Made by a program: the position numbers and the translations under genes. Below are positions 1 through 64,000 of a DNA stretch of 64,000 nt, in pieces; position 1 is the first letter of the stretch; each line of letters starts with the position of its first letter. Under the pieces are notes generated by a model, which did no database searches, was not told the DNA's origin, and worked only from the letters and a program-made list of their open reading frames with translations. The stretch comes from Terriglobia bacterium (GTDB lineage: Bacteria > Acidobacteriota > Terriglobia > Acidiferrales > UBA7541). The stretch is taken from NCBI GenBank assembly GCA_020072805.1, contig JAIQGC010000027.1:1-64000 (forward strand), given 5' to 3'.

Positions 1-343
1 GGGACTTGCGCTCTACACCGCCGAATTCCTGCTGCGGTCATTGTGACTTTTAGATCACTGGGATCGTTTTACGTGTTGAGACCTATTGTCCGATTCGATG
101 GCAGCCGCTTGAATGATGGAATCGGCGTCATAGCTCTCCAGGAATTGTTGCATTGCGAAACGAATTGCGTGAGAGCCGCGTTTCCCAAACCTGACTAATG
201 CCGGCCCAATGAGGCTTGGCTGTGACGAGGAAATACGATGCCCGCTACCGCCGAGAGGCTGCGCCCGCCGTCAAGAACCCTGATGTTTCTGGAAGGCCGG
301 GCGATCCACGAGCTTGGCGCGTTCATCGGCGCCTTGCCGCTGC

Positions 344-742
344 TCAGTCTGGCGCCGAAGGGTGACGGGCATCCAGTGCTGGTGCAGCCGATTTCCCCGC
401 ATGCAGCAGCGCTCCCGTCCCCGGCTCCGCGGCGCCGGAGATGGCCGGCTCGGCCGGGCCGGCGGCGAGCATCTCGACATTTTCGAAATCGAAGGAGGAA
501 ATCTCCTGCATCTTGCCGTCTTCCAGAAGAGTGAAATCTTCCTTCTTCAAATCGCGGACGAGATTCCCGTTTTTATCGCGCGCCACCACGTTGACCAGGA
601 CCAGTTCGGTGGTGGCCCGCAGCCGGACCGGGCTGGCGTAGGGCTGCTCCGCCTGCTGTGCAGCGGCGCGCGGCGCGGTTTGCAGAAGCAGGCCGCCCGC
701 GGCGAACAGTAAAGTCAGTCTTTTCCATCTGCCCATGTCCAT
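344..742 (-). CDS. VWFA-related domain protein, N-terminal part only (apparently truncated)
   Basis: Signal peptide followed by 'TTELVLVNVVARDKNGNLVRDLKKEDFTLLEDGKMQEISSFDFENVE', typical N-terminus of acidobacterial VWFA-related proteins; ORF stops before any VWA domain. Confidence 0.6.
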   Translation of the reverse strand: MDMGRWKRLTLLFAAGGLLLQTAPRAAAQQAEQPYASPVRLRATTELVLVNVVARDKNGNLVRDLKKEDFTLLEDGKMQEISSFDFENVEMLAAGPAEPAISGAAEPGTGALLHAGKSAAPALDARHPSAPD

Positions 743-748
743 GATTCC

Positions 749-3700
749 TCAGAAGCGCAAACGCGCCTGCAACGTGATGCGGCGCATGTCGCCGGTTCCC
801 GTGACTTCGCCGTACGTGAGGGAATTTACGGCTGTGTTGAGAGCAGTGAAGCGCACGGCGTTAAAAACGTTATTGGCGGTAATGCGCAATTCCAGCGCGC
901 GGGATTCCTTGAAGGGAATGGTGCGGCTCATGCTCATGTTGATGACCCATTGTCCGGGCCCCTCGATGCTGTTGCGCGCGGCATCGCCGAAGCTTGAACC
1001 GCCGGAGTTTACGCACGTGGCGCTAGGAGCGCAAAACGCCGCCGTGTTGAACCATTCGAGCGTCGTCGGATTGCCGGTCGAGAGCGGCTGCCCGGCCACG
1101 CGATTGGCGCGCAGCGAGCCGCTTGCGCCGCGGGAAATGTCGGCGCCACCGCCGAGAACGCGCGGCGTGAAATAGGCGCCAGAGCCGGCGGTGAAGTCGC
1201 CGTTCCATTGCCAGCCGGAAATGAGTTTGCGTTGAAAACCTTTCTGCGCGAAGCGGTGGGTTTCGCCCAGGGGAAGCTCGTAGCTCCAGTTTCCGGTGAA
1301 CTTGTGCGTCTGGTCGAAACTCGAATGCCCGCGGTCGGCGGAGATGTTGGAAGGATCCTGCGCCACGACGCTTCCCCCGCCGCCGATCGAAGAGGCGTTG
1401 TCCAGTGATTTCGAAAAGACATACTGCGCGCTCAGTCCGATCCCATGCGCCATCCGCTTGCGCACCCGAATGGAAGCGGCGTGCAGAATCGAATTGCCTT
1501 CGGAGGATTCGTAGAGAAAGGGCTGGCCGCCGGCGATGGCCAGCGCGCGCTGCGTGTCCAGGCGCGTTCCTTTCGCTCCGTTGTAGCCCGCGCTCAGGAT
1601 CACTCCGCCGCGCAATTCGCGCTGCACGTCGAGATTCCAGATCTGCGCGTACCCCAGCCGGTAGTCGGGGGCCACGCCGAAATTGTTGGTGACTGTGCTG
1701 CCTGCTGCCGCTGGAAAGCCGTTCACCAGCGTCAGCGGCGTCCCGCCGGTGAGCCCGGTGACGTCAGTGACGTTCGTGGCGGTATTGGCGAAGGGCGGCT
1801 GGAAAGCGAAGTTCTGAATCAGCACACCGTATTGCGCAAGGTTGTAGTTGATCCCGTATCCGGCGCGCACCACGGTCTTTTTGTCCGGACGCCAGGCGAT
1901 GCCCACGCGCGGCGCGAAATTGTTGCGGTCGGGCCGCACCAGGGAAGCCGGAAATGTTCCGCTGTAGGGGCCGGTTTGTCCGGGCAGCACGGGAGCGGCC
2001 GCGCTGAATCCCGCCGCCACGTCCAGATTGGCGATGCGATTTTGCGCTTCGGTGTACGGGCCGGTGTATTCGTAGCGCAAGCCGAGATTGAAGGAGAGAT
2101 TGGGGCGGAAGCGCCAGTCGTCCTGCGAAAACAGGTTGAACGCGTTGGCGCGGAAATTGTAGGAACTCGCGCCGAACTGCAGCGAGGTCTGCTGCGGAAA
2201 GCCCAGCAGGAAGTCGGCGAAGTCATCGCCCGTGCCCGGCAGGGGCTGCGTGCCCCCCGGCGCATATTGCGATGTGGCGAAGCCCGTGAAAACAAATTTG
2301 CCCTCGGCGTTTCTGGCCGAGCGGAAACTTTGCAGGATGCGCCGGTAGTCACCGCCGAAACGCAGGTTGTGTTTTCCGCGATTCCAGGAAACCGTATCGG
2401 AGAGCGTGTAGGTCTGGTCCAGTTCGCGGCGCGGCGTGGGATCGCTGAGGCCGGCAAAGGACGTGAAACTGATTCCCGGCAGGCCCCAGTCGAAGGGATC
2501 GCTGGAAATTCCGGTGATGCCCGCGCCGCCCGGTCCGGCGGTATCAACGAAGTTGGAATAAAGATTGGTGACGGAAACGTGGTAGTGGTTGTAATTGACG
2601 CGGAACATATTCGTCGCGCGCCCCTTGCCGTAGACCCATCCGGCGCTGGCGTTGAGGCCCTGCGTCCCCGTGCCCCCGGCCAGCGAAGGAAATGGATTGA
2701 CGATGTCGCTCGAATTGCGCGACCAGTTCAGCCCCATATTGATGTTGTTGCGTGCACCTCGCCCGCCGCCTCCTCCAAAGGGACCGAAGCCGGGTCCGCC
2801 ACCCGCGCCGAAGTTGTGCACGATGCGCAGGTTGAGCGCATCCGAATTGCTGGCCGATGAAGTGACATAGTGAACATTCTGGCCGGAAGCGCTGGCGGCC
2901 ATGTTCGGCAGCGGAATGTATTGCAGAAGAGAATTCGCGGCCGGACTGATCAGTGCGGGATCAATCTGATTGAGCACGCCATTGAACTGGTAGGGCAGGC
3001 CGGTTTGCGGATCAAAAATCTGGACGGGCAGGCCGCTGCGGTAGGCGGAATTGGAAAAATCCCCGCCGCGTTCGCTGGCCGTCGGCACGGTGGAAAAGAC
3101 ATCATAGGGAGCGCTGCCGCGCTGCCCGTTCCACCCCGCGAAGAAAAACCATTTCCCGCCTCCGTCGAAAATCCCCGGAATGCGCAGCGGGCCTCCCACG
3201 TTGGCCCCGAAGCGCCCCTGGTTGTATCCCGGTTTCTCCGCGGGTATTCCGGTGAGCGAATAGGAGCGCGCGTCCAGCGCCGCATTGTCGTTGGAAAAAT
3301 AGAGCACGCCGTGCGGTTGATTGATGTTGAGGCCGCGCCGCATGCCTCCCATGCCTATCATGCCGGGTCCGCCCCCGTGGCCTCCCCCTCCGCCTCCCGG
3401 GCCGCCGCCTTCCCGCTGCATGCGCTCGCGAAACTCCCGCATGCGCTCCTGCATCTCTTCCTCGCTGCCGCCGCCAAACTCCTGCGTCTGTCCCTGCGCG
3501 CCGCTCACGCTGACGGATTCCGTTGGCGCATCCACTCCCGCTCCATTCAAGGGCAAACTCGCCAGGTCGCCGTTGCCCGGTCCGCCGCCCATCGAGGAGA
3601 GCGAACTGTCCAGCGCCAGGCTCTGAAAGCCGCGCCCCATCGCCGCCAGCGCAGCGTTGCCGCCGGCGGTCTGTTGCTGCTGGCGGGAAGCCAATAGCAG

Positions 3701-4096
3701 TTCGGCATCCACTTTCGCGGAAAGATTTTCCGGGTTGAGCACCACCTCCTGCGTGAACGTGGCGAATCCCATGAACTCGATGCGCACCACGTAGCGTCCC
3801 CGCGCCATGCCCCGCAATTCAAACTTGCCCTCGGCGTTGGTGACCGCCGCAAACTTTTTCCCGGTCAGCGTGTTGGCGGCGCTGACGGTCGCGCCGGGCA
3901 GCGGCGTTTTCCCGCTTCGCGCCGCCCCGCTGATTTCGTAGCTCGCGGCGGCAGCCTGCCCGGCGTCCGCTGCGGCCGCAACCGCCGGCAGGGGAGTTTC
4001 CTGCGCCCGCACGCTCGCGCCCAGCAGCACCGCGCCGAGAGGAAGCAAGAGAACACCATGAGAAATACACTTCAAGTCATCGGCTCCGTGAGTCAA
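749..4096 (-). CDS. TonB-dependent receptor, Oar-like, with N-terminal carboxypeptidase regulatory-like domain
   Basis: Signal peptide, 'YEISGAARSGKTPLPGATVSAANTLTGKKFAAVTNAEGKFELRGMARGRYVVRIEFMGF' CarboxypepD_reg-like domain, long beta-barrel ending in 'RITLQARLRF'; start is TTG (4096 or 4075). Confidence 0.9.
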   Translation of the reverse strand: MTHGADDLKCISHGVLLLPLGAVLLGASVRAQETPLPAVAAAADAGQAAAASYEISGAARSGKTPLPGATVSAANTLTGKKFAAVTNAEGKFELRGMARGRYVVRIEFMGFATFTQEVVLNPENLSAKVDAELLLASRQQQQTAGGNAALAAMGRGFQSLALDSSLSSMGGGPGNGDLASLPLNGAGVDAPTESVSVSGAQGQTQEFGGGSEEEMQERMREFRERMQREGGGPGGGGGGHGGGPGMIGMGGMRRGLNINQPHGVLYFSNDNAALDARSYSLTGIPAEKPGYNQGRFGANVGGPLRIPGIFDGGGKWFFFAGWNGQRGSAPYDVFSTVPTASERGGDFSNSAYRSGLPVQIFDPQTGLPYQFNGVLNQIDPALISPAANSLLQYIPLPNMAASASGQNVHYVTSSASNSDALNLRIVHNFGAGGGPGFGPFGGGGGRGARNNINMGLNWSRNSSDIVNPFPSLAGGTGTQGLNASAGWVYGKGRATNMFRVNYNHYHVSVTNLYSNFVDTAGPGGAGITGISSDPFDWGLPGISFTSFAGLSDPTPRRELDQTYTLSDTVSWNRGKHNLRFGGDYRRILQSFRSARNAEGKFVFTGFATSQYAPGGTQPLPGTGDDFADFLLGFPQQTSLQFGASSYNFRANAFNLFSQDDWRFRPNLSFNLGLRYEYTGPYTEAQNRIANLDVAAGFSAAAPVLPGQTGPYSGTFPASLVRPDRNNFAPRVGIAWRPDKKTVVRAGYGINYNLAQYGVLIQNFAFQPPFANTATNVTDVTGLTGGTPLTLVNGFPAAAGSTVTNNFGVAPDYRLGYAQIWNLDVQRELRGGVILSAGYNGAKGTRLDTQRALAIAGGQPFLYESSEGNSILHAASIRVRKRMAHGIGLSAQYVFSKSLDNASSIGGGGSVVAQDPSNISADRGHSSFDQTHKFTGNWSYELPLGETHRFAQKGFQRKLISGWQWNGDFTAGSGAYFTPRVLGGGADISRGASGSLRANRVAGQPLSTGNPTTLEWFNTAAFCAPSATCVNSGGSSFGDAARNSIEGPGQWVINMSMSRTIPFKESRALELRITANNVFNAVRFTALNTAVNSLTYGEVTGTGDMRRITLQARLRF

Positions 4097-4867
4097 TTAT
4101 TGTTTCGGTGGATCGCTCTTAGCGGGTGCGGAAGGCTCTTTCCCGGAAAAATCTTTTCCCCGGCGCATCTCTTGCATGCGCCTCCATTCCTCCGCGGAAA
4201 AGACCGCGACGTTCTTCGGCGCGGAAACATTGTTCTGGACGGCCCCGCGCGCCATCAGGTGATCGCCCGGCTGAATGTCTGCCATCGTAATGCTTTCTCT
4301 CCCCCGGCGCAGCGATGTTTCTTCGCTCAGCTCCAGCGTCTGCGTCACGCCGTCCGGCCGCAGCACCGTTATCCTCGGTGCGTCCACCGACTTCACCTCG
4401 CCGGCCACAAAGTCCTTGCCCATCTCCCCGAACATCCCGCCGCCGAATCCCCGGCCGCCTCCCTGCGGCCCGCCACCGCCGCCGCTGCGCCCGCCGATCA
4501 GCACGGCGGTCAGGCTATGCGCCGCGTCTTCCTCGGCGCGCACGAAGACCATGTCTCCCACCCTGAAATCGGCCAGTTTGGCGGGTTGCCGGTCCTTGCG
4601 AAATTCCGTCTTCCCGGTGATCTTCAGGGACGCGCTCGTGCCGTTCGGCTTGCTCAGTTCCAGAGATTCGCCGCTAATCGCCGTGATCTTCCCGAATAAG
4701 GGCTGTCCTCGTTCCTCGCCCCGGCCCGTTCGCTCCTGCTTTTGGCCAGCCGGAGACGCTCCTTGTTCCCGGCTCTGCTCCGGTGTGGCCGCCGGAGCCT
4801 GCGCCTGCGCGGCCGTTCCCGCGAATAAGAGCACGAAGCTAAACGATAAGATTTGTCTTGCGCGCAT
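4097..4867 (-). CDS. DUF5666-like secreted protein with glycine-rich insert
   Basis: Signal peptide; repeated small beta domains 'LFGKITAISGESLELSKPNGTSASLKITGKTEFRKD' and 'VAGEVKSVDAPRITVLRPDGVTQTLELSEET'. Confidence 0.65.
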   Translation of the reverse strand: MRARQILSFSFVLLFAGTAAQAQAPAATPEQSREQGASPAGQKQERTGRGEERGQPLFGKITAISGESLELSKPNGTSASLKITGKTEFRKDRQPAKLADFRVGDMVFVRAEEDAAHSLTAVLIGGRSGGGGGPQGGGRGFGGGMFGEMGKDFVAGEVKSVDAPRITVLRPDGVTQTLELSEETSLRRGRESITMADIQPGDHLMARGAVQNNVSAPKNVAVFSAEEWRRMQEMRRGKDFSGKEPSAPAKSDPPKQ

Positions 4868-5015
4868 CACTGAACTTCCTTTCTCCATCCGGCTGCCCAT
4901 TCCATTCGGACGTAATCGCCGTCGCTAAAGTTACCCCAATCAGCAGGCTCCCCCGGGCGAAGCAACCCCGCCTCAGGTACTTCCTCAAAACTCGCCGAAA
5001 AGTTCCCGCGATCGA

Positions 5016-6425
5016 TTGCCCGCTGCCTCCCTCCTCTTTCCGCGCAAACCGGGCCGGCATTGGAGACTTTCTCTCCCATGCGCTACTATCAGAAAGAACC
5101 AGGAGCGTGCATTGTCCTTTCAGCAGAGTTCCCCGGGGGGCGAAACTTCTCCCGCATCCACGAATGGCCAGCACGGCCGCGCCGCTTTCTTCTTCATCAT
5201 CATCACCGTCGCGCTGGATTTCCTGGCCTTCGGCATCATCGCTCCGGTGCTTCCCAAGCTGGTCGTGCAGTTTGAAGGCGGGCGCATCGCCAGCGCCGCT
5301 TCCATCGTCGGCTATTTCGGCTTTGCCTGGGCCGCCATGCAGTTCCTGTTTTCTCCGCTCATCGGCGCCTGGTCGGACCGTTTCGGCCGCCGCCCCATCA
5401 TCCTGCTTTCCTGCGCCGGCCTCGGCATCGACTATGTCTTCATGGCCCTGGCTCCTTCGCTGCGCTGGCTCTTCGTCGGCCGCCTCATCTCCGGCGTCAC
5501 CACCTCCAATGTTTCCACGGCTTACGCCTATATCACCGACGTCACTCCGCCCGAAGGCCGCGCCAAAAAATTCGGCTTGCTGGGCGCCGCCTTCGGCATC
5601 GGATTCGTGATCGGTCCGGCGCTGGGCGGTCTGCTCGGCGCGCACAATCTCCGCTATCCCTTCTGGGCCGCCGCGGCGCTCAGCCTGGCCAACGCCCTCT
5701 ACGGATTTTTCATCCTCCCGGAATCTCTGCCCGCGGAAAAGCGCGCCAAGAGCGCCTGGCACCTGGCCAACCCCCTCGGCTCGCTCACTCTTCTGCGCTC
5801 CCATCCCGAACTGGGCAGCCTGGCACTGGTGATTTTTCTCCATAATCTCGCGCACCAGTCTCTCCCCAGCGTTTTTGTTCTCTATACCGACTATCGCTAT
5901 GGCTGGGACGCCCGCACCGTCGGTCTGGCTCTCGCCGTCATCGGCGTCTTTACCGCCATCGTTTCCGGCGGCCTCGTCGGCGTGGTCATCAAGCGCCTCG
6001 GCGAGCGCCGCGGCCTGCTCTATGGCCTCTCCTTCGGATTGATCGGATTCCTCGGTTTTGCTGGAGCTTCGCGCGGGCGCATGCTCTTCCTCGCCGCTCC
6101 GCTCATCGCCCTGTGGGCCGTTTCCGGTCCCGCCTTGCAATCCCTCATGTCCCGCCGCGTGGACGCTTCCGCCCAGGGCAAACTCCAGGGCGCCATCAGC
6201 AGCCTCCGCGCCATCACCGGCCTCGTGGGTCCGCTTCTCTTTACCCAGGTTTTCGCTTTCTCCATCGCGCCCAAGCTCTCCGTTCATCTTCCTGGCGCTC
6301 CGTACATCCTTGCCGGCCTGCTCCTCTTCATCGGCATGATGATCGCGGTTTTCGCCACGCGCTCCGCCGCCGCGCCTGCCGAGCAGGCTGCCGCTGCTTC
6401 CTTCGATTCCGTAAATGTAGATTAG
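5016..6425 (+). CDS. MFS transporter, TetA/TCR-like (true start probably further downstream)
   Basis: '[17 protein letters not shown]...[16 protein letters not shown]' MFS signature and 12-TM hydrophobic profile. Confidence 0.9.
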
Positions 6426-6471
6426 GAAGAATCCAGCGCGGCCGCACACAAGGGAAAGGTTCCCCGCCGGC

Positions 6472-7335
6472 TCAGTCTCCCGGTCCTGCGCCCGCCTTCC
6501 ATTCCACGCGCTGCACGTCCACCAGGGGAATGGACTGCTTCTGAAATTCCATCTGTATCCGCCGCCGCAGTTCCCGCGCCACTTCGTCCTGCCGCATCGG
6601 CGCCGTGCGCACCTGCAAGCGCACCGTGCAGCCCGTGCGTTCGTAGGATTGCACCCCCAGAACGCGCGGCCCATCCACCAGCGCCGGCGCCCACACCGGG
6701 TCCGCGCGGAGCCCCCCCGCCGCCGTTTCGAAAGCCGCCAGCGCTTTTTCAATCGGATATTCCGCGGCCAGCCCCACATCCACGAATGCCTGCGACCAGT
6801 CCCGGTTCAAATTGCAGACCACCCGCAACTCCCCATTCGAAATCGTGACCAGCCCTCCGGAAAGATCCCGCAGCACCGTTCGCCGCAGCGTCAGATGTTC
6901 CACCCGCCCCACAATCGTCCCGAACTGGATGGTGTCCCCGACGATAAACTGATCCTCCATGACGATGGTGAATCCGCTGATGATATCCCGCACCGTGTTC
7001 TGCGCCCCGAATCCCAGCGCCAGGCTGGCCAGCCCCGCAATCGCCGCCACCGGCGTCACGTTGATGCCGAACTCCGGCAAGGCCATCAGCAGCGCCGCCG
7101 CCCACACCAGCTTGCTCCCCGTGCTGTAGGCCACCGCCGCCAGCGTGCGCGTCTGCTGCTCCCGCAATTGCGCGCTGCGCGCCGCAGAACCGGCTGGCTT
7201 GATGATCAGATTCGTCGTCAGCCGCAGCAGCCGGTTCAGCAGCAGCGCCACCAGAACAACGCCCGCCAGGTGCAGCGCATTGGCCACCTTGAATTCCGCC
7301 CAGGATAAAAATTGTTGGGACATCGTGGTATTCAT
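6472..7335 (-). CDS. Mechanosensitive ion channel (MscS family)
   Basis: 'GLASLALGFGAQNTVRDIISGFTIVMEDQFIVGDTIQFGTIVGRVEHLTLRRTVLRD' MscS core. Confidence 0.93.
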   Translation of the reverse strand: MNTTMSQQFLSWAEFKVANALHLAGVVLVALLLNRLLRLTTNLIIKPAGSAARSAQLREQQTRTLAAVAYSTGSKLVWAAALLMALPEFGINVTPVAAIAGLASLALGFGAQNTVRDIISGFTIVMEDQFIVGDTIQFGTIVGRVEHLTLRRTVLRDLSGGLVTISNGELRVVCNLNRDWSQAFVDVGLAAEYPIEKALAAFETAAGGLRADPVWAPALVDGPRVLGVQSYERTGCTVRLQVRTAPMRQDEVARELRRRIQMEFQKQSIPLVDVQRVEWKAGAGPGD

Positions 7336-7411
7336 CGGCAGGAATTGTATACCATTAAAAGCGGCAAGGGCCCCGGAATTCCCCGGCGATGGCTCCTTGG
7401 GGAGGTTGGCG

Positions 7412-7753
7412 ATGGCCAGTGACCGCAGACGTTTCCTGCAAGCCGTAACGGCCGCCAGCGCGGCGATGCTGGCCGCTTCGCCATTCCTGGCCGCGCAGAA
7501 TCCCGCCCAGCGGGCCGCCGACCCCGATGAACCTCCCGACCCCGGCCCTGCCGCCAAGGCCGCCAAAGCCGCTCTCGAGGAAAATCAGAAGGACATCCGT
7601 AAGAACGTGGAGCATCTTTTCCAGCTCGCTTCGGACCTCAAAAAGGAAGTGGAAAAAACCGATTCCACCGTCATCCTTTCCGTTAGTCTTCTGCGCAAAA
7701 CGGAAGAGATTGAAAAGCTGGCTCGCCAGATTCGAAATCGCGCCAAGGGCTGA
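7412..7753 (+). CDS. Hypothetical protein with Tat-like signal (DRRRFLQ)
   Basis: ATG MASDRRRFLQAVTAASAAMLAASPFLAAQ, helical C-terminus. Confidence 0.65.
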   Translation: MASDRRRFLQAVTAASAAMLAASPFLAAQNPAQRAADPDEPPDPGPAAKAAKAALEENQKDIRKNVEHLFQLASDLKKEVEKTDSTVILSVSLLRKTEEIEKLARQIRNRAKG

Positions 7754-7862
7754 ACTCTCCGCCAGCCTTTCCGCTTCGCCGCCCCGCCGCGCTCTCCTCT
7801 GGCACCGTGCCGCCCGAAAGGTTACAATAAAAGTCTGCGCGGCTCCTTTCGCCGCGCTTTGC

Positions 7863-7939
7863 GCGCCTGTAGCTCAGATGGATAGAGCGCTGGTCTCCGG
7901 AACCAGAGGTCGGAGGTTCGAACCCTCTCAGGCGCGCCA
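7863..7939 (+). tRNA. tRNA-Arg(CCG)
   Basis: Cloverleaf: gcgcctg/caggcgc acceptor, anticodon arm ctggt-ctccgga-accag (CCG), ttcgaac T-loop, encoded CCA. Confidence 0.96.
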
Positions 7940-8234
7940 CTTCATTGAGCAGTTTGTTTTCAACGACTTCCATCGATGCCCGTTCGTTCGTTTCGGGCAC
8001 AAATTCCACCCGCAGCCGCGAAGAAAAACGAGCAAGCTTCCAGTTGTCCGGTTAGCGCGTTATACGGGAGTTATTCCAATCATCAGCCAAAGCCTGTAGC
8101 GAGCTTCGGTTTTGGCTAGCTATTGAAACATAACGAGCGCAGGCCTAATCTGTTGCTAGATCCCTCGGGAGCGCAAATGCGAATCTCTGCTCACCTCCCC
8201 GTAGTTTCAATCGTTATCTCCCCGGAGAAAAACG

Positions 8235-8765
8235 ATGACGAAAACCACGCACCAAGAAACCAGGCAGAAGATAGAAATCGACTTCCTGTTCGTTGATCTC
8301 GACGTATGCCCACGGTGCAAGGGGACGGATGTGAATCTGGAGACAGCCCTCCAAACTGTCCGGAGCGTTTTGGAATCCGCGGGCGCGCAAGTGACGGTGC
8401 GTAAGATTCTCGTCGACACTGAAAACAAGGCGCGTGAACTGGGCTTTGTCTCCTCGCCCACCATCCGAGTCAATGGCCGGGACCTCGCGCTGGAACTACG
8501 CGAAAGCAGTTGCGCTTCCTGCAGTGAGGCCTGCGGCTGCGAGGGGAGTATTGATTGCCGAGTGTGGCTTTACCGGGGCAAAGAGCATACCGTCGCCCCG
8601 GTGCCGATGATCGTGGACGCGATTCTGGCCGCCGTGTATGGTGCGAAAGAGGATGTGCCGATGCCTCCGCGGGCGGAGGTGATCCCCGAGAATCTCAAGC
8701 GATTCTTTGCCGCAAAGGCGATGAAAGCGAACTCGTCCTGCTGCAGCGCGAAAGAACAGGCTTGA
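8235..8765 (+). CDS. DUF2703-like thioredoxin-fold protein
   Basis: 'VDLDVCPRCKGTDVNLETAL' CxxC and 'LGFVSSPTIRVNGRDL', Cys-rich centre and tail. Confidence 0.75.
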   Translation: MTKTTHQETRQKIEIDFLFVDLDVCPRCKGTDVNLETALQTVRSVLESAGAQVTVRKILVDTENKARELGFVSSPTIRVNGRDLALELRESSCASCSEACGCEGSIDCRVWLYRGKEHTVAPVPMIVDAILAAVYGAKEDVPMPPRAEVIPENLKRFFAAKAMKANSSCCSAKEQA

Positions 8766-8915
8766 CCACCATGCGGTCAACAGGGAGGGTTTGACGACTC
8801 GACCAATTAAGATCACCGCGCTAATCGGGACTTAGGCTCTCGTCGGTATCCTGTTCGAGATTAGTTCCGGTTTGCCGACGGCTCGGAAGTATTATAGGTC
8901 AAGGAGTAGAGAGCC

Positions 8916-9488
8916 GTGACCATGCGTCAACACAAGGTTCACACTCACCTTCGCACTCAACTGGGCCGAGCCGCAGTGCAGATCTTTGCCGCCAATGATC
9001 GCATGAACCATATTCTTATCGAACATCTTGACCCTGCCGCCTGGAGAGCCAAACCGCCCGGCAAGCTCCGCACCATTGCGGCGATCTTCACGCACATGCA
9101 CAATGTCCGCTGCAAGTGGGTCAGGCTTACAGCTCCGCACCTGAAGATTCCACCACAGCTCCACCGCGCGCACTGCACGCCGCGGCAGGCCCGCGCGGGA
9201 TTGGCCAAGAGCGCCGCTCGCTGCGCGGAGATGCTCGCCGAAGCACTCGGCGGTTGTGGGGGCCGCGTCGAGAAGTTTCGCAGAGACGGCTGGGCTTCGC
9301 CTTGGCCGGTGGGCCCGGAAATGCTGTGCTACATGCTTTCTCACGAAGCCCACCATCGCGGGCAGGTGTGCATGCTCGCGCATCAGCTCGGATTCCCGTT
9401 GCCGATCCGGGTGACGTCCGGGATCTGGAATTGGGAAAAGCTGTGGAAAGAGTGCGGGTCGCCTGGCGGCCCCGGCTACGATTCTTAA
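8916..9488 (+). CDS. DinB family protein
   Basis: Helical, spaced His motifs 'IFTHMHNVR' and 'LSHEAHHRGQVCMLAHQLG'. Confidence 0.75.
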   Translation: MTMRQHKVHTHLRTQLGRAAVQIFAANDRMNHILIEHLDPAAWRAKPPGKLRTIAAIFTHMHNVRCKWVRLTAPHLKIPPQLHRAHCTPRQARAGLAKSAARCAEMLAEALGGCGGRVEKFRRDGWASPWPVGPEMLCYMLSHEAHHRGQVCMLAHQLGFPLPIRVTSGIWNWEKLWKECGSPGGPGYDS

Positions 9489-9537
9489 GGAATCGCTCAA
9501 GGGCACAGGCCGCCCGGGGCAATCTTGCCCGGCTGGG

Positions 9538-12408
9538 CTAGCGACGGAGGACTTGAACGGAGGAAAGAAGTTGCGCGGCTTTGCGCGAGACCAGTTCCAA
9601 GCCGCGGTCGTGGGTTTCCTTGGAAAGGGTCTCCAGTTGAACGCGGGCGGAGGTAGGATTGGCGTGGAGCTCAAGTTCGCCGAGCGCAAGGCGGGCATCG
9701 CACTCCACGGCATAATTTCCCTGTTTTCGCGCAGCGGCGAAAACCGTTTGAAGATGTGTCCTGGCGGCTGCAAAAGCCCTGCTCGAAACCTTTGCTGTGG
9801 AAGCGGTGGCGGTTTTCAGCCGGGCATCTTGAATCGCCAAGCTCATGGCAAGCGTCCAATCGGGAACTGAGTGCCCGATCTGTTCCGCACGGAGCAGGCT
9901 CGTGCGCGCGTCATCCAGTTGTCCTTCCGCCTGGAAAGCGCGGCTGAGAAACAAGAGAGCGCTACTTGCGCCGCCCGAATCCTTCTGTCGTTCAAAGACG
10001 GCAGACAGATCCCGCAGAGCTTTCTTCGCATCGGCAGTATGTCCTTGATCCAGGGCAACCTGCGCCAAATTCATTTGCATGCCGGGAATCATGTCTTGCG
10101 CATCGGTTTTGGTGTAGATGTCCAGCGCTTCCATGTACTTCTCCCGAGCCTCCGAGAGACGGTCTTCGGATTGCAAGAGATCGCCCATCACGCTGATTGC
10201 TGAAGCGTTCTGCCGCATGTTCATCTGTGCAGAACAGGCTCCTAGGGCACGTTCGATGTGATTGCGGGCTGTTTTTATATCCCCCATCGTCAGCCGGAGA
10301 GAAGCGATGCTGTAAAGTGCATAGCAGCCCCGTACGGGCGAAATAGACTCATCGATCTGGAGTGCTTCTTGGTACGCCTTATCGGCCGCACGGAGATCGC
10401 CGAGGGAAACCAGGACGCCCGCAAGGTTAGCTGTTGTCGCGGAAAGACCGCTCTTGGTGCCGGATTCCTCGTATTTCTTGTGCGCTTCTCGAAAACTTCG
10501 TGCAGCTTCATTCAGACGGTTCATCCTGACATAGGTATTGCCCATGCCGTTCAAAACGCCGCCGAGTAATTCATTCCCGCCTAGCTCCCGAGCAAGCTGC
10601 GATGCTTGTTCCAATGTCTCCAAAGAAAGCTGATAGTGGCCTTCATCGGATTGCCGGGCCGCTTTGAGCATGAGCGTTCTTGCGACTCCCGCACGATCTC
10701 CAAGAGTCTCGAAGACCGAGCGTGCTTCGTCGCACATGGCCATGGCCTCGGCGGGCCGGCCGACAAACAACCGATTGGTGCATTCGGAGACTCTTGCTTT
10801 GGCGTAGAGCAGTTTTTGTCCGCGCGCGGCTGCTTTTCGGGCAGTGCTCTCAATGAGTTCATATTGCCGCTGGCGATCATAGGAAGAAACAGCCCATTGT
10901 TCGTTCAGATCAATGCGCGGATCCTCGGACTGGGGGGGAGGCAATTTTCGAAGCGAGTGGAGAGTGGCGATGGCATCCTGAAGATGGCCGGCTTGAATTT
11001 GAGCAGCCGATAGAGAAAGGCCGCACTCCAGACAATCCGGGTAGTAGGCATAGAGCGCGTGGTAAGCAGAAGCGGCCTTTTCCATCTGGCCGAGAATTTC
11101 ATAATAGTGGCCTTCGATCAGCAATTTTTGTGTTTGCGAGAGATTCGCGGACAGATCCAGGGCTTTCCTTGCTTCTTCTTTCGCTCTTTGTCCATAGCCA
11201 AGTTGCTGCCAGGCATCCGAGAGCAAGGAGTGGGCCAGGGAAAACGTGGGGTCTGCCTGGACCGCTTGCTTTAGCAGTTCCGCGGCGCTGAGCGAATCGA
11301 ATAGGCGTAATCGATCGAGACCCAGAGAGTAGAAGCGAGCAGCTTCGCGGTTGGCCGGCAGGGAAGCGAACACCCCGGCCTCATCCGTTTGCTGAAGATC
11401 GGGAATTCCCACACGCCCGCGCAGCTTTCCGCCGATGCCGGAGACGAGTTGGAAAAGGTTCTGATTGCCACCGGTTTCGGCGATTTCCGTCAGGATTTCA
11501 CCGGTCCTTGCATCTTGCAGGCGCACGTCCAGCCGTAACTGGCGAGTTCCGTAGCCAGGCAGGCTGGTATAGGCGCCCAGCACCAGGAGATCGCTGTTGA
11601 GCGCGGTGCCGATGCGCGCAGCCGTGGATGGGCTAAGCGTATCCGTCTGCGACCAGGGAGCGGACAATTGCAGGTGGGAGACCTCTTCACCCGGTACGAG
11701 ACGCAGTTTGCCGCCCGCGGCCAGTTCGGTGCTCATCATTTCGGAAAGTGCCGTCCCGATCCAGGCCTCCTCCGGTTTGCCGGAAATGTTGTAAAAGCCG
11801 AGGACGGCGATTGCTGGGCGGGTAAGCACCGGCCGCATCGCTGCTTCGCTGGCGGTGGACGCAATTCGACTCCGGCTCTGCCAGCGATACGCCGCGATTC
11901 CCGTGAGAGCGAGAAGAAACACACCGAAGAAGATAGCGATCCATTGGCCCGATTGCGCCACGGCCTGCCGCGGAATTGAGCCCTCTCTTGCAGAATGCGC
12001 TGCCCTGTTCGCGGGAAGAGAATTGAGGTCTATCTTCAGGTTGGATGAATCTTCCCCGCGCGGCTCCTGGCTCACAGGCGCAATAAAACGGTACCCGCGC
12101 TTGGGGATGGTCTCGATGAAACGAGGCTCGTCCGAGTCGTCACCCAAGGCGACCCGTAATTTCTTTATCGCCGCGTTCAGCCCGCCATCAAAATCAACGT
12201 AAGTGCCGTCCGGCCAGAGCACCAGACGGATCGTCTCTCGTGTCACGACCTGACCGGGCCGTTCTACCAGCAGGGCCAGGATTCGGAAGGGTTGTTCCTG
12301 GAGCCTGACGCGGATTCCGTCGCGGTGCAGCAGGCCATTAGCCAAGTCGGCCCGGAAGGCGCCGAACCGTACCGTCGGAGATGACACCTCGGGGTTCTGC
12401 ATCGCCAA
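9538..12408 (-). CDS. CadC-like winged-helix regulator with TM segment and TPR region
   Basis: N-term OmpR/CadC wHTH 'LQEQPFRILALLVERPGQVVTRETIRLVLWPDGTYVDFDGGLNAAIKKLRVALGDD..FIETIPKRGYRF', TM, then TPRs. Confidence 0.9.
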   Translation of the reverse strand: MAMQNPEVSSPTVRFGAFRADLANGLLHRDGIRVRLQEQPFRILALLVERPGQVVTRETIRLVLWPDGTYVDFDGGLNAAIKKLRVALGDDSDEPRFIETIPKRGYRFIAPVSQEPRGEDSSNLKIDLNSLPANRAAHSAREGSIPRQAVAQSGQWIAIFFGVFLLALTGIAAYRWQSRSRIASTASEAAMRPVLTRPAIAVLGFYNISGKPEEAWIGTALSEMMSTELAAGGKLRLVPGEEVSHLQLSAPWSQTDTLSPSTAARIGTALNSDLLVLGAYTSLPGYGTRQLRLDVRLQDARTGEILTEIAETGGNQNLFQLVSGIGGKLRGRVGIPDLQQTDEAGVFASLPANREAARFYSLGLDRLRLFDSLSAAELLKQAVQADPTFSLAHSLLSDAWQQLGYGQRAKEEARKALDLSANLSQTQKLLIEGHYYEILGQMEKAASAYHALYAYYPDCLECGLSLSAAQIQAGHLQDAIATLHSLRKLPPPQSEDPRIDLNEQWAVSSYDRQRQYELIESTARKAAARGQKLLYAKARVSECTNRLFVGRPAEAMAMCDEARSVFETLGDRAGVARTLMLKAARQSDEGHYQLSLETLEQASQLARELGGNELLGGVLNGMGNTYVRMNRLNEAARSFREAHKKYEESGTKSGLSATTANLAGVLVSLGDLRAADKAYQEALQIDESISPVRGCYALYSIASLRLTMGDIKTARNHIERALGACSAQMNMRQNASAISVMGDLLQSEDRLSEAREKYMEALDIYTKTDAQDMIPGMQMNLAQVALDQGHTADAKKALRDLSAVFERQKDSGGASSALLFLSRAFQAEGQLDDARTSLLRAEQIGHSVPDWTLAMSLAIQDARLKTATASTAKVSSRAFAAARTHLQTVFAAARKQGNYAVECDARLALGELELHANPTSARVQLETLSKETHDRGLELVSRKAAQLLSSVQVLRR

Positions 12409-12631
12409 GTGTCGCCTCTAGAAAGAGCGTGGGCGGGAGTATATCACGAGAAATCAAGCAGGAAGAGGCCCGCCAGTTTTTCTAACTGCTTGAAATACCG
12501 GTAGTTAGAAGGTCAGAAAAGGGTCAGATTCTGGTCCTTTGACCATTTTATTCTTTCCGCAGTACTTCTCTCCTTGGGCAAAAGCTTTCAGGTGCCTCAA
12601 CGCAATGGTCTGGCAGGCAGCGCGTGATTCG

Positions 12632-13288
12632 ATGAAATGGCCCTTCTTCCGGCGGCGGGAACGTTCGATCGAGCTTCTGCGAGAGTCCTTGTCTGCCGTG
12701 AAATCGGCGGCAAACTTTTGCTCCACTCCCTGGTCGGTGGTGCGGGAGATCCTGGAGTTTGCGGAAGTGCGCCCCGACGATGTCGTCTATGATCTGGGCT
12801 CCGGGGACGGACGCATCCCAATTCTGGCGGCTCAGGAATTTGGATGCCGAGCCGTTGGGATCGAGTTGGATCCCGACTTGTTTATGTATTCCGCGAAGCG
12901 GGTCGCCGAACTAAATCTAAAGGACCGCGTTTCCTTCATCTACGGAAACTTCTTTGAGGCCGACCTAAGGTCGGCGAGCGTTGTCGTTCTGTATCTGCTG
13001 AGAGCCGTTAACGGACATCTGCGGGCGCGTTTGGCCAGCCAGCTTCCCGCCGGCAGCCGGGTGGTCGCCGTCGATTTCGATGTGCCAGGATGGCGCGCCG
13101 AGCGGACGGTATCCATCGTGTCGGATGGCAACGTCGAGTACACGCTTTATCTCTACCGTCGTTCCTCCTCCGGAGCGCAACGGGAGAGCACATTCGCGGA
13201 CAACGCGACGCCTCTTGCCCGCACCGCCAGTGCGGGCGCCTCGAAAGCCGCAACCGGAAAAAATCCAAAGGAGAAAGAAAATGCATAA
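12632..13288 (+). CDS. Class I SAM-dependent methyltransferase
   Basis: 'DDVVYDLGSGDGRIPILAAQEFGCRAVGIELDPDL' motif I/II; start codon uncertain (ORF opens at 12539). Confidence 0.8.
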   Translation: MKWPFFRRRERSIELLRESLSAVKSAANFCSTPWSVVREILEFAEVRPDDVVYDLGSGDGRIPILAAQEFGCRAVGIELDPDLFMYSAKRVAELNLKDRVSFIYGNFFEADLRSASVVVLYLLRAVNGHLRARLASQLPAGSRVVAVDFDVPGWRAERTVSIVSDGNVEYTLYLYRRSSSGAQRESTFADNATPLARTASAGASKAATGKNPKEKENA

Positions 13289-14666
13289 ACCGCTCTGGAT
13301 CACCGCGATGGCACTCTTGTTGGCGCCGCTGGTCTTCTCTCAGGTGCCAACTGCTGCACCGCCTCCCCTGAAAGGCGTGCAGCCGCAAACCCATGCTTCG
13401 AATAGCTCTGGGCCTAGGGCATTTGGGAAGCCCAAGTTGGGCCCGCCAAAAACCGGCCGGAAGATCGCTAACCCCTATGCTGTTCCGCATAACGCGGCAA
13501 TTATCGCCGTGTTGCAAAGGCAAAAGCAGGCTGCGGACGCCGAGGCGGCCCAGATGAAAATTGGGGTTCATGCGGCGGGGCAATCACAGCCGGCGCCGGG
13601 CCCCGCTGCGAATAGCCGTAACATAGCCCATCCACCTAACCCGAATATCCAGAAAACTCCGGCAGCGGGAACCATCGGGCCAGAAAGAGTTTCTGGAGCG
13701 CCGGGGAATAGTCCTTCTTCGTACTCGCAACTGCATCCCCTCGATACCACGGTTCTGACCTGCTCGCATGACACAACCATGAGAATTCTTAAGGTGAGCG
13801 GGGAGGCGGCTCCAGCTACATTTACCCCGGACGTGAGGTATAACTTCTACACTATTAGCGGGTGTTCTTTCGGCGAGCCGTCTTCCAACGCCAAGGTCTA
13901 TATCTACGAGGGAAATACGTTTCGTCAGGATTTTGTCGTTCAGGAATGGCACGACAATTGGATCAAGCTCAATCTCAACCCGGCCCTGAGCGGCGTTCTG
14001 GAACAGGATAACCTGACGCTGGTCGTTCAGCGTGCCGACGGCAAACAAGCCAGCAAAGGCGGATTCAAGTTCTATGCTGCGCGTACCAATGGCAAGGGCG
14101 AGCCCATCGAAGTTCTGCTGAGCCGCATCCCGAAGCAGTATTTTTCGCTCGATGCGTTTCGCCCCGACTATGCCGCCACGTCGGCTTGGAAGGCTGACTA
14201 TACGTCCCCCTCGACTCCTTCCGCTTCCCCCTTCCTTGCTGGCCTGACCGCTGAGGTCACGTGGGCGTTTCCGCCCCATGAGCTCAGCGGCAATTTTGAC
14301 CCCTATGTCCTGCGTTCCGGTGATGACTACTACGATTTTCGCCATATGCAGCCGGGCTTCGCACCCGACTCCGCCTGGATGGAATGGGTGGATATCGCCT
14401 GTGACGACGGAAATCTGGTCGCCGATACCAAAGGAAAATTCGACCTCGAATGGACGAATGACAACCGTTTGCGTGTGTTCTGGACTGGTGAAATTTGCAA
14501 AGTCCACAATGGAGGATTTGGCGTACAAAGCGATGATTTTCAACAGTCACCCGGGTCGATGTATGGGGTGAACGTATGGGTGACTGGACCGCGCTGCGTG
14601 GACCCTTGGAACGGAACTCCCGAGCCGGGGTGTATCAACGACATCAAGAAGCAGCTAGGCCAGTAG
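13281..14666 (+). CDS. Secreted hypothetical protein
   Basis: RBS 'aaaggag' then ATG MHKPLWITAMALLLAPLVFSQVPTAAPPPLKGVQPQ. Confidence 0.75.
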   Translation: MHKPLWITAMALLLAPLVFSQVPTAAPPPLKGVQPQTHASNSSGPRAFGKPKLGPPKTGRKIANPYAVPHNAAIIAVLQRQKQAADAEAAQMKIGVHAAGQSQPAPGPAANSRNIAHPPNPNIQKTPAAGTIGPERVSGAPGNSPSSYSQLHPLDTTVLTCSHDTTMRILKVSGEAAPATFTPDVRYNFYTISGCSFGEPSSNAKVYIYEGNTFRQDFVVQEWHDNWIKLNLNPALSGVLEQDNLTLVVQRADGKQASKGGFKFYAARTNGKGEPIEVLLSRIPKQYFSLDAFRPDYAATSAWKADYTSPSTPSASPFLAGLTAEVTWAFPPHELSGNFDPYVLRSGDDYYDFRHMQPGFAPDSAWMEWVDIACDDGNLVADTKGKFDLEWTNDNRLRVFWTGEICKVHNGGFGVQSDDFQQSPGSMYGVNVWVTGPRCVDPWNGTPEPGCINDIKKQLGQ

Positions 14667-14697
14667 TATGCGATTGGGAATTCAAAGGAGAAGCATC

Positions 14698-15879
14698 ATG
14701 GCGATGAACATTCCAGCTAAGGTCATTTGCATGTCACTGTGCGGCGCCATTCTGCTGGCGCCGCTGGCCTTCTCGCAAATACCAAGGACCGCGCCCGCAC
14801 CTCCGAAAGGGGTGCAGCCGCAACAGCCATCGGGCAAGATACCCGCTGCGACGCCTTACAAACCCATCCCTTCACCTACGTCCGGCACGATCTCGGGAAT
14901 GATCTCGTGGGACACAACGAAAATCCAACCTGGAACGCCGGGGGTCTGCCAGGGACTCCAAATTTATGCTGTCCAAGGTACTTTTCCGCAAACGAATGCC
15001 GCTCCCGTTGGACAGACAAAGCTATTGCCCTATCAGCTTCAGGGAAACAATGGGGAATGTCCGTTCGAGATTGACGGAGTGCCCGTGGGAGTCGGCCTGA
15101 CAGTTCACTATCGAGTGAACCAAGGCGCATTCAAGCCGGTGGTTGTTGCCTTTGGCCAGACCGGCTCATTCGAAATCCCTGGAGGACCTTGCGGGGGTCC
15201 AGGGCACGTAGGGCGCACGACTGTCGACGGGATCGAGGTTTGCGGGAACTCAGCTTCCGGCGTGATTCTTCGACTGGAGGCGCTCTCCTCCGTGCCGCAG
15301 CCGATGTCTGCTACCTCCGGACAGAACCGGATGGGCGCGCTCTCGGCGATCGCACGAAATCTCGGCCCCGCGGCGGGAATGGCAGGTCCTGGAACGATTT
15401 CCGGGTTGGTTTGGTGGGACACAAACATCGTAAAAACGGGCCTGGCCCCCATGGGGGATATCTGCTCGGCGACCGGGGTGACCGTAGTTGTTCACGAAAC
15501 AGTGAAAGGGCAGCAGTTCCCATCCTCGGTTCAAGTTGGCTCGACGCCTCATTGGCCGGTCATGATGGGGAGCGGCGCGCAGGGCATGAATATCCTGAAA
15601 GTGGGTTCCATTGTGGCTTGTCTGTTCACAATTACCGGACTCCCCCTGAAGACTGATCTAACGGTGTTGGTCAATCCTTCGCCGGAGATATTTCTGCCCC
15701 GCGGAGGCGGCAATCTCCCGCATGCCACGGGACCATCGGGCCCGGTCAATCTTCCTGGTGGAAGCTGTGCAAGCGCGCCGCCACAACCCACCACGCTCGC
15801 GCAATTCCGCGCGCCATTGGTTTATTGCGGGAATGGAGCGTACAATGCGAACTTTTCCCTGAAGCCCACAATCTTATAG
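14698..15879 (+). CDS. Secreted hypothetical protein (leader paralogous to previous gene)
   Basis: MAMNIPAKVICMSLCGAILLAPLAFSQIPRTAPAPPKGVQPQ; same strand, 31 nt after preceding stop. Confidence 0.75.
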   Translation: MAMNIPAKVICMSLCGAILLAPLAFSQIPRTAPAPPKGVQPQQPSGKIPAATPYKPIPSPTSGTISGMISWDTTKIQPGTPGVCQGLQIYAVQGTFPQTNAAPVGQTKLLPYQLQGNNGECPFEIDGVPVGVGLTVHYRVNQGAFKPVVVAFGQTGSFEIPGGPCGGPGHVGRTTVDGIEVCGNSASGVILRLEALSSVPQPMSATSGQNRMGALSAIARNLGPAAGMAGPGTISGLVWWDTNIVKTGLAPMGDICSATGVTVVVHETVKGQQFPSSVQVGSTPHWPVMMGSGAQGMNILKVGSIVACLFTITGLPLKTDLTVLVNPSPEIFLPRGGGNLPHATGPSGPVNLPGGSCASAPPQPTTLAQFRAPLVYCGNGAYNANFSLKPTIL

Positions 15880-16067
15880 CGGCACGGATCACGGCAGAGA
15901 CGTTCGACCGTAGTAAGAAATTCCGCAGCGCATGACCAGCCGAGTGGCAGGGCCTGTTGCTCCGGCAACTTTCGCGAGTTTCCATTTTCGACAGTCCGTT
16001 CAGCGTCCGGTCTCTGTGGTCAAGCAAGGGGATGAGAGTTCGGTCTGAATCGGAAAAGGGTTGTCCA

Positions 16068-17807
16068 ATGGCCAAATTCTGTACGCAGTGTGGAGCAGCG
16101 CTGGGAGAAGGCGTCCGATTCTGTGTGCGCTGCGGTAAAGCGGCTGAGCTTGCCGCTCCAGCATCTCCGCCAACTTCACCGCCTTCCCCGGTCCGCCTCA
16201 GCCCGTCTCCAGCCGCTTCGCCCAGCGCACTCCGGCCATCCGCCGTGCCTTCCCAACTGTTGGCCGCGGCGCCGAAGAAGAGTCGCTCATCGTCCAAAGG
16301 CGCATTCCTCGTCTTGGGTGTCATCGCGTTTTTCATCCTGGCGATCGTCAGCATTTACTTCGGACTCCGTTCCGGGAAGCGCGCAGACGCAACTGCGCGG
16401 GCCTCCAAAAAGATTGATGCGGCGGGTCGCACGACTGCTGCATGGAAAAGTTCGAACAACAGTTCCAGTGCAGCGAACACTCCGATCAGTACGTACTCGG
16501 CTCCCAAGATTGTTCAGGTCAGCGGACCAGAGACCGAGCGCACCATGGATGGGCCGGAAGCTGATCTCCTCGTGCGCACGGGTGACATCAATAATCTCGG
16601 TTTTGGCTGGCCCCAGGGATTCGATCCCTTTTCCGGCGAATCCACACCGCCGCATTCTTTTCCTTGGACGCCTCCTCCGGGGTCGCCCGACGGAACCGAC
16701 CGCCTCATGATCGGTTCGTCCGTAACGCAAATGGACTACGGCAACAAGCCGCACGACGGCTATAGCACAATCCTCAGGCCGTGCTGTGGGCCGCCATCGC
16801 CCAAAGACCCTCCATCTCAGGCGCGGCTGGATTCCATGCCCCGGCCGATCACGCTCGATGTGGGGGCTTTGCCCGCGAAGATTGACGCCGTCCTATTCCA
16901 GATTTTTGTGGATGATTTTCAGGCCCCTGTCTGGCATTCGCATTTCCAGGTGACGTTGAACGGCACCCGCATCCCTTCCTTTGAGGACGCCATCAACGCG
17001 CTCGATCAGACGGGCCCCATCGGAAAGCTGGTGAGCCTCCGGCTGCTGCCCGAATATTGGCCGCTTCTGCAATCGGGCTCGGTCAAGCTGCTGATTGACG
17101 ATCCGACAACGCATGTTCCCGATGGCTATGCCATCGATTTCGTGCGCATTCTGGTGAACCCGCACAAATTCAAATACGAGGTTACCCTTATGGCCTCGGT
17201 TGTCGACGCCGACAAGCACTCCCCGATCGCGGGGGCTACTGTCACGGCCGCGCTTGCCTCTGCGGCGACCGATCAGAGTGGAAAATCCACTCTCCATGGA
17301 GTGCCCGCGGGCCTTGTGGCTGCCAGCGCAAGCGCTCCGGGTTACGACACGGATTCCGTGACGGTTGATCTCGTGGCCGGACAGACCGGCAAAGCCGAAT
17401 TCAAACTTCATCGGCATGAGGAAGGCACGGCCGCGCTGGAGGAGTCCATCGCGCAGACTGGTTCGGCCAGGGTTTACGGTATCCATTTTGATCAGGATTC
17501 AGCAAAGCTACGGCCGGACAGCGCGCCCGCATTGGCCGCGGTCCTTGGACTGATCAACAATCGGCCGGGATCCCGCTGGATGATTGCGGGTCACACCGAC
17601 AACCAAGGCGCCGCAGCGCGCAACCAGCCGCTCTCGGAGGCTCGCGCGGCCTCGGTTGTTGCCTGGCTAACGGCTCACGGAGTGGCGGCAAATCAACTGG
17701 TGCCTCAAGGTTTCGGAGCCAGCCAGCCAGTCGCCGACAACGCCACTGCCAACGGCAAGGCTCTCAATCGCCGCGTGGAAATCGCCCCGGCAAATGAGCA
17801 ACGATAA
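16068..17807 (+). CDS. Zinc-ribbon / TM / OmpA-like C-terminal domain protein
   Basis: 'MAKFCTQCGAALGEGVRFCVRCGKAAEL' zinc ribbon, one TM, carboxypeptidase-like segment, C-term OmpA 'IHFDQDSAKLRPDSAPAL...IAGHTDNQGAAARNQPLSEARAASVVAWL'. Confidence 0.85.
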   Translation: MAKFCTQCGAALGEGVRFCVRCGKAAELAAPASPPTSPPSPVRLSPSPAASPSALRPSAVPSQLLAAAPKKSRSSSKGAFLVLGVIAFFILAIVSIYFGLRSGKRADATARASKKIDAAGRTTAAWKSSNNSSSAANTPISTYSAPKIVQVSGPETERTMDGPEADLLVRTGDINNLGFGWPQGFDPFSGESTPPHSFPWTPPPGSPDGTDRLMIGSSVTQMDYGNKPHDGYSTILRPCCGPPSPKDPPSQARLDSMPRPITLDVGALPAKIDAVLFQIFVDDFQAPVWHSHFQVTLNGTRIPSFEDAINALDQTGPIGKLVSLRLLPEYWPLLQSGSVKLLIDDPTTHVPDGYAIDFVRILVNPHKFKYEVTLMASVVDADKHSPIAGATVTAALASAATDQSGKSTLHGVPAGLVAASASAPGYDTDSVTVDLVAGQTGKAEFKLHRHEEGTAALEESIAQTGSARVYGIHFDQDSAKLRPDSAPALAAVLGLINNRPGSRWMIAGHTDNQGAAARNQPLSEARAASVVAWLTAHGVAANQLVPQGFGASQPVADNATANGKALNRRVEIAPANEQR

Positions 17808-17948
17808 AAGCTTTCCGCGGGGAGAGTCCGGAAGAATGCGGTGGTGGAATGATTTTCGAATTGGTCTGCTTTTGTAGATCCAAGCGGAAGCAGAGAAGGG
17901 GCATTGCAAATCGGCGTGGAATAAATCAGCGGTTTTAAGGAGGAAGGT

Positions 17949-18473
17949 GTGCGAAAACTAGTCGTTCTGGGCGTGTTCTTCTCGTGGGTTCTTGTTGCAA
18001 TGGCGGGTGATGAGGTCAAACCGCTCAACATCAAGCCGGGTCTCTGGCAAATGACCATGACCACCGCTGTCAGCGGGCGTCCCCCGATACCCGCGGATAC
18101 TTTGGCTCGAATGAGTCCGGAACAAAGAGCCAGGTATGAAGCGGCGATGAAAAAGATGGCCTCTGGAGCGCCAAAGACCAGGACCCACAACAACTGCGTG
18201 ACGAAGGAACAATTGAACAAGGACCCGTTCAGTGATGAAAAAAAATCGTGCACCAGGAAGGTGCTGAAGTCAACCGGGAGCCAGATGGAGATACAAGAAG
18301 TGTGCTTGGGCGATGGCGTTAGAAGAGACATCACCATACAGATTGAGGCGCTCAATTCCGAAAACGTCAAAGGGTCGAGCCACGTGACTTCAGCGGGCGG
18401 CGGTAAGGCCATGAACATCGACGCAAGGTTCGCAGGGAAGTGGATCGGCGCGGCGTGCCCCGACAAAAAGTGA
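17949..18473 (+). CDS. DUF3617 family protein
   Basis: GTG start; signal peptide, 'IKPGLWQMTMTTAVSG...NNCVTKEQL' pattern. Confidence 0.7.
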   Translation: MRKLVVLGVFFSWVLVAMAGDEVKPLNIKPGLWQMTMTTAVSGRPPIPADTLARMSPEQRARYEAAMKKMASGAPKTRTHNNCVTKEQLNKDPFSDEKKSCTRKVLKSTGSQMEIQEVCLGDGVRRDITIQIEALNSENVKGSSHVTSAGGGKAMNIDARFAGKWIGAACPDKK

Positions 18474-18494
18474 GAACAAACTTTCTGATTTTGT

Positions 18495-19109
18495 TCAGGA
18501 GGGAAGATAGCCCAGCCGGACCAGCCGCTGGCGCATGCGCTTCTCTTCTTCGGCGGAAAGCTGCTGCGCGGGCTCGGCCGCGAGGTAGCCCAATTCTTCC
18601 AGCTTGCGCACGATCCGCGCCGCCGACTCCTGCGGCGTCTCTTCTTCCGTGACGATGATCAGCTCGGGATTGGCCGGCGCCTCGTAGGGATCATCCACTC
18701 CGGTGAAGCCCTTGATCTCCCCGGCCAGCGCCTTTTTGTACAGTCCCTTGACGTCGCGCTGGATGCACGTCTCCACCGCCGTCTTCACGTACACTTCCAC
18801 GAAATTTTCCACCTTGCCGCGCACTTCCTCGCGGATGGCGCGGTAGGGCGAGATGGCCGCGGCGATGGCCGCTCCGCCGTGGCGCGTCACCATGGCGCAC
18901 ACGAATCCGATCCGCCGGATATTTTCGTCGCGGTCTTCCTTGCTGAAGCCCAGCCCCTTGCACAGATGCGTGCGCACCACGTCCCCGTCGAACACTTCCA
19001 CGCCGCGCCCGCGCCGCCGCAGCTCCGGTGCCAGCAGCTCCGCCAGTGTGGACTTGCCCGCCGAGGGCAGCCCGGTGAACCATACGGTGAATCCCTTGGG
19101 ATTGCTCAT
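18495..19109 (-). CDS. cysC: Adenylyl-sulfate kinase
   Basis: '[65 protein letters not shown]'; overlaps sat by ATGA. Confidence 0.95.
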
Positions 19110-20263
19110 TTGTCGCGGTACGCCTTTTCCAGGATTGCGGCCACTTCCGGCCGGGTAAATTCCAGCGGCAATCCTTCGCCGTTGCGCAGCATTTCCCGTA
19201 CCTTCGTCCCGCTCAGCGTCAGGCGGTTTTCCGGCCCGTGCGAGCAGGTCTTCTCCGAGGCCACCTGCGCGCATTTCTTGCAATAAAACGTGGCGTCGAA
19301 GCAGTAGGGAGTGATGCCCAGTTCGTGCGGCGCGAAATCGAAAAACTTTTTCTGCGCGTCGAAGGGGCCGTAGAAATTGCCCACTCCGGCGTGGTCCCGC
19401 CCCACGATGAAGTGCGTGCAGCCGTAATTTTTCCGCGCAATCGCGTGAAAAATGGCCTCGCGCGGCCCCGCGTAGCGCATCGCCGCCGGATACACGCTGA
19501 AAATCGTGCGCGCCGCCGGCAGCGTATTGCCCAGCAGCGCCAGATAACACTGGATGCGCACGTCCGCGGGAATATCTTCGTCGCGCGTCTCGCCCACCAG
19601 CGGATGCAGCAGCAGTCCGTCCACGGTCTCCAGCGCGCACTTCAGAATATATTCGTGCGCCCGGTGCACCGGATTGCGCGTCTGAAACGCCACGATCGTC
19701 TTCCACCCGCGCTGCGCGAACAGATACCGAGTTTCCCGCGGATCCAGCCGGTAATTCTCCGTCACCGGATTCTGCCGCCGCTCCAGCACATGAATCGGCC
19801 CCGCGAGGCAATACTCCCCGGCCCCTCGCAGATACTGCACTCCCGGGTGCGAGGCATCCGTCGTGCGCAGGACCGCCTGCGCCTCCTTCTCGCGGTCGTA
19901 GCGGAACGTCTCGTGCAGCTCCAGTACCGCCACCACCCGGTCGTGCTCGTCCGTCAGCGCCGCGGCTTCGCTTCCCCCCACCGCTCGCTTCGTTTCTTCG
20001 TCCACCGCCAGCGTCACCGGGATCGTCCACACCGTCCCGCTCGCCAGGCGCTCTTCCCCCAGCACGCGTTCGTAATCCGCGCGCCCCATGAACCCTTCCA
20101 GCGGCGAAAACGCCCCCGTCGCGATCATCTCCACGTCGGAGATCTGCCGCAAATTCAGGCGCACCCGCGGAAGCTTCGCCGCCCGCGCAAGCCACCTTTC
20201 CCGCTCCTGTCCTTCCGCAATTCGATTGATCAGTATGCCGCCGTGCGGCTGGTTGGGTATCAT
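19106..20263 (-). CDS. sat: Sulfate adenylyltransferase (ATP sulfurylase)
   Basis: '[20 protein letters not shown]', '[43 protein letters not shown]'. Confidence 0.96.
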
Positions 20264-20403
20264 GAAGTTGGGGTCGCGCTCCGTTCCTACTGGCAAGCGG
20301 CCACTCACGCAAAGTTCGCCGCAAACGCAGACCTACGTTTATAATACAGCGGCGCGGGCCGGTCAACGAGGCTTGCATCGTAAAGCCTGCAAAGTTCAGT
20401 TTC

Positions 20404-20506
20404 GCTTTGGCAGAGTGGCGCAGGCATTTTTGCCTGTGCTCTTTCTGGAGAAGTTTGCGGAAGCTTTTAGAAATAGCAAAATGCGCACAGCCAGGAATGG
20501 CTGTGC
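20404..20506. repeat. Pair of REP-like hairpins in the leader of the next gene
   Basis: gcaggcatttttgcctgtgc hairpin and gcacagcca-ggaa-tggctgtgc (20485-20506, perfect 9-bp stem). Confidence 0.6.
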
Positions 20507-20522
20507 CACGGAGACGATTCCA

Positions 20523-21920
20523 ATGGCCGGCACTACCCATCCGAAAATCTGCGTTCTGGGGCTCGACTGCGCCGCTCCGGAAATCGTTTTTGGCGACCCG
20601 CGCCTGAAAAATCTGCGCAAGCTCATGAGCCAGGGTGCTTGGGGCCGCCTGGAAAGCGTCATTCCTCCCATCACCGTTCCCGCCTGGATGTGCATGGCCA
20701 CCAGCCAGGACCCCGGCTCGCTGGGCGTTTACGGCTTTCGCAACCGGGCCAACCGCACCTACGGCGGCCTGGGCTTCGTGGACTCCCGCTCCATCACCGC
20801 CCCGGCCATCTGGGACCATCTGACCACGCACGGCAAACGCTCCATCGTCATGGGGCTTCCGCCGGGCTATCCGCCGCGCCCACTCAATGGCATCCGTATC
20901 GGTTGCTTCCTCAATCCCGATCCCGCGCAAAATGAATTCACCTATCCTCCTGAAATCGGCCAGGAAATCCGCGCGCTGGTCGGCGAGTACGCCGTTGACG
21001 TTCCCGGCTTCCGCACCGACGACAAAGCCTGGCTGCGCGAGGAAATTTTCAAGATGAGCCGCAAGCACTGGCAGGTGGTCCGCTGGCTGCTCGCCGAAAA
21101 AGAGTGGGACTATTTCCATTATGTGGACATCGGCCTCGACCGCGTGCACCACGGATTCTGGGACTCCTTCGATCCGAAGCACATCCATCACAAGCCGGGC
21201 AACGCTTTCCAGAGCGTCATCCCCGACTACTATCTCTGGCTCGACGAGCAGATTGGCGCCGTCCTGGAAATGCTCGAAGGCAAAGCCGTCGTCCTGGTTG
21301 TCTCCGACCACGGCGCGCAGCGTCTTGATGGCGGCTTCGCCGTCAACGAATGGCTGATCCGCGAGGGCCTGCTGGTCGTGGACGAAATACCTAAGGAAAT
21401 AACACCCTTCGCCAAGCTCAAGGTCAACTGGGCCAAGACCAAAGTGTGGAGCGAAGGCGGCTACTACGCCCGGGTCTTCTTCAACGTCGAGGACCGCGAG
21501 CCCCGCGGCGTTATTCCCGCGAAGCATTACGAATCCTTCCGCGACGAAATGAAAAAGAAACTCGAAGCCCTCGCGGACCAGCACGGGAAACCCCTCGGCT
21601 CGCTGGTCTTCAAGCCCGAGGAAATCTACCGCCACGTCCGCAACGTCGCTCCCGACCTGATCGTGCACTTCGGCGGCCTCTACTGGCGCTCCATCGGCAG
21701 CGTGGGCCACGGGCGCATCCACGTCGAGGAAAACGACACCGGCCCCGACGCCTGCAACCACGCCCAGTTCGGCACGTTTATTCTTTCCGCGCCCGGCATG
21801 CCTCCGCGCGGCGAATGCCAGGGCATGCAACTGCTGGACATTTCGCCGACGCTCCTCGACCTCGCCGGCTACGACATTCCGCCGGAGATGCAGGGGCGGT
21901 CTTTGCGTACGCGGGGCTGA
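20523..21920 (+). CDS. Alkaline phosphatase superfamily / type I phosphodiesterase-like protein
   Basis: '[15 protein letters not shown]', '[16 protein letters not shown]', '[24 protein letters not shown]', '[26 protein letters not shown]'. Confidence 0.85.
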
Positions 21921-21960
21921 GAGGGGAGGGAGGTTCTTCGCTCCCGCTGGTCGCTCAGGA

Positions 21961-21984
21961 CAGATACCCTTCGCCGGGTATCTG
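21961..21984. repeat. Perfect hairpin cagataccc-ttcgcc-gggtatctg
   Basis: 9-bp perfect inverted repeat, 6-nt loop, 40 nt after the preceding stop. Confidence 0.6.
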
Positions 21985-22012
21985 GTTAACAATATGCCCC
22001 CCCATGTTTTCT

Positions 22013-22118
22013 GTAACTGCTGATTCTGCGGGGTTTTAAGTTTTTTGTTTTGGAACTGCAGATTCCAAAGGGGTTGCAAGGCGAAATCATGCAACTGCAG
22101 ATTCCACAGGGGTTAGGG
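22013..22118. repeat. Three degenerate direct repeats, consensus aactgcagattcc(a)(a/c)aggggtt
   Basis: taactgctgattctgcggggttttaag / gaactgcagattccaaaggggttgcaag / caactgcagattccacaggggttaggg, spaced 38-40 nt. Confidence 0.65.
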
Positions 22119-22400
22119 GATTTTTTGTCCGGGCCATGGAAGTTCTTGGGGGGAATTACGGGCCGCAATTGGGGCGATCGGTCTCGCCACATTCTGAGGC
22201 AGAGGTTACCTTACAAGTACAGTTTTGTCAATGGGTAATAGTGGAATGCCGGTTTTCGGGCGGCGGCCAGGCGGAGGCACGGCCATGGGTTGGTTGTTTC
22301 CCCCGATCGCGCATCCCCGCCGGCTAACAAACCTGTTGTTTGCGGCGGGTTAGCAGTCTAGAATCCGCCTTCCACCTGTACCCACTCCAAGGAGGCTCGC

Positions 22401-23303
22401 ATGAACCGTTTCCTCACCCACGCACTCGCCGCCGCAATGGCCTGCACTGGCCTGCTCGCCGCCATGGCCACCACTCCGCCGGCCGCCGTCGCAGAAAACC
22501 AGGCCGTCCTCCAATCCGACCATGCTCTCCTTCAAGCCATTGCCAAATCCGACCAGCCCGCCGCCGAGGCCCTCCTCGACGCCGACTTTAGCCGCACCGA
22601 CCGCGCGGGAAAAACTTCCAGTCGGCAGGAAACTCTCCAGAACCTCGCCGCGCTCGTTGCCGAGAACGAAGAGCAGGTCGTCGTGCGCGACTACCGCCAG
22701 GTGGTTCTGGTCACCGGCATTCACCGTCTGCCCGCGCAAAATGTGCGCGTGCGCTTTGTGCGCGCTTGGGTGCAGCGTCCCGCCGGCTGGCGCGCCCTGG
22801 CCTTTCAGGAAACCATCTTCGCGGAAAAATTGCCGGAGCACCGGCTGGGCTTTGGCTCGCCCAGCGGCGGCGCTCCGGTGGATTGCGAAAATCCATGCAA
22901 GACCGTGCCCTACGCTCCGGAAGGGAAGTCCGAACAGGAAGTGGTGGCAATGTGGCAAGGCGTGGAACGCAGCGTCCTGGCCAATGACGTGGACGCCTGG
23001 ATCCCCGGCTTCACGGAGGACTTTATCTTCGTCACACCCGACGGCGCGCCGCCCATGGGCAAATCCGACCGCATCGCCATGATCAAGGAGCTCAAGCGCA
23101 CCTCCACCGTGCTCATTCCTCCCCAAGTGGTGTCCATGCAGGTCTGGGCCTTTGGCGATTCCGCGGTGATGCGCTCGGAGCACAAGCCACTCAAGGGCAG
23201 GGTTCTGCATGTGACGCGCGTCTTTGTGAAAACTTCCGGGCACTGGCAGATCGCCTTTGGGCAGCAGACGGTTGTTGAGGCGCCTCCGAGCGCTACGCCG
23301 TAG
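22401..23303 (+). CDS. Secreted protein with two NTF2/SnoaL-like (DUF4440) domains
   Basis: 'ALLQAIAKSDQPAAEALLDADFSRTDRAGKTSSRQETLQNL' and 'VERSVLANDVDAWIPGFTEDFIFVTPDGAPPMGKSDRIAMI'. Confidence 0.75.
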   Translation: MNRFLTHALAAAMACTGLLAAMATTPPAAVAENQAVLQSDHALLQAIAKSDQPAAEALLDADFSRTDRAGKTSSRQETLQNLAALVAENEEQVVVRDYRQVVLVTGIHRLPAQNVRVRFVRAWVQRPAGWRALAFQETIFAEKLPEHRLGFGSPSGGAPVDCENPCKTVPYAPEGKSEQEVVAMWQGVERSVLANDVDAWIPGFTEDFIFVTPDGAPPMGKSDRIAMIKELKRTSTVLIPPQVVSMQVWAFGDSAVMRSEHKPLKGRVLHVTRVFVKTSGHWQIAFGQQTVVEAPPSATP

Positions 23304-23430
23304 CGCGAGCGGGCGGACTCTACGTGGCTGTCCTTTCGGTCATCCCGAGCGCAGCCGAGGGATCTCTCTTCGCCTGCCCCCTGGCGGGTCACACTGAATG
23401 GCTGAGCATGATCGGGCGGTGCTGTATAGC

Positions 23431-25176
23431 TTAAGCTGATGCCGATTGTTGAATCTGCTCAATCGCGTCCATGGCCAGTTCTTCATCCTCGTCGAAGACA
23501 GTTTGAAGTAATTCCTCATGGCGAGGACGTGGCCCCATGCCATGAAGACATGCAATCTCTCTTATGTAGGGGTCCGCGCTTCGCATCAGGGCCATGTCCG
23601 AACCCGACTTGGCGAACCGGACAATTTCCGACTGCACTCTCGATGAAACGCCGAGCTGCTTGATAGGAACGCCGTTGAAGAGGAAAATTGCCAAGCCCTG
23701 CTCCTTTATGTTGGCATGTACCCCATTGGCGAGGATGCATGTCTTGCCTGAGGCGTGCAGTGGCTGTGCCGCCGCTTGCGCGGCATTAGTCCCCAAGGAC
23801 AATAAATCGTCAATCTCACCGCTGGCTACAGCTTTCATAACCTGGGACTGGAAATGCAATTCCTTTATCTGCCCAGCATCGGAAGCTAGCCGCTGCAGAG
23901 CGGCCTCCTCGGCAATGTAAATTAGCCTTCCTGCAAGCCAACGCAGTTTTGGAATCCGGCGCTTCCTCTCATAGCCAGATAACGCAGCCGCACCTCCGAG
24001 AAGCTCCAGAAACTCAGTCTCATATTGGCTGCGTAGCATATTTGCGCGGTGGATAAAGGATCCAATATTCAGACCCCGCGGATTCCACCTAATCAAACGT
24101 CTCTTCGTATTTCGAATTATCCCCTCAAGAAAGTCTTGCTCGCGCACCACAGCCGAGTAATCCCGGACAGGGATGCGGAAAGACTCATTGCGAAATGCAG
24201 TCTGAAGCGCGTTACCTTGATCTGGATTCAGCAGGAGAAACAGCCTCAGGTCACTAATTAGCTCGTACCACATCCTTTGCCGTCCACTCCCGAAAAAATC
24301 ATCGCATCCACTGAGCCAGTCCTTGGTCGATATCTTGATGTTCTTTGGGGAAGAATCATCGTGGAGTTTGAATCCCAACTCGCTTAACCGAGTCTGAAGT
24401 AAATTCAGGGAGAGTTTTACCGCGTCCTGTTCTCCCACTAATGTAATGTCATCGACGTAGCGAAAATACTTCGCAGGGAGGTTTGCGGAAAAATGTTCGT
24501 CCATCTTCCTTAAAACGAGATTTGCAAGAAGATGGCTGAACATCGGACCCGTAAGAATACCACCTTCACCCGCTTTTGCCGCCATGGCATGATCTGCGAT
24601 CAGTTTCTCTCCCACTTGGCGATGGCGATTGCAGAGGCCGCTTGCCTCGCACTGCTCTCGCCATGCCTTCGTCGCCAGGCCCGTACTGATGGAAGGATAG
24701 AAGTGCTTAATGTCGACATATTGAACTGTTCCGTCAGGCGAATCCTTGCAGGCTTGAGAAATTCGACTGTCTCTTTTTCCCAAGCCACTAGAGTAGCGTT
24801 TGAAAATACCTGAACGGTTTTCTCCCTCATTGAGCGCGTAGCTGAAAACAACCCCGGGATTTGAGAATGCCTTGGGTTGCTGGGCACATTCTTTGAGTAA
24901 CGCGGTTTCCGCTAGGGCTTCGTTAGCAGTGGGCAAATAAATTGGACGGTGCAGCACATTCCCCTGATCATCAGTTTCCTTGAAATGCGAAACGCTAAAA
25001 TATGGAAAGCGCGTTCGGTTTAAAATGAGGTTTATTGAAACTTCCCGGGCCCAATGGTCGCTGCGAGCTGCCTTGTTTTCGAGGTAATATCGAAGTCCCA
25101 GGTAAGCGAGGGCGTCGCGCCGTCGGTATTCGTTCACCGACCGCACGGAAATAACGCATGGGCGTGTATTTTTCAT
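23431..25176 (-). CDS. Reverse transcriptase with ~250-300 aa C-terminal extension (UG/Abi/DRT-type candidate)
   Basis: 'VQYVDIKHFYPSIS' motif A, 'GGILTGPMFSHLLANLVLRKMDEHF' motif B, 'KYFRYVDDITLVGE' catalytic YVDD (24448-24459). ATG at 25176; the ORF track opens at an upstream TTG (25182). Confidence 0.93.
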   Translation of the reverse strand: MKNTRPCVISVRSVNEYRRRDALAYLGLRYYLENKAARSDHWAREVSINLILNRTRFPYFSVSHFKETDDQGNVLHRPIYLPTANEALAETALLKECAQQPKAFSNPGVVFSYALNEGENRSGIFKRYSSGLGKRDSRISQACKDSPDGTVQYVDIKHFYPSISTGLATKAWREQCEASGLCNRHRQVGEKLIADHAMAAKAGEGGILTGPMFSHLLANLVLRKMDEHFSANLPAKYFRYVDDITLVGEQDAVKLSLNLLQTRLSELGFKLHDDSSPKNIKISTKDWLSGCDDFFGSGRQRMWYELISDLRLFLLLNPDQGNALQTAFRNESFRIPVRDYSAVVREQDFLEGIIRNTKRRLIRWNPRGLNIGSFIHRANMLRSQYETEFLELLGGAAALSGYERKRRIPKLRWLAGRLIYIAEEAALQRLASDAGQIKELHFQSQVMKAVASGEIDDLLSLGTNAAQAAAQPLHASGKTCILANGVHANIKEQGLAIFLFNGVPIKQLGVSSRVQSEIVRFAKSGSDMALMRSADPYIREIACLHGMGPRPRHEELLQTVFDEDEELAMDAIEQIQQSASA

Positions 25177-25178
25177 TC

Positions 25179-26156
25179 TCAAGATTGAATAAGGTCAATC
25201 CGCATAACGGCCAATTTCACTCGAGCGGTCTGAGATGGATCGAGCGGCAGTCTGTATTCTGCCGAGCAAGTAGATATGGGCTCTCCAAAACCCAGGATAG
25301 GATTCTGCTTGGTAAATCGCTTCCAGGGTGCTTTTATCTTGTCCTTAAGCCACTGGAACAATGCCCCATCCGCAGTTGCGCGATTCATGTCCGGCTCAAT
25401 CCAAATCGCTACGCTATAATCCCCCGCCGCCGAGGCATGTCTAAATAACTCCGCAATCTGCGGCTGCGCCTCTTTCCTTTTCCCGTCCCTCTCGAGAAAC
25501 CCATTGAAATTTGCAATTACAAGAAGATTATGGGATGAGTTGGCCGAGAGAATCGTCGCACGGCGTATTAAGTTTGTGTTACTAACCGGATCGAGTACGT
25601 CCCAATGCATGAATTCTTCCCGGACGAAAATCGCCTGTTCCTCAAGTGAGGCACGTAGTTCTCCGAGCATTGAGATTGCATACGATCGTGCTGGTACTGA
25701 TGGCTCAGCGCCAATCAAGAATACCTCCAGCGGTAACCTGGGAAGAATCCCCGTCGCGCGAAGCTCGGCGATAGTTGAAAGCAACGCAAAAGCAGCAGCC
25801 CCCGCACCGCACGGCGCATCCGTAAGACACACGGTATTCCCAGCCATGCTCTTTATCATGGCGTTGGATGTAGATGTCGAAACTTGCCTCGGATCCAATA
25901 TTGCAAGCTCGACCCTTGCCACTGAACCGTCGAATGCCTGAGCAAAATGCTGGTCCGTGCGTTCCTGATTCAAACCACCAACCGGCGGGTTGTCTGAGGT
26001 CCGCTGTTGCGACAACGGCTTAAGAGCATACCGGTCGATTACGGTCTCGTAAGCTCTGGCGAGTATATGCGGGATGAATAGAACTTTAGGCGCTGATGCC
26101 CAGAGTGTTTCGGGAATGTGTGCTGGATCTAGGAGTCTGCCCTCATCGCTGGCCAT
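25179..26156 (-). CDS. SAM-dependent methyltransferase-like protein, co-transcribed with the RT
   Basis: Rossmann motif I 'NTVCLTDAPCGAGAAAFALLSTI', acidic 'FLIGAEPS', 'HNLLVIANFNGFL'; stop lies 2 nt before the RT ATG. Confidence 0.65.
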   Translation of the reverse strand: MASDEGRLLDPAHIPETLWASAPKVLFIPHILARAYETVIDRYALKPLSQQRTSDNPPVGGLNQERTDQHFAQAFDGSVARVELAILDPRQVSTSTSNAMIKSMAGNTVCLTDAPCGAGAAAFALLSTIAELRATGILPRLPLEVFLIGAEPSVPARSYAISMLGELRASLEEQAIFVREEFMHWDVLDPVSNTNLIRRATILSANSSHNLLVIANFNGFLERDGKRKEAQPQIAELFRHASAAGDYSVAIWIEPDMNRATADGALFQWLKDKIKAPWKRFTKQNPILGFGEPISTCSAEYRLPLDPSQTARVKLAVMRIDLIQS

Positions 26157-26300
26157 AAGGTTTAATCTCCGTGGAAACGGCGAGTTTAGGTTTTGCAGCT
26201 AAATTAAGCGCCTTTTACTCCGATCGAATCCGAGCGAGAGCATGATACCACTACAACAATTCACGCACAAATACAGTCTGGAAGATGCCTGTGCTTCGCG

Positions 26301-26882
26301 CTAAGGGCCGTACTTCTGCGGTTTTGAGTCAAGCGCGGCCAGCTTAATCTCCAGCTCGCGCAGCATGAAAATATCTTCCTTGTTATAGGCCAGCAACTCG
26401 CTCCGCAGTCGTTCCTCGCCCGTCTTCATATACGCGCGATACGCTTCCATGGCCCAGGCGCCTTCGCGCTCCGGGAATTCCCGCCGCAGCCCCAATTTTT
26501 GCTCCACTTTCTTCTGGCCGCCGTACAAATTTTTCTTCCAGCATTCGGGGCAGAGGTCCAGGTGAGAAAACTCCTTGTCCAGGACGATGCCCAGTTGCGC
26601 GGCAATCACCGGAAAATCAAACCCCACCCGGTTTTTGATCGCGTCCGGAATCGAGCGCCCGTTATACGTCACGATCTTCTTCGTTCCGGCAAGCGCCTCG
26701 ACCAGCCGCGCCCGGTTTACCTCCTTGTCGAAGAGTTGCACCAGTTCATCGCTGTCGCCGTCCATCACGCGCACGCCCAGCACGGTGATTTGATGATTCA
26801 CCGAGTCGCGGAAAAAGCGCTGATCGTCGCTGGTGTAGCTGCCCACGTAATTCGTCTCGATATCCAGATATGCGACTCGCAC
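26301..26882 (-). CDS. Ribonuclease H-like / DEDD exonuclease-like domain protein (YprB-like)
   Basis: 'VAYLDIETNYVG', 'KIVTYNGRSIPDAI', 'LLAYNKEDIFMLRELE'. Confidence 0.75.
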   Translation of the reverse strand: MRVAYLDIETNYVGSYTSDDQRFFRDSVNHQITVLGVRVMDGDSDELVQLFDKEVNRARLVEALAGTKKIVTYNGRSIPDAIKNRVGFDFPVIAAQLGIVLDKEFSHLDLCPECWKKNLYGGQKKVEQKLGLRREFPEREGAWAMEAYRAYMKTGEERLRSELLAYNKEDIFMLRELEIKLAALDSKPQKYGP

Positions 26883-27034
26883 AGCGGTTCACCTCGTTCC
26901 GCCCTTCCGGAGCGCTCACAACGGGTCGGTCTCCCGGGCGAAGGCAAACATAGCACTGGAGAAAGATGAGCTCAAGGTTTAGCCCGCATTTCTTATGAGG
27001 CATGACAGGTCTACGCGGCCTGGAGGAAAAGGCC

Positions 27035-27162
27035 CGCTCTCTGAAGAGAGCGGCTACAGAAGTTCGTAGGAATTTTCCGCCGGGCAATGAGATTACATTG
27101 TGAAGCTTGCGGCCGAACAGGCAATTGTGCTGGTGGCGCAGCGGGCGGAGCAAGCTCCGCCC
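27035..27162. repeat. Two intergenic REP-like hairpins
   Basis: cgctctct-ga-agagagcg (27035-27052) and gggcggag-caag-ctccgccc (27143-27162). Confidence 0.6.
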
Positions 27163-27242
27163 CTACCTCGTGCGTCCTGTGAGAAATCCGGGTTAGAGGC
27201 GGGGAAGGGGATTGGCGGAAGCGAGTACAGGGAAAGCAAAAC

Positions 27243-27976
27243 TCAGAGAAACGCCAGGCGTACGCCGAGCAGAAGCATGACCACGGCGATGACGGCTTCG
27301 GAGAGGATGCGTGGGATGCGCCCGTGCATGTGGCTGGCGAGCCAGATGGCCGGCAGCGAACCCATCAGCAGCGCCGCCAATGCCAGCGGGTCCACGTGGC
27401 CTCCCGTGGCGTGCAGCAGGCCGGCGGCGGCGCTGAGGGCCGTGCTGAAGAAGAGGCTGGTGCCCACCAGCCGGCCGGACTCCGGCCGGTAAAGAAGATA
27501 GAGCAGCCGATGTAGCCGGTGGCCAGCGTCAGCGCGAGTTCATGCCGCTCGGCGAAGCGCAGCCGGTGCCGGGCGAAAGCTTCTCCGGCATCCCCGGGCA
27601 GAAAATGTGTGCACATCAGCACAAAGACCAGCAGCAGCGCCGCGCCGATCGAGCGCTGCAAAAAAATATTTTCGGTTTCCGGCGAGCGGTAGCCGAGGAC
27701 CTTGAGCAGGACGAACGCCGTGGCCAGGCCGGCAACGGCGCCAGGAAGCAGTTTGCGGAGGATGGCGAAATCCACGAAGCCGCGGCGGTAAAAACTGGCG
27801 CTGGCCAGAATCTTGGTGGCGAAGGCGAAAGCCAGGCTGGTGCCCACGGCTTTCGCGGGAGCGAACCCGCAAAAAAGAATCAGCACAGGCGTGAGCACCG
27901 AGCCGCTGCCGACTCCGGTGAGGCCCAGGAGCAGGCCCACCGCCACGCCGATGGCGGCCATGAGCAGCAGGCTCAC
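27243..27976 (-). pseudogene. TauE/SafE-type sulfite exporter/permease, frameshifted
   Basis: N-part 'VGLLLGLTGVGSGSVLTPVLILFCGFAPAKAVGTSLAFAFATKI' and C-part 'LVGTSLFFSTALSAAAGLLHATGGHVDPLALAALLMGSLPAIWLA' lie in different frames; break near 27470-27520. Confidence 0.75.
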
Positions 27977-30021
27977 GGGCGAGTCCCCGCGGAAGGCGCA
28001 GCCGCGGCGGAAGGCTTTGCCGGCGGGGAGGATTCGAAAATGCTGTGGCCGGTCATCGCCGCGGAACGCTCGATGCCGAAGACGGAAAGGACCGTGGGCG
28101 CGATGTCCGTCAGTGACGGGTGCTCCGCCAGAATTTTGCGGTTGCTCAGCACCACGCCCGGAACTTTGGTGTAGTCCATGCAGTGGTCGCCGCTCCACGG
28201 TTCGGTGTTGTCTTCCATCTCCGCCGCGGGAATGCCGCCGAGAACGCTGTCCCAGCCGACGCGGTAGCCGCGGTTGTAGCCGACAATCAAGTCGGGTGCT
28301 TGCCCCGCCGCCGCGCCGGAGTAAGCTTCCGCGGCAAGGTCCATGCGCGTGATCACCTGCTGCTTATCGCGCGGATCGCGCACGGCCAGCAGCTTGGCCG
28401 CGATTTGCCGCGCCAGCGCTTCTGCTTCCGCGCCGGGATTCACGATGCCGTTTTTCTCCCGCCCGCGCAGATTCACATACAGGCCGTTCAGTCCCAGCCC
28501 GTACGCCCGCGTTTTGCTCCAGTCGGCATCCTTGAAAATATCGCGGCCCGGCCCCGGCGCCGCGCCCGCGCGAAGAATCAGGTAACCGTTTTCCACGAGC
28601 CAGGTATTCAGGTTGAAGGAGCGGCGAAACGGCGCGAAGCCGTGATCGGAAATCACCAGCACGGTGGCGTCCGTTCCGGCGGCTTGCAGGGCTTCGCCCA
28701 GCAGCGTGTCCATCTCCCGGTAATAGCTTTCGATGACGCCGCCGTGCCTGGCGGCCAGCTCGGCGTCGAACGCGGCGAATTGCGGGTCGCCCGCGCGCCA
28801 GAACATATGTCCGTTCTGATCCAGGCTCGAGAAGTAGTAGAAGAAAAGGCCGGAGCGGAAGCGGGCCAGTTCGTGGCGAAAGAGGCGGCACTGCTCATCG
28901 AAAACGGTGCGGGCCTGCTGGAGATATTCGTCGTCGTTGAGCAGGCCGCTGGAAAGCGCTTTGGTGTCCTCGGCGATTCCCTGCGTATGGAAGTAGCCGG
29001 TGTCGCGGGCCAGATCGCGGGAATAATGTTCGGGCGTGGAGATGGGCAGCGCGGGATCGAGCGGGTCAATATTGATGGGCGACACGTAGAGTTCGAATTG
29101 CGGATGGGTCTGCTTCAGATAGAAGCGGCAGATTCCGGAAATGCTTTGCAGGCCGGGAATGAAGGTGAATTTGACGGGCTTCCAGGAGCTCCATTCGCCC
29201 ACGCGGAGAATGAACTGGCCATCGGGAAGGGTGATGCGCGCGGCGGGCTCCGTGGGGTCGCGGTCCACGGTGAAGGGAACGGTGATTTCGGGAGCGTCCT
29301 GGCGCAGGGAATTGGCCGGGCCGTGGAGCACGGCGGTGATGCGGTCACCGGAGAGCTGCACGGGATAGACAACGCCGCCGCTGACGGGGCCGGGAGTGAA
29401 AATGGGATCGTCGGTGTAGAAGGAAAATGTGCCGTAGCCGCCGAGGAGATCGGGCGTGCCCATGCCGGCGAGAGTCTGGCCGTGGCCGGGGACGGGAGGA
29501 AAATTCGAGGGGATGCGAAAGACGGTGACGGGAATCTTGCGTTCGTCGAGAAATTCCCAGAAGGCCTTGCCGTGGCGGAGCAGTTCCACCTTGCCCGCGG
29601 AAATGGGAATGACCCAGTGGCCCAGGCGGAGATTGTGCTCGGGGGCTTTGACTTGGGCGGCGGAAAAGAAGGGAGTGAGCGTGGCGGGATCGCGATGAAT
29701 GAAATCGAAGATGCCGTGGGCGCCGGGACCGGTTCCGGTGATGATGCTGGCCCAGGCCACGGGGCTTTGCGGAGGGATGCTGGTGGCGAGGGGCAGGAAG
29801 CCGCCGCTGGCGGCCAGCGCGGCGAAATGGGGCATTTTCCCGGCGTCCATGAACTGGCGGAGCAGCAGGGGATCCATGCCGTCAATGCCCAGGACGATCA
29901 GTTTTTTCTGCGCGGCATCGGAAGCGTTCCTCTGCGAGCGCGAGCAGGAAGCGGAGAAGGCCGCGGCGAGCAGGGCCGCCGCGGCGAGAGCGATTTTCCA
30001 TGGAGAGTGCCGTTGCATCAT
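27973..30021 (-). CDS. Alkaline phosphatase superfamily / type I phosphodiesterase lipoprotein
   Basis: Lipobox-like 'ALLAAAFSASC', 'LIVLGIDGMDPLLLRQFM', 'SPVAWASIITGTGPGAHGIFDF', 'VISDHGFAPFRRSFNLNTWL', 'GDHCMDYTKVPGVVLSN'; GTGA overlap with downstream gene. Confidence 0.88.
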   Translation of the reverse strand: MMQRHSPWKIALAAAALLAAAFSASCSRSQRNASDAAQKKLIVLGIDGMDPLLLRQFMDAGKMPHFAALAASGGFLPLATSIPPQSPVAWASIITGTGPGAHGIFDFIHRDPATLTPFFSAAQVKAPEHNLRLGHWVIPISAGKVELLRHGKAFWEFLDERKIPVTVFRIPSNFPPVPGHGQTLAGMGTPDLLGGYGTFSFYTDDPIFTPGPVSGGVVYPVQLSGDRITAVLHGPANSLRQDAPEITVPFTVDRDPTEPAARITLPDGQFILRVGEWSSWKPVKFTFIPGLQSISGICRFYLKQTHPQFELYVSPINIDPLDPALPISTPEHYSRDLARDTGYFHTQGIAEDTKALSSGLLNDDEYLQQARTVFDEQCRLFRHELARFRSGLFFYYFSSLDQNGHMFWRAGDPQFAAFDAELAARHGGVIESYYREMDTLLGEALQAAGTDATVLVISDHGFAPFRRSFNLNTWLVENGYLILRAGAAPGPGRDIFKDADWSKTRAYGLGLNGLYVNLRGREKNGIVNPGAEAEALARQIAAKLLAVRDPRDKQQVITRMDLAAEAYSGAAAGQAPDLIVGYNRGYRVGWDSVLGGIPAAEMEDNTEPWSGDHCMDYTKVPGVVLSNRKILAEHPSLTDIAPTVLSVFGIERSAAMTGHSIFESSPPAKPSAAAAPSAGTRP

Positions 30022-30202
30022 TTCCTGGTTATCTACGCGCGGGCGTCGCGCGCGGCGTTCTCCTGCATAAACTCTGAAGGGAGCCCGGCCAGTATAGCAA
30101 AGGGCGCGGGAAAAACTGCCGGGGAATCGCGCAAAAAAAACAAACGGAGCGCGGTGGAAAAGCGCGAAGCGGAATGCTATACAGTGTCACGAGGGCTTGC
30201 GG

Positions 30203-31264
30203 ATGAGATTTCCCGCTGCAAAAAAAATGTGCCGGGCGGCGCTGCTGGCGGCGTTGGCGCTGGCCGCGGCGTTTGGCGCCGCCGCGCAGGCGCAGACGGT
30301 CCCCGCCGGCGCGGACCTGGAGCTGCGGCGTGCGCGCCAGGCGTTCGACGAAGGCGATTGCGCCACGGCGGCGCGCGCCTACGAGGAGGTCCGCCGCGCC
30401 GCACCGGAAACGCGGGAAGCCTGGCGCAACCTGGCGCTGTGCGCGTTTCGTCTGGGAGATCCCCGGCGCGCGCTGGAACTGGCGAGAGAAGCCGCGCAGC
30501 GCTGGCCGCAGGATGGCGAGACGCGCCACGTCCTGGGATTCCTCTATTTTCAGACCGGGCAGGCCGCCCCGGCCATCGCCGAACTTTCCCGCGCGGCCCA
30601 GTTGCTGCCGAAGCGGCACGAGCCGCGCCTGGATCTGGCCATGGCCTATCTCAGCACCGAGCAGTACAAGCCCGCGGGCGATGCCCTGGAGGAAGTGATC
30701 CGGCTGAAGCCGGAGCTGCCGCTGCCGCATATTCTGCTGGGGCGCGTCTATCAGAACAGCAACCGCACGCTGCTGGGCATCCGCGAATTCGAAAAGGCCC
30801 TGGCCCTCGATCCGCGAATTCCGCTGGGGCACTATCATCTCGGCTACGCCTACGAGAGTCTGGGACGCAACGCGGAAGCCATCGCCGAATTTCGCAAGGA
30901 ACTCTCCCTGCACGAAGGCAATAGCGAGGTGCATTACCGCCTGGGACGGGCGCTGCTGGATAGCGGACAGCCTAAAGAATCGCTCGCGGAGTTGCGCCAG
31001 GCGCTGCGGCTGGCGCCGGAAAACGCCGACGCCCAAGTGACCCTGGGGAACGCTCTGCTCGATCTGGGCCGCGCCGCGGAAGCCGTGGAAGAACTGCGGA
31101 AAGCGGCGGCGCTGATGCCGGAAGACCCGCGGCCCTATTTTCTGCTGGCGCGCGCTTACGGAAAACTGCAAAAGAAGGAAGAAGCCGCGCAGGCCATGCG
31201 GCAGTTTGCGGAACTCAAGAAGCGTCAGGGGGCCAAGGGTGGAATGGCATACCGGCCGAACTAA
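30203..31264 (+). CDS. TPR-repeat protein
   Basis: Signal peptide then tandem TPRs ('GHYHLGYAYESLGRNAEAIAEFRKELSLHEGNSEVHYRLGRALL...'). Confidence 0.9.
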   Translation: MRFPAAKKMCRAALLAALALAAAFGAAAQAQTVPAGADLELRRARQAFDEGDCATAARAYEEVRRAAPETREAWRNLALCAFRLGDPRRALELAREAAQRWPQDGETRHVLGFLYFQTGQAAPAIAELSRAAQLLPKRHEPRLDLAMAYLSTEQYKPAGDALEEVIRLKPELPLPHILLGRVYQNSNRTLLGIREFEKALALDPRIPLGHYHLGYAYESLGRNAEAIAEFRKELSLHEGNSEVHYRLGRALLDSGQPKESLAELRQALRLAPENADAQVTLGNALLDLGRAAEAVEELRKAAALMPEDPRPYFLLARAYGKLQKKEEAAQAMRQFAELKKRQGAKGGMAYRPN

Positions 31265-31271
31265 GCGGCGG

Positions 31272-33029
31272 ATGAGCGCAATCGCAGCGGCCGCCGTGAC
31301 GGGCGCGCTGCTGCTGTGCGCGGCTGCGCCCCCGGTGGCAGCGCAGAAGGAAAAAAAGGCCGCGCCGCAAAGGCCGCCGGCCGCATCAGCCCTCTTCACC
31401 GACGTGACCAGCCAGGCGGGAATCAATTTCCATCTCACTTGCGGCAGCAAGGAAAAGCTCTACATCATGGACGCCATGTGCGGCGGCGTGGCGGTCTTCG
31501 ACTATGACAACGATGGCTGGCCGGACATCTATTTCGTGAACGGAGCGACGCTCGATGAGTTCAAGGCGGGCAAGGGCGGAGCGGGCAAGCTCTACCATAA
31601 TAATCACGACGGCACCTTCACCGACGTGACCGAAAAGGCCGGGCTGGGGCGGCCCGGCTGGTGCTTTGGCGCGGCTGTGGGCGACTACGATAATGACGGC
31701 TGGGACGACCTCTACATCACCTGCCTCACCGGCGCGCATCTCTATCACAACAATGGCGACGGGACGTTCACCGACGTGACCGAAAAGGCCGGGGTGGGCA
31801 ATGCCGGGCGCTGGGGTACCAGCGCGGCGTTTGGAGATTACGACCGCGACGGCCATCTTGATTTGTACGTGGCCAACTACGTAGACCTGGACTTGAATAA
31901 TTTGCCGGCATTCGGGAGCACGCCCTTCTGCCAGTATCGCGGCATTCCGGTCTCCTGCGGCCCGCGCGGACTCACCGGCTCGCGCGACCGTCTTTATCAC
32001 AACAACGGCGATGGCACTTTCACCGACGTGACCGAGAAGATGGGCATCGACGCCGATTCGTACTACGGCCTGGGCGTCATCTGGGCGGACTACGATGGCG
32101 ACGGCTGGCCGGACGTCTATGTGGCCAACGACTCCTCGCCGAGCCTGCTCTACCACAACAATGAGGGGAAATCGTTCACCGAGACGGCCCTGACCGCGGG
32201 CGTGGCCGTTAGCAGCGATGGGCGCGAGCAGGCCGGCATGGGCGTGGACTTCGGCGACTACGATAACGACGGCTGGCCGGACCTGGTCAAGACCAATTTT
32301 TCCGACGACGCCAACAACCTCTATCACAACAACGGCGACGGCACGTTTGACGACCGCGCCGGTGCGGCCGGCTTTGGCGCCGTGAGCATCCCTTTCCTAG
32401 CCTTCGGCGTGCGCTTCCTGGATTACGACAACGACGGCTGGAAGGATATTTTCGTGGCCGATGGGCACGTGAACCCGCAGGTGGATGAGCATCCCCTGGG
32501 GATTACCTACGCGCAGCGGCCGCTGCTCTTCCACAACCTGGGCAAGGGGAAATTCGCGGAGATCGGGTTGCAGGCCGGGCCGGCGCTGCGCGAGCGGCGC
32601 GTCAGCCGAGGGCTGGCGGTGGCCGATTTCTGGAACGACGGAGCGCTGGGCGTGCTGCTGACCAATCTCGACGGTTCGCCTACGCTGCTTCGAAATACGG
32701 CCAAGCCGCGCGGGCATTGGCTGCGGCTGAAACTGGTGGGGACGCGCTCGAACCGCGATGGCTTTGGGGCGCGGGTGGAGATTGTAGCGGGCGGACTGAA
32801 GCAGGTGGACGAGGTGCGCGCCAACAGCAGCTACCTCTCCGCCAGCGATGCGCGGGTTCATTTCGGGCTGGGCCCGGCCACGCGGGTGGAGGAACTGGTG
32901 GTGCGCTGGTCTTCTGGGTTGGTGGAGAAGAGGACCGGGTTGGATGTGGATAAAGAAGTGGTGGTTCGGGAGGGGGAGGGGCAGGCGGTGAGCTCCCAGG
33001 CGGAAGAGGGTGGCCAATCCAGGCCATGA
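31272..33029 (+). CDS. CRTAC1-family protein: FG-GAP/VCBS repeats plus ASPIC/UnbV C-terminus
   Basis: Repeats 'GVAVFDYDNDGWPDIYFVNGAT..LYHNNHDGTFTDVTEKAGLG', C-term 'LRLKLVGTRSNRDGFGARVEIVAGG..VRANSSYLSASDARVHFGLG'. Confidence 0.93.
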   Translation: MSAIAAAAVTGALLLCAAAPPVAAQKEKKAAPQRPPAASALFTDVTSQAGINFHLTCGSKEKLYIMDAMCGGVAVFDYDNDGWPDIYFVNGATLDEFKAGKGGAGKLYHNNHDGTFTDVTEKAGLGRPGWCFGAAVGDYDNDGWDDLYITCLTGAHLYHNNGDGTFTDVTEKAGVGNAGRWGTSAAFGDYDRDGHLDLYVANYVDLDLNNLPAFGSTPFCQYRGIPVSCGPRGLTGSRDRLYHNNGDGTFTDVTEKMGIDADSYYGLGVIWADYDGDGWPDVYVANDSSPSLLYHNNEGKSFTETALTAGVAVSSDGREQAGMGVDFGDYDNDGWPDLVKTNFSDDANNLYHNNGDGTFDDRAGAAGFGAVSIPFLAFGVRFLDYDNDGWKDIFVADGHVNPQVDEHPLGITYAQRPLLFHNLGKGKFAEIGLQAGPALRERRVSRGLAVADFWNDGALGVLLTNLDGSPTLLRNTAKPRGHWLRLKLVGTRSNRDGFGARVEIVAGGLKQVDEVRANSSYLSASDARVHFGLGPATRVEELVVRWSSGLVEKRTGLDVDKEVVVREGEGQAVSSQAEEGGQSRP

Positions 33030-33077
33030 GCAGCGGGTGGGGCGGGGATAGGCGCTGCGGCGCAAATATCAAACTAA

Positions 33078-33203
33078 AGATACCCGAACATCAGATATGG
33101 GTATCTGTATGATTCCAGATACCCATAAAAAAGATTAAAAAAGTGTTGACACGAGGATTTGAGTTGTAGAAGATGCCTGTACCACAGGGTAGGGGTACCC
33201 TGT
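33078..33203. promoter_or_regulatory. Palindrome-rich putative operator/promoter region of the downstream TonB receptor
   Basis: tatgggtatctg-tatgattc-cagatacccata (33096-33127, perfect 12-nt arms), cagata-tggg-tatctg (33092-33107), acagggta-gggg-taccctgt (33184-33203), TTGACA between them. Confidence 0.6.
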
Positions 33204-33267
33204 ACGTCCGTACAAATCGAGTGTTTTACCCGTTTTTCGAGATGCACAACTTTTACGGGGGTGAAAG

Positions 33268-36200
33268 ATGATTTTTTCAAACCGCAGCTTGGTGGCCTGT
33301 GTTTGTTTGCTGGCTGCCATTTTTGCCGTTGCCGTTGTGCCTGCCAGCGCGCAGGTGCAGAACGTGATTTTGACCGGCACAGTCATGGACCCGCAGGGTG
33401 CGGCCGTGGCTAATGCCGAGGTGGTAGCGACCAACACCGCGACCAACGTTTCAACGACCGCGAAGACCAACGCGGAAGGCGCCTACCGCATCACGGAACT
33501 GCCGGTGGGCAACTACAAGATTACGGTTAGCGCGACGGGGTTCAAGAAGGCGATCAAGGGTGATGTATACCTCAGCGCGGGGTCCATCCAGCGCGCGGAC
33601 ATCACGCTGACCATCGGGCAGCAGGCCGAAACGGTGATGGTCGAGGCCGGCGCGGTGACGGTGCAGACCGACGACTCGCGGCTGACCAGTAACATTGATG
33701 CCAGCCAGGTTTCCAGCATGCCCTTGAACGGGCGCAACGTGTTCGACCTGATGCAGCTGGCCCCTGGAGCAGTCAATGCGGACGGCGTATCGTTCGAAAA
33801 CGGCCACAATACGGTGGTCAACGGATTGCGGCCGAACTTCAACGGCTTCCTGATCAACGGCTCGTCGGACAAGGGCCTGAGCGGCGGCATCACGACAGTG
33901 CCCAACGCGGATATCGTGCAGGAATTCCAGGAATTGACGCTGAACATGTCCGCGCAGTATGGCAACAGCGCGGGCGGCGTTGTTAACGTGGTAACCAAGT
34001 CGGGCGGCAACGACATCCACGGCAGCGCGTATGAGTTCGTGCGCAACGACAAGTTCGACGCCAATGACTTCTTCCGCAAGTCCTCGGGGGATCCCACGCT
34101 GGCCGACAAGCCTTCGAAACTGCGCTTTAATCAGTTCGGCGGCACCCTGACCGGGCCGATCATGAAGGACAAGTTGTTCTTCACGGCGTCCTTCCAGGGC
34201 GAGCGCTTTAATACCGCCGCTGTGCCATCGCCGATTACTTCGGAATCGCCAGAGTGGCGCCAGGCGGTCATCGCCGGCTTGCCGAATTCTACAGCAGCGC
34301 TGATCTATCAGAATTTTCCGACCACCAGCCCTGGCAATCCCAGCGGGCCCAATGCGGTTGATTTAACGACGTATGTCGGCGGTGCAAGCAAGTTTGCATC
34401 GCTCATGTGTCCGGATAACTACCCTATAGGTTTCGGTCAGATTGCCGCCAAATTCCAGGCGCTTTTCGGCGTCCTGGCGAGCGACGATTTCAGTACGGCA
34501 GGGCCAAGTGGTGCGGCTTGTAGCGTAACGCCTTCGCTGCAGGCAGGATCTGTGACGAATCGCACCATGCCATTCCTGAACGACAATGTGGTCGTCTTTG
34601 GGTCGCAGGTGCAAGGCAATCTGTTCAACGGCAATGAGTGGTCCGGACGCGTTGACTGGGTCCATAAGAATGACCGCGTCTTCGGTGAATACTACTGGCT
34701 GCATTCTTCGGATGGTTTTGGGCCATTCAACGCCAGCAGCAGTATTCACGGCTTCACCAACCCTGTGAAGACGGCATCTCCCAACATGCAGTTGAGCTGG
34801 GTGCACACAATCAGCCCGAACTGGGTCAACGAAGCGAAGGCCGGCTATTCGCTGGGCCGCGTTGACATCACTGTGGCGAATCCTGGGGTACCGGCCATCG
34901 GTTTTGACGACGGATCGGCGGGTTTCGGCTCCTATAATGGCTATCCCCAGACGTTCCACGAGAACATCTATACGTATGGAGACATGATGTCGTTCCAGAA
35001 GGGCAAGCACGCGCTAAAGGTGGGTGTGGACTTCCGGCGCAACATCGAAAACAGCGAATTCAACGTGGCTCGCCCGTCCTACTACTTCTTCGACCAACTC
35101 TACTTTGCCGCGGATGCTCCCTACGGCATGGCCGCGGGCGTGGACCCTGGCTTCGTAAGTTCTCAACCGGCGCAACTGTCCAGCAACGTGCGCCACTGGC
35201 GCAACCTGGAGATGGGCGCCTTCTTCCAGGATGACTGGAAGGTAAGCCGCAAGCTGACGCTCAACTTGGGCATCCGCTATGACCTCTATACCCGGCACAC
35301 CGAGAAGATGGGCAAGGTCACCACGTTCCTGCCCGGACCGGGATGCCAGTATCCGGCCAACGGCTACTGCGCCGATTGGGTCCTGAACGCTAACATTCCA
35401 TCCGGAAATCCGGGTTGCGACACGCCGGAACAGATGGCCAAGAACGTCCTGGCCGGAGTCTGCGGCCCGGGTGGATTCGCAGTGGCCAACAGCCTGGGTG
35501 CCGGAAACCACAAGAACTTTGGTCCGCGTGCCGGGTTTGCGTATGACCCGTGGGGGAACGGCAAGACGGCCATCCGCGGCGGATTCGGGCTCTCGTATGA
35601 GGGAACGCTTTACAATCCGCTTTCAAACTCACGCTGGAATCCGCCGTACTACTCTTTCAACGGCGTAGCCAATGCCCTTGGAGGGGATGTCAATGCAGTC
35701 GTCTACGGTCCGACGGCCTATGCAGGAAATGTGGCTGACTGCGCTCCGGCAATATTTGACCTAGGTGGAAACGTTATTGGCGGCACGAATTGTACTCCCA
35801 GCGGGGTGGCACCGACGTACACAGGTGCGGGTGCCAACCCGGGAATCGGGACTGGAAGCCAGTCCGTGGGGAACATCCAAGGCTACAACTCGTGGAACAG
35901 CAACTTCGCCAACCTGACGGGTATCGTTTGGCCGTCTGGTCTGCGCGATCCGCTGGTGCTGAACTACTACTTCGGCTTCCAGCGGGAAATCATGGCCAAG
36001 ACCACGATCGAAGTAAACTACGTGGGCACGCAGGGACGCCATCTGTTCCGTGCAGAGCAGGCCAACCGGTTGCCGGGTAATCGCCTGGGTGCCGGAACTC
36101 AGGTGACCGACGCGTTTGGCCGGGTTCTGACCGGCTTCGGTCACCGATACCTAAACCCCAACTATGGTCGTCTGCGCGTATGGGAGAACGTCAGCAAGTC

Positions 36201-37044
36201 GTGGTACAGCGGTTTGCAGGCGTCCGTGAAGCACCAGATGAGCCATGGGCTGGCGGCCAACTTCAACTACACGTGGAGCCACTCGATTGACACTGGATCG
36301 GACTGGCACAGCGGTGCAACTTCGGCTAATGGCGCGGCGGCGGGCGACGGCTATTCACTCGACCCGACGATGCCCATGCTGGACAAGGGCAACTCAACGT
36401 TCGATGTCCGGCACCGCGTAACCCTCAACTACATCTATGAGATTCCCTATGGAAAAGATCAGAAGGGGCTCATGCACAAAGTGCTGGGCGGCTGGCAGTG
36501 GAACGGCCTCTGGTCGTTCCAGACCGGCGCGCACTTCACTCCCTATTGCGGCCGCAACGCTAACCGTTGCGACTTCAACTATGACGGCGAGCGCAACGAC
36601 CGGCCGGACGTGCTGGTTGGCAATACCTACAATCCCAGCCGTGACCAGTGGGCCAATGGCTGGTTCGCCGGATCGGGGATGTCAGCATGGTGCGGGACCA
36701 TTGATGGCAGCGGCAACGCCGTCCCTGGCGCCTGCAGTGCGGCAACGTCATTCTTCCAGACACCGTGCGTAGGTTGCGACGGAAACCTGGGACGGAATAC
36801 GTTCACCGGACCGGGGCAGTGGAGCACGGACGAATCGCTGCTGAAGAACTTGAAGCTGACGGAGCGGTTCAACGTGCAATTCCGCTTCGAAGTATTCAAC
36901 GCCATGAACCGCGCCAACTTCAAGCTGCCCAGCAGCTCGACGGGGGCCAACTATGCCAACCGGATCAACAGCGGCAACTTCGGTCAGTCCGCGGGGACGT
37001 TCTCGCCGCGCCTGATGCAGTTTGGGTTGAAGCTGCTCTGGTAA
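33268..37044 (+). CDS. TonB-dependent receptor, Oar-like, with N-terminal carboxypeptidase regulatory-like domain
   Basis: 'GTVMDPQGAAVANAEVVATNTATNVSTTAKTNAEGAYRITELPVGNYKITVSATGFKKA', plug 'GRNVFDLMQLAPGAVN', barrel to 'RLMQFGLKLLW'. Confidence 0.93.
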   Translation: MIFSNRSLVACVCLLAAIFAVAVVPASAQVQNVILTGTVMDPQGAAVANAEVVATNTATNVSTTAKTNAEGAYRITELPVGNYKITVSATGFKKAIKGDVYLSAGSIQRADITLTIGQQAETVMVEAGAVTVQTDDSRLTSNIDASQVSSMPLNGRNVFDLMQLAPGAVNADGVSFENGHNTVVNGLRPNFNGFLINGSSDKGLSGGITTVPNADIVQEFQELTLNMSAQYGNSAGGVVNVVTKSGGNDIHGSAYEFVRNDKFDANDFFRKSSGDPTLADKPSKLRFNQFGGTLTGPIMKDKLFFTASFQGERFNTAAVPSPITSESPEWRQAVIAGLPNSTAALIYQNFPTTSPGNPSGPNAVDLTTYVGGASKFASLMCPDNYPIGFGQIAAKFQALFGVLASDDFSTAGPSGAACSVTPSLQAGSVTNRTMPFLNDNVVVFGSQVQGNLFNGNEWSGRVDWVHKNDRVFGEYYWLHSSDGFGPFNASSSIHGFTNPVKTASPNMQLSWVHTISPNWVNEAKAGYSLGRVDITVANPGVPAIGFDDGSAGFGSYNGYPQTFHENIYTYGDMMSFQKGKHALKVGVDFRRNIENSEFNVARPSYYFFDQLYFAADAPYGMAAGVDPGFVSSQPAQLSSNVRHWRNLEMGAFFQDDWKVSRKLTLNLGIRYDLYTRHTEKMGKVTTFLPGPGCQYPANGYCADWVLNANIPSGNPGCDTPEQMAKNVLAGVCGPGGFAVANSLGAGNHKNFGPRAGFAYDPWGNGKTAIRGGFGLSYEGTLYNPLSNSRWNPPYYSFNGVANALGGDVNAVVYGPTAYAGNVADCAPAIFDLGGNVIGGTNCTPSGVAPTYTGAGANPGIGTGSQSVGNIQGYNSWNSNFANLTGIVWPSGLRDPLVLNYYFGFQREIMAKTTIEVNYVGTQGRHLFRAEQANRLPGNRLGAGTQVTDAFGRVLTGFGHRYLNPNYGRLRVWENVSKSWYSGLQASVKHQMSHGLAANFNYTWSHSIDTGSDWHSGATSANGAAAGDGYSLDPTMPMLDKGNSTFDVRHRVTLNYIYEIPYGKDQKGLMHKVLGGWQWNGLWSFQTGAHFTPYCGRNANRCDFNYDGERNDRPDVLVGNTYNPSRDQWANGWFAGSGMSAWCGTIDGSGNAVPGACSAATSFFQTPCVGCDGNLGRNTFTGPGQWSTDESLLKNLKLTERFNVQFRFEVFNAMNRANFKLPSSSTGANYANRINSGNFGQSAGTFSPRLMQFGLKLLW

Positions 37045-37066
37045 TCGGCTAAGCAAACAGGAGTCG

Positions 37067-37096
37067 GGGCCCGGCGGCGACGCCGGGCCCTTTTTC
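37067..37096 (+). terminator. Rho-independent terminator
   Basis: gggcccggcg-gcga-cgccgggccc followed by ttttt, 22 nt after the TonB receptor stop. Confidence 0.93.
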
Positions 37097-37164
37097 ATTT
37101 CAGGTTGGCTGTGGCGGACGGGGAGTGTGGTAGGCTCGGCGCGAAGGCGGCGCGGATAGCCGCT

Positions 37165-37225
37165 TGGGGATGGATTGCGGGTCCATCGATGGTTGAGATC
37201 CTTCGCTTCGCTCAGGATGACAAAT
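37165..37225. repeat. Interspersed repeat fragment ('gagatccttcgcttcgctcaggatgacaaatc')
   Basis: Resembles the gtcatcccgagc...gagggatct-type element seen at 23337 and 38278. Confidence 0.5.
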
Positions 37226-37243
37226 CGTGAAACGGGTGTGGGC

Positions 37244-38254
37244 ATGAATGGCGATGCAGGACGATGGGGCAGGATTGCGGTTTGGGCAGGATGGCGGCTG
37301 CTAGCGCTGCTGGTGGTGTGCGCGGGAGGGGTGCGGGCGCAGGAGGAGGGAAATATTGCCGGGCAGATCGTCCTGGAAAACGCGCAGATGGCGGATGTGC
37401 GCATGGATGTGGTGCTGGAGGGGCGTGGGTCGATTGTGAGCAGGACGGTCAGCGATAACGAGGGCAAGTTCGAGTTTTTGCAGCTGCCCGCGAATACCTA
37501 TTATGTGGTGGTGGAGGCGGAGGGGTACCAGCCGGTGCGGATGACGGCGGCGGTGAATCCGACGGTGATACCCACCACCTATGTGCGCGTAATGCTGCGG
37601 CGGAAGGCGCTGGAGCGCGCGGCGGAAGAGGCGCGGTGGGGCAGCGTGGACGTGGCCGAACTGGAGAAAAAATATCCGCCGGAGGTGAGGAAGGAGTACG
37701 AGGCGGGGCAGAAGGCCGAAGCGCGCGGGGAGAACGCGGCGGCGATGGGGCACTATGAGGCGGCGCTGCGGATTGCGCCGGGGTTTTATCCGGCCCGGAC
37801 GAGTTTGGGTTACCGCAAGATGCAGCAGGGGGATTTTTCCGGGGCGGAGGAGGAGTTCCGGCGGGTGCTGGAGGCGAGCGGGAGGAACGCGGAGGCATCC
37901 ATTTTTCTGGGCAACGTGCTGTATCTGACGCACCGGGATGAAGAGGCGCGCAAAGCGCTGGAGGCCGGGCTGCGGCTGGCGCCGTTTTCGGCGCTGGGGC
38001 ATTGCCTGAACGGGCAGGTGCTGGCGCGGCTGGGGGAGAAGGCGCTGGCGGAGCGGGAATTGAAGGCGGCGCGGGAGTTTGATCCGCGGATGCCGCAGGC
38101 GGCGATGGCGCTGGGGACGTTTTATTTGCAGGCGGGGCGGCAGAGCGAGGCGGTGGCGGTGTTCGAGGCGTTTCTGAAACAGTTTCCCAAGGATCCGGCC
38201 GCAGCGAAAGTGCGTGAAGCATTGGCGCGGCTGAAGCAGACGGATAAGCCGTAG
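37244..38254 (+). CDS. Carboxypeptidase-regulatory-like domain plus TPR protein
   Basis: 'NIAGQIVLENAQMADVRMDVVLEGRGSIVSRTVSDNEGKFEFLQLPANTYYVVVEAEGYQP' then TPRs. Confidence 0.85.
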   Translation: MNGDAGRWGRIAVWAGWRLLALLVVCAGGVRAQEEGNIAGQIVLENAQMADVRMDVVLEGRGSIVSRTVSDNEGKFEFLQLPANTYYVVVEAEGYQPVRMTAAVNPTVIPTTYVRVMLRRKALERAAEEARWGSVDVAELEKKYPPEVRKEYEAGQKAEARGENAAAMGHYEAALRIAPGFYPARTSLGYRKMQQGDFSGAEEEFRRVLEASGRNAEASIFLGNVLYLTHRDEEARKALEAGLRLAPFSALGHCLNGQVLARLGEKALAERELKAAREFDPRMPQAAMALGTFYLQAGRQSEAVAVFEAFLKQFPKDPAAAKVREALARLKQTDKP

Positions 38255-38277
38255 CAGGCTGCTGAAAAAGTCCTCTT

Positions 38278-38370
38278 GCTGTCATCCCGAGCACGGCGAG
38301 GGATCTGCTTAATGCTGAATACAAAGAAAAAGCAGATTCCTCGTCGCCTGCGGCTCCTCGGAATGACAGC
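38278..38370. repeat. MITE-like element with terminal inverted repeats
   Basis: gctgtcatcccgag ... ctcggaatgacagc (14-nt ends, one mismatch) with internal partly complementary gatctgctt/aagcagatt. Confidence 0.65.
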
Positions 38371-38397
38371 CTGCCTCCCCTGTAAACGTGTGGCGGC

Positions 38398-40512
38398 CTA
38401 CTTGCGGTTGGCGATGAGTTCGCAGAGGCGGCGGTCGAGGCGGCAAGCGGAAGCGTATTCCTGCTTAGCGAGGGCGGGCTGGTTGAGGCGCTCGTAGACG
38501 AAGCCGAGATTGAGGTGGGCCTGGGCGAAGGACGGGTCGGCCTCGATGGCACGGCGGTAGTTCGCGGCGGCGTCGTCGAGGCGGTTCATGCGGCTGTAGC
38601 AGATGCCCAGGCTGTTGAGGGGGGCGGGATCGCGCAGGCCGAGTTCGGCGGCGCGGGAGAGGTCTTCGGAGGCGCTGACATAAGTGGCTTCGGCGACGGA
38701 GAGCAGGCCGCGGTCGCGGAAGGCGGGAGCGAAATTGGGCTGAAGAGTCAGGACTTTATCGAGAGCGGCGCGGCTGGCGCGCGCGTCGCGCTGCGCCGCC
38801 TCGATCTGCGCGAGCAGGTACCAGGCGCGGAAGTTGCCGGAATTTTCAGCGAGCAGCGTGCCGATGAGGTCGCGCGCGGGCGCGGCTTTGCCTTGCAGGC
38901 CCAGCGCGCGGGCCAGTCCCATGCGCGCCTGGTCGAAGCCGGGATTGAGCGCGGCGGCGCGGCCAAACTGCTTTTCCGCCTCTTTCCATTGGGCGTTGTG
39001 GGAGGCGGCTTCGCCGAGGAGGAAGGGAATCAGGTAAAGATTGGGTTCGGCGTGTTCGAGGCGGGCCAGCAGGGCGCGGGCGGCGGGAAAATTTCCCGCG
39101 GAGATGAGATCGGTGGCGCGCAGGACGTCTTCGTACGTGGAGAGCTTATCCTTGGGGTCGGCGAGTTTGGAGCCAGACGCGGCAGGCGCTTTATACGCGA
39201 CATAGCCGAGCGAGCGCAGCTTTTCCAGCACTTCGGGGCTGGCGCCGGTGGCGTTGCCGCCGTCGGGCGCGGCGGGAGCGGCGTAGGTGGCCAGCAGTTG
39301 CGTGATCTGCTCGCGCATGCGGGAAGCGACGGCCGGGTCTTTCTCGGCGAGGTTGGTCTTTTCCGCGGGATCGCTGGGGTGCTCGTAAAGTTCCTGGCGA
39401 GGCGCGTCTATATAATGGTAGCGCGAAGTCTGCAACCCTCGTAACGCACTCCATCCAAATGAGTTAGCTGGATACATCGTTTCCGAGTAGGCGGCCCGCT
39501 GGGGGGCGTGTGGCTGCCCGGTGATGAAGGGAAGAAGGCTTGGGGCCTGGAACTGTTTCTGGATGGGGTCGGTGAGGCCGGCGAGGTCGAGCACGGTGGG
39601 GCCGACCTGGATGGTCTCCACGGCGTCGGAGACGCGCTGTGCGGCGCGGGGAGTGGAGCGCGCGGGCTTGACGATGAGCGGCACATGCACGGTGGAGTCG
39701 TAGACAAAGAAGCCGTGTTCGCGCTCGCCGTGCTCGCCCAGGGATTCCCCGTGGTCGCTCAGGAAAACGAAGACGGTGCCGCCGTAGAGGTCGTGGGGCT
39801 GCTGCTTGAGCCAGGAGAAGAGGCGGGCGAGTTGGCTGTCGGCGTAGGCGATTTCGCCGTCGTAAGGTTTTTCCGCATATTGCGAGCGGAAAGGTTCGGG
39901 CGGATTGTAAGGGCTGTGCGGGTCGTAGAGATGCAGCCATAGGAAAAAGGGTTGGGTGGATTTGGAGCGGGCGTCCAGCCAGGCGATGGCGTGGTCCACA
40001 CTCTCGCCGGCGGGGCGTTCGACCAGGGAGATATTTTTCTGGAGAAACTCCTGCCCGGCAAAGGCATCGTCGTAGCTGTCGAAGCCGCGGGCCAGTCCCC
40101 ATCCGCGGTCTAACACAAAGGAGCTGACCACGGCGGCGGTGGAGTAGCCGTTGGACTGGAAAGTTTCCGCGAGCGTGCGGAAGCGCGGGCTGAGGGGCTG
40201 GCCGGTAAAGTCCTGGACGCCGTTATGGAAGGGATAGGTGCCGGTGAAGATGGCGGCGTGGGAAGGCCAGGTCAGAGGCACCTGGGAGATACCGCGCTCG
40301 AAGACTACGCCGTCAAGGGCCAGGGCGTCCACGCTGGGCGTGAGGCCGCCCGCGTGGCCGTAGGCTCCCAGGCGGTCGGCGCGCAGGGTGTCCACGGTAA
40401 TAAGGATGACGTTGGGATGCGAGGGAGGGCTCTTGCGGCATCCGGCGAAGGAGAGGCCGAGTGCGCAGAGCAGGAGAAAAGCGGAGCGAAGAAGCGCGCG
40501 AAGGGAGGGCAT
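38398..40512 (-). CDS. Sulfatase-fold (alkaline phosphatase superfamily) protein with C-terminal TPRs; non-FGly active site
   Basis: 'NVILITVDTLRADRLGAYGHAGGLTPSVDALALDGVVFERGISQVPLTWPSHAAIFTGTYP', 'VFVFLSDHGESLGEHGE'. Confidence 0.88.
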   Translation of the reverse strand: MPSLRALLRSAFLLLCALGLSFAGCRKSPPSHPNVILITVDTLRADRLGAYGHAGGLTPSVDALALDGVVFERGISQVPLTWPSHAAIFTGTYPFHNGVQDFTGQPLSPRFRTLAETFQSNGYSTAAVVSSFVLDRGWGLARGFDSYDDAFAGQEFLQKNISLVERPAGESVDHAIAWLDARSKSTQPFFLWLHLYDPHSPYNPPEPFRSQYAEKPYDGEIAYADSQLARLFSWLKQQPHDLYGGTVFVFLSDHGESLGEHGEREHGFFVYDSTVHVPLIVKPARSTPRAAQRVSDAVETIQVGPTVLDLAGLTDPIQKQFQAPSLLPFITGQPHAPQRAAYSETMYPANSFGWSALRGLQTSRYHYIDAPRQELYEHPSDPAEKTNLAEKDPAVASRMREQITQLLATYAAPAAPDGGNATGASPEVLEKLRSLGYVAYKAPAASGSKLADPKDKLSTYEDVLRATDLISAGNFPAARALLARLEHAEPNLYLIPFLLGEAASHNAQWKEAEKQFGRAAALNPGFDQARMGLARALGLQGKAAPARDLIGTLLAENSGNFRAWYLLAQIEAAQRDARASRAALDKVLTLQPNFAPAFRDRGLLSVAEATYVSASEDLSRAAELGLRDPAPLNSLGICYSRMNRLDDAAANYRRAIEADPSFAQAHLNLGFVYERLNQPALAKQEYASACRLDRRLCELIANRK

Positions 40513-42495
40513 TTAAGGCTTTTCGCCTCCGTCCTGCGCTTTGCGCAGTTCTTCGTCGGCCTCGTTGTCCAATCCCTTGGCGCGCAAAGCCTTCACCAAA
40601 GCCGCGCGGGCCTTGGCCAGGCGCGGCTCGATTTCCAAGGCGGCGCGCAAGGAGGCGATGGCTTCATCGAGCTTTCCCTGGAACAGCAGGAGTTCCCCGA
40701 TGGCCTCGTGAGCCTGGGCGTAGTCCGGATTGATCTTGAGCGCCTGGCGCAGGGCGTCTTCCGCCTCGTCCATTTTTCCCATGCGCACATAGGCCGCGCC
40801 GAGATTGTAGGCCGCCGAAAAGTTCGTGGCATCCAGCTCGAGCGTGCGGCGCAGCGTGGCCACCGCGTTCTCCCAGTCTCCGCTCTGGGCGTAGGCCAGC
40901 CCCAGATAGTAGGTGGCCAGGGAGTAGCTGGGGCTTATCTTGAGGACGACCTGGAACTCCGCGATGGAGGCGGGAAAATCATTCTGGTGGTAATAATTGA
41001 GGGCCAGCAGGTAATGCACCGGCAGGGAATTGGGCTCGGCTTTTTCGGCTTCGCGCAGCTTCGCCAGCGATTCCGCGTAGCGCCCCCGCTGGCTATCGGT
41101 CAGGGCATCGGACACTAGCGTGTAGACCTGGATGCGGTCCTTGGGGTCGGGCAAGCGCCGGTCGCTGAGCACCTCATCGCCGCCGCCGGAGACGGCCACG
41201 TAGCCCAGCGATTTCAGGCGCTCCATCAGAACCGGGTCGAGGCCGGTTGTTTCCGCGGTTTTTTCGCCGGGGGACGGCGAGTTCTGCGCGATGAACTGGC
41301 CGAGGCGCTTGCGCATCTCGTTGGCCACGGCGCGCCGCGACGCATAGAGATTGTTCAACTCCCGGGGGTCGCTGGAAAGGTCGTAAAGTTCAGGCCTGGG
41401 GGCGTCAATGAAGTGGTACTGGCGGAACCGGATGCCGCGCAACTCGCTCCAGTTAAAGTGCAGCCGCGGCATATAGGTCTCCGCGTAGATTTCCACAGGA
41501 TCCCCGCCGGCCTTTGCGGACATGTCCGCGGCCAGGCTGCGTCCCTGTAGCTCTTTCGGGCGGCTCGACCCGCTCAGCTCCAGAATGGTCGGCAGGAGGT
41601 CCGCCAGACTCGCGGGCTCATTCACCACGGGTTTGTGTGGCTGCGAACCGGCGGGCAGCTTGAAGATCAGCGGCACGTGCAGCGTGCTGTCATAGATGAA
41701 GAAGCCGTGGGTCTTCTCGCCGTGGTCGCCCAGGCCCTCGCCGTGGTCCGCCGCCAGGACGATTAGCGTGCGATCATAGAGGCCCCGTGCTTTCAGGTAG
41801 GCCACCACTCGCCCCACCTGCGCATCCACAAAGGCGATTCCGCCGTCATAGGGGCGCGTGCGATAGCGCTGGCGGTAGGGAGCGGGCGGGTTGTAAGGTT
41901 CATGGGCGTCGTAGAGATGCACCCACAGCAGGAAGGGTTTCCGCGCGTGCCCCGCGAGCCAGCCCAAGGCGTGGTCCACCACCTCGTTGCCGGGGCGCAT
42001 CATGGCATCGATGTTTTTCTCGTCCAGGCGGCTGAAATCGAAGTGGTCGTAGTAAAAATCAAAGCCGCGGTTGAGCCCGAAGCGCGAATCCAGCACGGCC
42101 GAGCCCAGCGATGCCCCGGTGGCGTAGCCCCGGGCCCGCAGCAGAGTGGCCAGCGTGGGCTGCGAGGAGTTCAGGCGATTGCCGCTGAAGTCGTGCATTC
42201 CTGTGCGCATCGGGTAGGTTCCGGTCAGCATGACGCTGTGCGAAGGCAGGGTCACGGGCACGGCGGTATAGGCGCTGGCGAAGCGCACTCCGTCCGCGGC
42301 CAGCGCGTCCATGTGCGGCGTTTCGATGAGTTTATAGCCATAGCAGCCGAGATGGTCGGCGCGTACGGTGTCAATGGTGATCAGGACGACGTTGGGCGAG
42401 CCGCCCTCCTGCGGGGGCGCGGCGGCGGCGAACAAGGGAGCGCCAAGGGCGGTGGCCGTCAGGACAAAGAGCCGGGAGAGGAAGGAAAATCGCAT
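40513..42495 (-). CDS. Sulfatase-fold (alkaline phosphatase superfamily) protein with C-terminal TPRs; paralog of preceding gene
   Basis: 'NVVLITIDTVRADHLGCYGYKLIETPHMDALAADGVRFASAYTAVPVTLPSHSVMLTGTYP', 'LIVLAADHGEGLGDHGEKTHGFFIYDSTLHVPLI'. Confidence 0.88.
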   Translation of the reverse strand: MRFSFLSRLFVLTATALGAPLFAAAAPPQEGGSPNVVLITIDTVRADHLGCYGYKLIETPHMDALAADGVRFASAYTAVPVTLPSHSVMLTGTYPMRTGMHDFSGNRLNSSQPTLATLLRARGYATGASLGSAVLDSRFGLNRGFDFYYDHFDFSRLDEKNIDAMMRPGNEVVDHALGWLAGHARKPFLLWVHLYDAHEPYNPPAPYRQRYRTRPYDGGIAFVDAQVGRVVAYLKARGLYDRTLIVLAADHGEGLGDHGEKTHGFFIYDSTLHVPLIFKLPAGSQPHKPVVNEPASLADLLPTILELSGSSRPKELQGRSLAADMSAKAGGDPVEIYAETYMPRLHFNWSELRGIRFRQYHFIDAPRPELYDLSSDPRELNNLYASRRAVANEMRKRLGQFIAQNSPSPGEKTAETTGLDPVLMERLKSLGYVAVSGGGDEVLSDRRLPDPKDRIQVYTLVSDALTDSQRGRYAESLAKLREAEKAEPNSLPVHYLLALNYYHQNDFPASIAEFQVVLKISPSYSLATYYLGLAYAQSGDWENAVATLRRTLELDATNFSAAYNLGAAYVRMGKMDEAEDALRQALKINPDYAQAHEAIGELLLFQGKLDEAIASLRAALEIEPRLAKARAALVKALRAKGLDNEADEELRKAQDGGEKP

Positions 42496-42698
42496 GAGTT
42501 CGCTGGCCTCGGAAAGAGATGCGCATATTGTCGCGTTGAAATTATACGTCAACGGCGGGGCCGGGCGCAGCGGGAAAGACCGGCAAATTGGGGCAATTGG
42601 GGAGCGCGCGGTTGCGCGGATGCGATATAATCTGCCCAGTGCCGGGAAAACCGCGCCGCGGGCAATGGCTCCGAATCGAATGGAACCGGAGAAGGGGA

Positions 42699-42911
42699 GT
42701 GGCCGTGTTTGGGAATAAAGTCAGGATCGACGACGAGTTGTACGCGCGGGCGAAGAAGTGCGCCGAGCTGGCCGGATACTCTTCCGCCGAGGAGTTTATC
42801 CAGCACGTGGTGGAAAAAGAGATCAACAAGATCATGGGATCGGATTCGGGTGAAGGGGATACCCCCGAAGAAATCAAAAAGCGGCTGCAGGGCCTTGGCT
42901 ATATCGAATAG
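42699..42911 (+). CDS. Small ribbon-helix-helix-like protein (about 70 aa)
   Basis: GTG start; 'VFGNKVRIDDELYARAKKCAELAGYSSAEEFIQHVVEKEINKIM' RHH-like, tail 'EEIKKRLQGLGYIE'. Confidence 0.65.
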   Translation: MAVFGNKVRIDDELYARAKKCAELAGYSSAEEFIQHVVEKEINKIMGSDSGEGDTPEEIKKRLQGLGYIE

Positions 42912-42971
42912 GCGCGCCCGGCCCGATTCCGCGGGCCGTGCAAAAGGCCGGCTGGGGGCAGGTCCAAACGC

Positions 42972-43790
42972 ATGACGGCGCTGCTCTCCTGGATGGACAA
43001 GGGGTTTGATTTTCTGTTCCGGTTGCTGCGCGTGCTGCCGCCCTTCGCGGTCCTGGCCGTATTTTCGGCGGCGACGGCGGTGCTGGCGCTCGTGGTGGTG
43101 CGCTGGACCTCGGACCAGCAGGCCATCCGCAGGGTGAAGGACCGCATCGGCGCGCACGTTCTGGAAGTGCGCCTGTTTCCCGACCAGTTGCGCGTGGTCC
43201 TGCGCGCCTATCTCTCCCTGTTCGGCCATACCCTGCTCTATCTGCGCTATTCCCTGCGCCCGCTGCTGTTCATGACCCTGCCGCTGCTGCTGCTCTTCGT
43301 GCAACTGGAAGGATATTTCGGGCGTGCGGCGGCGCCCGTGGACCGCGATTTTCTTCTGCGCGTGATTCTGCGCCAGGCCGATGCGCTGCCGGAGGTTTCC
43401 CTGCGTTTGCCGCCCGGCTTGGTGCAGCAGGCGCCGCCGGTGCGCATTGCCGCCGAGCGGGAAGTGGATTGGCGGCTGCGGGCGGAACAACCCGGAGTGA
43501 GTGAAATCCTATTGCGCGCGGGAGACAGCGAAGCGACCAAGAGGATCGTCGCCGGGGACGAGTTCACGCGCATCACCCCAGTGCGGGAGAGCGGCGGGTT
43601 GTGGGCGCGCATGCTCAACCCGGGAGAAGCGAGCTTGCCCGCGGGAGGCGCGGTGGAAAGAATGGAAATCGAATATCCGGCGCGGGTGTTTCATCTATGG
43701 GGCTGGGAAGTGGACTGGCTGGTGCCCTACCTGGCGCTGACGCTGCTCGCCGCGCTGTTGCTCAAGGGCGTCTTCGGGACGGAGCTATGA
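42972..43790 (+). CDS. Multi-TM membrane protein, N-terminal part Oxa1/DUF106-like
   Basis: TM, 'DQQAIRRVKDRIGAHVLEVRLFPDQLRVVLRAYLSLFGHTLLYLRYSLRPLLFMTLPLLLLFVQLEGYFG', periplasmic domain, C-term TM; ATGA overlap with next gene. Confidence 0.7.
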   Translation: MTALLSWMDKGFDFLFRLLRVLPPFAVLAVFSAATAVLALVVVRWTSDQQAIRRVKDRIGAHVLEVRLFPDQLRVVLRAYLSLFGHTLLYLRYSLRPLLFMTLPLLLLFVQLEGYFGRAAAPVDRDFLLRVILRQADALPEVSLRLPPGLVQQAPPVRIAAEREVDWRLRAEQPGVSEILLRAGDSEATKRIVAGDEFTRITPVRESGGLWARMLNPGEASLPAGGAVERMEIEYPARVFHLWGWEVDWLVPYLALTLLAALLLKGVFGTEL

Positions 43791-45953
43791 GTCGCACACG
43801 GAATAATACTGTCGCGGGTAAGCGGCGCCTGCCACGATGGCTGGGCTGCGCCGCGCTGACGCTGCTCCTGCTGCTGGTTCTGCCTTCGGCGGCGCATGCC
43901 TATGTGGGGCCGGGCGCGGGATTCGCCGTGCTTTCCTCGTTCCTGACGCTGCTGCTGGCTTCCGTGCAGGCTTTTTTCGCTTTGCTGACCTGGCCGGTGC
44001 GCCAGATCTTCCGCGCGCGGCGGCGGCGGCGGGCGTATCGCCGGGCGCGGACGGATCGCGTGGTCATTCTGGGATTTGACGGGATGGACCCGGAACTGAC
44101 CGAGCGGTATATCCGGGAAGGGAAGCTGCCCAACCTGGCCAAACTGCGCGAGAAGGGAACGTTTCGCCCACTGGCCACGACGATTCCGCCGATTTCCCCG
44201 GTGGCCTGGTCCTCGTTTCTGACCGGAGTGAATCCCGGCAAGCACAACATTTACGATTTTCTGGCGCCAGACCGGCAGCGCTACCTTCCGGAGCTGTCCT
44301 CGGCGCGGATTCGCGAGTCCAAGCGCGTGCTGCGCATCGGACGCTACGCCATTCCGCTGGGCAAACCGTCCATCAAGCCGCTGCGGCGGGGCAAGCCGTT
44401 CTGGCACTACCTGGGCGACGCAGGCGTGTTCTGTTCGGTGATTCGCGTGCCCATCACGTTTCCGCCGGAGAAATTTTCCGGCGTGCTGCTTTCGGGAATG
44501 TGCGTGCCGGACATTCAGGGAACGCAGGGAACGTTTTCCTATCACACCACGCGGCGCGCGGACCGGGAAACCACGAGCAACCGCGTAGTGGTGCCTCTTG
44601 TGAAAAACGGCAAAGCCTTTCATTCCTACATTCCCGGCCCCCTGGACACGCTGCGCACGGACGCGAAGGAAGAGCTGCGCGCGCACTTCGCGGTAAAGCC
44701 GCTGGCGGGGAAGCGCAAGGCGCAGTTGCAGATGGACGGCAAGAAGATCGAACTCGCCGAGGGCGAATATTCGGAATGGGCTGAGGTGGAGTTCAGCGCG
44801 GGGCTAGGCGTGACGGTGAAAGGCATCTGCCGGTTCTATCTGAAATCGGTGCAGCCGGAGCTGGAGCTGTACGCCACGCCAGTGAATATCAATCCCATGA
44901 ATCCGGCGCTGCCCATCTCCCATTCGATATCAAATGCAAGATGCCGCAGCGGGGCGTTTTTAAGGATGTCTATGGGTAACCTGGGCGCTGAACGACGGAT
45001 TTCTGGACGACAAGGCGTTTCTGGAGCAGTGCTACCTGATTCACGAGGAACGCGAGCGCATGTTCTTCGACGCGCTGGAAAAGACGCGGCAGGGCGTGTG
45101 CGTATGCGTCTTCGACATCACCGACCGCGTGCAGCACATGTTCTGGCGCTACCTGAAGGATGGCGAGGGCAGCGACGGCGGGCATGTGCACAGCCACGGC
45201 TATGTGCAGGCGGCCGCGGCCGGGGAGGGCGAGGAGTCGGAGTTGGTGATCGAAAAGCTGTACCAGCGCATGGACGCGTTGATCGGGCGGACGGTGGAGA
45301 AGATGGAAAAGGATTCGCTGCTGCTGATCGTCTCCGACCACGGATTCAAGTCGTTCGAGCGCGGCGTGAACCTGAACACCTGGCTGCACCAGAACGGCTA
45401 CCTGGCGTTGAAGGAGGGCGCGCCTTCCGGCGACTGGTTTGAGGACGTGGATTGGACGCGCACGCGGGCCTACGCGCTGGGACTCAACGGCATTTACCTG
45501 AATTTGCAGGGGCGGGAGAGCAGCGGCACGGTGCAGCCCGGCGAAGAAGAAAAGAGTTTGCGCGCGGAACTGTGCGCCAAACTGGAAGGACTGACCGACC
45601 CCGCGACGTCGCAGGCGGCCATCCGCAGGACCTTCAATTCCATGCAGGCGTTTACCGGGCCGTACCGGGAGAACGCTCCGGACGTGGTGATCGGATTCGG
45701 CGCGGGCTACCGCGCGTCGTGGGATTCGGCGCAGGGGCGCGTGACGAAGGATGTCTTTGAAGTGAATTCGAAAGCCTGGAGCGGGGACCACTGCATCGAC
45801 CCCGAACTGGTGCCGGGGGTGCTCTTTTCCAATTGGAAAATCGCCGGCGAAGGGCACGCCATCACCGACGTGGCGCCGACCTTGCTTGATCTTTTCGGCT
45901 TGAAGGTTCCGGGGCACATGGACGGCAAGGTCTGGCCGGCTGCGCGGGAATAA
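43787..45953 (+). pseudogene. Alkaline phosphatase superfamily / phosphodiesterase with N-terminal TM, interrupted by a frameshift near 44921-44978
   Basis: 'VVILGFDGMDPELTERYIREGKLPNLAKL', 'ISPVAWSSFLTGVNPGKHNIYDF' in one frame to 'NPALPISH'; continues in another frame from 'TWALNDGFLDDKAFLEQCYLIHEERERMFFDALEK'. Confidence 0.8.
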
Positions 45954-46024
45954 TCGCGCGAGACGGGGGCGGGGGAAAATTGTGCCGCCACGGGCGGGAT
46001 GCTAAAATTTCCCTGAAAGTATCG

Positions 46025-46465
46025 ATGACTACACGAAAGAAAATCAGCAAGAAGCGCGCGCGGCGAACGCCGCCGCGGCTCTCCGCTCCGCCGAAAAATC
46101 CCAAGGGATTTCTGCGCACCATCGCCGTGGATTTCGACGGTGTCATCGCCGAATACGACGGGTGGAAGGGGAGGGGAGTGCTGGGCGATCCGCGCGGGGA
46201 CGTGCTGGCGGCGCTGCGCGAGCTGCATGCGGAAGGGTGGAAGATCGTCATCCACACGACGCGCGGCGTGGAGGAAGTCGGGCCGTACCTCGAGAAGCAC
46301 GGCATTCCCCACCACGAGGTCAACCGCAATTCGGACTACGAAACGCTGGGAGTGAAGCCGGTCGCCGACGTGTACTGGGACGACCGCGCGTTTCAATATT
46401 CAGGCGATGCGCGGCGGGACCTCGCCGTCATCAGGCGCTTCCGCACTTACAGCGGAAGAGAGTAG
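46025..46465 (+). CDS. HAD-superfamily-like small hydrolase
   Basis: 'TIAVDFDGVIAEYDGWKG..LHAEGWKIVIHTTRG..DVYWDDRAFQY'. Confidence 0.7.
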   Translation: MTTRKKISKKRARRTPPRLSAPPKNPKGFLRTIAVDFDGVIAEYDGWKGRGVLGDPRGDVLAALRELHAEGWKIVIHTTRGVEEVGPYLEKHGIPHHEVNRNSDYETLGVKPVADVYWDDRAFQYSGDARRDLAVIRRFRTYSGRE

Positions 46466-46488
46466 CGCCCGCCGGAAAAAATTTACCC

Positions 46489-47826
46489 TCAGTCTTTAAC
46501 CGCTTTGTCGGTGATGGCCAGTGCGCGGTCAATGATGGCGAAGCCCTCGCGCAGTTCCTTTTCGTTGATGCACAGCGGCGGGTTGGTGAAGAAGGTGTTC
46601 CAGCGCACGAAGGTGTACAGCCCCTCCTGGCGGAAGAATTTCCCCAAAGCCAGCATTTCCTCGGAAGCGCCGTTGAAGGGAGCCATGGGCTCGCGCGTTT
46701 TGCGGCTGCGCACCAGTTCGAAAATGCCGAAGAGCCCGATGGCGCGCGTGGCGCCGACGGAGGGATGCTTCTTTTCCATTTCGGCCATCAGCTCCTTCAT
46801 CAGCGCGCCCATCTTGCGCGTGTTTTCGAGCAAGCGGTCTTCCTCGTAGACGCGGATGGTGGCCAGGGCCGTGGCGCACCCTAGCGGATGGCTGTTGTAG
46901 GTCAGCCCGCCGTAGAAAACCTTGTCGGTGAAATGTTCGGCGATGCGCCTCCGCATGCCCACCGCTCCCAGCGGGACGTAACTGCTGGTCAGTCCCTTGG
47001 CCATGGTCAGCAGGTCCGGCACGACGTTCCAGTGATTGACGGCGAACCATTCCCCGGTGCGCCCGAAGCCGGCCATCACTTCGTCGGCGATCAGCAGGAT
47101 GCCGTATTTGTCGCACAGCGCGCGCACGCCCTGCAGGTAGCCCTCCGGCGGAATGAGGATGCCGTTGGTGCCGGTGACGGTTTCGAGGATGAAGGCGGCG
47201 ATTGTCGCGGGGCCTTCCAGTTGAATGGTTTCTTCGAGCAGCGCCAGGGCCTGTTCGGCGGTGTCCCATCCGCGCGCGATTCCGTGATACGGATCGAGGA
47301 CGTGCACCACGCCGGGAATGCCCGGCTCGGCGGCCCAGCGGCGCGGGTCGCCGGTGAGCGTGATGCTGCCGGCGGTGCCGCCGTGATAGGAGCGGTAGCG
47401 CGCCAGAATCTTGTGGCGGCCGGTGTAGAAGCGGGCCAGCTTGACGGCGTTTTCGTTGGCTTCCGCGCCGCCGTTGGTGAAAAAGAAAACGTCAATGTCG
47501 CCGGGAGCGATCTCGGCGAGCTTGGCGCCCAGCCGTGCGCGCGCTTCGGTGGCCATGTAGGGATTGGCGTAGGCCAGCGTGGCGGCCTGTTCGCTGATGG
47601 CCTGGATCACGCGCGGGTCGCCGTGGCCGATGTTCACGCTCATCAACTGGCTGTTGAAGTCCAGATAGCGCTTGCCTTCGGGCGTCCAGAAATAGCAGCC
47701 CTTGGCCCCGGCCACGGGAATGGGGTCCACCTTGGACTGCGCCGACCATTCGAAGAGCGTGTGCTTTTTGGTGAGGGCGATCATCTCCTCGCCGCTCATG
47801 CCTTTTCCAGTTGTGTTCGTGGTCAT
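46489..47826 (-). CDS. Class III (PLP) aminotransferase
   Basis: 'FFFTNGGAEANENAVKLAR', 'YGILLIADEVMAGFGRTGEWFA', 'LTMAKGLTSSYVPLGAVGMR' PLP-lysine motif. Confidence 0.93.
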   Translation of the reverse strand: MTTNTTGKGMSGEEMIALTKKHTLFEWSAQSKVDPIPVAGAKGCYFWTPEGKRYLDFNSQLMSVNIGHGDPRVIQAISEQAATLAYANPYMATEARARLGAKLAEIAPGDIDVFFFTNGGAEANENAVKLARFYTGRHKILARYRSYHGGTAGSITLTGDPRRWAAEPGIPGVVHVLDPYHGIARGWDTAEQALALLEETIQLEGPATIAAFILETVTGTNGILIPPEGYLQGVRALCDKYGILLIADEVMAGFGRTGEWFAVNHWNVVPDLLTMAKGLTSSYVPLGAVGMRRRIAEHFTDKVFYGGLTYNSHPLGCATALATIRVYEEDRLLENTRKMGALMKELMAEMEKKHPSVGATRAIGLFGIFELVRSRKTREPMAPFNGASEEMLALGKFFRQEGLYTFVRWNTFFTNPPLCINEKELREGFAIIDRALAITDKAVKD

Positions 47827-47898
47827 TCCCTTGCCTCCGTCGAATGGTTGCCCTTGCGCGAACGGTTAGGATATCACTCCCGCGCGGTTTGGCCGAAC

Positions 47899-50142
47899 TC
47901 ACAGATTGTCGAGAAAAAACTGCGTAATCCTCCGGAAGAGCACGATGCGCGCCGGGGGATCGCTGACGGGATGGCCGCGGCCGGGGAAGAAGGCCACTTC
48001 GGCGTACTTGCCATTGGCGATGAGTTCGTTGAGCAACTCCATGGTATTGGCGAAGTGCACGTTGTCGTCGCCGGTGCCATGGGCGATCAGCAGTTTGCCG
48101 CGCAGTCCCTCGGCGTGGGTGATGGGCGAGGAACTCAGATAGCCCTCCGCGTTTTCCTGCGGCCGGGACATGTAGCGTTCAGTGTAGATGGTGTCGTATT
48201 GTCGCCAGTCGGTGACCGGAGCGCCGGAAAAGCCCGCCTTAAAAAGTTCTCCGGCCTCGAACATCAGGTGCAGGGTCATGTGTCCGCCGTAGCTCCAGCC
48301 CCAGATGCCGATGCGGGTGGAATCAACCCAGGACTGGGAGCGGAGCCAGGCCACGCCGACGCGCTGGTCGGCCAGTTCCTGGCGGCCCATGCGCAGATGA
48401 ATGGGAGTTTCGAAAGCGTGGCCGCGCCCCGTCGAGCCGCGATTATCCACGGCGAAGATGACGTAGCCCTTCTGGGCCATCATCTGGTGCCAAAGGAAAT
48501 TGGTGTTGCCCCAGGCGTTCACCACCACCTGCGCGCCGGGTCCGCCGTAGGTATAGACGAGGACGGGGTATTTTCGCGCGGGGTCGAAGTCCGGCGGCTT
48601 GATCAGCATGGCGTTGAGTTTTGTTCCGTCCTGCGCAGTGACCGAGGTGAATTCAACGGGCGAAAGTTTGTATTCGGCCAGCTCGGCGACCTTGTTTTCG
48701 TTGAGCGCGGCGATGCGCGTGCCGTCCGCGCGCAGCAGGTCCTGGCGCGGCGGCGCAGCGGTATTGGAAAATGTGTCCACGAAGGCGTTTCCGGCGGGAG
48801 CGAAATTGACGGAGTGCGTGCCGTCCTCGCGGGTGATGCGCGCAAAGCCCGTGCCGTCCAGCTTCACGCGGTAGAGATGCCGCTCCAGCGGGCTTTTTTC
48901 CGTAGCCGTGAAATAGACCGTCTTGCCCGCTTCGTCCACGGAGGTTACGCCCAGCACAGCCCAATCGCCGCGCGTGAGTTGCTGCGCCGGCGTGCCGTCC
49001 ACGTTGTAGAGATAGAGGTGGCGGAAGCCGCTACGCTCGCTGGACCACAGGAAACTCTTGCCGTCCGAAAAAAAGTAGAGATCGTCGCTGAGGTTGATCC
49101 AGCAGGGATCGCTTTCTTTCAGAATCACGCGGCTCGCCCCGCTGGCCGCATCGGCAAAGAGCAGTTCGAGCACGTTCTGTGCCCGATTCAATCGCTGGAT
49201 GGCCAGGCGCTTGCCATCGGGGAGCCACTCGACCCGCGGCAGGTAGATGTCGGTTTCCGCGCCGGTGTCCATGACGCGCGCCGCGCCGCCCGCAAGCGCA
49301 GCGGCGTAGACGTGAACGATGGGATTGGCTCCGCCCGCCTTGGGGTAGCGCATCCATTCGATTTCCCCGGTCATCGAGCTGAAATCCTGCATGGGATAGC
49401 GCGTGACCGCGCGTTCGTCCATCTCCAAATAGGCGATGGCCGAGGAGTCCGGCGACCACCAGTAGGCCGTCTTGCTGTCCAGTTCTTCCGGATAGACCCA
49501 GTCGAGTTCGCCCTTGCGCACCTCTTCTCTGCCGCCCGTGGTGAAGGCGCGCGCTTCCCCGCCCACCGCGCTCACCAGCCACAGATTGTGCCCGCGCACG
49601 AAGCTGACCCAGCGACCGTCCGGAGAAATCTTCGGATCGGCCAGCGGCTCCTTGCCGGAAACCAGCGGACGCGCGCTCTGCGTTTTCAGGTCGTACCAGA
49701 CAAGCGACGTGGGCCCGTCAAAGAGCAGCGCATCGCCCTGCGGCGACCACTGGCAGCGCGCCGGTGCGCGCCGGCCTAGTCCGGTAGCCTGAGTGGGCTG
49801 CGAGGAGTCCGGCGGCAGCAGCGCGGCCAGTTTCTCGGCGGAGAGCAGCAGTCTGCGCTCGCCGCTCGCGGCCTCGATCACCCAGAGTTCCGTGCGAGAC
49901 TCTTTGCTGCCCGCGCCGCTCTTCTGAAAATAAACGAGGCGCTGGCCGTCCGGACTCCACGCCAGGCCGTTCAGAAGCTGCCCGCTGAGGCTGGGCTGAC
50001 CCCAGATGCGCTCGACGGTAAGCTCCTTGCCGGGCGCGGGAGCCGTTCCCGGCGCCGGTGGCATTTGCGCGGGCGCGGAAATTCCCGCGCAGGCGCAGAA
50101 AAGCAGAACGGTCAGAAAGCGAAACCACCGGGAACGCAGCAT
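47899..50142 (-). CDS. S9 family peptidase (DPP-IV type)
   Basis: Signal peptide; 'GIWGWSYGGHMTLHLMF' catalytic Ser, beta-propeller N-part, 'LLIAHGTGDDNVHFANTMEL'. Confidence 0.93.
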   Translation of the reverse strand: MLRSRWFRFLTVLLFCACAGISAPAQMPPAPGTAPAPGKELTVERIWGQPSLSGQLLNGLAWSPDGQRLVYFQKSGAGSKESRTELWVIEAASGERRLLLSAEKLAALLPPDSSQPTQATGLGRRAPARCQWSPQGDALLFDGPTSLVWYDLKTQSARPLVSGKEPLADPKISPDGRWVSFVRGHNLWLVSAVGGEARAFTTGGREEVRKGELDWVYPEELDSKTAYWWSPDSSAIAYLEMDERAVTRYPMQDFSSMTGEIEWMRYPKAGGANPIVHVYAAALAGGAARVMDTGAETDIYLPRVEWLPDGKRLAIQRLNRAQNVLELLFADAASGASRVILKESDPCWINLSDDLYFFSDGKSFLWSSERSGFRHLYLYNVDGTPAQQLTRGDWAVLGVTSVDEAGKTVYFTATEKSPLERHLYRVKLDGTGFARITREDGTHSVNFAPAGNAFVDTFSNTAAPPRQDLLRADGTRIAALNENKVAELAEYKLSPVEFTSVTAQDGTKLNAMLIKPPDFDPARKYPVLVYTYGGPGAQVVVNAWGNTNFLWHQMMAQKGYVIFAVDNRGSTGRGHAFETPIHLRMGRQELADQRVGVAWLRSQSWVDSTRIGIWGWSYGGHMTLHLMFEAGELFKAGFSGAPVTDWRQYDTIYTERYMSRPQENAEGYLSSSPITHAEGLRGKLLIAHGTGDDNVHFANTMELLNELIANGKYAEVAFFPGRGHPVSDPPARIVLFRRITQFFLDNL

Positions 50143-50189
50143 CGTTGCCTCCTTGAAATCCTTGCGCGGGCGCCGCCTGGCGCAGCCCT

Positions 50190-50774
50190 TCACGCCCGCT
50201 CGTAGAATTCGATCAGCACCTTGGCGCCGCCGGGAGCGGGTGCGAGAAAAAAGTTCACGCGCGTGCCGTCCGCCCCGGGCCGGGTTTGCGGATAGACCGC
50301 GGCCACGCCGAATTTTTCCCGGAGCAGTTGCGTGGCCCGGTCCACGTTGGCCACGCGGTATTCCACTTGCTGAATGCCTTCGCCGAGTTTCGCCAGATAG
50401 CGGGCGATGGCCCCGCTTCCCGCCGGTTCGCACGTGGTCAGAATGTCCAATTCCACTTTTTCCTGAAAATGCAATTCGAATTCGGCGGCGTCCTGCTCCG
50501 GCGGAACTTCCGCCAGGCGCGGCGCTCCGTTGGCGGCGCGGATTCGCGCAAAGGTTTCCGGCGCGACGGCCACGCCCACGGTGATGTGCGGGGTGCTTCC
50601 GCCGAGCAGCGCGCTCAGTTCGGCATCGGCGCGCCAGCGGGCTGCTTCCGGTTCGGCCAGCGCGCAACCGGCGCGGTAGAGCGCTGCCGCAGCTTCCGCG
50701 CGCGCGGCGGCGTCCGGGAAACTGAGAGCGGCGATGAATGTGGAGAGTGGATTGGTCATGGGTTGAGCGGCCAT
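50190..50774 (-). CDS. VOC (glyoxalase-like) superfamily protein
   Basis: 'IQQVEYRVANVDRATQLLREKFGVAAV...VNFFLAPAPGGAKVLIEFYE'. Confidence 0.55.
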   Translation of the reverse strand: MAAQPMTNPLSTFIAALSFPDAAARAEAAAALYRAGCALAEPEAARWRADAELSALLGGSTPHITVGVAVAPETFARIRAANGAPRLAEVPPEQDAAEFELHFQEKVELDILTTCEPAGSGAIARYLAKLGEGIQQVEYRVANVDRATQLLREKFGVAAVYPQTRPGADGTRVNFFLAPAPGGAKVLIEFYERA

Positions 50775-50786
50775 TTTACCGCCGGA

Positions 50787-51737
50787 TCAGGCCGGAGGCG
50801 CCGGTTTTCTGCCGCTCAGCAGCGAAGGCATCAGCGCGGCCAGAAGGATTGCGCCGACGATGGCCAGCGAGATATGCACGGGAATGTGCAGCCAGGGCTC
50901 GGCCAGCATTTTTCCGCCGACGAAGAGCAGAACGACGGCCAGGCCGGTGCTCAGATAGCGGAAATAGCCCAGCACTCCGGCGAGAAGAAAATAGAGCGCG
51001 CGCAAGCCCAGGATGGCAAAAACATTCGAGGTGAAGACGATGAAGGCGTCATGAGTAATGCCGAAAATGGCCGGGATGGAGTCCAGCGCGAAGGTGACGT
51101 CGGTAATCTCAATGACCAGAAGGACGAGGAAGAGGGAGGTGGCGAACCAGCGGGCGCCCTGGCGGATAAAAAAGTTCGAGCCGTGATCCCCGTGGGCCAC
51201 GCGCAGGTGTGTGCTGGCGAAGCGGAAGATGGGATTTTGCTCCGGGTGAGCTTCCTTGCTGCGCGCCAGCAACATGTGCAAACCGGCGTAGAGCAGGAAA
51301 GCGCCGAACACGTAAGTGATCCAGGAAAAGCGCGCCAGCAGCGCGGCCCCCGCGGCGATCATGGCTCCGCGCATCACCAGGGCGCCGAGGATGCCCCAGG
51401 CCAGGATGCGGTGCTGAAACCGTTCTTCGATGCGGAAGGTGCGGAAGACGATCAGGAAGACGAAGAGATTATCCACGCTGAGGGATTTTTCGATGACGTA
51501 GCCGGTGAAAAATTCCAGGGCCAGGCGCGAGCCGTACCAGTGCAGGATGCCCAGGCCGAACAGGATGGAGAGGGCCACCCACACCGCGCTCCATAGGGCC
51601 GCTTCGCGGGAACTCACGCGGTGCGCCGAGCGGTGAAACACGCCGAGGTCCAGGGTGACGGCGAGAAGCACAAAAAGGAGGAAGGCGGCCCAGTGCCAGA
51701 AGGTGCCCACGTTCGTAACCGAAGCCGCGCTGGTCAT
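50787..51737 (-). CDS. TerC family membrane protein (Alx-like)
   Basis: 'FFTGYVIEKSLSVDNLFVFLIVFRTFRI', 'VLLVIEITDVTFALDSIPAIFGITHDAFIVFTSNVFAILGLRALYFLL'. Confidence 0.95.
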   Translation of the reverse strand: MTSAASVTNVGTFWHWAAFLLFVLLAVTLDLGVFHRSAHRVSSREAALWSAVWVALSILFGLGILHWYGSRLALEFFTGYVIEKSLSVDNLFVFLIVFRTFRIEERFQHRILAWGILGALVMRGAMIAAGAALLARFSWITYVFGAFLLYAGLHMLLARSKEAHPEQNPIFRFASTHLRVAHGDHGSNFFIRQGARWFATSLFLVLLVIEITDVTFALDSIPAIFGITHDAFIVFTSNVFAILGLRALYFLLAGVLGYFRYLSTGLAVVLLFVGGKMLAEPWLHIPVHISLAIVGAILLAALMPSLLSGRKPAPPA

Positions 51738-51755
51738 GGATGTTCTTTTTTGCCG

Positions 51756-52640
51756 TTAGGGCATGGAGGAGCGCGCTTCGGAGGCGTTCAAGGTGCTCAA
51801 CTCAATGCGCGCGACCTTGCCGCCCGCGATCGCCACCGGAACGTTCCAGCGCACGCGCATGTCGCCTGCGGCGGCATCCTGCCCCAGCGTGCTGAGCCAG
51901 TAGGCCCCGGCGGGGATGGCCACGAAGATTCCGCGGCCGTCCAGGTCGGTGTCCGTCTTTCCGGCCAGGTATTTGGTTTGAGCATATTCGGGCGCCTGCC
52001 GCGCGACCTTGCGGGCATGCTCCACGGTGAGCTGATTCCACAGGCGGCCGGGATTGATGGGTTCGAGATAGACGCTGATGCTGGCCAGGGTCTGCTTGTT
52101 GGCCTCGATGAATTTCTTGAGCGCGGCGAGATATTCCTGGCGCAGTTTCCGGTAGCGTTCCGGGCGCTCGGTCTTGTCGCTTTCCTTGTATTTCTCGCGC
52201 GGCAGGCCCTGGGTGATGCCGCTGTTGGCCTGCAAGTAGGCGCCCAGAAATTCGGGAATGGAGATGACCTCCCCGGCGGTCAGCCCCAGTTCAATTTCCT
52301 GCGTGGCGATGTTGACGGTGTTGTGCGCCTTCATCCAGGCCTTCAGCTCCGGAGAAACCTTCAGCGAATCGATGAACTCCTCGCGCGAGGGAAGCGCGGA
52401 GGCGGCATCGGCCTCGCGCACGATTTCGGCGTAGTCCCGCGTGAGCAGATAAAAGGTAAACTGGCGCACCGGCTCGGGCCGCCCGGCGGTGGGTGTAATC
52501 CGCGCGGTGAACTCGAGCACGCCGGTGGGGGAGGCCTCGGCCGGCGCGGCGGGATTCTGCGCACGCGCGCAGGGAACAAACTCCGCCAGCAAAGCCAGGA
52601 AGAAAAACGAAGCTGCCGCGAATGAAGGACGCATCAGCAA
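51756..52640 (-). CDS. Secreted hypothetical protein
   Basis: Signal peptide, 'GVLEFTARITPTAGRPEPVRQFTFYLLTRDYAEIVREADA'. Confidence 0.65.
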   Translation of the reverse strand: MLMRPSFAAASFFFLALLAEFVPCARAQNPAAPAEASPTGVLEFTARITPTAGRPEPVRQFTFYLLTRDYAEIVREADAASALPSREEFIDSLKVSPELKAWMKAHNTVNIATQEIELGLTAGEVISIPEFLGAYLQANSGITQGLPREKYKESDKTERPERYRKLRQEYLAALKKFIEANKQTLASISVYLEPINPGRLWNQLTVEHARKVARQAPEYAQTKYLAGKTDTDLDGRGIFVAIPAGAYWLSTLGQDAAAGDMRVRWNVPVAIAGGKVARIELSTLNASEARSSMP

Positions 52641-52735
52641 AATCCTACCAGATTGCCCTTCCCGGCCCTAGCCCGCAATTCCCGGCATTTCGCGGCAAAG
52701 TTGAGCGAGCGATCGCCGCATGCGCCCCGCTGAAC

Positions 52736-53809
52736 TCAGGGAGTAGTCTGCGGCGGGGGAGCGATGGGCCGGACGCGGCGGCCGTCGCGAACGTCTCGCG
52801 GAGGATGGGTCAGCACCGCCGTTCCATCCTCGATGCCTCCCAGTATTTCCACTTCGCTTTCGTTGCGATGGCCGGTCTGCACCGCACGGAGGCGCGCCCG
52901 GCCTCCTTCCAGCACGAATACGTACCAGTCCTTATCCCGGCGGAAGACGGCGCCGGCGGGCACCTTCAGAATATTTTCGCCGATCCAGACGACGATGCGG
53001 GCCTCGACACGGTAGCCGTCGCTGAGCGGCCCCGGCGGGTCCACGAAATCCAGGATGACGTTAACGCGTTTTTCTTCCACGCCCAGCGCGGAAACCTTGG
53101 TGAAGCCCGAGGGCTCGACCAGACGCACCCGGGCGCGCAAGGGCTGGTTGCCACCCCATCCTTCCAGCCAGGCCTGCGCGCCGGGGCGGATCTTGACCGC
53201 GTCGGTGGAGAGCGCATCCACCACCACCTCGAGTTTGGTGGGATCGCCCAGCAGAAGCAGCGGCAGCCCCGCCGGCACCACCCGTTCGCTTTTTTCCAGC
53301 ACGCGCAGCACCCGCCCGCCAACGGGCGAGCGGACGGGTGCGGGCTTGCCCGAGTTTCCCTGGGTTTCGATTCCGGTCAGGGAGGCCCGGGCCAGTTTGA
53401 CTTCGGAAATCGCCACCAGCACGCCGAACTTGGCGGCTTCCAATTCCGCCGCGCCCGCGGCCTCGGCGTTCTGCACCTGCTCGAAGGTCTGCTTGGAGAT
53501 GACCCGGCTGCGGGCCAGTTGCTCGGCGCGCTCGCGGTCGCTCTTGGCCATTTCGAAATCGGCGCGGGCATGCGTCAGGCGGGCTTCGGCCTGGCGGTTG
53601 GCGGCCTCCGCGGAGGCAATGCGCGCCAGCGCTTCCTGGTGCTCGCGCTCGCCCAGCGGCGAAGGCTCGATCGTAGCGACCACCTCCTCCTGCTTGACCG
53701 CCGTGCCCTCTTCCAGTTCGATGCGCAGCAAGCGCCCCGGCACCGGCGCGGCCACGACGTAGCGATCATGCGCGCGCGTTTCACCCTTTTCCGAAATCGT
53801 CTCGAACAT
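52736..53809 (-). CDS. HlyD/RND-type efflux adaptor lacking the N-terminal membrane anchor
   Basis: 'RYVVAAPVPGRLLRIELEEGTAVKQEEVVATIEP' biotinyl-like motif, coiled coil, 'APVRSPVGGRVLRVLEKSERVVPAGLPLLLLGDPTKLEVVV'; ATG at 53809 overlaps the permease TAA (TAATG). Confidence 0.85.
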   Translation of the reverse strand: MFETISEKGETRAHDRYVVAAPVPGRLLRIELEEGTAVKQEEVVATIEPSPLGEREHQEALARIASAEAANRQAEARLTHARADFEMAKSDRERAEQLARSRVISKQTFEQVQNAEAAGAAELEAAKFGVLVAISEVKLARASLTGIETQGNSGKPAPVRSPVGGRVLRVLEKSERVVPAGLPLLLLGDPTKLEVVVDALSTDAVKIRPGAQAWLEGWGGNQPLRARVRLVEPSGFTKVSALGVEEKRVNVILDFVDPPGPLSDGYRVEARIVVWIGENILKVPAGAVFRRDKDWYVFVLEGGRARLRAVQTGHRNESEVEILGGIEDGTAVLTHPPRDVRDGRRVRPIAPPPQTTP

Positions 53810-56190
53810 TAAGCCGCGCTGGGCCAGCGCCATTTCCACGGGCACAGGGGAGGGCCAGAGCGCGGCCGCATGCGTCGAAATATCAAAATCCCGGTGATGG
53901 CCGATGCCAGCGCCACCACCACGAACGCCAGCACATAGGTTCTCCCGGTGATGACCAGCGGCATGCGGTAGAGCTCGGTCTGCATCACTGTGGTGAGCAG
54001 CATGCAAATGGCGTAGCCCAAGCCGAATCCCGCCGGGACGGAAACCGCCGCCAGCAGCCCCTGCTCGCCGAGCAGCATCCAGCCGATCTCCCGCTCGGTG
54101 AAACCCAGCACCCGCAAGGAGCCTAGTTCCTGGCCTCTTTCGGAAAGTGAAATCCGAGCGCCATTGTAGACCATCCCGGCGGCAATGATGGAGGCAAAGA
54201 TGACCAGTGCGCCCGCAGTGATACGCAGGCTTCGCGCGATGGTCTGGTAGAACCCCTGGACCATGGCCTCGCGCACGGCCACTCCGCTGACCGCGGGGGT
54301 GCTTTTCAAGAGCGAGTAGAGCCGCGGAGCGGCCGGCGGATCCACCGCCAGGAAAGCGCCGGAGAGCGTGCCGCTCTCGCGCAGCAGCTCGTGCAGCGCG
54401 CGAATGTCCATGTAGGCGGCCAGGCCAATGAGTTCATCCACGGTGGCGGTGACACTGACGCGCTGCACCATGCGTTCGCCTTCCAGCACCTCCACGGTGA
54501 CGGCATCCCCCGGCACGACCCCCAGGATCTGCGCCAGTTTCGCGGAGAGCACCACGCCCTCCGGAGGCAGTTCCACGATCTCCATCCGGCTGTTCACCAG
54601 GCGGCGCAATTGCCCGCCGGGCTGCAGCCCCAGAATGGCGATGCGCCGCGAACGATGCGCGAAGCGCAGTCGCGCGGGCACCGCGCGGAACGGCTCGCTG
54701 CGCAACACGCCGGGGAGATGCTCGAGGTCATGGCCCGCCGAAGCGGATTGCGCGGTGGAAAAGGTCAGGGTGACATCGTCGCGCAACGCCGTCTGGAACT
54801 CCACCTTCACCAGGTAATCGATGGCGTCGTAAAAATAAAACCCCACGATCAGGATGGCCACCGCCAGGGCCATGCCCAGCACGTTGAGCCCCGCTTTCCC
54901 CGGGCGCCGCTGCACATTGCGCAAGATAATGCGCGTGCCGATCTGGAAGAACTCCTGCACGCCCAGCCGCTCCGCGAGCCCCGCGCGGAACACCGGCGGC
55001 GATTCCGGGCGCATGGCTTCCGCGGGAGGCAGCGCGGCGGCGGTGCGCACCGCCGCCAGCGCGCCCAGGGCCGCCGCGCCGCCGCTCAAGGCCAGAACCA
55101 CCAGGAAGAGCTGGCCGCCCGGCTTGAAGAGCAGTTCGGGAAAGCGGAAGAAATCGGCGTAGAGCAGCGCCAAGCCCCGCCCCATCCACACCCCCAGGGG
55201 CATGCCCAGCAGAGCCCCCAGCAGCAGCGCGGCCCCGGCGAACTGCAAATAGTGCAGGCCGATGGAGAGATTGCTGTAGCCGAAGGCCTTCAACAATCCG
55301 ATGGCGTTTCGCTGCGTGCTCACCAGGCGCGTCAGGACCACGTGCACCAGAAACACGGCCACGCCCAGGAAGATGGAGGGAATGAAGATGCCGGTCACGC
55401 GGTCCTGGGTGATTTCGTCACTCAGGAAACGGTGGGAAATCTGCTCGTCGCGGCCGTAGGCCCCCAGGCTGCCGTAGGACTCCAGCAGCGTATCAATGCG
55501 CGCGATTATCTCCGGCTCTCTGGCTCCCGGAGTGAGCAAGAATGAAGCGTCATTAAACGCGCCTTCCATCTGGAAAGCCGGGCCGAGAGCCTCCCGGCTC
55601 ATCCACAGGACGCCAAAGCGGCGGTTGTCCGGAAAAACATCGCCGCTGCGAATTTCATAGACGTATTCCGGAGAGAGCGCCACCCCGGCGATGTACAGAC
55701 GTTCCCAGCGGCCATTGATCACCGCGCCGATGCTATCGCCGGGCCGCAGGCCATTGGCGCTGGCGAAGGCTTCGCTGGCCAGCACTTCGCGCCGCGCCCC
55801 GGTTTCGATCCACCGTCCTTCGCGCAGGAACAGGGCGTTCAGGCGGGGCGCCCGGCGGATCGGAAGGGAGATGAGCCGGCCCAGCGCCGGCTCGGCGAGC
55901 CCCGGCACATCCAGGGTGACCTCCTCGACCACGCGGGTTTCCACCGCGGCCACGCCGGGAATTTCCGCGAGGCGCGCGGCCAGCGATTCGGGGGCGCGTT
56001 TGAGTTGTGCGAAGACGTCGGCGAAGCGGTACTGCTCGTAGTAGCTTTTCTGCGCGGCCTCGATGGATTCATAGCAGCCGCGCATGGTCACGTAAGTGGC
56101 CATGCCGCAAGCGGCCACCAGAGCGATGGAAAGCACCTGGCTGCGCATGTGCCAGAGGTCGCGGACGAGTTTTTTCTGCAGCGCGCGCAT
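53809..56190 (-). CDS. ABC transporter permease (FtsX/MacB-like)
   Basis: Two FtsX domains 'AVFLVHVVLTRLVSTQRNAIGLLKAFGYSNLSIG' and 'ISLSERGQELGSLRVLGFTEREIGWMLLGEQGLLA'. Confidence 0.92.
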   Translation of the reverse strand: MRALQKKLVRDLWHMRSQVLSIALVAACGMATYVTMRGCYESIEAAQKSYYEQYRFADVFAQLKRAPESLAARLAEIPGVAAVETRVVEEVTLDVPGLAEPALGRLISLPIRRAPRLNALFLREGRWIETGARREVLASEAFASANGLRPGDSIGAVINGRWERLYIAGVALSPEYVYEIRSGDVFPDNRRFGVLWMSREALGPAFQMEGAFNDASFLLTPGAREPEIIARIDTLLESYGSLGAYGRDEQISHRFLSDEITQDRVTGIFIPSIFLGVAVFLVHVVLTRLVSTQRNAIGLLKAFGYSNLSIGLHYLQFAGAALLLGALLGMPLGVWMGRGLALLYADFFRFPELLFKPGGQLFLVVLALSGGAAALGALAAVRTAAALPPAEAMRPESPPVFRAGLAERLGVQEFFQIGTRIILRNVQRRPGKAGLNVLGMALAVAILIVGFYFYDAIDYLVKVEFQTALRDDVTLTFSTAQSASAGHDLEHLPGVLRSEPFRAVPARLRFAHRSRRIAILGLQPGGQLRRLVNSRMEIVELPPEGVVLSAKLAQILGVVPGDAVTVEVLEGERMVQRVSVTATVDELIGLAAYMDIRALHELLRESGTLSGAFLAVDPPAAPRLYSLLKSTPAVSGVAVREAMVQGFYQTIARSLRITAGALVIFASIIAAGMVYNGARISLSERGQELGSLRVLGFTEREIGWMLLGEQGLLAAVSVPAGFGLGYAICMLLTTVMQTELYRMPLVITGRTYVLAFVVVALASAITGILIFRRMRPRSGPPLCPWKWRWPSAA

Positions 56191-56196
56191 TGCGGG

Positions 56197-56952
56197 TCAC
56201 CAGGAAATTTCCGCCGGCGCGGCTTTCTTCTCGTTGCGGTAAATCTCGGCGATTTTCCCGCTGCTCAGGCGAATCACGCGGTCGGCCATGGCGGCGATGG
56301 CGGCGTTGTGGGTGATCACCACGGTGATGGTGCGCAGTTCGCGGTTGACCCGCTCGAGCACTTCCAGCACCAGCTTGCCCGTGCCGTAGTCCAGCGCTCC
56401 GGTGGGCTCGTCGCACAGCAGCACCTCCGGGCGCTTCACCACCGCGCGCGCGATGGCCACGCGCTGCTGTTCCCCTCCGGAGAGCTGCGCGGGGAAGTGA
56501 TGCAGGCGTTCGCCCAGCCCCACCATGCGCAGGCACTCCTCCGGGTCCATGGGATTTTCGGCGATTTCCGCTACCAGCGCGGTGTTCTCCAAAGCCGTCA
56601 GGCTGGGGATCAGGTTGTAGAACTGGAAGACGAAGCCGGCGTGCTCGCGGCGATAGCGCGTGAGTTCCTCGGCGTCCGCGGAAGTAAGGTTGTGGTCGCG
56701 GTAGAAGACTTCCCCGCGGGTGGGTACGTCCAGCCCGCCGAGAATATTCAGCAGCGTGGATTTCCCGCTGCCCGAAGGGCCCAGCATGACCACGAATTCT
56801 CCCGGGAACAGGTCCAGGTCCACGCCGGAAAGCGCCGGCACTTCCACTTCGCCCATGCGGTAAATCTTGGCGATTCCATGAGCATGAAAAACGGGGTCCG
56901 GCGGAGTTGCGCTGGCGGGGTTGCTGTCCGAGTTCCTGCGTAGGATGGCCAT
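56197..56952 (-). CDS. ABC transporter ATP-binding protein (LolD/MacB type)
   Basis: '[25 protein letters not shown]' Walker A, '[32 protein letters not shown]'. Confidence 0.96.
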
Positions 56953-57096
56953 GCCCGGCGTCCTGGCGGCTCGCCGAAGGCGAACCCTGCACACAAGACG
57001 ATGGTACCGCAGAAAGCGCTCCAGCGCGGACCTGTCCGCCGGCCGGGGCTTTCTCCCCATCAACCCGCGGCGATTATTCGGCGCGGTCGGGGACGG

Positions 57097-58278
57097 TTAG
57101 AGCAGGTGGAATCCGACTTCGATGGTGATGTAGACGGGAACGGGTTTGCCGCTGGGTCCGCTGGCTGGCTTGCATTTCCAGGTTTTCACCGCGGCGATGG
57201 CATTCTCATCGAGTCCCATGCCCAAGCCCTTAGCCACGCTGAGATTGGTGAAGCGGCCCTCCTGCGTGACCACGCCTTGGAGCAGCACGGTTCCCTGATA
57301 CTTGGCCTTGCGCGCTTCCTCGGAATACTGCGGATCGGGCTGATAGTAGCAGACCGGAGTGCCTACGCCGTTTCGGCCGGCGTTGTAAATTCCGCCGCCG
57401 GTGCCGCCGCCCGAGCCGGGGCCGTAGCCGCCGCCCGAGCCAGAGCCAATTCCGGTGCCATCGCCGTTGCCCATCGAGCCGTCGTTCAGGTTGGCCAGCG
57501 GGTCGCCCATGTTCGCCAAGGGATTGGGCAGTTTCATGTCCGGACCGAGCAGGGTGGCTTCGGCGACAAATTTCGGATGCAGGTCCTTGATGGCGGTGGG
57601 GGCCGCGATCTGCTGCTTAGCGAAGCGGGGCAGCTTACCCTTTTCCGGGGGAAGCTTGGCGTGCTGTCCGCCTCCGCCATGGGCCTGATCCGCGCCGGGC
57701 GGCATCCAGGGCTCAATCAAAGTCATCGGGCCGTCAGTCTTGGCCTTGACCACGGTTGTGGTCTTGAAGAATAAAGGAAGGAAGAGGAGCAGGAGGAGCA
57801 GGCCGTGAGCGCCCATGGAGATGGCCTGGGTGCGGCCGAAATCCTCGTCCTTGGTCCAGATCTCTTTTACCTTGGCGCCCTTGGGAAGCTGCAGTTTGGG
57901 GCCGAACAGAGCATCCTTGAGGCGCTCTTTGAAGCCACCAAAATTTCCGCCCCAATTGACTTCCAGGCCGGTGCCGCTGGCGCGGCCGGCTGGAACCGGC
58001 TTGCTCTGCAAAAATTCCTTCAGGTTATCCAGCAGGCCGCTGCGGAAAGCGGGCGGACGGAAGGGAGTGCCCTCGCGAGCCGGGCCAAGTTTTACGGGGC
58101 GTTCCAGCAGGAAATCGCGGAAATTGGACCAGAAGCGGTCGGGAATCAAGTGGGCCGGCGGCCCGAACTTGGGGACGGCCGAGGCGGGCACGGGCGTGGA
58201 ATTCGTATTGGGCTTGGAGGATGACACTTTTGGTTTTGCGAGATCCGGCGGCAGCAGGTTAACGAGTGATTGCGACAA
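57097..58278 (-). CDS. Energy transducer TonB family protein
   Basis: One TM, Gly/Pro-rich linker, C-term 'PDPQYSEEARKAKYQGTVLLQGVVTQEGRFTNLSVAKGLGMGLDENAIAAVKTWKCKPAS'. Confidence 0.92.
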   Translation of the reverse strand: MSQSLVNLLPPDLAKPKVSSSKPNTNSTPVPASAVPKFGPPAHLIPDRFWSNFRDFLLERPVKLGPAREGTPFRPPAFRSGLLDNLKEFLQSKPVPAGRASGTGLEVNWGGNFGGFKERLKDALFGPKLQLPKGAKVKEIWTKDEDFGRTQAISMGAHGLLLLLLFLPLFFKTTTVVKAKTDGPMTLIEPWMPPGADQAHGGGGQHAKLPPEKGKLPRFAKQQIAAPTAIKDLHPKFVAEATLLGPDMKLPNPLANMGDPLANLNDGSMGNGDGTGIGSGSGGGYGPGSGGGTGGGIYNAGRNGVGTPVCYYQPDPQYSEEARKAKYQGTVLLQGVVTQEGRFTNLSVAKGLGMGLDENAIAAVKTWKCKPASGPSGKPVPVYITIEVGFHLL

Positions 58279-58485
58279 CGTTTTTCACCTGATCCATTAA
58301 GCTGAGTTTCCGACTTGCTCCCCATTTCTTTCGATTCAGGCCCGTGGAAATCGGTTGCACGGGCGAATCGGCTGACAGCAGCGAAACTTCATTGTAACAT
58401 ACAGAGTTGCTCTGCCTGCCAGTGTGCTCTCAACGGCACTGTCCCCATAGACGGGTAAAGAAAGATTAGGAAAGCAAAAACACCG

Positions 58486-61311
58486 ATGGCCGAACCGCTC
58501 GAACTGAAGAAGACGATCAACCTGCCCAAAACGGAATTTCCGATGAAGGCCGGACTCCCCCTGAATGAGCCCAAACAGCTCGCTGCCTGGCAGGAGAGCC
58601 GCCTCTACGAGCGGATCCTCGATGCGCGCAAGGACAAACCACTTTTCGTGCTGCATGACGGCCCGCCGTATCCCACCGGGACCATCCATCTGGGAACCGG
58701 GCTGAACAAGATTCTTAAGGACATGATCGTGAAGTCCAAGAGCATGTCCGGTTACCGCGCGCCCTATGTGCCGGGGTGGGACTGCCACGGTCTGCCCATC
58801 GAGACGCAGGTGGAAAAGGAACTGGGCGGGAAGGGCAAGGTTGCTCCGGCGGAATTTCGCCGGCTGTGCCGCGAATATGCCACGCGCTTTGTGGACCAGC
58901 ACCGCAGGGACTTCAAGCGCCTGGGGGTCTTTGGCCGCTGGGACGATCCCTACCTGACCATGAGCAATCAGTATGAAGCCACCATCGCCGGAGCCTTCCT
59001 GGACTTCATCGAGATGGGCTACGTCTATCGCGGGCGCAAGCCGGTGTACTGGTGCCTGCAGGACTGCACGGCGCTGGCCGAGGCGGAAGTGGAATATGAG
59101 GACCACGTCAGCCCTTCGGTGTGGGTGAAGTTCGGCGTGGTGGGCGGGGGTAAGGGCGAAGCGGCCAGGATCGGCAAGGAAGCCAGCGCGGTGATCTGGA
59201 CAACCACTCCGTGGACGCTGCCGCACAACCGCGGTCTGGCGTTTCACCCGGACTTCGACTACGCCGTGGTGGAAACGGAGAAGGGTGCGCTGATTCTTGC
59301 GGCGGAGCGCGTGGCCGCTTTGCAGGCGGAATGCGGCATCCAGGAAGTGAAGGTGCTGGCCACCTGCAAGGGGCGCGATTTCGAGGGCATGAAGTTTCGG
59401 CATCCATTTCTGCCGTTCGAGGTGCCGGGCGTACTGGCGGATTACGTTACGCTCGATCAGGGCAGCGGCATCGTGCACACCGCTCCGGGACACGGCGCGG
59501 ACGACTTTTTTACCGGGCAGCGCTATGGCCTCGAAACGCACGCCCCGCTCGACGACAAGGGCGTCTTCCTCGAAGGACTGCCGGAATACAAGGGCAAGGA
59601 CGTCTTCAGCGCCAACCCCATCGTGGTGAAGCTGCTGGGGGAGCGCGGCGCGCTGCTGGGCTATGCCGATTACAAGCACACCTATCCGCACTGCTGGCGC
59701 TGTCACAAGCCGGTCATTTTTCGCGCGACCGAGCAGTGGTTCATCAAAATGGACCAGACCGCGCACGGGGGAAAGCAAAGCCTGCGCCAGGAAACGCTCG
59801 AGGAAATTCATAAGGTGAAGTGGATTCCCGCCTGGGGCGAGGACCGCATCCACGAGATGATCGCGGAGCGGCCCGACTGGTGCGTTTCCCGCCAGCGCTT
59901 CTGGGGAGTGCCCATCATCGCGCTGTTCTGCCAGAGCTGCGGAAAGCAGTTTGAGAACTTCGCGGCGCTGCGCAACGTGGTGAAATGGTTCGAGAAGGAA
60001 GGCGCCGACGCCTGGTACCAGCACGCGCCCGAAGAGATGCTTCCGCCGGGGACGAAATGCTCCTGCGGGGCGTCGCAATGGCGCAAGGAGAACGACATTC
60101 TGGACGTGTGGTTCGATTCGGGCTCCTCGCATCTGGCCGTGCTTAAGGGCGAAGGGGAATGGCCGGCGGACGTTTATCTGGAAGGCCCGGACCAGTATCG
60201 CGGGTGGTTCCACAGCTCCCTGCTGATCGGAGTCGGGGTGAAGCACCACGCGCCGTACCGGCAGGTGGTGACGCACGGGTGGACGCTCGACGAGCATGGA
60301 CGGCCCATGTCCAAATCGCTGGGCAACGTGGTGCTGCCCAGCGAAATCTGCGAGAAGTGGGGCGCCGACTTGCTCCGCCTCTGGGTCGCCTCGCAGGAAT
60401 ATCAATCGGATGTAAAAATGTCCGACCGGGTAATGACCCAGCTTTCCGAGGCTTACCGCAAGATTCGCAATACGTTCCGTTTCGCCCTGGGCAATCTGGG
60501 CGATTTCGATCCGGCGCGCGACGCGCTTTCCAACGAACAGCTCGAGGAGATGGACAGCTGGATGCTCGGGCGCGCGGCGGAACTGGTGAAGAAATGCCGC
60601 GAGTGGTACGAGGCCTACGAATTCCACCGCGTCTATCACGCCATCCACGATTTCTGCGTAGTGGATTTGAGCGCGTTCTACTACGACGTGCTCAAGGACC
60701 GCCTGTATACCAAAGCGCCCAAGAGCGTCTCGCGCCGTTCGGCGCAGACGGCCATGTACAAAATCACCAGCGCGCTGACGCGCATGCTCGCTCCCGTCCT
60801 GGTTTTTACCGCCGAGGAAATCTGGAAGTATCTGCCCGCGGCGCCGGGCGGCGATGGCAGCGTGCACCTGGCGCTGTTTCCGGAGCCTTCCGATCTGGCC
60901 GCGGAAATTCCGGCCAAGGTCCGGGACGAATGGACGCGGCTGGCGCAGTTGCGCGCGGCCGTGCTGGTGGCGCTGGAGCAGGCCCGCGTGGCCAAGCAGA
61001 TCGGCGGGGCGCTGGAAGCCAAGGTGGTTTTGCACGCGGCGGAAAACTGCTCCGTGCCGCGGGAACTCCTGCGCGCGAAGCGGACCGCGCTGCCCGGCCT
61101 GCTCATCGTTTCCCAGGTGGAAATCGCGGACGCGCCTCCGGAAGGAGCCGCGCAAAGCGAAACGTTACCCGGACTGTCCGTGAAAATCGAACGGGCGGAC
61201 GGCAAGAAATGCGAACGCTGCTGGAACTATTCTGCGCGCGTCGGAGAAAACCAGCGCTACCCGGCCGTTTGCGAACGCTGCAGCGAAGCCCTCGCCGAAA
61301 TCGAGCGGTGA
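58486..61311 (+). CDS. ileS: Isoleucine--tRNA ligase
   Basis: 'HDGPPYPTGTIHLGTGLNKILKD' HIGH region, 'RPMSKSLGNVV' KMSKS, C-term zinc finger 'CERCWNYSARVGENQRYPAVCERCSEAL'. Confidence 0.97.
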   Translation: MAEPLELKKTINLPKTEFPMKAGLPLNEPKQLAAWQESRLYERILDARKDKPLFVLHDGPPYPTGTIHLGTGLNKILKDMIVKSKSMSGYRAPYVPGWDCHGLPIETQVEKELGGKGKVAPAEFRRLCREYATRFVDQHRRDFKRLGVFGRWDDPYLTMSNQYEATIAGAFLDFIEMGYVYRGRKPVYWCLQDCTALAEAEVEYEDHVSPSVWVKFGVVGGGKGEAARIGKEASAVIWTTTPWTLPHNRGLAFHPDFDYAVVETEKGALILAAERVAALQAECGIQEVKVLATCKGRDFEGMKFRHPFLPFEVPGVLADYVTLDQGSGIVHTAPGHGADDFFTGQRYGLETHAPLDDKGVFLEGLPEYKGKDVFSANPIVVKLLGERGALLGYADYKHTYPHCWRCHKPVIFRATEQWFIKMDQTAHGGKQSLRQETLEEIHKVKWIPAWGEDRIHEMIAERPDWCVSRQRFWGVPIIALFCQSCGKQFENFAALRNVVKWFEKEGADAWYQHAPEEMLPPGTKCSCGASQWRKENDILDVWFDSGSSHLAVLKGEGEWPADVYLEGPDQYRGWFHSSLLIGVGVKHHAPYRQVVTHGWTLDEHGRPMSKSLGNVVLPSEICEKWGADLLRLWVASQEYQSDVKMSDRVMTQLSEAYRKIRNTFRFALGNLGDFDPARDALSNEQLEEMDSWMLGRAAELVKKCREWYEAYEFHRVYHAIHDFCVVDLSAFYYDVLKDRLYTKAPKSVSRRSAQTAMYKITSALTRMLAPVLVFTAEEIWKYLPAAPGGDGSVHLALFPEPSDLAAEIPAKVRDEWTRLAQLRAAVLVALEQARVAKQIGGALEAKVVLHAAENCSVPRELLRAKRTALPGLLIVSQVEIADAPPEGAAQSETLPGLSVKIERADGKKCERCWNYSARVGENQRYPAVCERCSEALAEIER

Positions 61312-61387
61312 GCGAGTTGAGCGACTTTATGGTGCGCTGCCCGGAATTTATCCCGACCAGGTCGGGAGGGCGGCATCTTTCTTTTCT

Positions 61388-61891
61388 TTGAGGAGAATGC
61401 CCATTCATTTGTCCGCGCGATTGAAATGGCTGTGGCTCACGCTCGTCGTCGTCGTTGCCGACCGCGCGGCGAAGGTGTGGTGTGAGACGCAGACCCCGGA
61501 AGGGTACCGCCGCGAAGTGGTGCGCCATTTTTTCTATCTGGTGCATAGCCGCAATCCGGGCATCGCCTTTGGTATTTTTGCCGACGCCGCGGCCCCCTGG
61601 GTGCGCCTCGCGCTGATTGCCGGATCGCTCGTGGTGATTGGCGCGCTGGCCTGGCTGCTGGTTTCCGGAGGTGGCGGACGCATGGTGGCCGCGGGCCTGG
61701 CGCTGCTGCTGGGGGGCGCCACCGGAAATCTTACCGACCGCATTTTGCATGGCGGCGTGACCGACTTCATCGAAGTGTGGATTGGAACGTACCGCTGGCC
61801 GGCGTTCAACGTGGCCGATTCGGCCATCACCATCGGCGCGATTCTGGTGATTCTGGACATGCTGATGGGCGCGCGGCATCGCGCGGAATAG
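61388..61891 (+). CDS. lspA: Lipoprotein signal peptidase
   Basis: 'LLLGGATGNLTDRILHGGVTDFIEVWIGTYRWPAFNVADSAITIGAILVILDML'. Confidence 0.95.
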   Translation: MRRMPIHLSARLKWLWLTLVVVVADRAAKVWCETQTPEGYRREVVRHFFYLVHSRNPGIAFGIFADAAAPWVRLALIAGSLVVIGALAWLLVSGGGGRMVAAGLALLLGGATGNLTDRILHGGVTDFIEVWIGTYRWPAFNVADSAITIGAILVILDMLMGARHRAE

Positions 61892-61950
61892 CGATCCCGA
61901 GGCCCGCCATTCCTGTCCGCCCGCCTCCTGCAAACTGCTAGAATCTCTCC

Positions 61951-62973
61951 GTGCCCGCCAGCGCATCCAGCCCGGTACGCCAATTCGTCGCCGCCGCCGA
62001 AGACGCCGGGGTGCGGCTGGACCGCTTCCTGGCCGCGCGCCTGCCGGAGCTGAGCCGCACGCGCGTGCAGGAACTGATCGAGGCGGGTCTGGTGCGGGTG
62101 AACGGGGGAGCGGGCAAGGGCGCGCAGAGGCTGCGCGGAGGCGAACGCATCGAGATCGAGCCGCAGCCGCGGCCGCCGCTGCGCGCCGCAGCGGAAAATA
62201 TCCCGCTGGAAATTATTTACGAAGACGAAGAGCTGCTGGTGGTAAACAAGCCGGCGGGAATGACGGTGCATGCGGGAGCGGGGCAATCGAGCGGGACGCT
62301 GGTCAATGCGCTGCTGGGGCGGGGACAGGCGCTTTCGAGCGGAGGAGACGCGCTGCGGCCGGGGATCGTGCACCGGCTGGACAAGGGAACGTCGGGCGTA
62401 CTTCTGGTGGCCAAGAATGACGAGATGCACGCGCGGCTGAGCGCGCTGTTTGCGAGCCGGGCGATTTCCAAGACGTATATCGCGCTGGTGGAAGGCGCGG
62501 TGACCGGCGAGCACGGGCGCATTGAACTGCCCATCGGGCGCGACCCGAGGAACCGCGTGCGCATGACGGCGCGCAAGCATCCGGCGGGGCGGGTGCGCGC
62601 GGCGCGGACGGACTGGCGGGTGCTGGCGCGAGTGGGAGGCTGCACGCTGCTGGAAGTGCAACTGCACACGGGCAGAACGCATCAGATTCGGGTACACTTC
62701 TCGGCGCTGCGCCATCCCATCGTCGGTGACACTTTGTACGGAGCGGAGCGGCGGGAAAAAGCGGGCAAGACGGAGCTGCCGGAGCTGGGCCGGTATTTTC
62801 TGCATGCGGCGCGGCTGGTGTTTGCGCATCCGCGCACGGGGGCCACGGTGGATGCGCGCGCGCCCTTGCCGGCGGCGCTGCGCGAGTACCTGCGGGAACT
62901 GGCTGCGGGCGCCGGGGAAGACGCGGAAAAAATGGCGGCGCGGCTGGACCGGGAGTTCGCCGCGGTTCGATAA
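61951..62973 (+). CDS. rluD: RluA/RluD family pseudouridine synthase
   Basis: GTG start; S4-like N-term, 'GIVHRLDKGTSGVLLVAKND', 'LEVQLHTGRTHQIRVHFSALRHPIVGD'. Confidence 0.93.
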   Translation: MPASASSPVRQFVAAAEDAGVRLDRFLAARLPELSRTRVQELIEAGLVRVNGGAGKGAQRLRGGERIEIEPQPRPPLRAAAENIPLEIIYEDEELLVVNKPAGMTVHAGAGQSSGTLVNALLGRGQALSSGGDALRPGIVHRLDKGTSGVLLVAKNDEMHARLSALFASRAISKTYIALVEGAVTGEHGRIELPIGRDPRNRVRMTARKHPAGRVRAARTDWRVLARVGGCTLLEVQLHTGRTHQIRVHFSALRHPIVGDTLYGAERREKAGKTELPELGRYFLHAARLVFAHPRTGATVDARAPLPAALREYLRELAAGAGEDAEKMAARLDREFAAVR

Positions 62974-62989
62974 TTTTTGGGGTGAAAAA

Positions 62990-64000
62990 ATGATGATTCG
63001 ACGCTTGGCCATCGTGATCCTGCTGTGCGCCGCCATGCTGCTGGGCGCTGAAAGCAGCCCCGCGCAGCAGCCCGCCGCTCCGGCTCCGCCAGCCAATCCG
63101 CAGGACGCGCCGGTGCATACGGGGCAGACCATCACGACGGAAGTGAACCTGGTGGACGTGCTGTTCACGGCGCTGAACCGGCGCAACAAGCTGGTGATTG
63201 ATCTGAATAAGGACGACTTTCGCGTATTTGATGACGGCAAGCCGCAGGAGATTCGCTACTTCAGCCGCCAGACGGATCTGCCGCTGCGCATCGGCATGCT
63301 GCTGGATACCTCGAACAGCATCCGCGACCGCATCCAGTTCGAGAAGGACGCCTCCATCGGATTTCTTTTCAACGTACTGCGCCACGGCAAGGACCAGGCT
63401 TTCGTGATGACCTTCGACGACCGCCCCAGTATTCTGCAGGGTTTTACGGAAGATGCCGGGCGGCTGCGCGACGAGATCATTGGCACTAAGGCGGGCGGAG
63501 GCACGGCGGTCTACGACGCGATTTACGAGGCCTGCGAGAAGGAGCTGAGCAATCCGCCGCGGCCTCCGGGGGACCAGCCGGACGTGGTGCGGCGGGTGAT
63601 GATCCTGATCAGCGACGGGGAGGACAATCTCTCCGAGCACACGCGCGCGGAAGCCATCGAGATGGCCCAGCGCACCAGCGTGGTGATTTACACGATCAGC
63701 ACCAGCACGCAGTGGATTTCGCTGAGCGAGACGAATCGCGAGAAGATGGGCGACAGGAAAATACACAAAACCGAGGGCGATAATATTCTCGAGGACATCG
63801 CCGAGGAGACCGGGGGCCGCGCGTTTTTTCCCTATCACGTGGACGACCTGGACCAGTCCTTTCAGGATATCGGAGACGAACTGCGCAGCCAGTATTCGCT
63901 GACTTACCGGCCGACGAATTTCGTGGCCAACGGGAAATATCACAAGATCAAGATCCGCGTGGAAGGGCGCAAGGACGTGCAAGTGCGGGCGCGGCGCGGG
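62990..64000 (+). CDS. VWFA-related domain protein (open at window end)
   Basis: ATG MMIRRLAIVILLCAAMLLGAESSPAQQ; 'NKDDFRVFDDGKPQEIRYFSRQTDLPLRIGMLLDTSNSIRDR...GGGTAVYDAIY...ILISDGEDNLSEH'; 337 codons open to 64000. Confidence 0.9.
   Translation, partial: MMIRRLAIVILLCAAMLLGAESSPAQQPAAPAPPANPQDAPVHTGQTITTEVNLVDVLFTALNRRNKLVIDLNKDDFRVFDDGKPQEIRYFSRQTDLPLRIGMLLDTSNSIRDRIQFEKDASIGFLFNVLRHGKDQAFVMTFDDRPSILQGFTEDAGRLRDEIIGTKAGGGTAVYDAIYEACEKELSNPPRPPGDQPDVVRRVMILISDGEDNLSEHTRAEAIEMAQRTSVVIYTISTSTQWISLSETNREKMGDRKIHKTEGDNILEDIAEETGGRAFFPYHVDDLDQSFQDIGDELRSQYSLTYRPTNFVANGKYHKIKIRVEGRKDVQVRARRG

Follow-up and report, generated by a model that had tools for sequence, protein, structure and literature searches.

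The window, the whole 64,000-nt stretch of DNA analyzed here, carries on its minus strand a reverse transcriptase (RT) gene preceded by a gene for a methyltransferase-like protein, and this raises the question of whether the two form a new RT-based defense system, as was proposed in a first-pass annotation. Both open reading frames were found at the coordinates given there, with the TGA of the partner gene 2 nt before the ATG of the RT gene, and the RT is 581 aa long from this ATG, as had been stated. The partner open reading frame is also real, while its reported length of ~326 aa counts the stop codon and has to be corrected to 325 aa. All of the motifs quoted for the two proteins, LTDAPCGAGAAAFALL, VDIKHFYPSI, GGILTGPMFSHLLANLVL and YVDD, were recovered. 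The features of the locus are listed below.

23431 to 25176, minus strand: UG36 reverse transcriptase, 581 aa from ATG; residues 8-579 match RT_UG36 on profile positions 4-556/557
25179 to 26156, minus strand: methyltransferase-fold partner, 325 aa plus stop, as predicted by AlphaFold2, Foldseek and an RT_UG35 N-terminal match
24688 to 24717, minus strand: RT motif A, VDIKHFYPSI; D155 is invariant (40/40)
24448 to 24459, minus strand: RT catalytic motif YVDD, residues 240-243, invariant (40/40)
23434 to 23445, minus strand: RT C-terminal tail SASA (S578, S580), the proposed protein-priming hydroxyl
25797 to 25820, minus strand: partner motif I, DAPCGAGA, following a modeled beta strand (107-113); D113 in 34/37, G117 and G119 in 37/37
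25704 to 25706, minus strand: partner motif II acid, E151; Glu or Asp in 37/37
25599 to 25604, minus strand: partner motif III, W185-D186; W in 35/37, D in 34/37 and N in 3/37
25392 to 25397, minus strand: partner E254-P255, 37/37, where beta 5 ends; candidate catalytic or substrate site
26157 to 26300, minus strand: leader of 144 nt from the resident RNase_H_2 gene to the partner gene, with no sign of structured RNA

The RT could alternatively start at a TTG at 25182, which would yield a protein of 583 aa and an overlap of 4 nt with the TGA of the partner gene; this stop/start overlap is the arrangement seen in most UG36 relatives. The source genome carries one copy each of the RT and the partner gene.

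Judged by its sequence, the RT is a member of UG36, a group within the UG/Abi ("DRT") RTs. It matched the PADLOC profile RT_UG36 (PDLC03775) from end to end with an E-value of 2.8e-180, and the second-best PADLOC group was UG17 (DRT10), with an E-value of 9.1e-17. Phylogenetic analysis of 62 RT cores placed UG36 in a monophyletic group (support 98/96), apart from UG17, UG19 and UG35, with the window RT as sister to L012, from an Acidobacteriales MAG (support 95/76). The catalytic residues D155 and YVDD are intact in this RT, as they are in all 40 UG36 RTs compared. The profile match and the tree therefore bear out the assignment to the defense-type (UG/Abi) RTs; at the level of the RT, the claim of a new system did not hold, as the protein is a plain member of a group already catalogued by PADLOC, which lists UG36 as 'DRT' with a profile for the RT only and without a partner. 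The RT group is thus already known and the new part is the partner.

Relatives of UG36 were gathered with the RT alone, the partner being absent from the query. This identified 41 other UG36 loci, one on an Aliarcobacter plasmid (L004) and 40 on genome contigs (L006-L045), all of the latter from an alignment-based scan; L025 represents the same locus as L005. Single-sequence scans of the genome-contig and viral-contig collections gave no matches, the alignment scan of the viral contigs found other RT groups only, and a search of phage and plasmid records found none in the former and one in the latter. Judging by the record titles, the hosts represent about eleven phyla, namely Acidobacteriota, Pseudomonadota, Campylobacterota, Cyanobacteria, Bacteroidota, Verrucomicrobiota, Kiritimatiellae, Planctomycetota, Chloroflexota, Elusimicrobia and Riflebacteria. 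Across these hosts, the partner gene was found directly upstream of the RT gene in each of the 40 other UG36 loci for which sequence before the RT is available, a count that excludes L034, which stops at a contig edge. Where the two genes are separate, their spacing ranges from -11 to +5 nt in every pair except L021, and 26 loci have the 4-nt overlap. The RT and the partner co-evolve; their distance matrices correlate with r=0.935, a value as high as which was reached in none of 2000 permutations. The tight operon described in the first-pass annotation is therefore strongly conserved, and the synteny of the pair does recur across genomes.

L021 has a broken partner gene and L011 a split one, and in L010 the reading frame of the partner continues into the RT. 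The resulting partner-RT open reading frame of 902 aa (L010:6696-9404) could be a true fusion, but a single-base frameshift near the end of the partner is more probable, since the C-terminus of the partner is lost at the join. This open reading frame was kept out of the partner profile, which was built without RT open reading frames.

Two other accounts of the locus do not fit these data. An RT of a retron, a diversity-generating retroelement (DGR) or a group II intron would have the same core motifs, and weak partial matches to retron and group II models were indeed obtained; the NCBIfam matches cover only residues ~148-283, however, and their scores of 33-36 bits fall far below the cut-offs of 235-300, whereas UG36 is matched over the full length. 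Moreover, an Rfam scan of the window found a tRNA only, and no intron or retron RNA. This origin was rejected on the profile scores and the Rfam result, and we regard it as extremely improbable. Similarly, the partner and the RT might be chance neighbors that work separately. Adjacency in 40 of 40 loci with coupled spacing, together with the co-divergence of the two proteins, rules this out, and a fused counterpart is found in UG35 as described below; we give chance adjacency next to no credence.

Comparison of the partner with Pfam, NCBIfam and PADLOC did not identify a family of its own, and all 37 partner family members matched the N-terminal part of the PADLOC RT_UG35 profile. The AlphaFold2 model, based on the 37 members (pLDDT 94.2, pTM 0.93), shows the strands and helices in the order of a seven-strand class I methyltransferase. 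In the PDB, Foldseek matched it mostly to AdoMet methyltransferases, including DOT1L, OvoA and LCMT1/PPM1, along with a few other proteins, among them a GRAS protein and DUF89, and its matches among viral models were mainly methyltransferases as well; all of these structural matches are weak, with TM ~0.3-0.4. A class I AdoMet-methyltransferase fold is thus predicted for the partner with high model confidence, in agreement with its first description as methyltransferase-like. Conservation of the AdoMet-binding positions in motifs I-III (G-x-G in 37/37, the acid at 151 in 37/37 and D186 in 34/37) suggests that the partner is likely to bind AdoMet. Catalysis is less certain, because the structural matches are weak and the NPPY-type motif IV, (D/N/S)PP(Y/F), of the amino-DNA methyltransferases (N6-A or N4-C) is absent; at the position of motif IV, residues 216-219 read N-F-S/N-G.

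Further analysis showed that a related methyltransferase-like domain is also found in UG35 (PADLOC RT_UG35, PDLC03774), which, like UG36, combines such a domain with a UG RT. Unlike UG36, UG35 is a single fused protein of ~938 aa with an RT core that falls outside UG36 in the tree. A UG35 gene from another genome of the phylum (L107) encodes the methyltransferase-like domain followed by the RT in one open reading frame, and the domain matched the partner profile with an E-value of ~1e-15 over 77 columns, so that only a domain segment can be aligned between the two. A cyanobacterial UG35 (L046) also carries a methyltransferase-like domain in frame before the RT. In UG36 the methyltransferase-like protein and the RT are thus combined in an operon and in UG35 by fusion, so that the combination is not unique to UG36, and in this respect, too, the first-pass claim of a new system did not hold. 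No clear standalone copies of the partner were found in the phylum, where the only clear extra match was the UG35 fusion; four further matches with E-values of 4e-5 to 1e-4 appear to reflect general methyltransferase similarity. The UG35 of the genome that contains L107 appears to be split over two contigs, with the N-terminal methyltransferase and part of the RT on one (G275:C63:1-1731, L107) and the C-terminal part of the RT on the other (G275:C8:186815-188089, L110), which is probably due to an assembly break.

A second feature common to the UG36 RTs lies at their C-terminus. All 40 UG36 RTs have a Ser or Tyr within the last three residues, with Tyr in 22 of them, although this count treats related sequences as independent. 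The same was found for 35 of 126 neighbor proteins (28%) and, as a positive control, for 14 of 14 UG17 RTs. Residues that prime DNA synthesis have been reported in the C-terminal tail of DRT10 (S456 of 456 aa; PMC12632851), DRT9 (Y496/Y498; PMC12483538) and DRT3b (Y666 of 667; PMC13174585). As the conserved Ser or Tyr of UG36 is found at the place of these published residues, we infer by analogy that the UG36 RT may also use C-terminal protein priming.

Among UG RTs, those of Class 1 that have a helical, alphaRep-type domain at the C-terminus have been reported to be template-independent, and those of Class 2 to use a noncoding RNA (ncRNA) (PMC13174585). In the AlphaFold2 model of the window RT (pLDDT 89.9), a long helical C-terminal region was predicted, with matches of the Abi-P2, DRT6 and DRT4 type, and the nearest solved folds to the whole model were DRT6, DRT9, Abi-P2, UG15 and DRT4, at a global TM of only ~0.3-0.4. 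No conserved ncRNA beside the cassette was identified by comparison of flanking sequences, folding or spacing. The leaders of distant UG36 loci do not align and their flanking sequences are not shared; in eight loci, the cassette is bounded on either side by a plausible gene at a distance of less than 80 nt. In the window, the leader and the trailer fold no better than shuffled sequences (z-scores of +1.19 and +0.91, respectively), and Rfam found no match in the 144-nt leader. The Abi/DRT6-type helical domain and the lack of consistent room for an ncRNA favor, without proving, untemplated synthesis by the UG36 RT; the step is weakened by the fact that similarity in the RT core extends to Class 2 (UG17) and other groups. 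Two loci from the Arcobacter group (L004 and L040) share a stretch of 182 bp with 90% identity, starting ~100 nt downstream of the RT, which could represent plain relatedness or a noncoding element.

Taken together, these data are best explained by a horizontally acquired, two-component DRT cassette in which a C-terminally self-primed RT synthesizes DNA and an obligate partner acts in an AdoMet-dependent manner, a reading to which we assign a probability of roughly 0.6. The UG36 RT and the class I AdoMet-methyltransferase-fold protein would be produced by coupled translation from one operon as an obligate pair. Upon infection, the RT would start DNA synthesis on a Ser or Tyr in its C-terminal tail and stay linked to the product; this synthesis more likely needs no external template. 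The partner would bind AdoMet and act as an effector or a regulator, most likely one that methylates a protein or nucleic acid associated with the RT product. In the first-pass annotation, the partner was proposed to modify the cDNA/RNA product or a host target, and both are candidate substrates, with no preference for either in these data. Both the role of the cassette in anti-phage defense and the methyltransferase activity of the partner, with its putative substrate, are inferred parts of this model.

Two other models differ from this one in a single component each. The methyltransferase fold of the partner could be degenerate; the protein would then bind AdoMet or another ligand but catalyze no reaction, and would serve as a sensor or assembly subunit gating the RT. 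The N-F-S/N-G in place of a canonical motif IV and the weak structural matches are consistent with such a role, and the obligate pairing and the fusion in UG35 would suit a structural subunit; by comparison, motifs I, II and III and the invariant E254-P255 have been kept over about eleven phyla, which is beyond what a bare scaffold would need, and we therefore consider a noncatalytic partner unlikely, if clearly worth keeping in view. The other model concerns the RT, which could copy a dedicated ncRNA into a repetitive, C-terminally primed cDNA, as Class 2 members DRT9 and DRT10 do. UG17 (DRT10) was the second-best profile match, and the C-terminal Ser or Tyr is common to DRT9 and DRT10. The tight gene spacing on both sides of eight loci, the leaders that fail to align among distant members, the unremarkable folding of the window leader and trailer, and the long C-terminal helical domain with its Abi-P2/DRT6/DRT4-type fold matches nevertheless argue against a dedicated ncRNA beside the cassette, although an ncRNA within the coding region or elsewhere is conceivable; templated synthesis also represents a doubtful, minority alternative to the self-primed, more likely untemplated synthesis proposed above.

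Among characterized systems, DRT10 (UG17) and DRT9 (UG28) resemble the proposed UG36 cassette in being defense RTs with DNA primed on a C-terminal Ser or Tyr (PMC12632851, PMC12483538), and in DRT10 the RT gene, too, comes with an obligate partner. Both differ from the proposal for UG36 in their use of an ncRNA template, and DRT10 is partnered by a SLATT-domain protein, whereas the UG36 partner has a methyltransferase fold. By predicted RT fold, with its helical C-terminal domain, UG36 is nearest to Class 1 (AbiK, Abi-P2, AbiA, DRT4, DRT6 and DRT3b), if only at the low TM values given above; unlike UG36, none of the Class 1 UG/Abi RTs compared has a methyltransferase-fold partner. The defense RTs studied so far differ mainly in the DNA they make and in how a partner turns this DNA into immunity. 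In the papers and libraries searched, the type of partner found in all UG36 loci examined with upstream sequence has not been described for defense RTs. The universal UG36 partner and the C-terminal Ser/Tyr rule were likewise undescribed in the libraries and open papers searched, a scope that did not include the founding UG/Abi classification (Mestre et al. 2022), and no experimental study of UG36 was found within the literature searched. The conserved Ser or Tyr would extend the priming rule of DRT9, DRT10 and DRT3b to another group. If the partner does methylate the RT product, a single immune system would couple DNA synthesis to methylation. It is possible, though we hold it only tentatively, that UG36 and UG35 represent a distinct kind of DRT, in which a dedicated AdoMet-dependent enzyme methylates the C-terminally attached cDNA, or a target specific to infection that this product recruits, to yield an immune signal or weapon.

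The genomic context of the cassette shows signs of horizontal acquisition. The GC content of the cassette is 51-52%, compared to 62-63% in its flanks. UG36 is sporadic: among the genomes sampled, it was found in 2 of 396 from the phylum and in 1 of 399 from the class, counting the source genome of the window. A congener (G563) has the flanking genes in synteny but lacks the cassette and carries another gene between them, indicating that this is a variable insertion site. The gene found there (L113, G563:C73, ~8860-9950) presumably encodes a GH10-type glycosidase, judging by its translation. In the window, the neighbors of the cassette are ordinary chromosomal genes and do not form a defense island. 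The copy on the Aliarcobacter plasmid follows LmuA/LmuB (Lamassu) and a type I restriction-modification locus, and other UG36 relatives adjoin HsdR, HsdM or AbiE genes; in a plain count, type I S subunits (HsdS) made up 5 of 126 near neighbors of UG36 loci. Several relatives thus do lie beside defense genes, as had been anticipated.

Additional genes follow the RT closely in some relatives. In all three cyanobacterial UG36 loci, the RT is followed after 11-26 nt by a conserved gene of the RNase_T exonuclease family (L019:10752-11432, L023:10770-11480 and L024:10742-11422; the Pfam match is shown for L019 and L023), which could perhaps act as a third component of the system or, like ExoI in DRT9/UG17, as a silencer. 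Elsewhere, a gene for a DUF3800 protein (L036:10745-12202) is located 13 nt downstream of the UG36 RT and a gene for a UvrD-type helicase (L031:7615-9708) begins 0 nt downstream of it.
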